This document shows positions 1 to 64,000 of a stretch of DNA of 64,000 nt, one piece after another. Each line of letters begins with the position of its first letter. Positions within the stretch are counted from its first letter, which is position 1. This DNA comes from Diphasiastrum complanatum (taxonomy: Eukaryota; Streptophyta; Lycopodiopsida; Lycopodiales; Lycopodiaceae), in assembly GCA_029204225.1 (NCBI GenBank), contig CM055097.1, positions 12,296,631 through 12,360,630 on the forward strand, given 5' to 3'. Below the pieces are notes generated by a model. It made no database searches. It worked only from the letters and a program-made list of their open reading frames with translations, and was not told the DNA's origin. Position numbers and translations under genes: made by a program.

Positions 1-538
1 GTGAATTACAATTTGGGCTTTTGAGTTCTGGGGAATCTATAGGGAAATGGGTTTTCGAACTGAAGTCACTTGAAGATCTTGGTAAAATGGATCTATGAGG
101 CATTGAACAATAATCCAAGGTATTGATACAAGTTGGATTTATATGAGATAATGAATATATTGATTGCGGACAATATCCTTGTTGATTACCTCATACTCCA
201 TTAGCTTGTAGTCAAAAAAAAAAAAAAGGATTTATAAACCTTTGTAATACTGTTTGTACTTTGAAAGTACATTAAATAAAAGCTTAATTTGCAATCTAAG
301 TTTCTAAGTTAATTTTTATTTACAAAGTTTATTTTTGCAAGATTGTATACATATAAAGCTATGGTAAGCCATAGCATTGGCTTCAACAAAAAATTAAAAG
401 AAAGGAGGGAAAATATTAGAAAAGTACACAGTTGTACTTGCAAACTGTACTTGCTGCAAGTACAAACCTATGTGCCTTTCTTCCTATCTTTCTTAGCCTC
501 CTTCTTGATCTGAAAACCACCTCTTTGTAAAGCTCCAC

Positions 539-585
<47 letters not shown>

Positions 586-1088
586 TTGCAAATCCACCAT
601 TTTCTTCACTTATTGAGAGGAAAATTGAAGTTTTTTTCCTCCACCTCCTCCTCTTAAACGTACAGTTGTACTAGCACCTTCTCCTAAGCCTAAGAACAAG
701 CGTTAGAGGAGATTTAGGTGTGTCATTGGGCCATAAGGCCAAGAGGTTAAGGCGATGACCCAGAAGGTGGGTGGGAATATGACCCAAGTGACTCTTGGGT
801 GAGGTGGCATAGGGAGGGTGGTAGCCATGTGTTGTGAGGGTAGGTGGACCCCATAAGGGGATGCCACTTGTTTTTGGGACCCATGTGTTTGTAGGTGGCG
901 TCCATAAGGCCCGCCACCCAGCAAGGCTTTTTAGGAAGGAAAAGGAGTGGGATGGGGGTAAAGGCTCCATTTCCATCATTGAGGAGCTTAGTTGTGGCCT
1001 AGTCTCCTTGAGTAGATCTCTCAAGCTCTCTAAGCCATTTTGTTGCGAAGCCCTTGTTGTTTTTCCTTTGCCTCGTTCCTTAGAGCGC
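1..1088. other. Non-coding stretch before the Gypsy relic
   Basis: AT-rich sequence with no recognisable gene. It holds a CA microsatellite and, from about 690 to 1000, a G-rich segment whose short frames match nothing I know. It could be the 5' leader or LTR of the following Gypsy element, but no TG...CA ends or primer-binding site could be identified. Confidence 0.4.
541..583. repeat. (AC)n microsatellite
   Basis: An uninterrupted AC dinucleotide tract of about 43 bases. Confidence 0.97.
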
Positions 1089-1809
1089 CATGGATCCTGC
1101 TACAAAACCAAATTCTGGACATGCAAGCCAAGCATGTCGCGGCCGACAGACTATCGAGGATGCAATTCGCTTTGCAAAAATCTTTGATGACGCCCATTTT
1201 GCCTCTTGCAAGGAGCAAAATTTGCCCAAGGCTAAGCAGAAAGAAAAGAAAATTCTCAAGAAGTAGGGCAAAGACAAGACGGACACCAATTCCCAAGGCG
1301 CGAAAAAGCGCGTCAAGTTGGATCGTGAAGACTACAACAAGGCGAGAACCGGCGGCTTGTGCTTCTCTTGTATGGAAAAGGGACATCTTTTGAAAGATTG
1401 CCGGAAGAAAAAGCAAAAGAAATCTAGCGGGCAACCTAAATCCTTTAAAGCACCAGGTAACTCTACTATTTCTTTTGTTGATTTATCCTTTAAGGATGGC
1501 ACTAGTTGCGAGAATTGTTGTTTTAATATAGTTGTTTTTGGCCTCCATGATCTCATTCGTATGAATGGAGTCGTAGGACGCCAAAATGTGACTGTTCTTT
1601 TTAATGATGGTTCTACACATAGCTTCATAAATGCTAAATTGGTGCAGAAGATCAGGGCGGCTACTGCGCCAAGTAATCACTTGTATGTGGTGAAAATGGT
1701 GTTAGTGGAAGATCGCCAAGCTTGGGAACAGCTTGTTCCTCAACTGCCGCTTCAGATTCAGGATTATGTTGAACCACTAGATTTTCATATCATTATTTGG
1801 ATAGCGTAG
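1089..1809 (+). pseudogene. Ty3/Gypsy gag C-terminus and protease, decayed
   Basis: This is the nucleocapsid and protease part of a Gypsy retrotransposon. The frame from 1318 contains a CCHC zinc knuckle, CFSCMEKGHLLKDC (CX2CX4HX4C), which binds element RNA in Gag. It is preceded and followed by Lys-rich tracts. About 85 residues later the segment VLFNDGSTHSFI matches the retropepsin active-site region of plant Gypsy elements, but with NDGS where an active enzyme has DSG, so the protease looks dead. An upstream part from 1089 is in another frame and stops at a TAG near 1263. Pol remains follow on the same strand. The family assignment is firm; exact ends are not. Confidence 0.8.
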
Positions 1810-2054
1810 ACATAATCTTAGGAAAAGAATGGTTTTATTCTAAAAATGAGTCTTTAAGAAAAGATTATGTTATGCATAGTATTTCCTTTTTGCATAAGGG
1901 CTCATTGGTTGAGCTAAAAGGCAATGTAAATAGGCCTTTTGGTCCTTTGGTTTCTTCTTTACAAGTTGTTGAATATTTGAAAGATTCTGGTAATAAAGTT
2001 TATCTTTGTTTTTTTGAAAGATGAAAAATATGTGGATGACCATGTAGTCTAAAT

Positions 2055-3520
2055 ATGGATTTATCACATTTGCCTTTGAATGTGCTTGTAAATAATCTCT
2101 TGAGTGCTAACTCACCTGAAGGAATAATATTTAACAAACATAGGCAAGAGTATAGCGATGTTTTTTCTGATAAACTCTCTGATAGCCTACCTCCCCAAAG
2201 GAGTGTTAACCATCAGATAGAGTTGCTTCCTGGAAGCCAACCTGTATCTCTTTTTCCATACAGGGTTAGCATCAAGGAAGAGGATGAAATTTCTAAGCAG
2301 TTACAAGAACTCCTTACTAGGCCATATTCGGCCTAGTAAGTCCCCTTGGGGAGCACCAATCCTTTTAGTTAGTAAAAAGGATGGTGGCACACGTTTGTAT
2401 GATGACTTTAAAAAGTTAAATGATTTAACCATCAAGAACAAATATCCCTTGCCTAGGATGGATGATCTTATGGATCGTCTGAATGGAGCTAAGTATTTTT
2501 TCATGATTGATCTTAGATCAGGCTACCATCAGATAAGGATTAGGAATGAAGATGTTCCTTAGACTAGATTTTGATCCAGGTATGGCCATTATGAGTTTTT
2601 AGTGTTACCTTTTGGACTCACGAATGCGCCTGCCACTTTCCAACAAATGATGAATGATTCGTCCATATTTGAGAAAGTTTGTGGTGGTGTATTTGGATGA
2701 CATATTAATTTATAGTCGGACCCTTGAGGAGCACGAAGCGCATCTTCGTATTGTCTTGGATCTTCTAAGGCAAGAAAAGCTATATGATAAGGAGTCGAGT
2801 GAGTTCTTCTAGACTAAACTCAAATACATGGTCCATGTCACATCAGATAAAAGTCTTGAAATCGATTATGACAAAGTCCATAAGGTACGAGATTGGCCAA
2901 GACTTCTGATGATTTGTGATGTGAAATCCTTTTTGGGATTCACAAGATTCTTTCACAGGTTCATTTTGGACTATGACTTAATAGCATTGCCCTTGATGAA
3001 ATGTTCTTAAGGGGGTGAAGAAAAAATGTAGCCACAGAAAAAGTCCATTTATAACATGGACTGATGGAATGAATGAGAGTTTCGAGACTCTCAAGCACTG
3101 TGTTTCTACTGCTCCAATTTTAGACGTTGTCGATCCTAACTGAACCTTTGTGATTGATATGGATGCTAGTGACTTTGTTGTAGGAGTGGTCCTTTATCAG
3201 GACAGTAGACCGGTTGCTTTTGAAAGCAAGAAGCTAGATCCTGTTCAGACTAGATATTCTACCTATGTGAAGGAGCTTTTTGCAGTCATCACGCATTAAA
3301 AATCTGGAGGCATTATCTTTATGGTGCTAGATTAATTGTAGTGACTGATCACCAATCCCTTAAGTATATTTGTGATGCCAAGGACCTTCGTGGCCGTAAC
3401 GCTAGATAGTCGAAACTCATTCAGGAGTTTGTGTTCGACATTAAGTATCATAAAAGTATGTCAAACTGTGTTGCCGATGCCTTGAGTCGGATTGGAGAGA
3501 TTAATCAGTTATGCTTTGCT
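2055..3520 (+). pseudogene. Ty3/Gypsy reverse transcriptase and RNase H, decayed
   Basis: Pieces of Gypsy Pol occur in order but in several frames. RT begins with the [16 protein letters not shown] motif near 2341 and continues through [16 protein letters not shown] and [13 protein letters not shown] (2446-2535). The active-site box reads [11 protein letters not shown] near 2690. The RNase H start, IDMDASDFVVGVVL, lies near 3158, followed by a conserved TDHQSLKY-like segment near 3345 and VADALSR near 3472. At least five stops or frameshifts separate the pieces, so no full Pol can be made. Order and motifs are diagnostic of Metaviridae rather than Copia, where integrase precedes RT. Confidence 0.85.
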
Positions 3521-4115
3521 GAGATCCAATCTGATTTGTATCTTTCGATACGGGATCTTTGTCAAACTGATAGGTTTTCTGGTCGCATATGGCTAGATGT
3601 CCTGACAGGAAATTCTAGATCTAGTGATGACCTTGGGATACGAGATCCGAAGCAATTCCAAAATGATAAGATACTATTCTATTTCAATAGGAATGGCCTA
3701 CTTGTCTGGAAGAAAAAGGTTTGTGTGCCCGATAGGGAGGACTTGCGAGCCCAAATCCTGTAGTAGTGTCATGACAACCCTTGTGTTGGTCACTCAGGCA
3801 TACATAAGACACTTGACGTTGTTAGGTAGAATTTCTTCTGGTCTAAGAAGAAAGGTCATGTGGAGGCACATGTTCAAAGTTGTGAACAATGCCCGCAAAA
3901 CAAAACAGAAAGACTCAAAGTTGCGAGTCTTCTACATCTCTTGGAAATTCCCAATAAGAAATGAGAAAGGACTCCCTAAAATTCAGATTGATCATGATGC
4001 CATTTGGGTGGTGGTTCACCAAGATGGGACAATTTATACCAACTAAATTAATTGTCAAGGCATCTAAGCTAGCCTAGATTTTCGTTGAAAAGTTGTTCAG
4101 ATAATTTCTAAGATT
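3431..4115 (+). pseudogene. Ty3/Gypsy integrase N-terminal part, truncated
   Basis: After RNase H, the frame region around 3765-3900 encodes the HHCC zinc-binding start of a Gypsy integrase: HDNPCVGHSGIHKTLD followed by CEQC about 30 residues on. It runs into the beginning of the catalytic core near 3985-4050 (DAIWVVV followed by a FIPT-like segment in a shifted frame). Homology fades by about 4115, before the second catalytic Asp and the Glu, so the element is 3'-truncated and has no recognisable 3' LTR. Confidence 0.7.
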
Positions 4116-6326
4116 GCTAAGGTACTGCTAATTTGATCTATTCCAAACATCTAAAACTCTTAAAGGATTAGGAATCGGACAATGTTTTGATTTTTTTTGA
4201 CTTCGATTGTCTTTTGTACTTACAAAATTTTTGTCAAAATTTTCAAATTACGTAAAATAAAGCAAAAATTGAGTTTTCCGAAAAAATCAAAATTTCGGTC
4301 ATTTTTTCGTTATATATGGAATCAGTTTAGATTAGTGAATTGATTAAACTGAGTTTATCAGTCAGAATTGATCACAGTGTTTTCACTAAGTCTAAATTAT
4401 TTCTCGGTGATATATAAGTTAAAATTGACAGAAGGAACCACAATGAATTGCGGACAGTTTTTACTGTGCTGTCATTTTTTAACTTTGGAGTTGGGAACTC
4501 CCAGATTGAAAGTTAAAATTTGAATTCTTTTTTTTTGTTGAATTTCAATTTGGTAAAAATTGAAAATCAGTTACTTGTCTGATAAGTTTTATATTCGATT
4601 TTGATCGATAGAAATCAGTCAAGTAAACGTTTGTGCAAGATACTCGTTAAATCTGAATTAAAATCGTCAAACAATATAATGAGTGGCAATAGTATTCTTT
4701 ATCTAATCAGTAAATCTGACAGGATACGGTTCAAGAATTACTGAAATCCTATAGGTAGGATTTCCATTCATGTAATTTCATATTCTACGTTTGGATAGGT
4801 TTTGTCAATATTAACGGAGTAATGCCAAACCAGTCAATAAAAAAGAAAAAAAAGTCCAATTTTATTGGAAAATTTGTAATAATAGGAATTACATAACTAA
4901 TTTCATTTCTAGTAAAATCCTATGGTGAATTATATTCAGCCCATGTATAGGACAACAATGAAATTGTTTTGGACTTTTTCCTATAGTAATTAATTTTTTT
5001 AAACATTTACTAATGTCGTTACATCTTCTGGGTACCTTAGCTGAAAGATTTTCAGGGAACTGAAAATTCTAAGGAAGGAAGAAGAGTGGACATTAGAGCC
5101 TAGAAGGAAAAGCTGATGGTATAAGACGTCAGTAATTTTGGAAAAGAAATTCTAGGACTGTAAAGATTTGATGATCAATGGTGTGTTTAGTGCCTAGTCG
5201 CGATATGGGAAAGAAGAAAACCATTCGATTAAATGTGAGGTATTTTGAAAAAATTTGAGATTTAATCTAGATCCCAATGTGATAAATATCTCCAATTTTA
5301 ATGGATTTGGTAAGACCAGACGCTCAAATGAAACAAAAAAAGAACATTGTCTGCTATTTCTGTATGAGCAATTTCACACACATACCAAGAAGTTATAAAT
5401 TACAATGAGTTGCCATAATACGAGGAAAAACACAGCATACTGCTGGGGAACACATAGTATTGTTCTAACGTATACTAATGAACTAACTTGAAGCGCTTAC
5501 TGTAAACAATAAGGATGAGATAATGCTTATCAGCGTAGAAAAACAATCGTGGCACGGTTTTCAACTTTGCATATATTAACGTGGTTACAATTTCTCATTT
5601 AAAGCGTAATGCAACAAAAAATTGCAACTTCGTAATGCAACTAAAAATTGCAACTTCCTCGAAACCTTAAGTTCACATCCTCCATAAGCAAGTGCCTGCT
5701 GTAAAACAATAAAATTTCAATCACATCAGAAGATGAATCCAGCAAATAATAGAGAACAGTGAGTTTGATTAAGATATCTTCAATGTTCACGGTGACAGCG
5801 TGTTGCACTTCTGTACTCTGATGATGACTTTTGGGTCGTAGTCTATAATGAGCATGATACTGGAGAGACCGAAATGATAAGACAGAGAAACACGAAAGAA
5901 TTTGCTGTTGGCAAAAATTTGCTGCAAGAACGTGATCTTGACTTGAGATGGACTTAGTCCACAAAGTTCGTGCCTAACAAGATCGTCTTGGGCTTCTATT
6001 GTATAGTTATCACAAACTCCCACAAGTAGGGTTCATGAAAATGAATTGGATTAATCGATCCTCAATTAGCTAATAAAGCTCAGGAGGCACCCTTACAGAT
6101 GTCATAAAACCAGAGACTAATAATTTTATTGTACAGACCGTCTGCCCAAGGCTTCGCCCTTCACTCCAATTACCTTTCAATGTCTGATGTTGAATCAGGT
6201 ACTGCATCTAGCTAGCAATGTCCTAAACCCTGTGTTAAACTAGTGTCCTTCAATGCTAAGTTTCTTCTCACATACTTTCTTCTATACTAAAGCAACAAAA
6301 GCAAAATTGTTTTGATGTTTGAGACA
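4116..6326. other. AT-rich non-coding stretch
   Basis: No gene is recognised. Long A/T-rich sequence follows the truncated Gypsy integrase. A segment at 5100-5285 recurs near 25.04 kb. Short minus-strand frames near 5.64-6.02 kb lie downstream of the trihelix gene and look like chance frames or 3' untranslated sequence. Confidence 0.5.
5100..5285 (+). repeat. Dispersed repeat R2, copy 1
   Basis: About 180 bases align with 25042-25225 in the same orientation. Shared blocks include a GGAAGGA...AGCTGRTGG start, ATTTTGGAAA near 5140, and TTTAATCTAGATCCCAATG near the right end. The copies have several indels and no coding potential. The parent element is unknown. Confidence 0.6.
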
Positions 6327-7520
6327 TCAACTATCTTCCTCGGTAAACTTGGTTATCAATGCGGCAAAAAACTCATCTCTTTTCTGGGAGCGAGCTTCGT
6401 CTCGAGCGTGACGCTGCTCCTCGCGATCGCGCCACTCCTGCTCTCTAAGTATACGCTCCTGTTCCAGTTTTTCCATTGCTTCTCTCCATTCCTGCTCCCT
6501 TAATCTCCGTTCTTGCTCTCTAAGAGCCACAGCTTCTCGCCACTGTTCTTCTAGTCTAGATTGCTGCTGAAAGAAATCCTCCAGCACCTCTTGCATAGTA
6601 TTTGCGCGATATTTTTCAGCTGTCAGTTTTTGCCTATCTCGGTCAGCTTTTCTTTTCTTCCTTCTGACTACGCGTTCGTCTTCAGTATCTTCTTCGTCTT
6701 CTTCATCGTCACCGTCATCATCAGAATATTTCATTCCCGGCACACGCTTCGATTTCATTAAATTCTTACCCGATCTTCCCCCGCTTTCTGATTCCAGCAA
6801 AAGTCTATCCATATTCTTCGCCCTTTCTTTGAATATAGCGTCCAGTTCGTCAAAGAAAGGGCATTGGCGACCGTTATCGAGATCAGAAATTTCTTTACCC
6901 TGCAAAACTCATCGGGAGGAGCAAATGGAAAAACTCGTAGATTGTATGAAAAAGATGCAGCGGGAGATAATGACAACGGATTTTATAATCAGGGAGAGGA
7001 ATTTTCCAACAGAAAAGCTGTTGGGCAAACGAATACAGACCTTGTAACGATTCACCAGATTTTTCCACTTGCATTTGCATTGATCAGCACTCCTTCGAAA
7101 TCCTTTTTCTTTCATTTTTCCCGATATAAGCTCCCATAGTGTCTTGTTTCTCTTAGTTTGCGTGAAATCCTTTTCAAGCTCTGCTCGAATTGCAATGAAC
7201 TCTTTTGTTTCATGATATCCCCACTGAGGAATGCGCTCCTCCTTTTTGCGGCCCCTCCCTGGTGTGGATACCATCGTCTCGCCAGCCACCGCCACTGGCA
7301 CAGGGGGCGGTTGCAGAGCCGTGAGAGCAGCCAAACTCTCCTCCATTATCACTCCACTTTCCCGATTCCGGAATTCCAGAAGCGAGGACGAACTACCCCC
7401 TCCCCAATCTCTGTCCTCGTTCTCATCCATCCTGTCATTCCTGTCCCTTCCCATCCCCATCTCCATCTCTTGCAACTCCCATCTGACACAATCAACACAA
7501 ATCAGAACCAAATCCTTCAA
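6327..7520 (-). CDS. GT-3-like trihelix transcription factor (two exons)
   Basis: A DNA-binding trihelix factor, expected to bind GT elements in promoters in the nucleus. Two exons, 7041-7520 and 6327-6899, flank a 141-base intron with donor AAG|GTCTGT and acceptor TTTGCAG|GGT in phase 0, giving 350 residues ending at TGA. The trihelix domain covers about residues 98-190: QWGYHETKEFI, W129 and W152 are the spaced tryptophan positions, and CPFFDELDAIF after the splice forms the fourth helix. An acidic Asp/Glu stretch follows, then a charged coiled coil rich in RLREQEWREAMEKLEQER-like units at the C-terminus, the layout of the GT-3a/GT-3b group. The N-terminus is uncertain: the first ATG is taken, but Met19 (MEMGMG) is equally plausible. 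No frame damage is seen. Upstream lies a G-box pair at 8033-8065. Confidence 0.85.
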
Positions 7521-8032
7521 GGCTCCAGCCTTTCGCTTCCACAGCTACTCAGCAACAACCCAACAATCCCTTCCCCAGAATTACACACAAATATGTGATC
7601 AGGTAGGTCAAAGAGACAGAAATTGAGAGCTAGACAGAGATCAATTGTCGCAACAGGATCGAATTGGGAGAAAAGAGGAGTGAACACTGGTCTCGTCTCG
7701 CTTGATCGATCGCTCGCTCGGGCGCCCTCTTCTCTGAGGGACGATCCAGTTTTTGGCTGCCCACGGTGGAAAAGGAGTCTAAACGGGGAGGAACGCCACC
7801 TTTTAAAACACTGGGTACTTCGAGGGACCGTCGAATACTTCTCTGTCCGCACCCTGTGTAACGCTTCAACAAGTAAGGGGAGGCTCTTTCGATCCACTAA
7901 TTAATGCTAATATCCCCCGGATAATTGCAATCAGACTTTTGGTCAAAGGCTCAGCTCTATTCTCACACTACATTTTTAACTTCCTTCAGCGAAAAGCTCG
8001 ACAGAAAAATGGGTACAGAACACGTCCGATTA

Positions 8033-8065
8033 GCCACGTGTAGATATCGTGTCTAAACACGTGGC
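8033..8065. promoter_or_regulatory. Inverted pair of G-box/ABRE sites
   Basis: GCCACGTGT at 8033-8041 and ACACGTGGC at 8057-8065 form an inverted repeat 15 bases apart, about 0.5 kb upstream of the trihelix start codon. GCCACGTG is the classical bZIP/bHLH G-box and ABA-response core. Regulation of the trihelix gene is inferred from position only. Confidence 0.55.
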
Positions 8066-8099
8066 AAAATCTCAATGCTTATAAAATAATCCAATGGTG

Positions 8100-11936
<3,837 letters not shown>

Positions 11937-12547
11937 GTACGATTAGGATCAACAAGTGCTAATACATTATCTAAAAATGGCCCAGGGTGTGATTGGGCAC
12001 CATACAACCAAGAAAATATTTATGTCCTAAATAAGCATTGCAACACAACACTTACATTGAGGTTTGTAAAATTTTTGCAACACTTTCACAATCCTAAGTT
12101 AACATTGATATGCAACACTCATTAAGGAGAAGTCAAAACCCCCCCTTGCTTTTTGCCTCCACGTTCAAGCTGTGGTGCCCTCTGGAATGGGTGGGGAATC
12201 ATTGTTCGAGGTCCACTAGCTCAGGCACCATGCGAACCAAAGACACATCAAGGTGTGACATAGTCAGCGGCCATGTTCCAATGCTGCCAAAGCAAAAGTT
12301 GTCCATACTTCTCATGGCATTCCAAGAGGACCGGGGGTTGGTAGCTCGGACTTACATCATGGAGCATTCATGTAATCTTCTGGTGGCTCTACTGCCACAT
12401 CAAAAACGTATCCTCCAATGTGACAAGGCTAGTGTCATACACAAAGGGTACATAGGCTTTGTGGAGTATGGATCTCCCTCATGAGCTGCTCCTACTCAGC
12501 TCTAAGTTGGCATCAGACCTCTACCTTTGCATTCTACCTTTGCCCCC

Positions 12548-12633
12548 CACAATTTCAATGGATGAATATGTGTAGACGTAGTATGGATCAATGGATGTGT
12601 GTGGGCGCACAATTTCAATGGATGAATATGTGT
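12548..12633 (+). repeat. 26-base direct duplication, 60-base period
   Basis: The 26-mer starting CACAATTTCAATGG and ending TATGTGT occurs identically at 12548-12573 and 12608-12633. The surrounding frames (12110-12729) resemble no known protein. Confidence 0.85.
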
Positions 12634-13507
12634 GGGTTGTGTGTGTTTCTAAGAGAGAGAGAAAGAGAGATATGTATCATGCATTCCATTGTTGTATTGA
12701 CGCATGAATTATATCTTGAGCAAACGTAGTATGGAAATTATATATGTTGCACTTATTATTTTACACTAGCACATCTAGTTGTCTCTCATATCATCTGCTT
12801 GATGTCTAACCATTAAACATCCTTTTTTGTGTCAAATTTAGTTTGTAGGTGCAGGAAATCTTTGCATGTGTATTTCTATCCAAATGCACTTTCCAACTTA
12901 CAAAGCGTTGCTACGTCGCACTATCTATCTCAATAAAAATTCAAAGACTTGTTGCAACATTTCTAAGTGCCACAACAACTATTTGTAGTGTCACAATAGC
13001 TCTGTGGATTTTCTTTTGTAAAAATACATAATATCACATAGTGATGCAAGTAAAAGAGTCACAGAGTTTCGCGGGCTGTCGACCCTTATTACTATAAGGT
13101 GTCTGACACTCAATCGAGACAACATTAATTGAAATCCCATGGCGCTAATATGCACTAGAATGGTTTATGGACTAGGTTGTGGTGGCATTTACCATGGGCA
13201 AGGGTGACTTTGCTCTACAGCTTTGCCTTCTCAGCACAACCCAAATGGTGTGAATGACATCGAGGGCCATCAAGTTAAGCATCAACAAGTAGTAAATTCA
13301 TGATCATTTCATGGCACTTCAACTCTTCATACCGGTTAGTAGCAATAACCATATTGAGGGGATTAGAAGTTTGTTGACACAAATTTTTTCATTGTTAACA
13401 TTCAGAGTGTTGTACGAAGTCTGATCAAAAGAACTCAAGATAGTTCGTTCATTATGATCATAGTGAACGAAACAAGCAAGTAAATCAAAAGAGCATTTCT
13501 TAATTAG

Positions 13508-13508
<1 letters not shown>

Positions 13509-13541
<33 letters not shown>
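13509..13541. repeat. (TG)n microsatellite
   Basis: A TG dinucleotide tract of about 33 bases. Confidence 0.95.
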
Positions 13542-13542
<1 letters not shown>

Positions 13543-14050
13543 TTATATCCCAACAACCGTCTCACAGAACAAGATAACCACACTAGGTGATGGAACAAAT
13601 ATACCTAGTTGAAGTCGTCCACAATACTTGCCAAATTTTACACCAATCAAGAAGTAACATAACTGCATGAAAAGGAAAAGTCTTATAATCATAATGTAAG
13701 CAAGCCATATGGTTAAGCTACCAAGATTGAGTGCCATTAGTTAGATTATAATTTGATTCATGAGATCTAATTAATCTAGGCTAAAATGAAGTCCTTTAAA
13801 GTTGATTTACAGGTCTTGAAAGTACATCAAGAAGAGTGAGGGAGATTGAGTCATTCTTTTGTCCAAAAATAGCCAAGATTGACAATATTTGATTGTAAGT
13901 AGATTTCACATCATCTAATCTTCATTCCATCTTTGTGATGGAGTGCTAGAACTGAGATTATAAGTCCATTTGATGGATTAGAAATCTAATTTGAGTGAAA
14001 CGCTACAAGAGAGACCTTGGTGAGTTTCTAGAGTCAATCAAATCCATTTC

Positions 14051-14720
14051 TTGTTTGTAGAAATCACTAGTAAGATGAGATATATTGGAGCATACCTTCT
14101 AGAAGCTATTGAGAGATTGAATTCTACAAATTATGCTATTTGGAAGGTTAGGATGGAGTCACTAATGTTGCTCCAAGACCTTTATGAGTTCTTGATTGAA
14201 GATGGAGATGAACCTCTAGGTGCACAGGAGTTGATTAGATACAAGAAGAAATCTAGACTAGCACTTCATTGTGTGAAGATGAATGTAAGCAATGATCTTT
14301 TGAGAGAGGAGAGCTTGTACAAATTGCCCTTAATGGTCTAGGAGATGACTTTTCAAATCTGGTCCAAGGCTTTGCCATCCAAGACACCTTGCCAACTATA
14401 GAAAAGCTTCATAGTGTATTAGTGGCTAAAGAGTGTAGGATGCTCCACATCAAAGCAAGATTGAACTCATTGTCTTTGCAAGATGGTGATGAGAAAGCCA
14501 ATTTCTCATTCAAGGAAAAAAAGAAGACCAATGGAAAGAAGAAGCACCCAAAGGAGGCCAAAGAAGAGGATGATGCATCAAGCTCAAAGGGCAAGATCAA
14601 AGACAAGTCAAAGTTCAAATGCTTTTCTGTGGCAAGAAAGGAATTTTGCATCAGAATGTTTCAAGAAGAAGAAGGCACAAGCAAAGCAACATTGCACATC
14701 AAGAGGAGGAGGATGAAGAA
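14051..14720 (+). pseudogene. Copia element G: gag, decayed
   Basis: Copia Gag of the UBN2 type. The start is recognisable by RLNSTNYAIWKVRMES, then the ALHCVKMNVSNDLL segment. There is an internal deletion near 14325, after which the NGLGDDFSNLVQ and PTIEKLHSVL blocks continue in another frame. A Lys-rich tract leads to a CCHC zinc knuckle region near 14620 (KCFSVARKEFCIRMF in one frame), broken by a frameshift. It is the outermost layer of the nested stack. No 5' LTR or primer-binding site is visible upstream. Confidence 0.8.
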
Positions 14721-15428
14721 GAATCATCCTTGATGGTTTCTAACACACCGCCATCATCCAAGTGCAACACCAATGATTCTTGGTGGATTGATAGTGGGGC
14801 TAGCTCCCACATGACATTCCAAAAGGACTATTTCTCCACTTTACTCTCTTATAATGATGTAAAAAGATCGATCTTTACAACTAGTGATCAAGAGTGTAGG
14901 ATAAGTGGTACTAGAACCATTTCATTATATGTTGGATCATCTTTTGAAAATGTCCTTTTTGTTCCTAAGTTAACCAAGAATTTGTTAAGTGTTGGCCAAT
15001 TAATGGATGATGGCCTTGATGTACAATTTAAGCATGGAGTTTGTGCCATCCTTAGAAATGATGAATGTATAGCAAAAGGTTTTAAACAAGGTAGATTGTT
15101 TAAGGTTGATGCTAATGTTGCAATGGAGAGTGTGAATTTGGCAAAGGTGGAGATCTGAAGGTGGAGCTATGGCACAAAAGGTTGGGCCACCCCAATTTCA
15201 AAGCTATGGAAACAATGTGTGCAAAGGAGCTTGCACTCGGCCTCCCCAAGCATTTGTCAAAAAGTGGAAAGATTTGTGGCTTGTAGCCAAAGGCTCATAA
15301 GCAACCTTTCTCTAGATCTACATCAAGATCTAGCACTCCTCTTGAAATCATTCATTCGGATGTTCATAGTTTTCAGAAGAATCTAATGGTGGTGCCAAGT
15401 ACTATGTGATCTTCATTGATGACTATTC
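14619..15428 (+). pseudogene. Copia element G: protease and integrase start
   Basis: The frame from 14619 to 15158 carries the Copia protease active site in WWIDSGASSHMT, with catalytic DSG, and the LTKNLLSVGQLMDDG block that closes the protease. After a frameshift comes the GAG-pre-integrase motif LWHKRLGHPNFKAMET (15170-15215), the zinc-binding part with a stop near 15285, and a short integrase start (IIHSDVHSF). At about 15427 the integrase is fused directly to RT sequence, so roughly the integrase core and the first half of RT are deleted. Confidence 0.8.
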
Positions 15429-15978
15429 TTGCTATTCAAGCAAGCACCTAGAGCATGGTATTCTAGGCTAAACTCTTTTCCTATTTCCATCAACTTTGTG
15501 TTGAAAGCTTATGATCCATCATTGTACATAAGATTTCATGATGGCAAGATCATTATTCTTGTATTGTATGTAGATGATATTATTTTGAGTGGTAATGATC
15601 TAGATGGAATAAGAGAGGTAAAAGTTGCATTGGCAAAAGAGTTTAAAATGGTAGATCTTGGCCTATTAAGCTTCATTATAGGAATAGAAGTTACAAGAGG
15701 TTGTAATTTTAGCTTCATTTGTCAATCTAAGTATGCTACATCCATCTTAGATATATTTGGAATGAAGAATTGTAAAGGCATTGAGACTCCAATGGAGCAA
15801 CATGTAAAACCATCTATTGATGGTGGTGAAGCATCCTTTGAGGACATCACTTTATATAGAAGACTTATAGGCTTCTTAATATATTTGACTATAACTAGAC
15901 CTAATCTTAGTTATAGTGTTGGAAAGTTAAGCCAATTCATGCAAAGTCCTTTAGTTTCACATTGGAAGATGGCCAAAA
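15429..15978 (+). pseudogene. Copia element G: reverse transcriptase, C-terminal half
   Basis: This frame begins in the RT motif FKQAPRAWYSRLNSF and continues through the catalytic LYVDDIILSGND box, KMVDLGLLSFIIGIEV, FICQSKYATSIL, GIETPME and the LIYLTITRPNLSYSVGKLSQFM connection segment. These are the conserved C-terminal RT blocks of Copia. The frame is open until the MITE insertion at 15979 and resumes in RNase H after it. Confidence 0.88.
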
Positions 15979-16356
15979 CATTAGAGGAGTTCTAAATCCA
16001 AAAAAGACCCTTTGTAAAGATTCTTTTTATATTTTTTTCTCAATTTTTTCTTACACATGGACCAATCAAAACACTTAAATTTGAAATCAACGTAACGTAA
16101 CTTTTTGAGTCCACATTTTGATTCTACATTAAAAATGGCATAACCTTTTAGTGGTAAGTCCGAATTTAGCGGAGTTTGGTGCATTGAAAAGCGCTCAACA
16201 AGGGCTTTCCAATGATATCTAGATGACATACTTCTGAGCTACGATTAAAAAGTTATGGCAAGTCAAAAGCATTACTGCTATAATATTTTAATAATATAAA
16301 CTACATCTTGCACGAATTTTTAAAGGGTCTTTTTGGAACTCAAAACTCCTCTAATG
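15979..16356. mobile_element. 378-bp MITE of the A/B transposon family
   Basis: A non-coding element bounded by inverted repeats. The left end reads CATTAGAGGAGTTCT and continues to AAAAAGACCCTTTG. The right end is its imperfect inverse, ...AAACTCCTCTAATG. The same ends bound the autonomous-size element B. The Copia frame left of it ends GCCAAAA and right of it resumes GAGTTCTTAG, which together read through the conserved AKRVLR segment with no base gained or lost. The insertion therefore made no target-site duplication. The interior shares the CAACGTAACGTA region with the left end of B (near 17655), so it is probably an internal-deletion derivative. Confidence 0.85.
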
Positions 16357-16594
16357 GAGTTCTTAGATATATCTCATCAACTAAAAATTTTGATATATTG
16401 TATAAAGGGACTAATCTTGGCTTAAGAGCCTATAGTGACTCAGATTTTGCAGGTGACAAAGTGGATAGAAAGTCAATAAGTGCATTTTCCAACTTTCTAT
16501 GTGATGGAGTAGTATCATGGCTTTCCAAAAAGCAAGATACAATTTCCTTATCTTCCACACAATCTGAGTATAAGGCCTTGACATCAACATGCAA
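16357..16594 (+). pseudogene. Copia element G: RNase H N-terminal part
   Basis: This continues the Copia Pol frame after the MITE. It encodes the RNase H beginning AYSDSDFAGDKVDRKSISAF and the SWLSKKQDTISLSSTQSEYKA block, with catalytic Asp and Glu positions visible. It is cut by insertion of transposon A near 16595. The rest of RNase H and the 3' LTR are not found on the far side. Confidence 0.85.
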
Positions 16595-17542
16595 TATTAG
16601 AGGAGTTCTCAATATCAAAAATACCCTTTAAGGAAAGCCATGTAGGATATAGAAAAATATCAAAATAAAAAAAACAATATTGTTTATTTCTACCACTCCC
16701 GAGGCCTCCCCAACTCCCAATGATCTAACCACAGTGTCTATAGCCACAATTAAGAACTACAAATTGTTCACAGTTTAACTTGACTAAATTCAAAAATATT
16801 CCCTCCATTGCTTATGAAGAGGGCAATCTTTTCACTGGATCTAGAATATGACTGCCATCCCCAAATTCGAATCAGAAAAAATAGCAAAATGTATGCATAT
16901 GCATTCCTTCCACGAGAATGAAAATATGGGCGCCATCTCCAAATATGAACGCCATCTTCACATTGGAATGGAAATATGAGCGCCAACTACCTACTGGAAT
17001 GAAAAAATGAGTGCCATCTCCAAATTTGAATCAAGTAGACAAGCATGGAGATTGGATTGATCGTACAAAGTATACAATATATTCAAAGATGAGTATTTTG
17101 TTTTGCTTCAAAGAATCTGTTCATAGTACTTTGATGCATCTGATTACTCTATTGTTTTTTCTGATGACGACATTGTATCATCTACATGTGGATATCCCTA
17201 TTGATTTGGCACCTTTGCAGAGAAGAGGAGGCAAAGGAATTCAATTATCTGCTGAGGATTGTTCTCGTTATAAGACAAAAGGAAAGAAGAACTTGGATTT
17301 GTGGACAGATGGAACCATATATCCACTAGATCCAAGCACTTTGACACATCCCACATTCTCCTCAATAACTCATTTAGTTACTTGGATATGCAATGGGCAT
17401 ACTGAATTACTAGGATATTCTGAGAGATTGCAGAACTATGGAAAACAACTTTATATGAATAAAATTCACTTTTTAGAAGGTGAGTTAAAACGAATATCCT
17501 CTTATTGTCAGAATAGAGATTGTCTTCTCCAAAAGATTTTAG
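16595..17542 (+). mobile_element. DNA transposon A, left (5') part
   Basis: It starts with the family terminal repeat (ATTAGAGGAGTTCTC, then CCCTTTAAGG) inserted in Copia RNase H. A subterminal stretch at 16925-17035 repeats a GCGCCATCTCCAAATATG-like unit. Transposase exon 1 follows at about 17011-17542 on the plus strand. The whole segment is an inverted near-copy of 23470-24354 in element B. A is interrupted at 17542/17543 by B and resumes at 24355. Confidence 0.82.
17011..17542 (+). pseudogene. Transposon A transposase exon 1 (N-terminal domain)
   Basis: An open frame whose C-terminal ~130 residues match the minus-strand exon 1 of element B. Shared blocks include HVDIPIDLAPLQRRGGKG, LDLWTDGTIYP, HPTFSSITHLVTWICNGH and SSYCQNRDC. 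A Cys/His-containing, charged N-terminal domain is followed, across the B insertion, by a coiled coil (24355-24600). At the position where B has a TAG stop, A has CAA (Gln). The function is inferred from the matching gene in B. Confidence 0.6.
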
Positions 17543-17577
17543 CATTAGAGGAGTTTTCAATATCAAAAAGACCCTTT
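17543..17577 (+). repeat. Element B terminal inverted repeat, left
   Basis: CATTAGAGGAGTTTTC followed by AATATCAAAAAGACCCTTT. It differs from the inverse of the right end at one base over about 35. Confidence 0.92.
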
Positions 17578-18000
17578 GTAAAGATACTTTTATTTTTTTT
17601 CTTTAGTTTCGACCGTCACCAGGCCCAATCAAAGTGCACAGATTTGAAATCTACGTAACGTAGTTCAAATTAACTAAAAAATAAAAATGCAATATAGAAA
17701 ACTTTGAAATTTGTGTCCGAGCAACATGGACGTATCCCACTGGTTTTTTCTTCCTGCCCGACATGTGCTAATCTGCCCGACGTCAATACCTCAAGTTAAA
17801 TTTACTTTACTATGTTGGTTAGTATAATGAAATTTTCTAACTATAGTAGTTACAGGTATAGAAATATAGTATGTACAGTTACATAAAATATGGTATACGT
17901 AGTAATTGTGACTATGTTGGCATTCACATTAGATTAAATGTGATACGAAAAATTGAAATTAAGTAACATATCAGAGAGATTTTTGGCGCCCAAGCTTTGA

Positions 18001-18723
18001 AAATAGCAATGGCAAGGAGACCCAGATCTACGATCGATTCTGTGATTCTTTACAATGAGAAAGATGAAGTTGATAACTGGAAGCCAACAAAATATACGAA
18101 GAACTCATGGGTATTGCTGCATTCATCATCAAAGGGCAATTTTCGACAAAAGAAAAGAGCAAAAATGACTTACAAATCTTATTGGAAAGCAAAAATTTTG
18201 GAGTTTAAGACTGCCCCGAGAGGTCAATCGATATCAGAAGTCTTAGTGCAACATGTATATATGCATTCAGAAATCAAAGTACATGATATCAATCCTCATG
18301 ATCATCAAAAATGTAATTGTAAGTATATCAAAACATATGCACTCTACAGCAATCATAGGTGATTTCCTTTATTGATGCTCTTCAGATTATGATTTAAATG
18401 CTTCAACATTATTTTTTTCTTTTAGATTTATATCCATCATGCATAAGTGAATGGGAGCCCGCACAATCACTTGCAGGAATATTAATGTTGGAAAGCTGCA
18501 ATACAGAGGAAGAAGCTCAAAGGAACTTGCAGATTGTGGTATCTATTTTTATGAATCTTTATATACGCCACAAACAGATGGAGGTTTCGGCAAGCTCGAA
18601 GCAATTCCATTGCCTAGTTTTCAAAGTGATGAATGGCCTACTCCTGACAACATCCTATCCATGGGCGTGTACTATGTGATAGCGGACTTGTGCGTGAAGG
18701 TTAGGATGAGAAGGGAGGGATGA
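18001..18723 (+). pseudogene. Element B accessory protein with BAH-like domain
   Basis: Two frames probably joined by an intron: 18009-18362 (start MARRPRSTIDSV) and about 18424-18723. The first contains NSWVLL...SYWKAKILEF...VLVQHVYMHSEI. The second contains SEWEPAQSLAG, NVGKLQYRG and CGIYFYESLY. The order of a WVLL strand, a YxxAKILE strand, a V.VQ.VY..SEI strand and a later GIYFYE..Y strand resembles a bromo-adjacent homology domain, which binds chromatin. This is a pattern judgement; no single residue is decisive. The exact splice and frame between the parts are uncertain (18398 and 18451 frames overlap). Confidence 0.35.
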
Positions 18724-19480
18724 TAAAGAACTCGTAGAGGACCGCTATGTACGGACAAAATGTATGGTATATCGGACCTGTGCAAGCCGAATATCAGAGA
18801 GAACCATTAGATTTGAGGAAAGATGCACAAGTGCAATATGGGGTGACACGTAGGCAGATGTATCGGACATGTGCGCGTGGAAGGCAGTACGAGAAATTTC
18901 GATTGTGAAGGGCGCACACAAATGCGATATGCAGAGCGAAAAAAAAAATGAAGAAAATTCATCAAAATTTGTGATTTTATATCGGGGTTCACACGTGCGA
19001 AAGAACGTCTTGTCACACGTGTGGGCATTGTACGGACAAATGCGAGAGCGATACGTGTCACCCTATCACATTACACATGTGGGATTTGTACGATCGAATG
19101 CGAGAGCAACACGTGTTTCTAAACAATTAAATGAACACGCGACACATGTCCAAGTGTCATTTCACACGTCTGCAGGTGTCATCTCACATGTGCCTGTGCC
19201 TGTTGTCCAATTGAAAGTAGACACGTGTCCTACGTCCGGTGACCACACGTGCAAAAATTTAGTATAAATGGCACGAAAATGATTAATTTTTTACCTTTTC
19301 AGTTCTCAAAATTCACGACATATCGCTTTTGTGCGCGCTCATTGCTATCCGTTTGCTTGCAACTATACTTACTCGCGCACAAGTGTGATATTTTGTATAT
19401 GTCTGCCATACATATCCACCTTCTGTACCATTTTGATAATTAGTTTTGGTTCAGTTCTCCCACACGCACAAGTGCGATAT
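18679..19480. promoter_or_regulatory. Element B motif-rich regulatory segment
   Basis: A locally G/C-richer segment with at least seven copies, in both orientations, of a motif near ATATCGSACTTGTGCG: 18679, 18769, 18825, 18861, 18912, 19320, 19375 and 19464. It also has many ACACGTGT/ACACGTGC cores between 18990 and 19250. A 58-base tandem duplication starts at 19022 and 19080 (shared TGCGAGAGC...ACGTGT). TATAAATG lies at 19263, upstream of the gene at 19494. The part at 18679-18840 aligns with 44857-45017 next to the H3-like gene. Promoter or transposase-binding function is inferred. Confidence 0.6.
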
Positions 19481-19493
19481 TCACGCTACTGCC

Positions 19494-20993
19494 ATGGCCT
19501 CTTCCTCATCATCCTCACAGGCTTGACTTCATTTCTGAGTGAATTTGGGATTACTGAAAGTCTAGACTACTTCCACAGTCTATTCAAGCCATATCTACAT
19601 GTTTTCAGGACTGCACAACCAAATTTTGACGTATTTTATGAACATTATGTCAGATTTAGAGATATACTTAGCAAGCCTGTTTTCTCCATAGGTCCACTCT
19701 AGTACATGCATTATACTGATCTTGTTCATTTCTTCCCAGCTTTTAGACATAGACTGGATAGAATGTTATTGTTTGATCTTTTCAAAAGTAGTTCAATGTG
19801 TCCGTATTGGCAACAAGAAATGTCGATTGGTTGAATATCAGAGTGGTTTCGTACTTTTTCTGTTAGCTCAGATCCCAGATGATGATGAAGTTCCTGTTGC
19901 TGACCCTCCTTTTGCACCCTCCTCTGTTCAGTCAGCCATTAAGGATATCAGTTTCTTATCGACACTCATGATAAAGAAAGTGACTTCATTGATGTAAATA
20001 CTGATGTTCTCCGGGATTCTTTCATTGGCCAAAATACATCTGATGATGAATCCAAATCTATGGAAGATTCGAAATTTCTTTTCAATTTGCCTTTATATTA
20101 TATTAATGCAATGTAAATTTTACTACTGCTGATTTATGTAAATTTTTGGATTATCGTGAGGACGAGGTTCTATGTTTATTATCCGGCACAATTTACAAAT
20201 TCTCCGACTTTGTAGATTTTAAGACAGATGATCTTGTTGCTGGTATTGATTTTGATGATGAGGAGGGTCTTATGATCGGTGAAGAATGCCTGAATAAGAC
20301 TATATCAAATATAGCTGAGAATGGACGAGGCAGACCATCCGATGAAAAATTCACAGCATTTCAATCCCAGATGGGCTTCCCTCGTCCATCATTAATACAC
20401 TTCACTAATGATTCCACTTCAGTACGTGGTCATTATATTGATCATCTTGATCTGGTTGCTGATGATGATGAAGAATGTGTAAGTGTTTAATCTTCCTTGC
20501 ATTTGAATGTTTTCAATCACTGAATGTGTTTTTGCTAACATATTTCCTATTGTAGGATGCTCTCATAATAGATGATTTTGCTGCGAGACGAGGTGGTTTC
20601 AGACAACACGCATCCTCGTTCCAGAGGGACAGTGGACTGGGCCACTATCTTAGGCATTTCCTGAAGAATGAGATCTGTATTGCTCATTCCAAGCTGAGCC
20701 CAGTCGGGGAGAGTCTTATAATGGCAGTTAAAGCTTTATCATTTTATCTAGGAGGACATAAATTTGTTAAGACAAATAAGATCATTTTTGTCAAAAGATC
20801 TTATGTTTTGAACATTTTAGGCTTTACTGATGGGAATGTTCCTTTAAGGAGCTCCCATTATTCATTGTATTCCACTTATATTGAGCTTAGTGGAAATAAG
20901 GATAATGCACATCTATTAGATGCATACGGTAGCAGAGAATTTCTTCATGACAATACTACCATAGAATCTGATACAAGATCTGATGATGAATAG
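19494..20993 (+). pseudogene. Element B unknown acidic protein gene, multi-exon
   Basis: I do not recognise this protein. Coding-looking blocks run from about 19520 to 20993 in changing frames. Examples are a FLSEFGITESLDYFHSLFKPYL segment, a FRHRLDRMLLFDLFKSS segment near 19740, an acidic DDDEVPVADPPFAP stretch near 19880, the frame 20146-20490, and the frame 20553-20993. The junction near 20486/20556 looks like a genuine intron (GTGTAAGTG donor, CTATTGTAG acceptor before GATGCTC). The final part contains SFYLGGHKFVKTNKIIFVKRSY and an Asp-rich tail. An early TGA follows the ATG at 19494. It converges with the transposase gene. Confidence 0.4.
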
Positions 20994-21113
20994 TTGACAC
21001 TTTCTATTTTGGAATAATACAATCAATACATTTACATGGGGTATTTCTCCTCTCTTGTTCAATGAATTTGCAAAGCAATTCTGAACATGTCATGATGATC
21101 TTCTACTCAGCAA

Positions 21114-23848
21114 TCATCTAATTTTCTCTTCTTGTATGAACTTGCATGCTTTTCTAAACTTGTTGTATTGTGTGGACTTTGTTATATATCGAATCTGAAC
21201 TCTACGGTAGAACCACTGAAACAATTGACAAATGTAGTTTCGTTTTTCATTGGTTTCTCCATGTTGTGTATTTCGATGAAATGCTGCTCGTGCTTGCCAG
21301 TGTGACTTCTCCATCCCTTGTGATGACCATACACTCAAGCTTCCATATGTATTTGCAAAAAATGTTGTATGATCTCTTAGTATGTGCTGCAAATGTCCAA
21401 ATCATAATGTTAGTCTTATGTTTGGATCGAAATATATATGAAAATTTGAAAGCATTTTGAAAATTTTATATTAACCATGTAATGAGTGATGTGATCTTCT
21501 CCCCATGCTTTTGATATTGCATTAACAAACTCGACACAAGTTCTTTGGACAGCTTTCTTATCGATATCAGAGTATTTTTCTTTTCTTAAAATAGCAATCA
21601 TACTATCAAATACATCAACTTTTAGTACTCTGGTTTTGCCGTCTTTCTCGAAGTCCTGAGTGGCAACAATAATATCTGTCTAGATTGAGTGTTGAATATT
21701 AGAAGCCTTACCAGTATGATTTGATAGAAACGACGTGCTTTTGCTCCTCCTATGCTTGGCTTAGTTGGCATGTTCTCATTCTTTCCTGAAAGCTTTTCGT
21801 CTTTTTGAATTTTGACATGTCCTTTATGGAGTCCTGCTTTTGATAAAACATCTTCTAATCGAGAGATAGCTTCCTTTATGTTGTCTTAGTATTCCAAGCA
21901 AAAACTATATGAAGATAAATGATCTTTTCTATTAATCTAAATTCTGCATGAAGAGTGCAAACATGCACATTTTTTAAGGGGATAGACAGCACAGGCTTCC
22001 AGTTTGGATCTGTATATTCTCTAGTAATTCCTGTACTCCTAGTTACATCTTTTGCCATTTTCATGCCATACAAACAAGGGTGTTTTGATGTAGCACCGTG
22101 AGAGACATTATACATACATTTCAATGTTTTCAAATCACCTGCTAAGTGCCATTCAACATTGAAGTCTCCAACTCCTGGAACATTGAGAAGTCCTCCATCC
22201 ATATGGTCCTTGATGATCCTAGGATAAGATGTCCTTGAGAATATCCATGATAATATATCATGATCCTCTTTCAGCACCTATCCAAAGAATTAATCAGACT
22301 TAGTTTACAATGTATTAATACTATTCAATGAATGTAATGTAATAATGCTTCTTGGTTTCCAAGGGGAGGCTCGAACCTGAGACCAAAGAAACTTTGGATG
22401 TCAAGCTAACCAACTAAGACAACCCCGTTGGGTGTAATGTAATAATGAGGCTAGTTACCTGAAACGCTGCCAACCACCATATATCATTTTTTGACTGGAC
22501 ACTGAATTTGAAATCTTCTTGGTTCTCTGTTTGTGATAGAGCACCATTCATGAGAGTTATACTAACCCTTTCCATCTTCTGCCCTTTCACAATTTCTGAC
22601 TCATCTAACTAAAGTACTATGATTATTTTGCCATTCACCTTTTCGTAGGTTATATCATAGAATGTGACGATGTATCTCAGCAAGTAATTTAGATTAACAA
22701 ATAAATTGTTTGATGAATTATAGAATATCGATCTTCCATCAGTTTTATACACCTCCTCAATATGAAATGGAGTTCCAGTGACCTTATGCATACCCATGTT
22801 TAATGTATCCCTCTCTTTCTTCAAGTGATATGTCCTAGGGATTGGGACTTTTCTAATTTGAACTTGCTTAAAAGCTTCTCTAATTAGTTTAAATATTGTT
22901 GCATATGCTTCCCTACTAATACCTGCAAAATCACAAGCACCCTGAACTATAGTCTTATCTAAAATATTTTGAATGTCCACCATCAAAGACTATGCTATTT
23001 TACACTTTACATTTGAAATCCTATTGTTCATCATGATATGCTCAGTGGATTTGCAAGTCAATATTGTGCCCAATGACATTCCTAGTGAAGCATTGTCTTT
23101 AATATTCCGAGGAGCTACTAATGCAGATTCGCAAAAAAAACAGATAGTTAACAGAATATCACCATAGCTGAAATTAAATCCAAATGTCATTGAAAAACTT
23201 ACAAAATTCAGAATATGCTTACTTGAAAGCACAGATCCTTCTATTTCGATAACCTCCTTTTGAAAGTGTTTGAATATCCTTGTAACTTTGTCGCTTTCGC
23301 TTCTTACTTTCAGCCTTCTTCTTTGCCAAATCCACATCCTTCAGTAATTGTAAGTTTTCAATACGAATAGACTGTAAGACTGATTGCATTTGCTCTAGTT
23401 CTGATTTGATATTGATTGTTATTTTCTGTAATGATTCATTATTTTTTTTAAGTTGTTCATTTTCTTCTAACGTCTTCTAGAGATGACAATCCCTATTCTG
23501 ACAATAAGAGGATATCCGAATTAACTCACCTTCTAAAACGTGAACTTTATTCATATAAAGTTGTTTTCCATGGTTTTGCAATATTTTACAATATCCTAGT
23601 AATCCACTATGCCCATTGCATATCCATGTAACTAAATGAGTTATTGAAGAGAATGTGGGATGTGTCAAAGTGCTTGGATCTTGTGGATATAATGTTCCAT
23701 CTGTCCACAAATCCAAGTTTTTCTTTCCTTCTGCCTTGTAACGAGAACGATCTTCAGCAGATATTTGAACTCCTTTGCCTCCTCTTCTCTGCAAAGGTGC
23801 CAAATCAATAGGGATATCCACATGTAGATGATATAATGTCATCATCAA
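21114..23848 (-). pseudogene. Element B transposase (DDE type with CxxH), five exons
   Basis: The catalytic protein expected to cut and paste the element. Exons read on the minus strand: 23848-23223; 23167-22459 (55-base intron before it); 22277 to about 21780; about 21685-21475; and about 21388-21114. The N-terminus has the HVDIPIDLAP domain and a coiled coil with a KKRKR basic tract. Candidate catalytic residues are Asp in LDESEIVKGQKMERV (22603-22605), Asp in WHLAGDLKTLKCMYN (22134-22136), the CxxH in HVCTLHAEF (21948-21959), and Glu in SSQGMEKSHWQAR (21309-21311). This order matches eukaryotic transposases that carry a [C/D]xxH motif before the Glu. Damage includes TAG stops (near 23480, 22988 and 22609) and a frameshift near 21880. 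The superfamily is not assigned. Confidence 0.65.
22333..22447 (-). mobile_element. Short tRNA-derived SINE with 15-base target duplication
   Basis: An 85-base insert (22348-22432) lies in the transposase intron and is flanked by identical TGTAATGTAATAATG at 22333-22347 and 22433-22447. On the minus strand it reads as a tRNA-like unit. An A-box-like TTAGTTGGTTAGC follows a GGGGTTGTC start. A good B box, GGTTCGAGCC, lies about 30 bases further on, and CCCC pairs with the initial GGGG. A long perfect duplication plus Pol III boxes are the marks of a SINE retrotransposed by a LINE-type enzyme. There is no obvious tail beyond the tRNA part. Confidence 0.8.
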
Positions 23849-24354
23849 AAAAATAATAGAGTAATCAGTTGCATCAAAGTACTATGACCAGATTCCATGA
23901 AGCAAAACAAACTACTCATCTTTGATTATATTATATACTATGTACGATCAATCCAATCTCCATGCTTGTATGCTTGATTCAAATTTGGAAATGCCGCTCA
24001 TTTTTTCATTCCAATAGGTAGTTGGCGCTCATATTTCCATTCTCATGGAAGTAATGCATATGTAAACATTTTGCAATTTTTCCTGATTCGAATTTGGGGA
24101 TGGCGGTCATATTCTAGATCCAGTGAAAATATTGCCCTTTTCGTAACCAATGGAGAGAATATTTTTGAATTTAGTCAAGTTATACTGCGAACTGTTAATA
24201 GTTCTTAACTGTGACTATAGACACTGTCGTTAGATCATTGGGAGTGGTGTGGGCAAGCAAATAAACAATATTGTTTTTTTTTATTTTGATATTTTTGTAT
24301 ATCCTACATGGCATTCCTTAAAGGGTCTTTTTGATATTGAGAACTCCTCTAATG
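23470..24354 (-). repeat. Right arm of a ~0.9-kb inverted repeat (with 16595-17542)
   Basis: It carries the 5' end of element B and transposase exon 1 and is an inverted near-copy of element A's left end. The pair arose because B inserted into a relative in the opposite orientation. The arms are separated by about 5.9 kb. Confidence 0.85.
24320..24354 (-). repeat. Element B terminal inverted repeat, right
   Basis: On the minus strand it reads CATTAGAGGAGTTCTC followed by AATATCAAAAAGACCCTTT. It pairs with 17543-17577. Confidence 0.92.
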
Positions 24355-24714
24355 AGGAAAATGAACAACTTCAAAAAAATAATGAATCATTACAGAAGAT
24401 AACAATCAATATCAAATCAAAACTAGAGCAAATGCAATCAGTCTTACAATCTATTCGAATTGAAAACTTACAATTATTGAAGGATGTGGAATTGGCTAAG
24501 AAAAAGGCTGGTAGTAAGAAGCAAAAGCGACAAAGTTGCAAGGACATTCAAACGCTTTCAAAAGGTTATCGAACTAGAAGGTATCGTGCATTCAAGTAAG
24601 CATATTTTGATTTTTGTAAGTTGATCAATGACATTTGGATTTAATTTCAGCTGTGGTGATATTCTGCTAACTATTGTTTTTTTGCAAATCTGCATTAGTA
24701 GCTCCTCGAAATAT
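24355..24714 (+). mobile_element. DNA transposon A, remainder after the B insertion
   Basis: It resumes A's transposase gene with EENEQLQKNNESLQK, a heptad-like coiled coil ending in basic residues, to about 24596. A GTAAGC donor, a ~55-base intron ending TTTCAG, and the start of exon 2 follow, all matching 23470-23100 of B in inverse. Homology stops at about 24714, so A lacks the rest of its transposase and its 3' end. Confidence 0.8.
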
Positions 24715-27179
24715 GTTAGAATACATGGATTACATTGGGTCTGTTAATTGATAGAAGCTTGTCCCTAGAGTTAATGCTCTTGGATCCAAAGGGGGATTCA
24801 AAGCTTATCATTAATTTGGAAGGATCAGAATGTAAGGTTGAGCCATGTTAATTTCTGTTTTAATCACAAGAGCATGTGTAAATCTGCGGTATCCATCCGA
24901 TAGGCATGCCAGTCATCCAAATGAATGGATTCTCTAGCTTTTGGGAAAAAAAGATAATATCCTATATGGATTATAGGACAACTAGATGGTCAGTGGATCT
25001 CTAGAATATTCAAATAAGGCGGTTAAGGGTTTTTTGGAAGGAAGAGCTGGTGGTTGGGACATCAGTCATTTTGGAAAGAAAATTGTAGGACTATAAAGAT
25101 CTGATTATCAATGGAGTGTTTTAGTACCTAGTCATGATATGGAAAAAAAAAAAAGAAAAACCATTGATAAGATGTGGGGTAAATTTTGAGGTTTAATCTA
25201 GATCCCAATGCGGTATCTCATTATTTACAAAACAGAGACCCTCAAATCTATTTTTCGCTTTTTTAATTAATCCTTCTTAGCATTTTTTGGATAAGATATT
25301 AGACTAGTTTATATGATTCTTTCCAGCATGAAGTTATTCTTCTGAAAGACTGTTATAGCGTATGAATTACTACTTGTGTGAATAGACTTGAAATTCAGAT
25401 AAATTCTAAGGTCAAAGTGTTTCAATTTCTTAAACCTAAGATATCTCTTTTGCATAAATGGATCTCAGAGAAATGATTGTACCGTCACTCGGGCTGAAAA
25501 TATTTGAAGAAAAAGTCTTGGTTGTAATAGAGTGAATTCTTTTGTGGAATGCACTTATTATTGACTTTTCATGGATTTGGATATTTTCATAATATCATCT
25601 TTCCAGTTAACTTTTATAGAAATTGATAATTTCTTTTAAAGAAGGGGTGAAGTGATGGGGTAAAATTCTATTTGAGGATCTGTTGGTTGTATAGTTTTCG
25701 GAAGAGAACTAGATATGGTATAGAAATGAGATTTTTCTAAAAGTGATTTTGGATAGATTCAGAGTAAGATACCTATTTGGAACTTTTCGAATACGAGGAA
25801 TTCTCTAGGGATCGTGTGGACAATCTGGAGTTAGAATAGGTTGAAATTTGAATCATTATCTATAAGTAGTACAGTAAAAGACCAAAAGTTGATAATTCCA
25901 TTTAAATTGGAATAGGAGTAAGTTTGATCAGAATTCAAGTCTGAGATGCCTGTATTAAATCAACCTAATCTTAGTTTGAGTACTAGGATTAGTGAGGGGT
26001 TGATTGAGTGGAAGAAATTATGTTGTTAGTGGTAAATTGGATTGGAAAACTGTGGGAGCGAATGTTATTCATCTTAGAGATTTCTCGGATATTGTTATTT
26101 ACTCATGAGAAATAGAATTTTTTTAGTAGCTGAGTTACAAGATTCTTGGTGAAATATGTGAGTAACATACGTGGATTTTGGATGAATCTGCTAGATAAGA
26201 ATGTGTTTATGTACTGGGTCATAGTGAGGTTATTCACATATGTGCACATTGAATCTTGTATGAATCTACAGTGTATTCTTGGTTGCTAGGGTTATCTGGT
26301 GCACTTAACCTAGTCGGTGAACATAAACATATGATCAAGTATTGTTGAAACAGATACTTGCAGAGTTAACAGATCTTTCTGTGAAAGACTTGTTGGTTAA
26401 CTAAAAAATGATTTGGATAAAGATCTTGATGTGGTGTTATACATGTATAACTAAGATCTACGCCAAGACATTTGGGATTTCTAAATCTCTAGCAATTAAC
26501 TTGAGTAATTGGGTTACTCTTGAGAAAGTTAAATCACAAAATGGACAGTGTGAAGGGAATTCACCAAGAACTGTTTGTTTATGTGTATTTCTTGTAAGAC
26601 ACATGATTAGTGATTCATCAATCAAAATTATGTGCATTGGACATACAATATTCTTGGTAGAGTATTCCTTGGTTAAGGAATAGATCAACGGTGATTGTAT
26701 CCCAGAGCGCTCAATTGGATAATGAATCATAATGGTTCCAAGATTGACAATTGAGTTTTTGATGAATTTAGTAGATCTTTCAATATCTAGATTTAGTTCT
26801 AGACTGTAAATATGAAGTTTTTGTGGATGAAGATGGTTTTGATATCATTTTGGTATGCTTTCTGTCCTTGACTACCTGATGGTTTGGAATTTGATAACTC
26901 ACATTTAAAGAATCCAGCTTGAGGAATATTCCTAAAAGCTAGTATTTTTCTAGTGGAAAATATTTTGGAATGATTCTTACATTTTTCCTGAGTTGTGTGT
27001 TAAACATAAACTCCAGAATCCTTTAGGAATTAAGTATGTTTTGAGATTCTAGAGAATTATGATTGACGAATCATAAGAATCTATTTATTTGTGATTGACA
27101 AATCATAAATGAATAACTTAATTGAAGGTTAATTCGGAAATGTGTTGAGTAATTCCCAGTTTACTAATTCAAAAAGACT
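24715..27179. other. Non-coding stretch with repeat R2 copy 2
   Basis: AT-rich sequence between truncated A and Penelope-like remains. Only 25042-25225 is recognised, as a second copy of the repeat at 5100-5285. The frame at 26408-26683 has no recognisable domain. Confidence 0.45.
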
Positions 27180-28060
27180 ATAGAAAAAGGTCTTAATCAT
27201 ATTACTTTGCAACATACATGCATACATAGTGTTGCTAATGAACTATATGATGGATGGATCAAACTTATCTAACTTCTACCTATTTATGCAATGATGGATG
27301 AAGAAACCATTTTAAAACATGCTGATATATGTAGACTTGCCGCTATTGAGTTCTTAAAAGAAAAAAGTTGGATTCAAGGGAATACTGTAACAATACAAAA
27401 AAAGATTGATGCCAACAATGAACGACAATGGCTAATCAAACATCTATGTATCAATGGTGTTGATAAAGCGCAACATAATCCATGCTTGATTTGTATTCAT
27501 CTTTACAAAATGCTTGTAATTGAAAGACTTGATAGTCAAAACTTTGAACCTTTCCCTGACTAATCAAACAATTATGTTTAGTACTCTCTAGAACATATAA
27601 AGGCAACTATGGGAAATATACTACCCGACGACTTCATTTATTCAAACGAACTTCCCTATCTTTTATCCACGTTCAAAGCTCATAAAAATTCTTTCAGATG
27701 GATCACAAATGCCCATGAGTGCTATTTTTCTGGACTCGCTAAATTCTTGACAGGAGTTTTTAGTATGCCGCATCCTTTCATCATCGACTCTTTTCCCTTG
27801 GCATGCGTTGGTGATTTTGATCGAATGCCAGCTTGGGCAAAAACATACAAGAGCTACATTAATAAGGATACAACTTTACTTTGGCAATGTGACTCCTCTG
27901 TCGACTTCTATCTCAAGATACCCAAGGACATTCAATGCATAAAAGCCATGGACATTTCTAAATGCTGTGAAAGTACAAAACTTTTGGGACCAAAATTGGA
28001 TCTTAAATGATCCACAAGAGTTATTATGTGCTTGCTTACCAATCTATTAGAAAACTGGTT
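27180..28060 (+). pseudogene. Penelope-like reverse transcriptase fragment 1
   Basis: Three pieces in order. A KGLNHIT-like start near 27190 is homologous to 49505-49650. A helical block is in the frame 27291-27563 (ILKHADICRLAAIEFLKEK). The frame 27609-28010 contains LPYLLSTFKAHKNSFRWITNA, followed by FSGLAKFLTGV. The latter resembles the K.HK....R.I....C....LSK.L. block of Penelope-like RTs. IQCIKAMDISKCCES corresponds to the Asp-containing RT motif A. No YxDD box or GIY-YIG endonuclease is found; the sequence degenerates before the adjoining minus-strand Copia. The class assignment is by motif pattern only. Confidence 0.5.
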
Positions 28061-28138
28061 ACCAAAAACTTGATCTAGATTGGCAATTTCACAAACAACA
28101 AGCAGTGCTAATGGAAATACAAATCATAGACATAAATC

Positions 28139-28190
28139 TATAGGCTGTAGTATGGCCTATAGGCTATAGTATGGCCTGCAAGCTATGTTT
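28139..28190 (+). repeat. 19-base tandem repeat
   Basis: TAGGCTGTAGTATGGCCTA is followed by TAGGCTATAGTATGGCCTG, then a partial third unit. Confidence 0.75.
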
Positions 28191-28470
28191 GAAGTCTTCA
28201 AAGTGTTGGTTTCATTTGAATCATCAAAAAACAATGTACATGAGAGTAGAAACTCGAGTTGCCAATGTGCTCCAAAAATAATCTATCTTCTCACTATGGA
28301 GAGATGGAATACATAGCAAAACTCACTTCCTTTGCTAAGTTAGGTGAATTTCCAACATATAATAAGGAAGTAGACTCAACTTTCTTGCCCTAAAATGAAA
28401 CCCTAGCCTAGATCCTAGAGTTATGCTTGGTAGGTGCATGGTTGGTAAAAATCTCATCACAAACCAAGGT

Positions 28471-29649
28471 CTAGATCCTATAAAGCAGGAATCTCTCCAT
28501 ATGGAATTTTTTCAACATAGAGTGAGCATATCTAGATTGGCATATAAAGACATGATTTTCATAAAAATCAATTTCTAGGCCTAGGATGTAATGCATCTCT
28601 CCTAGATCTTGCATTTTAAACTCACATCCAAGTGCTAGCTTGGTTTCATCAACTAGCTTGATACAACTTCCACAAAGAATAATGTCATCAACATAAATTA
28701 GAAGAATGACAATATTGCTATCAACAAACTTTAGATACATGGAAGGATCATAGTCACTAAGAGTAAATCCTAGTGAGATAAGAAAAGAGTTAAGTCTTAA
28801 ATACCATGATCTTGGTGCTTGCTTGAGTCCATAAAGACTTTTGAAGAGCAAGCACACTTTGGACTCATCCTTGATGAATCCTTGAGGTTGTTCCATATAG
28901 ATCTCCTCCTCAAGATAACCATTTAGAAAAGCATTGGATACATCTAATTGGAACACCTTCCACTTGAAAAAACAAGCAAGAGAAATAAAAATTCTTATTG
29001 TCACCATCTTTGCAACGGGTGCAAAGGTCTCCTCATAATCAAGACCATGGATTTGAGCAAATCCTTTGGCACATAATCTTGCTTTATGCTTGTTGATGGT
29101 GCCATCATGATTGAACTTGATCCGAAATACCCACTTGCAACCAATCACATGCTTGTTGGATGGAGGATCCACAAGCTCCCAAGTATTGTTGGTGATCAAT
29201 GCATCATACTCTTGCTTCATGGCATCATACCACACCTTGGTATTGAGTGCCTCTTGTACATTCTTTGGCTCTTCATGAGAGACATAAAAAACATAATTAG
29301 TGGAATCAAGATCCACTTGTTTGCCTTTGTCAACATATGAGAGCCTCTTAGGCTCGGATCTATCTCTCATGGATCTTCTTGGTGAAAAAATCCGAGGAGA
29401 GTCTTCTTCAAATCTCGACCCCATCACATCATGATTGTCTTCAAAATCAATAATTGATGATGCATCCATAGATTTCTTGATCTCGGCCTCTTCAAATGAT
29501 GAGTGTTGATCTTCATGAAAGACAACATCTCTACTTTCAATAACTTGAGAAGTAGAGAGTATAAAGACTCTATAGGCCTTCTTGGTGGATGAGTATCCAA
29601 CCATGATCCCTTTGCATGCACTAGGATCTTCCTTCTTCCTTGTTTCCAA
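28471..29649 (-). pseudogene. Copia element C: reverse transcriptase
   Basis: A 392-residue open frame. It starts in the integrase tail (METRKKEDPSACKGIMVGYSS, the conserved post-core segment), then passes through RT blocks: WYDAMKQEYDAL, NTWELVDPPSNKHVIGCKWV, ARLCAKGFAQ, DYEETFAPVAKM, FQLDVSNAFLNGYLEEEIYM, CLLFKSLYGLKQAPRSWY and the catalytic IYVDDIIL. It ends in FICQSRYAHSMLKKF. RNase H and the 3' LTR are missing because the element is truncated near 28400 next to the Penelope-like fragment. It overlaps the upstream frame by a frameshift. Confidence 0.9.
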
Positions 29650-30614
29650 GGGAATATGGACAAAGCATAAGCATCCAAAACTCTAAGGTGATCAATCTTA
29701 GGCTTCTTCAAAAAAAAGATTTCATATGGTGACTTTCCTCCAAGAGCTATATGTGGGAGCCTATTGCAAAGATAATTTGCACAATTAATGGCTTCTCCCC
29801 AAAAATCTTTGGGCAAAGATGCCTCAATTCTCATAGATTTTGCACATTCACATAGAGATCTATTCTTTCTCTCAGCCACTCCAATTTGAGATGGAGAGTA
29901 GGCACAAGAAAACTCTCTTTTAATGCCTTCAAGCTCACAAAAAACCTGAAATTTATTGGAGATATATTCACCACCTCCATCACTTCTAAGAGCCTTAATC
30001 TTGAATGAGAATTGCTTCTCTACATAAGTTTTGAAAATAAGGAAATGATCAAACATCATAGATTTTGAAGCAAGAAGATATATCCAAGTGAATCTTGTGT
30101 AAACATCAATGAAAGTAACAAAACAAGTGGCTCCTCCCTTGCTTGTAGTTGATGAGAAATGCACATCCAAGTGGATTAAATCCAAAGGATGCTTGCTTTT
30201 GATAGAAGATCTTGTAAATGGCTTTTTGTGAGATTTAGCAATAGCACAAGCCTCACAAGGCTTGATCTTCTTGGAGAGTGACTTTGGCAAGCCAATAGCT
30301 TTGGCTTCTTTGATCATAGAGAGCATGGATTTGTAGTTGAGATGTCCCAACCTCCTATGCCATAATTCCTCCATAGAGAGCTTGTTCACAAGAGCAACAT
30401 TACAAGCATTCACATACTCATTTGGATCTAGTTTATAGATGCCACCAAATCTAGATCCTAATGCAAGTATCTCATCATTCTTTTTGATAGTGCAAGTATC
30501 AACATTGAATTTTACATTGGCCATTATCAAGCAATTGGCCAACAATAATAAGATTCTTGGTAAGCTTAGGTACATAAAGAACTCTAGAGAGAGAAAGAAC
30601 TTCAGAGGATGCAA
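29424..30614 (-). pseudogene. Copia element C: GAG-pre-integrase and integrase
   Basis: The open frame contains LWHRRLGHLNYKSM (pre-integrase), the zinc-binding CEACAIAKSHKKPF, and the integrase core. The core shows DVHFSSTTSKGG, FVTFIDVYTRFTWIYLL, the second Asp in LRSDGGGEYIS, and the Glu region GVAERKNRSLCECAKS. All three catalytic positions look conserved. The frame shifts near 29650 before the RT part. Confidence 0.9.
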
Positions 30615-30810
30615 GCTTCAAGGGAATGTTCCCTATGCCTTCAATAGGACATTCAAAATCATTTGCAGTGTATATTGATTTCTTGACTCCATCATAAGGT
30701 GCAATAGAAGAGAAAGAGTCCTTGGAGCTACACATATGTGAAGAGGCTCCACTATCAATATACCATAGGCCGTCCTTCTTGAAAGGAGTAGATGAGAAAC
30801 TAGAGACCAT
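30499..30810 (-). pseudogene. Copia element C: protease
   Basis: LWYIDSGASSHMCSSKDSF carries the retropepsin DSG. It is followed by the VLYVPKLTKNLI block and is in a different frame from both neighbours. Confidence 0.85.
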
Positions 30811-30826
30811 AAGAGATTCCTCTCCA

Positions 30827-31762
30827 TCACTTGCAATAGTGGTTCCTTCTCATTGGTAGTATTGGCTTGCTTGAGTTGATTCTTCTTTTTGAAGCAATTG
30901 GTGGCAGACCTTTCTTGCCACAATAAAAGCACTTGATCTTCTTCTTCTTGAGCTTGGATGCTGAAGCATTAGAGGAATCGTCTTCCTCCTCATCTTTGTC
31001 TTTGGATTTGACTTTGTCCTTGCTTGAGGATTGTTGATGTTGGTTCTTGCTCCTCCCTTTGTGCTTATCCTTGGCAAAGAGAGCTTTGCCATCATTATGA
31101 GTGAGAGAAAGCTTGTCCATCCTCAAGAGCTTGTACTCTTGTCTTGATTCTTCTGAAATTAGCACACTTTGGAGAGCCTCCAAACTTGGTAGCTCCTCCT
31201 TAATGGCATAGGATTGGACAAGGTTATCAAATTCACTTCTCAAGCCATTGAGAATGACTTGAACTAGCTCATTTTGATTGATGGAATCACCAATGCAAGC
31301 AAGCTTTCTATGAATATCTTTTACTCTCAAAACATAACTAGATGCACTCTCATCACTCTTTTGGCTACTTTGAAATATTTGATTCCTAAGAGTGAGAAGC
31401 CTAGAGGTATTCTTAGCCTCATAGATAGTCTTGAGACAATCCCAAGCTTCTTTGGCTGTTGTACAAGTACCTATCTCCCTCAATATCTCATTAGAGACAT
31501 TCATCTTAATGTAGTGGAGAGCCATCCTAGCTCTCTTTTTGTATTTTTGAACCTCTTGAAGAACTTGTGGTTCTTCTTCAAGGCCAAGAACTATGTCCAT
31601 CACGTCTTGAAGGATCAAGATGGTCTCCATCCTCATTTTCCAAATTGAATAATTTGAAGTGGTCAATCTTTCACTTGGTTCCAACAAGGATGAACCCATT
31701 GAAGACATTTGAAGTGAAGAAAACTCAAATAATGAACAATAAATGTTGTTACACACTTTCAA
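30827..31762 (-). pseudogene. Copia element C: gag (UBN2 domain)
   Basis: A 311-residue frame that begins upstream of SSLLEPSERLTTSNYSIWKMR, the usual Copia Gag start. It contains the UBN2 core (ALHYIKMNVSNEILREI, AKEAWDCLKTIYEAKN, LKVILNGL-like NELVQVILNGLRSEF). It ends with a Lys/Asp/Glu-rich tract and the first half of a zinc knuckle, CFYCGKKG, where a frameshift destroys the remaining Cys/His. It is the longest intact gag in the window. Confidence 0.88.
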
Positions 31763-31779
31763 TAGGATCCAATAATTGA

Positions 31780-32453
31780 GTACTATCTCCTCCTATGAAA
31801 GATCTTGCAACTATTTGTGAATTAATTCTCACTAGCTACTCAAATTTCTCTAAAACGAGATCTATTTCACATCAAATGATGGAGTATAGGCAAAGTTAGG
31901 ATCTAACACTCTTAGCACGTGTGAAATACACTAAGAAACCAAATTTGACTCAAATACAATGATATTGCATGAAACAAAATGGCTGAGATCTCAAAACAGT
32001 GCCTAGATCACATATAGATGAGATTGGCAAGCATACAACTATGATTTTGGATCAAACAAGCAATCTCTTGACCAAACCAAATGTGTCCACCCAGTTCTAG
32101 GTGCCCTACCTAACCCTCTTCAACAGCTTATAACTTTTGATTGGCTCAACCAAATGGAATGAAACTGATTGCAACAGAAACTAGACAAAAATAGCTTCAA
32201 AACAAGCTATCAAGCAAGATAAATGGATCAAACATGAGAGAGAACTTCCAAACTGAAATTGGATGTTCCTCACACGTGTCTGAGCACCTGATTCTGTACA
32301 GTACTAGGTCAGACCCAATCAATGTCCTTTTGATTTCTTTTGATCCAAGATTGAACAAGATAGCTAGGAAAATGGGCCTTGACAACTTCTAGCTCAAGAT
32401 TGATGAAATTTTTTTCACTTAGATGGATCAAAATGCATGGTAACCTTAGGTAG
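31780..32453 (-). other. Copia element C: 5' untranslated leader
   Basis: A non-coding interval between the gag start and the primer-binding site. CACACGTGTC occurs at 32271. Confidence 0.55.
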
Positions 32454-32465
32454 GCTCTGATACCA
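32454..32465 (-). promoter_or_regulatory. Copia element C primer-binding site
   Basis: On the minus strand it reads TGGTATCAGAGC, complementary to the 3' end of initiator-Met tRNA, and directly adjoins the LTR end. Confidence 0.9.
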
Positions 32466-33060
32466 TGTTGAATTTCACACGTGTGGACTATCCACTACAT
32501 GTACTTGTGATCTCCTAAGGTGTGTAGATGCACCAAGATCAAGACTAGATTGAGATCTGACCTTGCCTCAATTGAATAATATGTTTTGAAAGTTGAAAAT
32601 CTAGCAAGCAAATTCATGTGAATTTTTCAAATTCATTGTCTTCCATGGGAACTATTGGGTGGTTGGTAGTGAGGGCTGCATGCACCTCAGTTGGTAGCAT
32701 AGAGGTGGCTACAAGAGCTTCTTTTGGAGATCAATGGTAATTTCATGTGAAATTAACAGATGACCTCTATGAAACAAACTAATCAATCATCATAAATTTG
32801 AGACGTTGAAATTTTTATAGCAAAAAGTTTGATAAGTGCATATGCACGTACCTAGAGAAACATCCACTACTTGAACTTAAAGCAACATGCACCTTAAAAT
32901 AGGAGTCGTTGAAGAGTTTGGGAGATGGATTCAAAAGCTTTGAGTGCTCCAAACTTAGAGCACAAATTGCCACATCTTCCAAGCTTGCATCCACTTCGAC
33001 TGCAATGAACCTTGCTTCTTCATCGTTCCAAACAACTATTTATCTCTAGACGCGCCATCT
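32466..33060 (-). repeat. Copia element C 5' LTR (outer end uncertain)
   Basis: The inner end is exact: plus-strand TGTTGAATTTCACACGTGTGG begins right after the primer-binding site. About the first 110 bases recur at 50279-50390. The outer end could not be fixed; 33060 is a guess. No matching 3' LTR exists because the element is truncated. Confidence 0.5.
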
Positions 33061-33631
33061 TCTAAAAGTTTGAAGCAAGTCTAGAATCTAGACCCTCAAG
33101 TTCATGCATCATCTTTTTGTTGCATGCATAAATTTTGTTTGCTACTACACGCTACATGCTATTGAGTGTATACAAAAATAGTGCATGTATACAACTGCAA
33201 TTTTTATGCTATGCATCATGGTGCAAACCTCAAACTTTGAGATTGCCTTTAAAAATTCATCCCTTAACGTTGACTTTCTTCCAACTCCATTGACCAAACT
33301 TGACACATAGTATTGCCTTTGCAAGGCAAGGCCAAAAATTTGACATCCATAATTTTTCTAAAGATCATCTTGATGCTAGTGTGGCTCGACAATAGGACCT
33401 ACTGCTATGTCCATGACCAATAAGTAGGATTCAGTGTACTCCTAGCCTTGGATACACGGTACTTCAGTAAATCAAGCTGTTAGTTATGCCACGTCATACT
33501 GGATGTGACCCGAAAGTAACTAATATCCTTGTGAGGCCCAGAACACACTAAATGGAATTTAGACAAGGTTTGAGACAGTGTATGCATGTGTAGAGTTATC
33601 AATAGCAATTCTATGAATAGTTGGTCCATGC
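33060..33631. other. Non-coding stretch
   Basis: No gene or recognisable element is seen between the Copia C LTR and repeat R1. Confidence 0.4.
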
Positions 33632-33922
33632 TTAAGACTCTATTCTAGGTGAATCTATGTATAGAGAACTTAGGGCTATGCATGGCTATGTGCCCAGGTT
33701 GCTTTTGGCTCTATATATTGAGGCCAAACTCGCCCTACTCCTCATTGTGATCATTGATTCAATGCCAGTGTTTCACTCTACATTCATGCTTCTTGTTCCT
33801 TGGCTTGGGGGTGAAGCTTCTAGAGTTGATTGGTTGCTTTTACTTGGTTGGGTGGTTGCTCCATAGTGTGCTTTCCATTGTGTATTGTCTTGTAAGCGGA
33901 ATCTTAGGGAGCTTCCCTTACA
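33632..33922 (+). repeat. Dispersed repeat R1, copy 1
   Basis: About 290 bases align closely with 58224-58518 in the same orientation, from ACTCTATTCTAGGTGAATC to GGAGCTTCCCTTACA. It has no coding potential that survives both copies. It includes a TATATATTG-like segment, so an LTR fragment is possible. Confidence 0.75.
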
Positions 33923-34770
33923 CCTACCATAATATATTTACATTGGGACTCCAAATAACTATGTCTAGTTTGTAAAGTTTCTAGTGATAGGACAAGACCC
34001 TGAAAGAGTAATTTTGAGGGAACTTGGTCTCCACCGTCGTAGGTCCTAATGAAGGTTGGTTCACAAAGTGGAGTTTGAATTCATTGCATGAGGTTTGGAA
34101 AGTGAAGATTGAATCCATTGCATACAAGTGTATGTTCCTTGTTCTTGGGTTGAGGCTCTTAAAAAACATATCAAACTTCAAATGGCATGATGACCACATC
34201 TCTCATTTAGGGTGTCACCCACCATAGAAATATTCCTTTTTTCCACCCTTTTGTAGGCTTTGTTTGAGAGGATCCACATGGAGTTGAATTCCAATCTCTC
34301 ACACCTAGTTATATCGTTCTCTTTACTGACACCCTAATTTTAACGAAACCCAAGATTTTCAAGCTTTTCATTTTGAATGTGTCACTAACTCATGTTATGG
34401 ACATTGATAATATATATTTATAAGATTTCAATCAAAACTGCATTTTTGTTAAGAGATTAAGTGAAACCCTCGTGCCCATCAAAGAGAACTCATTGACATA
34501 AGTTGGTCAAAACCCTAAATACACTTGGACCAATCAAAGAATCTCCTTTTCTCTAAAGCAACATTTGGCCACAGCAATCACAACATTCTTGATCTTATTC
34601 CTCTCTCAATATATACTCGAATGATTCTCCTCCTCTTTCCTTTTTCTCTATTTGCACACAGTTGAAAGAGTTTGCAGTTGGTGGTGTGGGCAGTAGGTGG
34701 AGATTCTACTCAGCTTACGATGATCAAATGTATGATTTAATGACAAAAACATGTCTGGGATTTTCTGAAA

Positions 34771-34892
34771 TAACAGCACTATCTAATAGGTTTATACATT
34801 ATTTCACCTGCGCTTATGTTTCAGATTTTATGATATTACAGCACTTTCTAGATTCTAACGTAGATAAGTTTATACAATATTTCACCTGCGCT
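34771..34892 (+). repeat. Diverged tandem duplication upstream of the GDSL gene
   Basis: Units at 34771-34814 and 34836-34892 share ACAGCACT.TCTA, then TTTATACA.TATTTCACCTGCGCT. They lie within a short open frame (34662-34916) about 90 bases before the GDSL start codon, probably promoter or 5' untranslated sequence. The translated repeat (FI.YFTCA) is likely incidental. Confidence 0.7.
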
Positions 34893-34978
34893 CAGTTTGG
34901 ATCAATCTCCGAATGAAATCCCCGCTTGCAATTGAATGAGCTTGAAGGAGAAACATCAATCTGTACAATTACACTATA

Positions 34979-36627
34979 ATGGGTGGTGCAATCGGTCATC
35001 GTTTGTTGATGTCTGCCTTTGTTACAATTTTTCTTTTTGGTAAGTCTGTTAACATAGAAATAAGTCTGTATGGCGAGCTTTAAGACGAAATCTCAGCCCT
35101 TTTCATTATTGATAACTTACTTCATCTCAGGGAAGACTTGAAAATGTCATGATTATTTAATTTATAGCAGCCTCTTTGCAGGCACTGCACATAGTGCAAT
35201 ACCGTTGTTTGTGTTTGGAGACTCATATGTTGACACGGGAAACCACAATCATTCCGCCGCTTAATGGAGATATCCTTACGGAATGACGTGGCCTCATCAT
35301 CCTTCGGGTCGCTACTCAAATGGTCGTCTTCTCACAGACTTTGTGGGTATGCCGATCTACTTAACACTTTCAGCATAAGTTTCATTATCTGTTTTCTCAA
35401 ATATATACTAAGCAATTTTTTTTCAGCGCATCGTGCACTAATTTCGGTTCTTTAACACTTTCAATTTTGTAGCAAAGGCAATGGGAAATAAATCAACGAA
35501 ACCTTACAGATTGTACACCAGGTCTAGCCGCAGTTTACATAAAACTGTCAAATACGGCCTGAACTTTGCAGTTGCCGGCAGTGGAGTTTTTGAAGCTTAC
35601 AACCCCCTGAACTTCAGCGTTCAAGTCGACCAGCTCAAAAGCGTGCTACAGACTATACCGCCAAAATTGCTTTCTCTGCAACATACTCTAGTCCTTGTGT
35701 CTATTAACGGAAATGATTACGGTTATTTCTTAGCAACAAATGGCAGTTTCAAGGTCCTGTTCGTTCATCTTGCCATTTACAGACCTAGAAAGCATGTTAC
35801 TCTAAGCAGTTCTTTTGCATTCGTAGGTCAATTTTAGTACTGGTTTAGGCTTTGATGGAACAATCCATGAACGGTGCAAATTTGCAAAAGGAATTCATTC
35901 AAAGTTTTATGCTCTTTAGGAATTACCAGTCTATGTGGCAAGAGTCGTCAGCGAGATTATCAGAAATATCCAAAGGCTTTATGGTTTGGGATTGAGAAGA
36001 TTTGTTCTAGGGAACCTTGGGACTCTGGAATGTCTACCCGATGAAACTGACAAAGTTGCATACAAGAGTTGTGTACCTACTTATCATCCTATGATTCAAT
36101 ACCATAATCGGTTACTTGCCCAAGAGCTGAACACAACGTTTGCAGCTTTGAAAGGCGCAGACTTCTTCATGTTGGATCAGTATAGAGCATTCTCAACAGT
36201 CATCGCCAACCCATCTCCCTTTGGTAAGCCCTAGCTTCTGTATTTTTGCATAACGTTACAAAAATTGTTATGAAATTTTGTTCAACTTCTAATCAGATTT
36301 TAACAGTATGGTGACAATTTTTTATTGATTGTTGCTGCAGGTATCAAGCACAGGCTGCAGCCTTGCTGCGCTCCAAAACCAGGAACAAATGGTAGTTGTG
36401 GGCAAGCAGATGTAAACGGAGAGCCTTTGTATGATGTTTGTTCCAATCCAGAAACCCATTTGTTTTGGGATGAAGGGCATCCCAGTCAAGCCGGTTGGAA
36501 TGCTCTAGCATCAATTTCCTTTGTGCAAGAGAACTCCTGCCACAATAATTTCCCAAATCTTGCAGCATGGCTACAAAATGGAACCACATCTCAACATTTT
36601 GTGCATCATCATCATCCTCACCAATGA
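34979..36627 (+). pseudogene. GDSL esterase/lipase, five exons, one premature stop
   Basis: A secreted serine hydrolase of the plant GDSL family. Exons 34979-35039, 35182-35346, 35473-35753, 35920-36223 and 36341-36627 have good GT-AG borders and sum to 366 codons, a normal family length. Residues 1-25 form a hydrophobic signal peptide. Block I, FVFGDSYVDTGN, carries the nucleophile Ser35. GNDYG in exon 3 is the oxyanion Asn block. WDEGHPSQAGW in exon 5 has Asp314 and His317. Exon 5 has the usual Cys-rich segment (QPCCAPKPGTNGSCG) and ends in a His-rich tail. The only lesion is TAA at 35262-35264, codon 48, just after block I. Either the gene was silenced recently or the base is an assembly error or allele. 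Otherwise it looks functional. Confidence 0.82.
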
Positions 36628-37008
36628 CTAGGCCCACACCAATGATATGAGAGTGCCACCAGCACTAAGTTTTTGTCCTTGTCCCAGTACTATAAGCTAT
36701 TTGCTAAAAGTTGAGATGTCACTCATAGTGAGTTTGAGCATTATAAATAATTGTCTTTTAGTTTATTAGTATTTATAAAATCCAAACTTTTGGTTTTTAA
36801 AGATTAGAAGACTCTCTTGATGTATATAGATCACCTTCTTTTTGTCAACTAGATATTATATGGATAATTGCTAACCCTTTTGCTTTCAGTAGTACTAGCT
36901 TGTAGAAAACTTTTTTTTTTAACCTAACAAAAAGCGTATAAAAAATAAATCTTGCAGGCCTTTTAACAACCCATGGGCCAAAAGACTATGATTTTATATG
37001 GAGAAGGC
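36628..37008. other. GDSL 3' flank
   Basis: AT-rich 3' flanking sequence between the GDSL stop and the truncated end of Copia F. No further gene is seen. Confidence 0.5.
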
Positions 37009-38732
37009 TCAAAATTGTATACAAAGTCTTATAATACATTTATATTTTTTCATTAGGATTTCAATTAATTCAAACTTTTGGTTATTTTTTGGGAAAGTCG
37101 ACAAGTGTAGAAATGAAATTTGGATGAGGAATGTATTGATCCTCTGAAACCAAGTTCTGGCAGACTGTTTCAAGCCGTAAAGTGCCTTATGGAGTTTACA
37201 AACATGATTCTTCATACCTTCCAGAATGTATCCTTCGGGTTGGATCATGTAGATGTCTTCTTCTATGACTCCATTCAGATAGGCTGTTTGCACATGAAGT
37301 TGATGCACTTCAAGATCGGCTGCTGCAACATACAATAGGAAGGCTTGGATCGATGAATGCTTGATTACTAGACTGAAAGTCTCACTGTAGTCAACATTCA
37401 AAATCTGAATAAATCCTCGTGCTACCAGTCTTGCCTTCTTTCTATCAAGCGCTCCATTGGCATTGTACTTGATCTTAAAGATCCACTTGCAGTCGATGAT
37501 ATTGTAGCCAGCAGGAGCTTCAACTAATGACTACGTCTGGTTCTTGATCAGAGAGGAATACTCTCTGTCCATGGCTTATCTCCAGAGATCAGAGTTTGGT
37601 TGGCTAAGTGCCTCTTTGACTGTCATTGGTTCCTGTATCAAAAGATAGGTAGACTCAGGAGTATACGTTGTGGGCTGTGTGCGCATTCGGCTTGATCTTC
37701 TTGGAGGAATTAACTAATGAACCATTCTTGGAACTTGTTATTGGGTAGCAGCAACATCTTCATTTGACTCGTTGTCAAGTAGTGGATCGACGATGGACAT
37801 GCTTGAGCCTGAAGCTCAGATTGACGTGTCAATGACAAGAGTTAAAGGTTCTCTTGGAACAATGCCTTTGCCTTTGATGTCGATGAACCGATCCTCGATA
37901 AAGGCTGTATCCCGACTAAACAAGATTTGCTGGATATCGAGATCATATAACTTGTATGTGATGTCAGATGAAGTGTAACCAATTAGGATGGCCTTGAGAC
38001 CTTGGAAGTCAAATTTCTTCCTTGTCTCTTTCGGGATCTGGGGGTAGGCGATATATCCGAACACTCGTAGGTTCTTCACAAAAGGCTTAGAGCCTGTCCA
38101 CACCTCATGGGGTGTTCTGCCTGAGAGATCTTGGTTGAACATCTGTTCTGGACGTAAGCTGTAGTGGAGACAGCTTTGGCCCAGAAGTTCTTGGGCAGTG
38201 ATGCATGCGCCAGCATACATTTAGTTGATTCAACCAGGGTACGGTTCTCTCTCTCGGCCAAGCCGTTTGACTGAGGAGAATAAGGAGTGATAAATTGCTG
38301 CTCAATGCCTTGGCTTTTGTAGTACTCCTTAAATTCGGTAGAGATGTACTCTCTATTGTTGTCAGACCTCATGGCTTTGATCGTCCTTCCAGTCTCTTTT
38401 TCTACACGCTCCTTGAAGATTTTGAAGCAATTAAAAGTTTTTGATTTCTTTTTTATAAAGTACACCATAGTTTTTCTGGAAAATTCATCAATAAAAGTTA
38501 TGAAATACTTTGTATCCTTCAGAGAAGGATTCTGCATCGGGCCACAAATGTCTGTATGTACGATATCTAACAATCCTCTAGCAGTATGTTGATGGCTTGA
38601 TCTAAATGGTTTTCTAGTCTGTTTACCAACTAAGCAGTCTTGACAGACAGGTAACTCGACTTTATTATCAGGATAGTCTAGATCAAGAACAATAGAATGT
38701 TTAGACATTTGCTGTATAGAGGTATGATTCAA
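37009..38732 (-). pseudogene. Copia element F: integrase and RT fragment, different lineage
   Basis: Minus-strand Pol from pre-integrase to RT. 38732-38076 holds the zinc part CQDCLVGKQTRKPFRSS and the integrase core HTDICGPMQNPSLKDTKYF, FITFIDEFSRKTMVYF, MRSDNNREYIS (GG replaced by NN) and GLAERENRTLVEST. 38220-37816 covers the post-core segment with RVFGYIAYPQIPKETRKK. RT is interrupted by stops near 37530 and 37580 but shows NVDYSETFSLVIKHSSI, TAYLNGVIEEDIYM and CKLHKALYGLKQSARTWF (37401-37100). It ends abruptly near 37100 without the YVDD box. The motif details differ from the other Copias here, indicating a separate lineage. Confidence 0.85.
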
Positions 38733-38865
38733 GTGATGACTCGGAGGACTACAATATACTTTCTGACGAACAAATCCGATACTCTCAAGTTCTTCATGCA
38801 GTTCAAGACATCATCAAAAAAATTGACCCAAAGAAGAATCAAAACTCTACGCTCTGATGCAGGGG
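38733..38865 (+). pseudogene. Copia element E: integrase piece left of element D
   Basis: The plus-strand frame FLTNKSDTLKFFMQFKT...IKTLRSDAG is integrase core up to the second Asp. It is broken by insertion of element D; the continuation lies at 42723. Confidence 0.75.
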
Positions 38866-39726
38866 TGTTGAAAATTGTCACTTCTCACTTGTCATTGTTT
38901 ATTGTAAATAAAGATCAATCATTAGAACAATGTTCATGATCTGATTTCACACGTGTGGAGCCTGTTCCCACTTGTGAAAGAAAGTATTTTTCATACTTGT
39001 AAACATCTATTTTGATTTTGTATCAATCAAGTTAGTGTGAACATGATATGACTAGTTTTTAGTCAAGTTGACTAGTCACCTAGAAATTAGCTTTTCCTAG
39101 CATGTGCATGAGTAAATGCACCCACATGGCAAGTGGATGTTCACACGTGTGTATAGAGTTCTAGAAGATAAGAGTTGACCATTTTTCTTAGATCCTATTT
39201 TGTAGGGAATATTCCTATATTCTAGGAGACTAGCTCTTTGGATTTTAGCCATATTCTAGAAGGTCAACTTTGGATAAGGATCAAGGATGGATCAAATGGA
39301 TAGATTTGAGTGATGTGGCACTCTTCACACGTGTGAAGACCTGCTGGACTGTACCAGACTCGTGGATGTACTTGATCCATAAAAGGATCATCATTTTGTT
39401 AATGAGATTGATGAGACTTTTGCATTCTACACTTTTATGAGATTTCTAGTCAATAGAATTGTGATTTTTATGAATGATTGCTATCAAGAACCAAAGTACT
39501 TGTTGTTTCAGGTGTAGGCCGTACAGTGGATAGTACTCCACACGTGTGAGGCCGCTTTCACTGATTTATGAAGTTTTGATTCATTGCTCTTGCTTAAATC
39601 TAAGTGTAGTGAATCTAGATCAAGATCTAAAGTGTAGAACTTGATAGATCCATTGATTAAGCAACCAATAACTCTCTATGATTGTTAAGTACAACTATTA
39701 TTGTCCTTTAAACTAAAATTTTATAA
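38866..39726 (+). repeat. Copia element D 5' LTR
   Basis: It starts TGTTGAAAATTGTC and ends TTTTATAA, where the 3' LTR ends TTTTATCA. CACACGTGTG palindromes lie at 38948, 39142, 39326 and 39539. An internal segment of about 80 bases near 39552-39640 is absent from the 3' LTR. Confidence 0.92.
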
Positions 39727-39738
39727 TGGTATCAGAGC
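39727..39738 (+). promoter_or_regulatory. Copia element D primer-binding site
   Basis: TGGTATCAGAGC, complementary to initiator-Met tRNA, directly follows the 5' LTR. Confidence 0.93.
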
Positions 39739-40345
39739 TAAGTATGAGAGTGATCAATTGAATCATAGAACTTTCAAAGATCATTGGCAAAATTTGTTTT
39801 TGGCCAATACTAGTGAGGGCAAGTTCATCTAAAGTGATAGCTTGTTTCTATTTGGATCAAATCAACTTGGAGGCTGTGTATGTACTTTTCACACGTGTAA
39901 AACCGTACAACAACTTTCATTTCAAGTTACTTTGTGTTTTTTGGTCCTAAAATCTCAATTCTAGTCCATTTTTAGTGCTTTTTGAAGCATAGTATCGATC
40001 TAGATTCAATCTAGCTAATGCCTATGACCAAATAGAGTTTTAGATCATTGAAGCATTTTTTTTTGGAGTTTAAGATCAGATCTAAGAGGCTGATTTCTTC
40101 AGATCCTTAGTTGAAGTGAAATCTCTAAGAAAACTGTAAAGCAATTTTTTTTTTTTTGTGAGAGTGAAAGCTAGGAATTTTTGTCAAGATCTTTGTGTAT
40201 TATTCAAGCTTGTGTGCTAGTTTGATAGAGACCAGGCTACAGGCAATCTTGTAAGCTTTAGGCCTTTCATAGATCTTTAAAATTCATAAATCTTTGTGAT
40301 TTTAAGAAGAGCTCTTATTCTACAATGTCATCCATGGGTGGATAG

Positions 40346-40735
40346 TTGTTGGAATCAAGTGAGAGACTCACTTCCACAAATTATTTCATTTGGAAAGTGA
40401 GGATGGAATCAGTTCCCACATGGCATAAGAGATTAGGCCATCCTAATCTTCAATCTATGGATTCAATGGCAAGCAAGGAACTAGCTCTCGACCTACCAAG
40501 AGCTTTCAAAAAGTGTGGAAAGATGTGTGAGGCATGTGGCCTTGCAAAGTCACACAAATCTTCTTACAAGAGATCTTCATCAAGATCTCCCTCTCCCTTG
40601 GATCTCATACATTCTGATGTACATAGTTTTTCACATGCAAGTAATGGAAGTGCCTTGATGTATGTAACTTTTATAGATGATTGTACTAGATTCATGTCTT
40701 ACTCCTTCTTAGCTACATTGCTTGAAGAACCATAA
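40346..40735 (+). pseudogene. Copia element D: gag start fused to pre-integrase and integrase
   Basis: The frame begins LESSERLTSTNYFIWKVRMES (Gag) and passes directly into TWHKRLGHPNLQSM (GAG-pre-integrase). The zinc part CEACGLAKSHKSSYK and integrase start LIHSDVHSFSHASNGSA, MYVTFIDDCTRF follow. It then jumps to the linker LEEP before RT. Almost all of Gag, the protease and the integrase catalytic core are deleted in frame. The fusion frame itself is open for 129 residues. Confidence 0.85.
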
Positions 40736-40739
40736 TCTT

Positions 40740-41929
40740 TTGAAGAAGCATATAGATCTAAAGTTTGGAGAGATGCAATGCAAGTAGAGTATGATGCATT
40801 AGAAGAAAATCATACTTGGAATCTTGTAAATCTTCCAAGAGGGAAGAAGCCACTTGCATGTAAGTGGATTTATAGAATAAAGTACAATCAAGATGGATCT
40901 GTTTGGCTTTGTACTAAGTGCTTTTGAACCTTCTTTATATTTCAAATGTAATGAAGGAAAGATCATCATTTTGGTGCTTTATGTTGATGACATCATTATG
41001 ACAGGAAATGATGATGAAGGCATAAGCAAAGTAAGTTCAAGATGGTAGATCTAGGCTTCCTAAAGTTTATACTTGGGATAGAAGTGTCTAGAAGTAGCAA
41101 TTGTACTTTCATAAGTCAATCAAAGTATGCTACTTCCATTCTTAAAAAGTTTGGTATGAAAGATTGTAAGGGGATTGACACCCCTATGGAGCATGTTGTG
41201 AAAGCAACTAATGAAGGTGATGAAGCATCCTTTGAGGACATCACCCTCTTTAGAAAGCTTATAGGCTCCCTAATCTATTTAACCATCACTAGACCTGACT
41301 TAAGTTTTTGTGTAAGCAAGTTGAGTCAAAATATGCAAGCTCCTTTAGTGCATCATTGGAAAAGTGCCAAGAGAGTGCTTAGATATGTTTCTAGTACTAG
41401 ATTTTTTGGCATACTTTATGAAGGATCTAACTTCCACTTGAGAGCCTACTCGGATTCAGATTTTGCAGGTGACAAGATGGATAGAAAGTCCATTAGTGCA
41501 TTTGCAACATTCCTTTGTGGAGGAGTAATATCTTGGCTTTCCAAAAAGCAAGATACTATCTCACTATCTTCTTGTGAAGCCAACTACAAGGCATTGACTT
41601 CAACAACCAAAGAGCCCCTATGGCTAAGAAGACTCTTGATGGAGCTACATGTGCTAGAGGCCGAGGAGATCCTTTATATATTTTGTGACAATCAAGCTTC
41701 TCAACAAATTGCTTCCAATCCTATCTTCCATGCTAGAACAAAGCATATTGAGATAGCTCACCACTTTATGAGGGAGAAGGTACCATCCAAGGAGGTGCAA
41801 CTACATCATGTACCATCATCCGAATGCATAGCTGATATTTTAACCAAGCCATTGTCCAAAGATCCATTTTTCAAGTTAAGATATTCTCTTGGAATTTTAG
41901 ATAGATGTACATTAGATTTGCCAAGTTAG
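40740..41929 (+). pseudogene. Copia element D: RT remnants and complete RNase H
   Basis: RT N-terminal blocks (WRDAMQVEYDALEENHTWNLV, ACKWIYRIKYNQDGS) are followed by a deletion, then LYVDDIIMTGND near 40980 in another frame. From 41042 a clean 295-residue frame covers the RT thumb and the whole RNase H. Its blocks are AYSDSDFAGDKMDRKSISAF, SWLSKKQDTISLSS, CDNQASQQIASNP, HARTKHIEIAHHFMRE and the closing HHVPSSECIADILTKPLSK, with a TAG stop. It is the best-preserved Pol C-terminus in the window. Confidence 0.92.
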
Positions 41930-41942
41930 AAGTGAGGAGGAG
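41929..41942 (+). promoter_or_regulatory. Copia element D polypurine tract
   Basis: GAAGTGAGGAGGAG abuts the 3' LTR start and would prime plus-strand DNA synthesis. Confidence 0.85.
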
Positions 41943-42722
41943 TGTTGAAAATTGTCACTTCTCACTTGTCATTTTTTACTGTAAATAAAGATCAATCATG
42001 AGTGCAATGTTCATGATCTGATTTCACACGTGTGGAGCCTGTTCCCACGTGTGAAAGAAAGTACTTTTCATATTTGTAAATATCTACCTTGATTTTGTAT
42101 CAATCAAGTCAAGTGTGAACATGATATGACTAGTTTTTAGTCAAGTTGACTAGTCACCTAGAAATTAGCTTTTCCTTGCATGTATGAGTAAATGCACCCA
42201 CATGGCAAGTGGATGTTCACACGTGTGTATAGAGTTCTAGAAGATAAGAGTTGACCATTTTCCTTAGATCCTATTTTGTAGAGAATATTCCTATATTCTA
42301 GGAGACTAGCTCTTTGGATTTTAGCCATATTCTAGAAGGTCAACTTTGGATAAGGATCAAAGATGGATCAAATGGATAGATATGAGTGATGTGGCACTCT
42401 TCACACGTGTAAAGACCTGCTAGACTGTACCAGACTCGTGGATGTACTTGATCCATAAAAGGATCATCATTTTGCTAATGAGATTGATGAGACTTTTGCA
42501 TTCTACACTTTTGTGAGATTTCTAGTCAATAGAATTGTGATTTTTATGAATGATTGCTATCAAGAACCAAAGTACTTGTTGTTTCAGGTGCATGCCGTAC
42601 AGTAGACAGTACTCCACACGTGTGAGGCCGTAGAATTTGATAGATTTATTGATTAAGCAACCAATAACTCTTTATGATTGTTAAGTACAATCATTATTGT
42701 CCTTTAAACTGAAATTTTATCA
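41943..42722 (+). repeat. Copia element D 3' LTR
   Basis: It matches 38866-39726 with scattered substitutions and one ~80-base deletion near 42630. It ends TTTTATCA. Confidence 0.92.
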
Positions 42723-43230
42723 AGGGAGAGTGTTTATCTCCAACAAATTCAAAGACTTCTATGCACAAGGCAACTGAAATACAACAATATTTTACAAAAA
42801 ACTCACCTTAGTCCAATGGTGTAGCTAAATGGAAGACTCTATCACTCATTGAGAGTGCCAAGAGCATGCTGGCCCATGCATCTCTTCCAAAGAAATTTTG
42901 GACAGAAGCTATTACTATAGTAGCCTACTTTCAAAATCGATCCATTTTATAGGCTCTGAATGGCAAGACACCTTATGAGGTGTGGACAGGAGCAAAGCCA
43001 TCACTCAACCATATCAGAGTGTTTGGATGTTTTGCTTTCAGTCATATCTCTGCTGCTCCAGAAAAATTTGACCCAAGGATCGAACAATCAAAATCCGATC
43101 CAAGGTCAAAAAATCCAAAATCCGACCCAAGGGACTGACAACAGAAGATTGATTTTCATTGGCTATTCCTTAGATCTGAAGGCATACAAGCTCTACAACC
43201 TGGACACATCAACAATGGGAGGCTGAAGCC
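42723..43230 (+). pseudogene. Copia element E: integrase piece right of element D
   Basis: It continues the integrase after element D with a SNKFKDFYAQGN-like segment. The SAKSMLAHASLPKKFWTEA and TPYEVWTGAKPSLNHIRVFGCFAFSH blocks follow, then a tail with a duplicated KSDPR-like segment and YSLDLKAYKLYNLD. Several stops and frame changes are present. It is the target into which D inserted. Confidence 0.8.
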
Positions 43231-43410
43231 TTGCCCTCGCCAGTATGCTTAGGATAATGTCTTGTCTAAACCAGTACACCTGGCTTGATGTGTATTGAGG
43301 AAGTGTAAACTACAAGATAGAACATTCATGTATTAGTAACGGCTAAAAAAATCAATAGAATAGAAAAACTAATTACAATTCCAAAACCAAGATTAAACAG
43401 AATAAATTAC

Positions 43411-44840
43411 CTTTGAAATATCAACATCCTCTTGAAGGTTGAACCACTCAAAAAATAACTTTGCATTATATAAAGTGTACTACCTACAGTTGAATGAACC
43501 ATTTTGCTGGGGTGACTGCAAAAAAATTCAGCACACAAGAAAGCAATTAAGAAGCAGAATGAATTAGAATGAAACAAATACATTAGAATACCGATTTCAA
43601 AATGTTGTTAAGAAAGACAAAATTGACCTCCAAACTGACGATTTGCCAGTCAATGGGATGGGGAACATCTCTTGGAATATATTTACTTAAATATGACAAG
43701 TATATATCTACATCCTTATGCGTATTGCTAGCCGAGTTCATCTTGACACAAAATACTTTAATAGTATTATCTACAAATCTCTTGATAGAGATCAGGTTTA
43801 AACTCTAGTGCTCACTGCAAAATAAGATAGAAAGTACATTAGCTACAATTCTGAGAACTATTTCCATTGATAATGCCAATGATAAAGCATTAAACAACAA
43901 GAAGCATTTAACATATCTCACTTGGTATGATAAAGCACAAGCAGGTATTTTGTTGTTGGTGTGAATCCACTAGTCAGACACTATGACAAAGTGCCGTTAT
44001 TCTCCTTGAAGACCTGTAGCAAAAAGTTACTGAGCACCAACAATTCATTGGATCAATCACTCTATAGTTTATACTGAAGTCAAGTTCCTCTAATCTAAAA
44101 CAAAATGGAACTCCAATTCTATCTACAACATCGGCTATGTCACTCTTAAATTTAAGATAATCATCTGAATCTAAATATGTATAAAAATTTGAAATAGGAG
44201 GAGGAGGAGGTGGATGAGCAGTATCAACAGGAATAACAAGATTATCCAAAATTGATGTAGCTATATTTACAATCGTATCTAGTGTAGCAGTATCTACATT
44301 ACCAACGGGGTTAGGTTGAGAAAAATTTGTGGTATTGGCCTTCCTAACTTTCTTCGGGGCTCTCTTGGGAGCTGGCTACTTCCTAGGCCGCTTGGTAGAG
44401 AGGTCTGCTCTATCTAATGGACTAGGTCTGGGAGCAGCCGGCTGAGACATGTGTAACTTGGAATATCTTTCCCGTATCCTCATCAGTAGTTGGAAATCCT
44501 TAGGCATAATGGTTACTCTCTTAGCATGTATAGCTAGCCAAAATGAATCTTCAAAAAAAAGGCTCATATAGTTCTCAGAAGCCTCCTGAAGGCACTGAAG
44601 AGCCGAGGGAGTGAACCTAACAAATTGTCCGAGATCATTCCTGGTAATATGGCGGACAACACGATAGAATGGAGCTCTCTGAATCAGCAGATTGGTTGAT
44701 CTCTAATACTTACGAATATCAGAGAGCCACCTGATGTGGTTGCGCCTTCTAATTTAAACAGGAGGGGTAATGGCAATGGCAGGGACTGAGGATATACCAA
44801 TAGAGAAGAATTCTCTCTTCGTATGTTTTCTCTTCTCCAT
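43411..44840 (-). pseudogene. Histone H3-like (CENP-A-like) gene with long extension, decayed
   Basis: Exons 44014-44840, 43592-43814 and 43411-43515 have good GT-AG borders and compatible phases and give about 385 codons; a GTAATT donor at 43410 implies more exons. Residues ~29-125 match a histone H3 fold: IRKY, STNLLIQRAPFYRVVRHIT (alpha1), FTPSALQCLQEASENYMSLFFED (alpha2), IHAKRVTIMPKDFQLLMRI (loop 2 and alpha3). Loop 1 is one residue longer than canonical H3, as in centromeric H3. A Pro/Lys-rich linker, a PPPPPP run and an unknown ~230-residue extension follow. Canonical H3 ends right after alpha3. Five in-frame stops (TAA 44754-44756; TAG 44703-44705, 44376-44378 and one in each later exon) but no frameshift. 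All could come from Gln codons by C-to-T. The extension is not recognised. Confidence 0.7.
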
Positions 44841-44856
44841 AGAGGTATTCTGAGGG

Positions 44857-45017
44857 ATATCGCACTTGTGCGTGATCAACAAGATAGGAAGGGGAGGGGT
44901 CCAAAGCATTCACAAAGGAGCGATATGTACGAAAATTTTGTACGGTATATTAGACTTGTGCGAGGGAAGTATAAATGAGACCAGTCACAATAGAACAGAG
45001 GTGCACAAGTATGATAT
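44857..45017. promoter_or_regulatory. Segment upstream of H3-like gene, shared with transposon B
   Basis: It begins 17 bases from the H3-like start codon and aligns with 18679-18840 of element B in the same orientation. ATATCGCACTTGTGCG lies at 44857, AGCGATATGTACG near 44907, TTAGACTTGTGCG near 44950 and GTGCACAAGTATGATAT at 45001. TATAAAT lies at 44970 on the plus strand. It is probably a promoter or terminal-region piece of a related transposon. Confidence 0.6.
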
Positions 45018-45049
45018 TAAGTTATTTTAGCCACAACAAGTCAATCAAC

Positions 45050-45620
45050 CTCAACAAGTCAAAATTATCCCAAGAAGATCGAATCAACCTAGACATCCCA
45101 TCAAGAGTTATGGATGATGCTTCATACTATTTTGTGCAGGAAACCAATATTGTACTAGAAGGTATGTCACATGCTAATGTTGATCAATAGAAGGTTGCCA
45201 TGGATAAAGAATAGGACTCTTTCATGTTAGAAAACACATGGACAATCATGGAGCTGCCAAAAAGTCAAAATATCATTCCATGCAAATGTATTTTCATAAT
45301 CATGTATAATGCTAATGGAAAAGTTGATAGATTCAAGGCTCGACTTATTGCAAAGGGATTTTCACAAATTTCAAATATTGACTACTTTGCCTAGCGGTAA
45401 AGCATACTTCAATTTGACTCTTACTGTCATTTGAATCTGCAACCAACCTTGAAGTCCATTGAATGGACGTTGAAGCAGCATTTCTAAATGGAACCATTGA
45501 AGAAGACATTTTCATGTCACAAACCTGAAAGATACAAGATCAAAGGTCAAATAAATCTTGTATGCAAATTGCACAAGGCTCTCTATGGGACTGAAATAGT
45601 CCCTAAGAGCTTGGTTCTGA
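45050..45620 (+). pseudogene. Copia RT fragment, third lineage
   Basis: Degenerate plus-strand RT: LENTWTIMELPKSQNIIPCKC, FKARLIAKGFSQ, DVEAAFLNGTIEEDIF in shifted frames, and LVCKLHKALYG. Multiple stops are present. It ends before the catalytic box. Confidence 0.75.
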
Positions 45621-45904
45621 AAAATCAACTACTTCTTGTGAAAATGTTAAAAACCTAGCACATAGGTCTATGCCACAACATCATGATGGATAGTCCCACC
45701 TTGTGTACCTATTTAGGAGTAGATAATCTGAAATCAAATCACCATTCATGGTTAAAAATTTATGATCATGTCAAGGCCAAGATTTGTGTTCTTAGGAGTA
45801 CAAAAACAATTACTAATGAAGAACAGATGATAATTAAGGAGGTTAATCACCACATAGAAGTAAAATGCCCAAAGGTGGCATGTATCCAAGCAAGCACACG
45901 ATAA

Positions 45905-47370
45905 TATGAATATTTGTAATTATCTTTCTCATGTATTTCATGACACAAAATGTACACAATTGTAACATTGTTTCACAAAAACCAATCATTCATGCATTAC
46001 AAAGTTATAAAAAAAAGCTAAAATAGACGTATGTTGATCACTTCCCAAAATCTTGATAGGCTAGGTCAATTCTTTGATTGATTGAGGGTGAGAGTGTGGT
46101 AGACAGGCTAGAATAATTTCACAATGATAAAAAAAGGTTGTTGGTTTACTGTCTATGGAGAATAGAAATGAAATGATCACATGTTTAGAAGAAACTTGTC
46201 GACGATTGGTGCTTTGCGAATGAAGGTGGTCCCATGTGCTCATTCACATGCACTTTGTGAATGGCCCTAGGCAAGGCTTGGCATTTGAAAAAGAAGAAAA
46301 TTCTTGTTTTTATTAATAAAAGATGGGGAAACCATCGGACTACAAAGGAATGCATGTAGAAAGTTTAAAGGCCATTTGAAAAGTGAAATGTATGTCAAAG
46401 GCCTATTTGTCTTTCAAAGAAAAAGCACAAAGTTATGCCAAGTGTTAATTGAAAGTCTTAGTATACAAGACCCTTCTACTTAGAAAGTGAAAGTCAAATT
46501 TTATAGGAGTCTTCTTCCAATTTTTAATCAAAAGGTATCCTCCACACGTGCATGTCACATCACAAAAGACTTCCAATTATACACAAGCACAACATTGAAA
46601 TAGTTGAAATTTTTAAAAAGAGCTAAGATTGCATAATTTACCAATTACAAAAAATTCAATTTCAATGCTCAAACTCACCTAGGAGTGACAACTCAGGTTT
46701 TAGCAAACTGTAACAATAGCTTACCTCCATCACACCTACTAAAACAAATGTAGGTTCTCATAAACTACATGTTTGTGTCCTTATAGGTTACGAGCCTATC
46801 AAATATTAAACTTGTAGGTTTTTATTTTCATATTTTTTTTTGGTTTAAGATTTTAGAAATAATTGTTTGACTATAGGCTTTAATACATTCTTTGAGTGGC
46901 CCATAAATATAAAGTTTTGACATAGTGCATGCCATTTTACTTCTTTTCAGAAAACAACTTCATCTTCTCTACCAGGGTGGTTTTGTCGTTAATCTCGCAT
47001 GCTTATCCATAGATTTTTCTTAATCTAATATATACCAAAATGTACAAATTTAACATTTTGATATTGATTATTGCATCACCCTAATTTCTAAGGTTTTCTA
47101 GAATTGTTGATTTTCTTAAAATCTTGTCTTTTGAATCTTGTATCTCAATTTGCTTGTCAACAGAATATTACAAATTTACATTAATAACTAATTCTATTGA
47201 TTTAATAAAGCTATGTATTGTAAGCTTCATATGAATCTACCTATTTTATTACACAATTTTCTTGCATTTGAAAACAAAAAACAAAAAATTTCATGCATTT
47301 TAAAAAGGTTGTCGGTTTTTTAAAAGTCAACTTTTTATAAGTTATATACAAAGTCAATTTCTGGAAAACT
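45905..47370. other. Non-coding stretch
   Basis: No gene is recognised. A perfect 8-base hairpin (CATTCACA...TGTGAATG) lies near 46238. Confidence 0.45.
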
Positions 47371-48320
47371 GCTGATTGCAACGTCTACTCCAAGTGGGTG
47401 CAACAATCCTTTATTATCATCACCTTATACGTGGATGATACGTTGCTTTTCAGCAACAATACCAATTTGGTTAAGGATGCTAAACAGATGTTGTTTTCTG
47501 AGTTCGACATGACTGATCTGAGTGAAGATCACTTCTATTTGGGCATTCAAATGCACCGAGAGACAGAGTGAGACGACTGATTTATATTACTCAACAAAGA
47601 TATCTTCAAAATGTTCTTGACAGATATAATATGATGAATTGTGAGTTAGCTCACTCACCGATGGATCCAAGCCTGTGTTTGTCAAGGGACCAATTTCCTC
47701 AGACCAAGCAAGAAGAGGAGCAGATGAGAGAGTATCCTTATCGATCGATACTTGGATCTCTCGTGTACGCAATGGTCTATACAAGACCTGACGTCTCTTT
47801 TCAGTAAGCTCACTCAGCCAATTTATGGCTAATCTTGGCATTACCCATTGGAAAGCTCTCATAAGAGTCATGAGATATATTCGAGCTACCATGGACCAAT
47901 GCATCTGCTATGGATAAGTCAACAACGATAATCTTCATCAGCTCAGTGGATATTCTGATGCAAGCTAGAGAGGAAATGTAGACAATCGTAAGTCCACATC
48001 TGGATTTACATACTTCTTCAACGACAGTTCTATCTCATGGAACATCCGTAAGCAAACCTCTATCGCTCTTTCATCTACAGAAGCAGAATACATTGCTTCT
48101 TCTCGATCTATTAAAGAAGCATTTTGGTTGAAAATTTATTGTCCGACATTAGTTTGAATCAATATAGCCCTACAATCATATTATGTGATAATCAAAGTGT
48201 TATTGCCTTATTGGCCAATTCTAGATTTCACTCTAGGAGTAAGCACATTGAGATACGATATCATTATATTAGGGGCAAGTTTCTCAACAAGGAGGTAATC
48301 TTAACGTATTAGTCTGAATA
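47371..48320 (+). pseudogene. Copia RT end and RNase H, decayed
   Basis: It contains IITLYVDDTLLFSNNTNLV with the catalytic YVDD, FDMTDLSEDHFYLGIQ, then ITQQRYLQNVLDRYNM, CELAHSPMDPSL, SLVYAMVYTRPDVS, and RNase H blocks SSTEAEYIAS and HSRSKHIEIRYHYIR, spread over three frames. It is followed directly by a polypurine tract and an LTR, so it is the 3' end of a Copia distinct from C, D and J. Confidence 0.85.
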
Positions 48321-48344
48321 TCAAGGCATTCACGGATCCAGATT

Positions 48345-48353
48345 AAGGGGGGG
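48345..48353 (+). promoter_or_regulatory. Copia polypurine tract
   Basis: AAGGGGGGG lies immediately before an LTR-type TGTTGG start. Confidence 0.75.
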
Positions 48354-48485
48354 TGTTGGATCTATCTCCTCTACTCTTCTGAATCCTATGTTAATATGCC
48401 TCCATTCATGTTGTTACATTTTTTACTTGTGTTGTCCCAAAGTCTACATATTTACTCAGGATTTCCACAGGCAAAAAACCCAACA
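48354..48485 (+). repeat. Short Copia 3' LTR, 132 bases
   Basis: It starts TGTTGGATCT and ends AACCCAACA, a 6-base terminal inverted repeat. The right boundary is inferred from that symmetry only; the 5' partner is not in the window. Confidence 0.6.
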
Positions 48486-49080
48486 CTGTTGCCTTTTCAC
48501 CTTCGGGCCATCCTGAGCAACTAAGTGTTTGCGACACTTCCAGAAAAGTGACAGTTGCACAGTCTACATAAATACAAACAAATTTAAATAGGCGAAAAAT
48601 ACAACACTATATTTTTACACACAATTTATGACAGGCAAAAAATATGACAAAGTGTCACAATTTTCGCATTCTCACCAGTGTCAATTTTAGCAAAGCCTGA
48701 CGTCGTGGCCTCCTCATGCTCGTTCTATGCACCGTGTAATCAAATTTGACAATGACATCACAGACAACACAACCACTTTTGTACCTTTTTCATCTGCATA
48801 CCTGTAAAATTTGTGTATATAGTATTCACAAATAGAGATTGAAGTATGATTGGTAACATGTGAGACAGACATTGTAGATGCTTTCACGCATTGATTCTTT
48901 CTTTCAGACAGATTTGTCAATGATACGTTCATAACCTTCATAGATTGTGATTAGCTTTGCGAAGCACATGGTTACATCTGCTATTGTTTTGTGCTCACCT
49001 GCATTATTGACTTGTATATTTTGTTATACTTAATCTGATTACAGCTCTGTTTGGTCTGCATTCAGATTCGTGTCAATACT
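48486..49080. other. Non-coding stretch before Penelope-like remains
   Basis: AT-rich with AGGCRAAAAA and ACAACAC-like recurrences and no gene recognised. Confidence 0.4.
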
Positions 49081-50040
49081 ACAATGCCTTTCCATGTTCA
49101 GTGAATGTGCATGATGGTGAAAGGACAGAAAGAAAAGAAGTTACTATCTCGGAGACTAGACATCTTCAGCTTACTACTAGCAGTGATACATGGAGTTGTT
49201 TCTTACATTTATGTAACCACAATAGAGTTTTCGAAGCTATTCATGTGAAGCAGTTTTATGCTCATGTTTTATCCAAACTATTTGGTATTGTAGACAAACA
49301 TTTTGATAATATTATTTTTGGTTGGACATTCTTACCAAGTGTTAAAAATGATTGGTATTTTCCTTCTGATGTCTTTTGCGATTTTGATATAGAAAACTTA
49401 CATTCTTGCGATTGTCTATCTTTTAATAGGTTTAAGGATTTATCTCAGAAAAATTTGGACATATTGTTTCTATAGATTGTAATATTATCAAAAGCTCAAT
49501 TTTACGTAAATCCTTAGAGAAGGGTCTTAATCATATTACATTAAGACAAAATAATATCAACAAGGTTGGTTCTGAGCTTTATGATGGATGGTTTAAACTG
49601 ATGAAGCTCTTATCTACACATGAATGCTTAGATGAAATCACTATAAAGAAGCATGCTATTTTTTGTGGATTTATTCCTTGGATTTTCTAGACATAGAAAG
49701 AAAGTCATGTGAAGCAAACACTACTAGCTTTTTTAATATTTCCATCGCGTTTGATCTAGCAATAGATTTGACACATATCTCAAAATTTGAAAAAAGAAGG
49801 GTATTATCTTTTTCTTTTTTACAATATATACATCTGGCCTCTAATAGACCAGTCTACAACTCATACAAGGTTATTATCTCCCAAGTTATTTCTGCAATGT
49901 ATTGTTGTAACAAACAAGATAGCTTCCTTGAAGAGATAGAAATTTTACTAAATGCCTTTTAAAAAAATGGTTTCATGAGGGATAAACTTTGTCTTATTAT
50001 CAACAAACTTCTTCTTTCAAATTCTTTTCCAGGGTTACCC
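49081..50040 (+). pseudogene. Penelope-like reverse transcriptase fragment 2
   Basis: The frame 49101-49475 ends with a CDC pair (HSCDCLSFNRFKDL). About 45 residues on, in a shifted frame, comes SSILRKSLEKGLNHITLR. A CxC finger followed by a KGLN block is the N-terminal pattern of Chlamys/Hydra-type Penelope-like elements. Segment 49500-49700 is homologous to 27185-27340. After a middle deletion, the frame to 49962 carries YIHLASNRPVYNSYKVIISQ, then an EEIEILLNAFKKNGF segment, resembling the RT thumb. There is no YxDD box or GIY-YIG domain. The 3' part is cut by a CT tract. Confidence 0.5.
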
Positions 50041-50147
50041 TATGTTCTACCACACAATATTAATGGTCTTTTGGCGAGCAGTTAGCTATCCCTCATGGGG
50101 GGCTAACTACCCACTAAGGGATTCACTAACTGTGGGACAATTGGTGG

Positions 50148-50390
<243 letters not shown>

Positions 50391-50673
50391 GCAAAAACAC
50401 ACTACTACATGCATTAACTCACTTCCAAAGTACATACACACGTGTGGGAAGTGTTCCAAAATAAAACTAAGTAAAAACAAGCTGCTTTCCTTGGGTAGAG
50501 AGAGAATCCTACCAATAGCTCTCGGGTAGAGAGAGAATGCTAGAAAACACTTTAATTCAAAATCCACTTGATCTCAAAATCAATTAATTTAGAATGAGAA
50601 GTACAATGATACTAGTAGATCCACGAGCTAATTCAAACTCAAACATGATTGGACCTCATATTTACAACCTCTT

Positions 50674-50852
50674 AATCCTACTGAACCATTGATGCATCCA
50701 CCTCTAAATTCTATTGGTCCATTCACAAGCCTATCTCAAATCCTATTGGACCATTGATGCATCCACCTCTAAATCCTATTGGTCCATTCACAAGCCTATC
50801 TCAAATCCTATTGTACCATTGATGCTTCCACCTCTAAATTCTATTGGACCTC
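50674..50852 (+). repeat. 65-base minisatellite, about 2.7 units
   Basis: Units start at 50674, 50739 and 50804 (AATCCTATTGGACCATTGATG...). Each contains two TATTGGNCCATT blocks. Confidence 0.88.
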
Positions 50853-51371
50853 TTGAACTTTGACTTGTCACACATCAAACTAACTAAAGACACTTGTCAA
50901 CAACCTAATTAGCATGAGTTTCACCTCCTACACTACTTTGGCTCAATAGAGGCATTACATGTGGATTTGACCAATTTGCCATCTATGCCAATTTTTGACC
51001 CTATCCACATTCTACACAAAGATGCTTGACCATAAAACATTATGAGACCCCTATGACAAACATTTCTAATTTATTTTACAATTCTCCACATGTGGAAACA
51101 TCCTCCACACATATGAGATTCACTCACAAACTTCTAACATAAAAATACCAAGCTAGATTTCTCACACTCTTCAAAAATAGCTTGGAAAGGTACTAGATCA
51201 CTTCAGAAGTTTGTAAACCTTTTTGAGTGGACCTTTGGTATGCATAAGAAGTGAAGATTAGCCAAGGGATCCATCATAGTAGCACCCTCACCATATCCAT
51301 GATAAGATCTCTTTGGTAGAGATCTCTTGCCAATAAAGTTTGAAGAGTACTCCACCAATATGCCACTATGA

Positions 51372-51800
51372 TCATGTGCTTCCTCCATGCTTGATGATGG
51401 CCTTTGATTTGAAAGCTCCACATGCATGATGGATCACCATAAATAGAGAAATTCGAGGCTTCCAAGCCTCATATGGATCATAGAGATCAAGATCATAAGA
51501 TGTGAAAAAATGATGATCATCAAAATTATGCTTTCTAGCTTGACTAGTCCACATACTATGAACTTTATCCATGATGGATCTAATCTTGAAATCAAATACT
51601 ATCTTGATCTTTTTTTGGCTGATTACTCTCTCAAGGATGTAAGTGTCCACTTTGGATGCTTCACTTAGTCTCAAGAGGACTTCACAATTTGCCTCAAAAC
51701 ATGTGAAAACATGATTTTCAAAAACATAAGTAACAAGCTCAATCTTGTTCTTACTAGAACCAAGAGCGTACTTTTGATAATACAATATCATCACTTGCAT
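51372..51800 (-). CDS. Unrecognised 142-residue frame downstream of Copia J pol
   Basis: I do not recognise this protein. It lies on the same strand as, and immediately 3' of, the truncated RNase H of Copia J (stop near 51791). It reads ENHVFTCFEANCEVLLRLSEASKVDTYILERVISQKKIK, then a segment rich in aromatic and acidic residues (HHFFTSYDLDLYDPYEAW). The frame is open for its whole length in a region where neighbouring frames are broken. It could be an accessory frame of a retrotransposon, a captured host fragment, or chance. Confidence 0.3.
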   Translation of the reverse strand: MQVMILYYQKYALGSSKNKIELVTYVFENHVFTCFEANCEVLLRLSEASKVDTYILERVISQKKIKIVFDFKIRSIMDKVHSMWTSQARKHNFDDHHFFTSYDLDLYDPYEAWKPRISLFMVIHHACGAFKSKAIIKHGGST

Positions 51801-52282
51801 CCGTTCTCACGACGTAAGGTAAATCTGGATTTGCAATTTGTAACACGAGAGCTGAAACTGATCTCCTTTGCTTGCACTTTCTCCCTCACGAAATGATGTG
51901 CAATCTCGATGTGCTTTGTTCGAGCATGGAAGACTAGATTGTTTGCAAGTTGTTGAGCTGCTTGATTATCAGAATATATGCATGGAATGTCGTCATCCTT
52001 GATCACATGTAGCTCCTCCAAAAGTCTTTTAAGCCAAAGAACCTCCTTTGTTGTTGTTGTCATAGCTTTATACTCGGATTCTGTTGATGAAAGAGAGATG
52101 GTATCTTGCTTTATGGAAAGCCAAGATATAGCTCCTCCACATAAGAATGTATCAAATGCACTTATGGATCTTCTATCCATCTTGTCACCTACAAAACTTG
52201 AGTCCGAATATGCTCTTAAACAAATATTAGTCCTTTCATAAACTATGCCAAAGTCTTTTGTAGCCGAAATGTACCTTAACAC
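51791..52282 (-). pseudogene. Copia element J: RNase H, truncated
   Basis: It contains AYSDSSFVGDKMDRRSISAF, ISWLSIKQDTISLSSTESEYKAM, IYSDNQAAQQLANN and HARTKHIEIAHHFVREKVQ. It departs from the family just after that, losing the closing HHVPS...DILTKPL block, so the 3' end and 3' LTR are missing. A short gap with a stop (near 52290) separates it from RT. Confidence 0.88.
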
Positions 52283-52291
52283 CCTTTTTGC

Positions 52292-53446
52292 TCATTTCCA
52301 ATGACATATTAATGGACTTTGAATGTATTGACTCAACTTGCCAACACAAAAACTAAGATATGGTCTAGTGATGGTTAAGTATACCAAGGAACCAATAAGC
52401 ATTCTATAGGTAGTGATGTCCTCAAAGGATGCTTCATCACTGGCCTTAGAAACTTTTACACTTAGTTCCATAGGAGTTTCAACTCCTTTACAATCAATCA
52501 TGCCAAATCTTGCTAAGATTGATCTAGCATACTTAGATTGACATATGAAGGAAAACCCATTTCTTCTAGTGACTTCTATTCCAAGTATAACTTTAAGAAG
52601 TCCTAGATCTACCATCTTAAATTCACCAGACAAGGAAACTTTTACATTTTTGATGCCATCTAGATCATTTCCTGTGAGTATAATGTCATCAACATATAAA
52701 ACTAAGATAATGATCTTTCCATCATTACATTGGTAGTACAATGATGGTTCATAAGAACTTACAACAAATCCAATGGAAATAAGATAGGAATGCAACCTAG
52801 AGTACCATGCTCGTGGTGCTTGCTTGAGTCCATAAAGACTCTTCTTCAAGAAACACACCTTGTCTTCTTCTCCATCTTTGATGAAGCCCTCGGGTTGGCA
52901 CATGTAGATTTCCTCTTCCAAGAATCCATTCAAGAAAGCATTTGTCACATCAAGTTGGAAGAGCTCCCATTTGAAAGAAGTTGCAAGACATATGATTAAT
53001 CTAATGGTCACAAGCTTTGCAACAAGTGCAAAGGTTTCATCATAATCTATGCCTTTAACTTGCAAAAAACCTTTTGCTACAAGTCTAGCTTAAAACTTAT
53101 GAATGGAACCATCTTGATTATATTTCAATCTATATATCCATTTACAAGTAAGAGGCTTCTTTCCATAAGGTAAATCAACAAGCTTCCAAGTTTGATTTTC
53201 CATTAATGCATCAAACTCTACTTGCAAAGCTTTCCTCCAATATTGAGACTTATTTGCTTCCTCAAGAATAGTTGGTTCTTCAAGCATAGTAGTCAAGAAA
53301 GTAGAAGAGTTGAGTAGTTGAGAATCTTCCCTTTGTTCCCCTTTGTCACTATAAGTGAGCCTTGATGGCTCAATCCTTGTCCTTATTGATAAGATTTGGC
53401 TTTTTGCCAAACAATACTTCATAAGGTATAAGTCCTTTAATGGCAC
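52292..53446 (-). pseudogene. Copia element J: reverse transcriptase
   Basis: Two frames. 53446-53090 covers the linker and RT start (ALQVEFDALMENQTWKLV, LTCKWIYRLKYNQDGS). 53065-52292 covers DYDETFALVAKLV, LFQLDVTNAFLNGFLEEEIYM, CFLKKSLYGLKQAPRAWYSRL, the catalytic LYVDDIILTGND, and FICQSKYARSIL to GKLSQYIQSPL. One stop or frame break near 53090 is the main lesion. Confidence 0.92.
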
Positions 53447-53945
53447 TATTAGTCATTCTATTACATAGAAAGTTTGCACATAAAATAGCTTCTCCCCAAA
53501 ATGAAATAGGAAGTGATGCATATAATCTCATAGCTTTAGCACACTCACATAGTGTCCTATTCTTTCTCTCAGCTACTCCATTTTGTTGTGGAGTATATGT
53601 GCAAGTAAACTCTCTCCTAATGCCATTAGTTTCATAAAACTCTTTCATCCTATTGGAGATGTACTCCCCTCCATTATCACTTCTTAATACTTTCAAGCTA
53701 GTATTAAGTTGCTTTTCCACAAGAGTTTTGAACTTTACAAAGGACTCAAAAACTTCACTTTTCTTAGACAAGAGATAAACCCAAGAGTATCTTGATTTAT
53801 CATCAATAAAAGTGACATACATAAGAGCTCCACCATTTGATTCATGTGAAAATGAATGAACATCCGAGTGTATAAGGTCAAGAGGAGAGAGAGATCTTAT
53901 CAAAGATCTCTTGAAAGGAAGCTTATGAGATTGGAGAGTCCACAA
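53370..53945 (-). pseudogene. Copia element J: integrase core
   Basis: DLIHSDVHSFSHESNGGA, YVTFIDDKSRYSWVYLLSKKSEVF, the Asp block VLRSDNGGEYIS, and the Glu block GVAERKNRTLCECAKAMR are present, so the catalytic triad appears intact. It ends GKKPNLINKDKD at a deletion that fuses it to the RT linker. Confidence 0.92.
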
Positions 53946-54432
53946 GCTTCACAAAGCTTGCCACACTTGGATATGGTTTTGGAAAGTCCTTTTGCTAGCT
54001 CCTTTGTCACCATGGTCTCCATAGCTTTGTAGTTAGGATGGCCTAACCTTTTGTGCCATAATTCCACTTGAGTGAGCTCCTCCCTTGCCATGTTCACACT
54101 TCTAACCATCACATTCCTTGCTTAAAACCACTAGCAATACATTTTTCATCTTTCAAGATAGAACATGCTCCATGCTTGAAATGTACATCTAATCCACTAT
54201 CCATAAGTTGTCCTACACTCAACAAGTTCTTTGTAATCGAAGATACATAAAGAACATTGTCTAGATCTACTTTTTTAGATGATCCTAGACATAAAGGAAT
54301 GGATCCAACACCTACAATCTCACATTCTTGATCACTTGCAGTGAAGATAAATCTCTTAGAACTATTGTAAGAAAGTAGATTAGAAAAGTAGTCTTTTTGG
54401 TGAGTCATGTGAGAGCTTGCCCCCACTATCAA
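53900..54432 (-). pseudogene. Copia element J: protease and pre-integrase
   Basis: 54432-54109 carries the protease with IVGASSHMTHQKDYF, where DSG is replaced by VG, and NLLSVGQLMDSGLDVHFKHG. 54112-53900 carries VELWHKRLGHPNYKAMET and the zinc part CGKLCEACGLSN. The loss of the active-site Asp-Ser indicates a dead protease. Confidence 0.88.
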
Positions 54433-54503
54433 TCCACCAAGTGTCTTGATTAGATGTTTGTGGTGAGGATACCATCAAGGATAGATTGCTTTCTTCCTCC
54501 TCC

Positions 54504-55013
54504 TCAAGCACAAGGTTGCCTTGTTTGTCCTTCTCTTGGGCATTTTTTTTCTTGTAGCACTCGGATGCAAAATGTCCTTTTTTTTCCAGAAAAGAAGCAC
54601 TTTAGCTTCTTCTTGTCCTTCTTGCTCTTGCCTTTGGAACTTGATGCTCCATCTTTGTTCTCCATCTCCATGTCTTGAGTCTTCTTGGATGGAAACTTCT
54701 TCTTCTTGCCTTTCAAAGAAAAGTTAGCTTTTTAATCACTATCATTCAAAGATAAGGAACTCATGATATGAAGCATTCTACTCTCCTCACTAACAAGCAC
54801 ACTTTGAAGTTTTTCAATACTAGGAACTGAATCTTGAATAGAAAAGGTTTGAACAAGATTGGAATAATCATCTCCTAATCCATTCAAAATGATTTGAACT
54901 AGTTCATCATCTTTGATTTTATCATCTATAGAAGACAACTCCTTATTCAAAGATTTGATCCTAAAGACATAATTTTGGGCACTTTCATGCCATTTATGAA
55001 TGTGAAAAGGCAC
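54504..55013 (-). pseudogene. Copia element J: gag C-terminal half
   Basis: 55013-54732 holds NYVFRIKSLNKELSSI, LVQIILNGLGDDYSNLVQTF and SVLVSEESRMLHI. 54716-54504 holds the Lys-rich tract and a damaged zinc knuckle (CFFSGKKRTFCIRVL, with the first Cys pair altered to Ser). The Gag N-terminal half is missing. The sequence from 55014 to 55583 is the shortened leader. Confidence 0.82.
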
Positions 55014-55583
55014 TAGAAACTCTTATGGTTTCTCTAAGAGATCTGAACCTAAAGTCTTCTAGCAATTTAGAAAGCTTATAGACTCAATCCTATCACTCAT
55101 GAACCAATCTAGAATGATGGAAATTTAGATTCTAGTCTCAAACTTGAAAAATCACTCCTTAATCTATGATTTTTAGCAATTTCTCTCTTCAACCTCAACA
55201 TACACTCAAAAAATTAGAGAAGATCAATTAATGCACCTAATTCAAGCTTCAATGTAAATTTTTTGGCTGATCTAATCTAAGAACTAATCAAGGGATTATA
55301 TTCATTATAGAAAATGCTTGATTTTGCACTAAAAATCACTCAAATTGGGTATGTGAGTCAAATTCTACAAAATTTTGAAATTTCTCAGTCAAACCCGGAG
55401 ATGTATGGCCTCACACGTGTGAAAAGGGTTCCTACAGCCCACAACAAGATCTGGACCAAAAATTTTGAGGATAGCTATCAAATCCAACTCGCTACACAAA
55501 ATTTGACTAGTTTTCTAAAAACTACTAATTTTGGCTTTGATTTGGATTAACCCTATCAATTTCAACAAAAACTCTTGTACTTG

Positions 55584-55595
55584 GATCTGATACCA
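55584..55595 (-). promoter_or_regulatory. Copia element J primer-binding site
   Basis: On the minus strand it reads TGGTATCAGATC, complementary to initiator-Met tRNA with one change near its end. Confidence 0.88.
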
Positions 55596-56406
55596 TGTGC
55601 AAAAAGTACAAAAAGGACCAAGAGTGGATCCTAATCTGATCCTCAAGAGGGATTGGTTGTCAGATTACTTGATCTATCAATCTACTTGAGATTAAGATCT
55701 ATCTAGATCAATTCTAGACACAAAATCCTAACAAGAACAATCATTAATTGAAGGTAGGTGTACTTTCTAGTTTCACATGTGTGAAACACTGTCTGAGTAT
55801 GGACTCCAACCTGAAAATCAAGTACACATTGATAGAACCTCAAAACAATAAAAACAAATGTAGACAAATGGAGAGAATCACTCAAAATTGCTTCCAAAAC
55901 CAAGATTGGTGTCTCACATTGATTATGGCCAAATAAGCCTCTATATATACACTTCTTGGAGCTCGAGGTACTGATCATGCATCAGATCTCACACGTGTGA
56001 GGATGCCTTTTCACCATCATGCAATTTGACACTTGGATCAAAACTTTCCATTTTGGGCATTTTTGGTCTATTTTCCTACTATATGGAGATCTTCATGGAA
56101 ATCTTCTAGAAGCAAAAACTTGCCTACTTTAGCTATTTTCACATGTGTGAGCTGTCCTCTACACATGGGATGTGACACCTATTCAAAATATTTGGCTCAT
56201 GCAATCATTAGATTGGTGCCATGTGTCATATCTCTAGAAAACTAGTTTTTGGCCATTTTAGCCACTACAACTTGAATTAAATCATATGTACAACATATAT
56301 GATTATGGTACATGAAAAGTACACTAGGGAACAGGCTCCACACATGTGTGTCTATCCTATATACAAGATTTTTGGCTTCTACCAAGCTTATTTTTGCATT
56401 TTTCAC
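55596..56406 (-). repeat. Copia element J 5' LTR
   Basis: It starts (plus strand) TGTGCAAAAAGTAC directly after the primer-binding site and probably ends ...TTTTTCACA near 56406 (56398 is possible), where Gag sequence of element K begins. CACACGTGTG lies at 55414 (in the leader) and near 55990. Confidence 0.7.
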
Positions 56407-57126
56407 ACTGGTCTCTCCTCCAAACCTACAACAATATCCAAAACATCATTCATCTCAAGAAGTGACTCCATCCTCACTTTCCACAATGAATAGTTACTTG
56501 AGGTAAGCCTATCAATGGCTTCCAACATGACTCTAATTGAGGTTGCCATGTAGCAATGACCTAATCTTCTCTTTCAACCTGTTTTAATGCACAAAGCACT
56601 CATTTGATCAACAACAAATGCTTTCAAAAGAAATTAACAAGATTTGAAACTCTCTTCTAGCACTTATACCAAGCAAATCAACACATAGAATCATGGAATC
56701 TTGATCAACCTATGATCTATCCTCAATCTAATGACTTTTGCCACTTCCTAAGATTGAAACACACTCAAATGAAGTCCAGCAACCTCACTATCTAGAGATC
56801 CAATCAAAATTAGGGTTTTGACAAAATCACAAAAAATTGACTATTCCAAATCTACATGCAAATGTTAAAAATTTGATATGCAATCTATAAGCCACCACTT
56901 AGGCTGATCCAATGATCCAAAAATCGACCAAATCCAGTATGTGAATTCAAAAATCGGAATTGATCAAGTATATTGACCTATATAGTATTTTGATCTACAA
57001 AAGATCCAATCTACAAAAGCAAAAAACTCGATTTTGGTGTAGAATCCTCTCTATCATGGTCTAGACTTGATATCTTCACCAAATCATTGATAGATTTGAT
57101 TTCCTTCTTCATAACCTGAAACACAA
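56407..57126 (-). pseudogene. Copia element K: gag start and leader, interrupted by element J
   Basis: Minus-strand reading of 56540-56407 gives a Copia Gag N-terminus (a WKVRMES-like block, then VLDIVVGLEERP), which stops where the LTR of J begins. 56541-57126 is leader. J therefore inserted into K's gag. Confidence 0.7.
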
Positions 57127-57138
57127 GCTCTGATACCA
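57127..57138 (-). promoter_or_regulatory. Copia element K primer-binding site
   Basis: On the minus strand it reads TGGTATCAGAGC. Confidence 0.92.
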
Positions 57139-57778
57139 TGTGAAAGATTTCAGACCATTATGATCCAATCTACTTGAATGATCTTTGGTTAGAAAGAGAA
57201 ATACACTACCAATCTCACCAATGTAGAAAAATCAGCATCTACACACAAAATGAGATGCAAACACTAATAGAATTTGATCAAAGTTGAATGAAATGATAAA
57301 GTATTGTTGCTTTCCATACAAAACCAGCAAGCTACTGTATTTCACACGTGTGGATCCAAAAGTAGCAAATATAGATCATTCTACACATAGAATTGCAAGC
57401 AATCACCAAGATAGTGCACCAATGGACAGTAAAACCCAAGAGAACCATGTATAAGCATGAAATGAGATAGAGAAGAGAGAAGATTGCTCTCTCCATGAGT
57501 TACATCCTTTTATAACAGTTCCAAACCCTATTTGGCCACTTGGCTTTCCCACCAAAATGCTAACCCTACTAATTTCGGGTCTAGATTCAATGTACCCAAC
57601 TATTCAAATTTGAATCTACTCAAACTCGCATTCTAACTTTCCCACACTTTCAAAAAATGTTTATTCAAATGACATTTAGACTAATGAACTTTGAAAAGTT
57701 AATCTCTAAGTCTAGAACAAGTTTTGGCCTCAATATGCCAAATATGGAAATATAACAAAATGTGATGAATCTTTCACA
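57139..57778 (-). repeat. Copia element K 5' LTR, 640 bases
   Basis: The ends TGTGAAAGATT and AATCTTTCACA are a perfect 11-base terminal inverted repeat. The inner end adjoins the primer-binding site; the outer end adjoins Gypsy integrase sequence. CACACGTGTG lies near 57343. Confidence 0.92.
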
Positions 57779-58224
57779 AGTGACACTGTTAGTGATAGAG
57801 ATCCTAAGTTCACAGGTCACTTTTGGTCAGCAGTATTTCATAAACTTGAAACGTCTTTGAGTTTAAGTTCTTCTGATCATCTTGAATCAGATGGCCCAAC
57901 AGAAAGGACTAATCAAACTATGGAAGATATTTTGAGAACGTATGTTTCTCGCAGACAATCTCATTGGGAAGATTATCTCCCACTGGTTGAGTTTGCATAT
58001 AATAGTAGAAAAAATTCTGCTACAGGTTACAGTCCTTTTATGCTTATGTACGGTTTTCAACCTAGATCTCCAGTAAATGTTGAGACGAAGTATGTTAAGA
58101 TCCAGAAGGTTGCTGATTTTTTGCATGATATGCAAGAAATGTTGCAAGTGGCTAAGGATAGTATCCGAAGTGCTCAAGATAGAGCTAAACACTATACCGA
58201 TCTTAAGAGATCTCCAAGAGATTT
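57779..58224 (+). pseudogene. Ty3/Gypsy integrase core, fragment
   Basis: The frame starts in DTVSDRDPKFTGHFW, the second catalytic Asp region, and includes the Glu region DGPTERTNQTMEDILRTYV (Gly-Gln replaced by Gly-Pro) and WEDYLPLVEFAYNSRKNSATGYSPFMLMYGFQPRSP. It ends in a region before the chromodomain, at repeat R1. The frame is fairly clean, so this Gypsy is younger than the one at 1-4 kb. The 5' side was cut by insertion of Copia K. Confidence 0.9.
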
Positions 58225-58518
58225 TAGGACTCTATTCTAGGTGAATCTATGTATAGGGAACTTAGGGCTATGCATGGCTATGTGCCCATGATGCTTTTGG
58301 AGCCTCTAAATATTGGGTCCAAACTCACCCTACTCCTCATTACGGTTGTGGATTCATTGCCAGGCTCTCACTCTATATTCATGCTTCTTGTTCCTTGGCT
58401 TGGGAGTGAAGCTTCTAGAGTTTGATTGGATGCTTCTACTTGGTTGGGTGGTTTCTCCATAGTGTGTTATCCATTGTGTTTGTGAATTGTAAGAAGGATC
58501 TAAGGAGCTTCCCTTACA
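58224..58518 (+). repeat. Dispersed repeat R1, copy 2
   Basis: It aligns with 33632-33922. The left edge starts abruptly within Gypsy integrase sequence; the right edge adjoins minus-strand Copia sequence. Confidence 0.75.
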
Positions 58519-58529
58519 AGACTCCTCCT

Positions 58530-59225
58530 CACACCTTGGCCCCATCACAACTTGAAGAGATAACTTGTGATGCTTCTTGAGAAGCCTTGATCTCGGCCAC
58601 TTCCAAGGTTGAATCTTCATGCAATATGACATCTCTATTCACAACCACTTTTGAAATAGAGAGTGTAAAGACACTAAAGGCCTACTTGATGGATGAGTAT
58701 CCAATCATGATCCATGAGCTTGGATCATCCTTTCTCCTTGTTTCCAAGGGAATATGTGCAAAGCAAGCACTACCAAGTTCACTAAGGTGATCAATCTTAG
58801 GCTTCATCTTGAATAATACTTCATATGGTGCTATTCTTTCAAGAGCTTCAATACTCCTCAAAGCTTTGAGCTTCAATGAAAATTTTCTCTCATCATATGC
58901 TTTGAATAATAGGGAATATTCATACACCATAAAACCTGAAGAGAGAATATATGTGCATCTTGTGTGATCATCCTCCTTTGAAAGATTGGACATATAATAA
59001 ACATCAAGAGAGTTTGCACTGTCACTTGGATCCAATTTGTAGATGCCTTCAAGTCTTGATCCATATGCAAGGATCTCATCATCCTTCTTGATCACACAAT
59101 TGTCAATATGGAAATTGACATCAAAGCCAATATCAAGAAGTTGGCCAACACTTAAGATGTTCTTTGTAAGCTTTGAGACAAAAAGAACATTGTTGTTATC
59201 ACATAGATATCCTCATACATCATCG
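58530..59225 (-). pseudogene. Copia C-family fragment: protease tail to integrase tail
   Basis: Minus strand, with large internal deletions. A protease tail near 59200-59060 (LTKNILSVGQLLDIG, then IKKDDEILAYGSRLEGIYKLDP) closely matches 30.4-30.6 kb of element C. Integrase pieces follow (KLKALRS, APYEVLFKMKPKIDHLSELGSACFAHIPLETRRKDDPS), then the post-core SKVVVNRDVILHED. It is clearly the same family as element C. Confidence 0.8.
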
Positions 59226-61570
59226 TAGATCAACCATCTCGAACCAATGAGCACTCCAAGCCTCATCTCTGATGTATCTCCCAAACTAAGCTATGCTCCA
59301 AGCCGCTTTGCCCTGACATCTTGTCCAATAAGTCCTGAAAGCTGATCCCCATCCATTCCCCATGCTCCAAGCACAAGAGTCTACCAAGGACTCAACGAAT
59401 GAATGTACACAAAGCTCACCATAGGCTATACCTGAGTAGCTCGCCCCCCTCCCAGAGATATTGATGATGATCTGCCTGTCCTACATCCCATGTAGGTTCA
59501 ACTTTCCATGCTTGATGTTGCCAACTCTGATTTGACCAGTACATAGGCCTCCCACCAAAGAGCCTATCTCACCACAACGGTATCCATCATAGCGTCCAAG
59601 CCAAAGCAAATGCAAACTAGATTCACTATCGTGATGAATAACTCACCCACAATCCATAGCATATCAGGTAGGATAGCTCCAGAATCCTTTACCCTCCTGT
59701 ACCATCTGATCACCAAGTATCCATTACCTGCTGATAGCTCCCCAAGAATCTGTCTACATGTAGTGCAACTAGACTCCAACTGGATCTAGCCAAAAACTAC
59801 ATCTTGCTTACCAAATAATGATGGATAGAGACAACATGTGATGCCAACCTGGAGATCATTGTGCATATAACCATGCAGCTCACCTGATTACTCGCCAAAG
59901 TATCAACTGTCACTCCCTGAGCAACCATCTCCATCCCTGTCGGCTCACAACCATGGGCATGCTGGATCCACATCACCCTGTAATGCACTCCATGCCCTCA
60001 AGATATGTACCACCACAGGTACAATCCATGCCACCTACCTCCAAGTAGGCTTGACCCGTCCCTAGGTCACCACATGATGCACCAGCTGAAGAACATCGTC
60101 CATACATCAAATGACATATCATACCTGAGCAACTATAGCATCTCCCTGAGTGCCACCCCAATGGACTCGTCATCCACATACTATGCTCACCTGATGTCTT
60201 CGATCCTGGTCACCATCCTGCTAGACAAGCCAAACTCCAAAGCATCACCTGCTCCACCTGGCTCCTAGCATCTGTTTGCTCTCCCTGGCTATGTGCCACC
60301 TGACACCATGCCAATGCAAGCATATCCCTGAGTTGCCGCTCACGGGATCCCGAGACTACTGTCTACCTGATCCTACTGAGGTATATGGCTCTGAGTGACT
60401 TCCTCTACGCTTCTGCATGATCTCACCACCTAAGAATCTACACTATGAAAATTCCAACACCTGTGCCAAGCCTAGACTCCTGCAAATACAGCCAACTGCA
60501 TGAAAGCTATAGGTAGCTTATCCACGCCCGTGATGGTAGATGCCTCCCCATCAATGCCAATGTCAATGACTGCCCCCCTGTTGTAATGCCAAACTGTACT
60601 TTCAAATGAGCACACCATGAAGTCCTTTCCATTAGTGTCCCCTACAGTAGATCGCTAGCAAGACACCCATCATGGTGCTTGCCCTCCGATCACACCTCGT
60701 GCGATCTCCATCAGGTCTCCCATCTAGAGCTGGCTCTCAAAGCTTCATGCTTTGTCCATTTGCATTTGCAACTTTCTGATTCCATCATGAATCCCACCTG
60801 TAAGTCCTGTCCATGTCAATGACTCAACTCCAATATGAAATAGCTGCCCCCTGATGATCATCCCATGTCATCTGGTAGTGCTATCCCTACCAGGTATTCC
60901 AATGCCATTCCTGATCACAAAGATCTAAGCATCTACCCTGTAGTGCCCACCTGTCACTTCCCCCAAGCTAGCTCCAAGCTGCTCTGTGAATGGTTCCAAA
61001 CCACTCCTTGAGAATGGGATGTGAACTCCAAAGCCACCATCAAGTCTCTCACATGACTATGCATGCTAATATCCCTCCAAGTGAAACTATGAGATCTTCC
61101 ATGGCCCAAACCAAATGATCTGCACCCTATGTCATCACTGAAATCTGCATCCTTGATGCAATATCGATATGACAAATTGACTTGACTTACCTAAACTGGC
61201 AGTTGAAGTGTATCTCCTCGATGACAAACCTGATACACTGCTCCATAGCTACAATGACTTGATCAGAGTTGACTTACTGACTGCAAAACCGCAAAATCAT
61301 CACACTCACCACTTGCCAAGAGCATCCAAAGTGTGATTATTGACCCGTTCTTCATCCTTTGTGTGTCCCACACACAGCTCGTCCAATGCAAGTCCGCTAT
61401 CTTGCCCAATGGCTTTCAACTGACACCACCTCGCACTTCCATCACTTGTGACCGCCAAAATGTGTGTACCTCCAAGCTAGCCCATATTTCCCTTCGAACA
61501 AGAAATTTCCAAGCTACAGATGCGTGTGTCAATGCAGCTATCACCTGACTCGACAATGCCACTGCCGATC
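59226..61570. other. C-rich, G-poor region without recognised genes
   Basis: About 2.3 kb richer in GC than its surroundings and strongly strand-skewed. In the sampled lines 60001-60060 and 60541-60600, C outnumbers G about 2:1. Short words such as CCTG, CCATG and ACCTGA recur. No frame exceeds 90 residues and no known domain is seen. It could be an LTR or non-coding body of an unrecognised retroelement. Confidence 0.45.
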
Positions 61571-63460
61571 ATACCTAACACCCCAAAACACCTTTTTCCC
61601 TACTCTGTGATGTCGCTCTATTTGCTAGCTCTGAACAACCAGTTTTAGGGGTCATTTTGGCCCAAGGATGGCCAAAATAGGTGCTTTCTAGCCAAAGTTG
61701 TCTCTTTCCAAAGGGTGACTTGCAGATTTGAACTATTTCTTCATGATGAAGCAACTTCACCTTTCAGTTGTGAAGGGACCCAACTCAACTTTCAGTATGA
61801 AATTTTTTAATGAAGTGGAAGTGTTTTATGCACTTCAGACCCCTTCAATTGAAGTTCTTGGTGGTTTTGAGGCAATCCAATGGTGCATTCACATCCAACG
61901 GCCCATATCACATGTGGCCTCCACCATTGATCATCAGATTCCTTGATCGCATGGCCACAATGAAACTTGAGCACCAAACGAAGCTCTAGAAGACACCACT
62001 CTCTTTCATACACTACAAGAACAGCATAGCTGGCTGCGCGCTCTGGCCCGCGAGCCTTCAAGGCTATCTCTCCTCCATTCTCCTTCAGGCTTTCTTCCAA
62101 GCTTTTCAACTATGGCAGATGCTGGAGCATTTTTCACACTTACTCCTCCTCTGGCCCGCGGCCATCCACAACCCTTTGCTAGATCCATATTTGTTCTAGG
62201 GCGCCCATCTGCAGCCGTTGACAACATCCAAAATGGTTCACATCAGAGGAAAAACAAAGGATTTTCAACTGTAAACCCTAGCCACCATTTTGGCTCTTTG
62301 AGAGAATTTGATCCAGTGCCATAATCTGTCAACAACTGTCCACGGCCATCTACAGGCTGCCTCGCCCTGCCAGTGCGCCCCTCTTCACAAATTTACACTG
62401 TTGCAAAAGGCTTTACATAGAGAACGATCTAAGCTTTTTGCTCTGTAAACCCTAGCAGCTTGATACTTGGACGTCCCAATTTAACAACCCTTTTGAAAGA
62501 GGAGTGACAATTCTCAAAAAGTAAGCTCTTTGTGCAGAAAAATCAAACAATAGAGAAGGCATTTGTAATCGATAAGGTTGACCAACTAGGACAGCTTCGC
62601 ATTGTCCATGTGAACTGGGATGGTCCACTATGGAGGTACATCAAAAAATGGCCAATGTGTAGAACAACCAAGAATGGAGAACCAAAATTGTAATGATCAT
62701 CTTTATAGAAATTATTGTGAAACTCAAAATAATCTTCTTGCAATAAAACAACTCTATACTTTTATTTGCTATTAGTATTCTTGAAAATTATCAATTATCA
62801 AGCTCAATCATCACATGGGTAGTAATTAACTACTACTAAAACTAGAACTATTTCATAGAAATTCAAAGCTGAAAAGGGACTTGGAACCACAAACTTTGGT
62901 CCACCAACCTTGTTTTTTTTTTTTTTTGATATTTTCTTGAGCGTTAGTTGTTATCCATGTCCAAAAAAAGTTATACGACTTAACAGTATAAATAGCATTT
63001 TTATATCAAAATCTTCAGCATAATGTTTTTTAGCGATAGGCCAACCCCTAACATTACCTTATCAAAACTTGTGCCATGGTGATCAGTTTATGGGCAAATG
63101 GTCCATATCCATTTTTGAAACATAGTATAAACAGTTTTTAACCATATATATTTTAACTAGCTAAAAGACATGGTGTGGACACGTGTGCTGGTGTTAGGAC
63201 AAATCCATGCCGTTTTAACCCATGTGACCCTTGTTTCGAGAAACAAGTCATGCACTACTATCCATACTCTTGAGCATATCTTTGCTTTCCAGTCGTATCT
63301 CACCATAAATCTAATACGACATCCAAATGGGTAGCATTAACTACAGCCATGAATGAATAGTGTAATTCTAAGCAAAGCCATGTTTTCAGAACTTACAAAT
63401 TCAACCCACCCATGGTATTTAGGACTTCATTATAGATAGGCTGGTAACGCAACACCCCAG
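61571..63460. other. Non-coding stretch
   Basis: No gene is recognised. 62030-62240 is locally GC-rich. A 15-base T run lies near 62912. GACACGTGTG lies near 63178. Confidence 0.4.
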
Positions 63461-63516
63461 TTGAGTGGTTGCACCCTCGCCCAAGCCATGGGCCTAGAGT
63501 GTTGCCAAGGAGGGGG

Positions 63517-63678
63517 GTATACAAGCTCTCTGGCCACATCTGCTTATGCAGCAGCCCACTCTCTCCCCATAATCAAACTTTTAAAAGGGCGGGGTGGGGG
63601 ATATACAAGCTTTGTGGCCACATCTGCTTGTGCAACAACTCAGCCCCATAATCAAACTTTTAAGAAGGCGAGATGGGG
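63517..63678 (+). repeat. Tandem duplication, two ~80-base units
   Basis: Units 63517-63599 and 63600-63678 share TATACAAGCT, TGGCCACATCTGCTT, CCCCATAATCAAACTTTTAA and a TGGGG end. They differ at about a dozen sites. Confidence 0.88.
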
Positions 63679-63768
63679 CCGTTAACTCTTTCTGAGGTGT
63701 CCAACGATTTATTGCACTAGGTCTTTGTGAAACCTAATGAACTACGGTCTAATCCATGATTAACCTGT

Positions 63769-63900
63769 GGTGAACTACCACATAGCACTATAAATGAGCT
63801 AATTATATTTAGGCAAGAAAGGAGCCCTGTTTGGACCCATGGTGAACTACCCACATAGGGCTATGACTGAGCTGATTATGTTTAGGCAAAAAAAGGGGCC
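63769..63900 (+). repeat. Tandem duplication, two ~58-base units
   Basis: Units 63769-63826 and 63841-63900 share GGTGAACTAC, CCACATAG, TGAGCT.ATTAT.TTTAGGCAA and a final GCC. Confidence 0.85.
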
Positions 63901-64000
63901 TTTTTTAGTCCAAAGGGGGCCCTAATAAGAGTAGGTTGAGGACTTCAAGTCCAAGTTTCAAATAATCATAATGGAAAGTTACTTCATAAGTAGTGTTCTT

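Follow-up and report, generated by a model that had tools for sequence, protein, structure and literature searches.

Element B and a MITE within the window, a stretch of 64,000 nucleotides of Diphasiastrum complanatum, belong to a transposon family whose two testable insertions neither duplicated nor removed target bases, and whose transposase is predicted, from models of its relatives, to adopt the core fold of RAG1, the enzyme that cuts antibody genes. B is a transposon and the absence of duplication is real. We think it probable, too, that this is a cut-and-paste family with the RAG1/Transib fold and that its integration creates no target duplication. The point of interest rests on this pairing of a predicted RAG1-type enzyme with a duplication-free target, observed at n = 2 insertions.

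The length of a target-site duplication is used as a fingerprint of transposon superfamilies, and is argued in PMC10045372 to reflect how far apart the two active sites stand on the bent target. If an enzyme of RAG1 fold left zero bases, the duplication-length rule would fail within a structurally well-studied group, and since structures of RAG1 strand transfer exist, comparison would make the determinant of the stagger directly testable. If more copies agree, the family could shed light on how duplication size is determined. On the further, tentative reading of an undescribed plant superfamily, it would be the first blunt-integrating branch of the RAG1/Transib structural group, and land plants would have an enzyme with a RAG1 core whose companion genes run convergently to it. 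The analysis adds a family of predicted RAG1 fold, occurring in a fern, for which Pfam gave nothing above cut-off. The B family would be overlooked by annotation pipelines in which a target duplication is mandatory.

Three mobile elements and their Copia host are nested in the window as follows.

15436 to 16594, plus strand: host Copia fragment, split by the MITE and terminated by element A.
15979 to 16356, no strand: MITE, 378 bp, with B-type ends (30/35), within Copia RNase H.
16595 to 17542, plus strand: element A, left part; end TATTAGAGGAG..., then transposase exon 1 as far as the B insertion.
17543 to 24354, minus strand: element B, 6812 bp, complete, bounded by 35-bp inverted ends (CATTAG...CTAATG) and encoding its transposase on the minus strand.
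17543 to 17577, plus strand: left terminal inverted repeat of B, 34/35 identity to the right one.
24320 to 24354, minus strand: right terminal inverted repeat of B.
24355 to 24715, plus strand: interrupted transposase gene of element A resumes; similarity to B stops here.

B and the MITE have in common a 35-bp terminal inverted repeat, 5'-CATTAGAGGAG...CTCCTCTAATG-3', which bears out an earlier note that ascribed common ends of about 35 bases to them. Counted from the alignment, the left and right ends are identical at 34/35 bases in B and at 30/35 in the MITE. At up to 8 mismatches the window holds five copies of the end (15979, plus; 16322–16356, minus; 16595, plus; 17543, plus; 24320–24354, minus), and 200 shuffles of the window, with bases permuted inside 200-bp blocks, gave 0 matches. 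The termini read CATTAG..CTAATG in both B and the MITE, and the left end of A reads TATTAG. Beyond 35 bp the two ends of B are unlike each other. The first 121 bp of the MITE resemble the left end of B (78% identity over 124 aligned columns), and because this likeness continues past 35 bp, the MITE seems to derive by internal deletion from an element resembling B. The earlier note had handled A and B as different things, a division that has to be given up: A (16596–17542 plus 24354–24714) matches the right arm of B (reverse complement of 24353–23102) at 87.5–91% identity in three BLAST pieces, and by that identity the two are the same family. The B insertion point lies inside exon 1 of the transposase gene of A, and B's own copy of exon 1 can therefore be used as an empty site.

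Empty sites for two insertions were found within the window itself.

41281 to 41480, plus strand: Copia paralog, empty site for the MITE.
52151 to 52370, minus strand: another Copia paralog that lacks the MITE.
23371 to 23550, minus strand: segment of B that is homologous to A and serves as the empty site for the B insertion.

When the flanks of the MITE were joined, they aligned without a gap across the junction to both Copia paralogs (41281–41480 and the reverse complement of 52151–52370); the second alignment contains two mutually compensating gaps roughly 10 bases upstream of the junction. The joined flanks of B were likewise gap-free against the reverse complement of 23371–23550, where B carries its own version of the interrupted gene. 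The net target gain was thus 0 bases in 2/2 testable insertions, both in this single window, and no bases were lost. The junctions at which the earlier note had excision rejoin the interrupted frames without an extra base, GCCAAAA|GAGTTC and TTTTAG|AGGAAA, are correct, and its broader proposal of a cut-and-paste family with long terminal inverted repeats and no target duplication is upheld by both insertions. The third insertion, of A into Copia, stands outside the count because only one of its sides could be found: the left Copia flank of A does reach the end motif, and neither the right end of A nor the Copia 3' flank was found within these 64,000 nucleotides.

A short duplication could in principle be concealed by misplaced boundaries, and the B insert does slide by one base, since G at 17542 equals G at 24354; for B alone, a duplication of 1 bp at most is formally possible. 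The MITE insert slides by 0 bases, and its zero duplication is unambiguous. With an unslidable MITE, an identical end type in the MITE and B, and 0/200 shuffles yielding that end, chance or artefact is very improbable. A partial positive control comes from a SINE-like insertion at 22348–22432, necessarily younger than B because it lies inside B; it retains an exact 15-bp duplication.

Another account accepts the zero gain and makes it accidental: the B family would be an ordinary CMCT or RAG-like transposon for which a short duplication is normal, and both insertions would be captures by end joining at double-strand breaks. Such capture leaves no duplication and would account for its absence in the MITE and in B alike. 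End joining usually produces small deletions or fillers, however, and the insertions of the MITE and B are exact on both sides, with no target letters lost or gained. That the described fold relatives duplicate 2–5 bp (PMC12730594, PMC7204232) speaks for an ordinary transposon, but on balance we regard the end-joining account as improbable.

The target sites are CCAAAA|GAGTTC for the MITE and TTTTAG|AGGAAA for B. GAG stands immediately beyond the cut in the first (AAAA|GAG), and AGAGG spans the cut in the second. AGAG also occurs in one Copia paralog, roughly at the position of the left end of A; n = 3 sites is too small a sample from which to read a target preference.

The transposase gene of B was parsed on the minus strand into five exons (23842–21114) with 3 in-frame stops and 1 frameshift. 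These exon limits are tentative, and among the supposed introns one measures only 32 bp.

23223 to 23842, minus strand: exon 1, N-terminal domain and coiled coil; 1 in-frame stop.
22459 to 23167, minus strand: exon 2, first catalytic D, LDESE; 2 in-frame stops.
21712 to 22277, minus strand: exon 3, second D in GDLKTLKC, then PCLYG and VHVCTLHA; 1 frameshift.
21476 to 21679, minus strand: exon 4; the exon 3/4 joint is shorter than that of the relatives.
21114 to 21386, minus strand: exon 5, HILRDH as the H(4)H motif, followed by GMEKSH, whose E is the putative third catalytic residue.

The second zinc cysteine is missing in the window copy, which reads PCLYG against the PCxxC of most relatives. 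B is, judging by its sequence, an inactive copy, because its gene carries stops and a frameshift and this cysteine is gone.

Relatives were collected by protein similarity. Residues 170–790 of the composite B protein retrieved 13 proteins (E to 3e-113), and a profile built from 5 of these 13, in a search that scored the best 7998 candidates, retrieved at least 53, for a total of at least 56 distinct identifiers. An organism name accompanies 2/56 relatives, both from the fern Adiantum nelumboides and both partial matches within odd gene models; the same two have precomputed Pfam domains, neither set a transposase. D404, D501, H580 and H585 (P0001 numbering) do not vary among 23 aligned rows, in which C521 and C524 are each conserved at 90% or more; among 40 rows, the first D never varies, and conservation is at least 90% at each of the other positions (second D, cysteines, histidines). 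Most aligned rows end short of the C-terminus, and the C-terminal motifs were read in three sequences, P0001, P0002 and window B. In these the H-x4-H motif reads HILLVH, HILKVH and HILRDH, respectively, and G-M-E-(R/K)-S-H follows 19–20 residues after the second H. In a tree of 32 rows (31/56 relatives and window B), window B stood on a long branch without placement. Transposase profiles gave 16 pattern matches in viral contigs and 211 in genome contigs, 0 of which were confirmed in either set, and the end motif had no match in viral contigs.

Curated sequence profiles did not recognize the family. No Pfam model reached its cut-off for the transposase of B or, among the families listed, for 23/56 relatives. 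The six ORF pieces of B had no Pfam match; the B composite, at E <= 10, gave nothing at cut-off and no transposase among the matches listed, YabA falling below its own cut-off (E 3.9e-5) beside two weaker matches. The YabA match is a coiled-coil match. For the 23/56 relatives searched at E <= 5, the 25 listed of 56 matched families had E 0.009 or worse and included no transposase. NCBIfam gave only below-cut-off matches for 4/56 relatives. The PDB, searched by sequence, returned no transposase, and the sequence profiles returned neither RAG1 nor Transib. Rfam had no match on the window and ARAGORN returned none.

Structures predicted by AlphaFold for two of the relatives resemble RAG1, BbRAGL and HzTransib (E to 6.6e-10 in Foldseek; Z to 16.8), the match spanning RAG1 residues ~460–963, with a sequence identity of 14% in the HzTransib alignment. 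Whole-length Foldseek superpositions for matches at E <= 0.001 were poor (TM by query 0.20–0.36, rmsd ~10–20 Å). Around the third catalytic E the pLDDT is below 50 in both models, and by extrapolation from the alignment ends the candidate E falls, within this low-pLDDT stretch, near RAG1 E962. A viral fold library gave no match at E <= 0.001, its best entry being a hAT-type Pandoravirus protein (E 0.0046). The fold is that of models of relatives, not of B, and the terminal repeats and zero gain are those of window elements alone. Fold and motif order suggest kinship with RAG1/Transib, and the kinship rests on these two because the PDB sequence profiles gave no RAG1 or Transib.

The fold bears on two further points of the earlier note. 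Its comparison with Spy holds for the absence of duplication; the transposase has instead the predicted fold of RAG1/Transib. A PHIS-type origin would fit the zero gain, as Spy likewise inserts without duplication (PMC4482050), but its AAATTT target differs from the CCAAAA|GAGTTC and TTTTAG|AGGAAA of the B family, and the relatives are predicted to have the RAG1/Transib fold. No PHIS structure was recognized among the structural matches listed, which excludes nothing. A Spy-type origin is very improbable. The note had also held that a transposase match to a superfamily with a known duplication would speak against it; the predicted fold does lie in a group that duplicates 2–5 bp, and the empty sites still show zero. 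If the RAG1/Transib-fold reading is right, the RAG1-fold group gains a duplication-free branch and the B family becomes no relative of Spy.

A mechanism may be proposed along these lines. The transposase would be a DDE enzyme with a RAG1/Transib core fold and, because of that predicted fold, would nick at the CA..TG ends, form hairpins on the flanking DNA and free the element with 3'-OH ends for attack. Because the gain is zero, strand transfer would take place at directly or nearly opposed phosphates, or a stagger would be trimmed rather than filled. The MITE would be mobilized in trans through the ends that it has in common with B. The fuller proposal, an undescribed plant superfamily of RAG1 fold that pairs its strand transfers without stagger, so that the target is neither duplicated nor lost, is a tentative one to which we give somewhat less than even weight.

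B carries two further genes, both convergent with the transposase.

18009 to 18700, plus strand: second gene of B, approximate and broken.
19494 to 20993, plus strand: third gene of B, approximate and broken.

The first 117 codons of the second gene (18009–18362) had no Pfam match above cut-off, and for the 469-aa composite of the third neither a Pfam match nor, at E <= 1, a homolog came up. The two may encode accessory proteins like CACTA ORF2, or may be captured sequence. Their convergent arrangement had prompted the idea of a RAG2-like partner, which found no support: the scanned parts had no Pfam match above cut-off, and the third gene had no homologs at that threshold.

The main threat to the novelty claim is Lanisha, a lineage proposed in 2020 (Repbase Reports 20:2521). 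Its authors reportedly link it to moss genomes. Were the B family a member of Lanisha, it would already be named, and zero duplication would be a Lanisha trait or a local variant. Lanisha is described in PMC12730594 as a lineage of the CMCT (CACTA-Mirage-Chapaev-Transib) clade that resembles EnSpm and shares the motifs C(2)C and H(3-4)H, as the B family does. The same article (2025) reports 2–5 bp duplications for all CMCT lineages catalogued and places Lanisha among them, and the empty sites in the window hold no such duplication. We consider membership in Lanisha unlikely, though less so than end-joining capture.

The RAG1/Transib-fold reading of the B family may finally be set against the described systems. 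The motifs of the B family (D-D-E with a candidate E, C(2)C, H(4)H) and its CA..TG termini fit the CMCT clade, but the 2–5 bp duplication does not occur in it at the two tested sites. Among open-licence PMC articles, judged by title and abstract opening or, for those cited here, by passages, none was seen to describe a CMCT or RAG-like element without duplication. Like RAG1 and RAGL (ProtoRAG, BbRAGL), the B family has the predicted core fold, motifs in the order D, D, C(2)C, H(4)H, E, CA at the start of its termini, and further genes convergent with the transposase. RAG-like transposons, spoken of in animals in PMC4411706, differ in that their duplication is almost always 5 bp (PMC7204232), and in the protostome RAGL consensus CACTWMCAAA, as against CATTAGAGGAG in B. 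RAGL also has a RAG2-like partner gene (PMC7204232); the scanned parts of the other B genes gave no Pfam match above cut-off. Transib, represented by HzTransib, shares the predicted core fold and duplicates 5 bp (PMC7204232) where B duplicates none. CACTA/EnSpm elements, with CACTA termini, a 3-bp duplication and a multi-exon transposase plus second gene (PMC4158355), resemble B in occurring in plants, in their CA-starting termini and in gene content and structure, but B has CATTA termini and zero duplication; no CACTA transposase model was among the Pfam families listed for the relatives, a miss compatible with distant kinship. Spy, in the account of PMC4482050, shares the zero duplication, with an AAATTT target and a transposase of a probably different group. 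Because Transib, RAGL and CACTA each have a characteristic duplication (5, 5 and 3 bp, respectively), we describe the B family as RAG1/Transib-fold and CMCT-like, and file it under none of the three.

Within B, a DNA transposon (17543 to 24354) whose decayed transposase gene lies on the minus strand, the following features were found:

18009 to 20993, plus strand: two broken genes, convergent in orientation with the transposase gene.
18650 to 19490: a stretch richer in G+C, with five ACACGTG motifs.
22333 to 22447: a SINE-like, tRNA-like insertion of 85 bp plus target duplication, with a B-box-like motif on the minus strand.

Pfam returned nothing above cut-off for the scanned parts of the two plus-strand genes, and the third gene of B (19494 to 20993) had no homologs at E<=1 among 5.8 billion proteins. 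TATAAAT occurs near 19263, upstream of the third gene. The G+C-richer stretch could act as a promoter; alternatively, it could be a segment that is nested or was captured. The SINE-like insertion lies in an intron of the transposase gene and has an exact 15-bp target duplication, TGTAATGTAATAATG; its B-box-like motif is GGTTCGAGCC, and ARAGORN predicted no tRNA at this site.

At the cuts in the targets of B (17543) and of the MITE that shares its ends (15979), GAG or AGAGG is present or adjoins. For A, the same-family element interrupted by B and inserted at 16595, one paralog of the target has AGAG at roughly the corresponding place. Judged by these bases, a weak target preference is possible at the three insertions.

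Repeats and a protein-like stretch were also detected in the window:

16941 to 17031: a minisatellite (about 31 bp x 2.9) in the subterminal region of A.
11810 to 11933 and 50150 to 50279: one short repeat in two arrays far apart.
38861 to 39554 and 41938 to 42630: direct repeats of about 695 bp (95.8% identity) flanking a Copia-like region.
44451 to 44726, minus strand: similar (43% identity) to residues 585-676 of P0055, an Adiantum relative of the B transposase.

The two arrays, with apparently 6-bp steps, reach 100% identity over 112 bp. The direct repeats probably represent the two LTRs of an element that is fairly young. The matched P0055 residues fall outside its transposase-like region, past the end of that region; because Pfam lists histone domains for P0055, the stretch may be a histone-like fragment.
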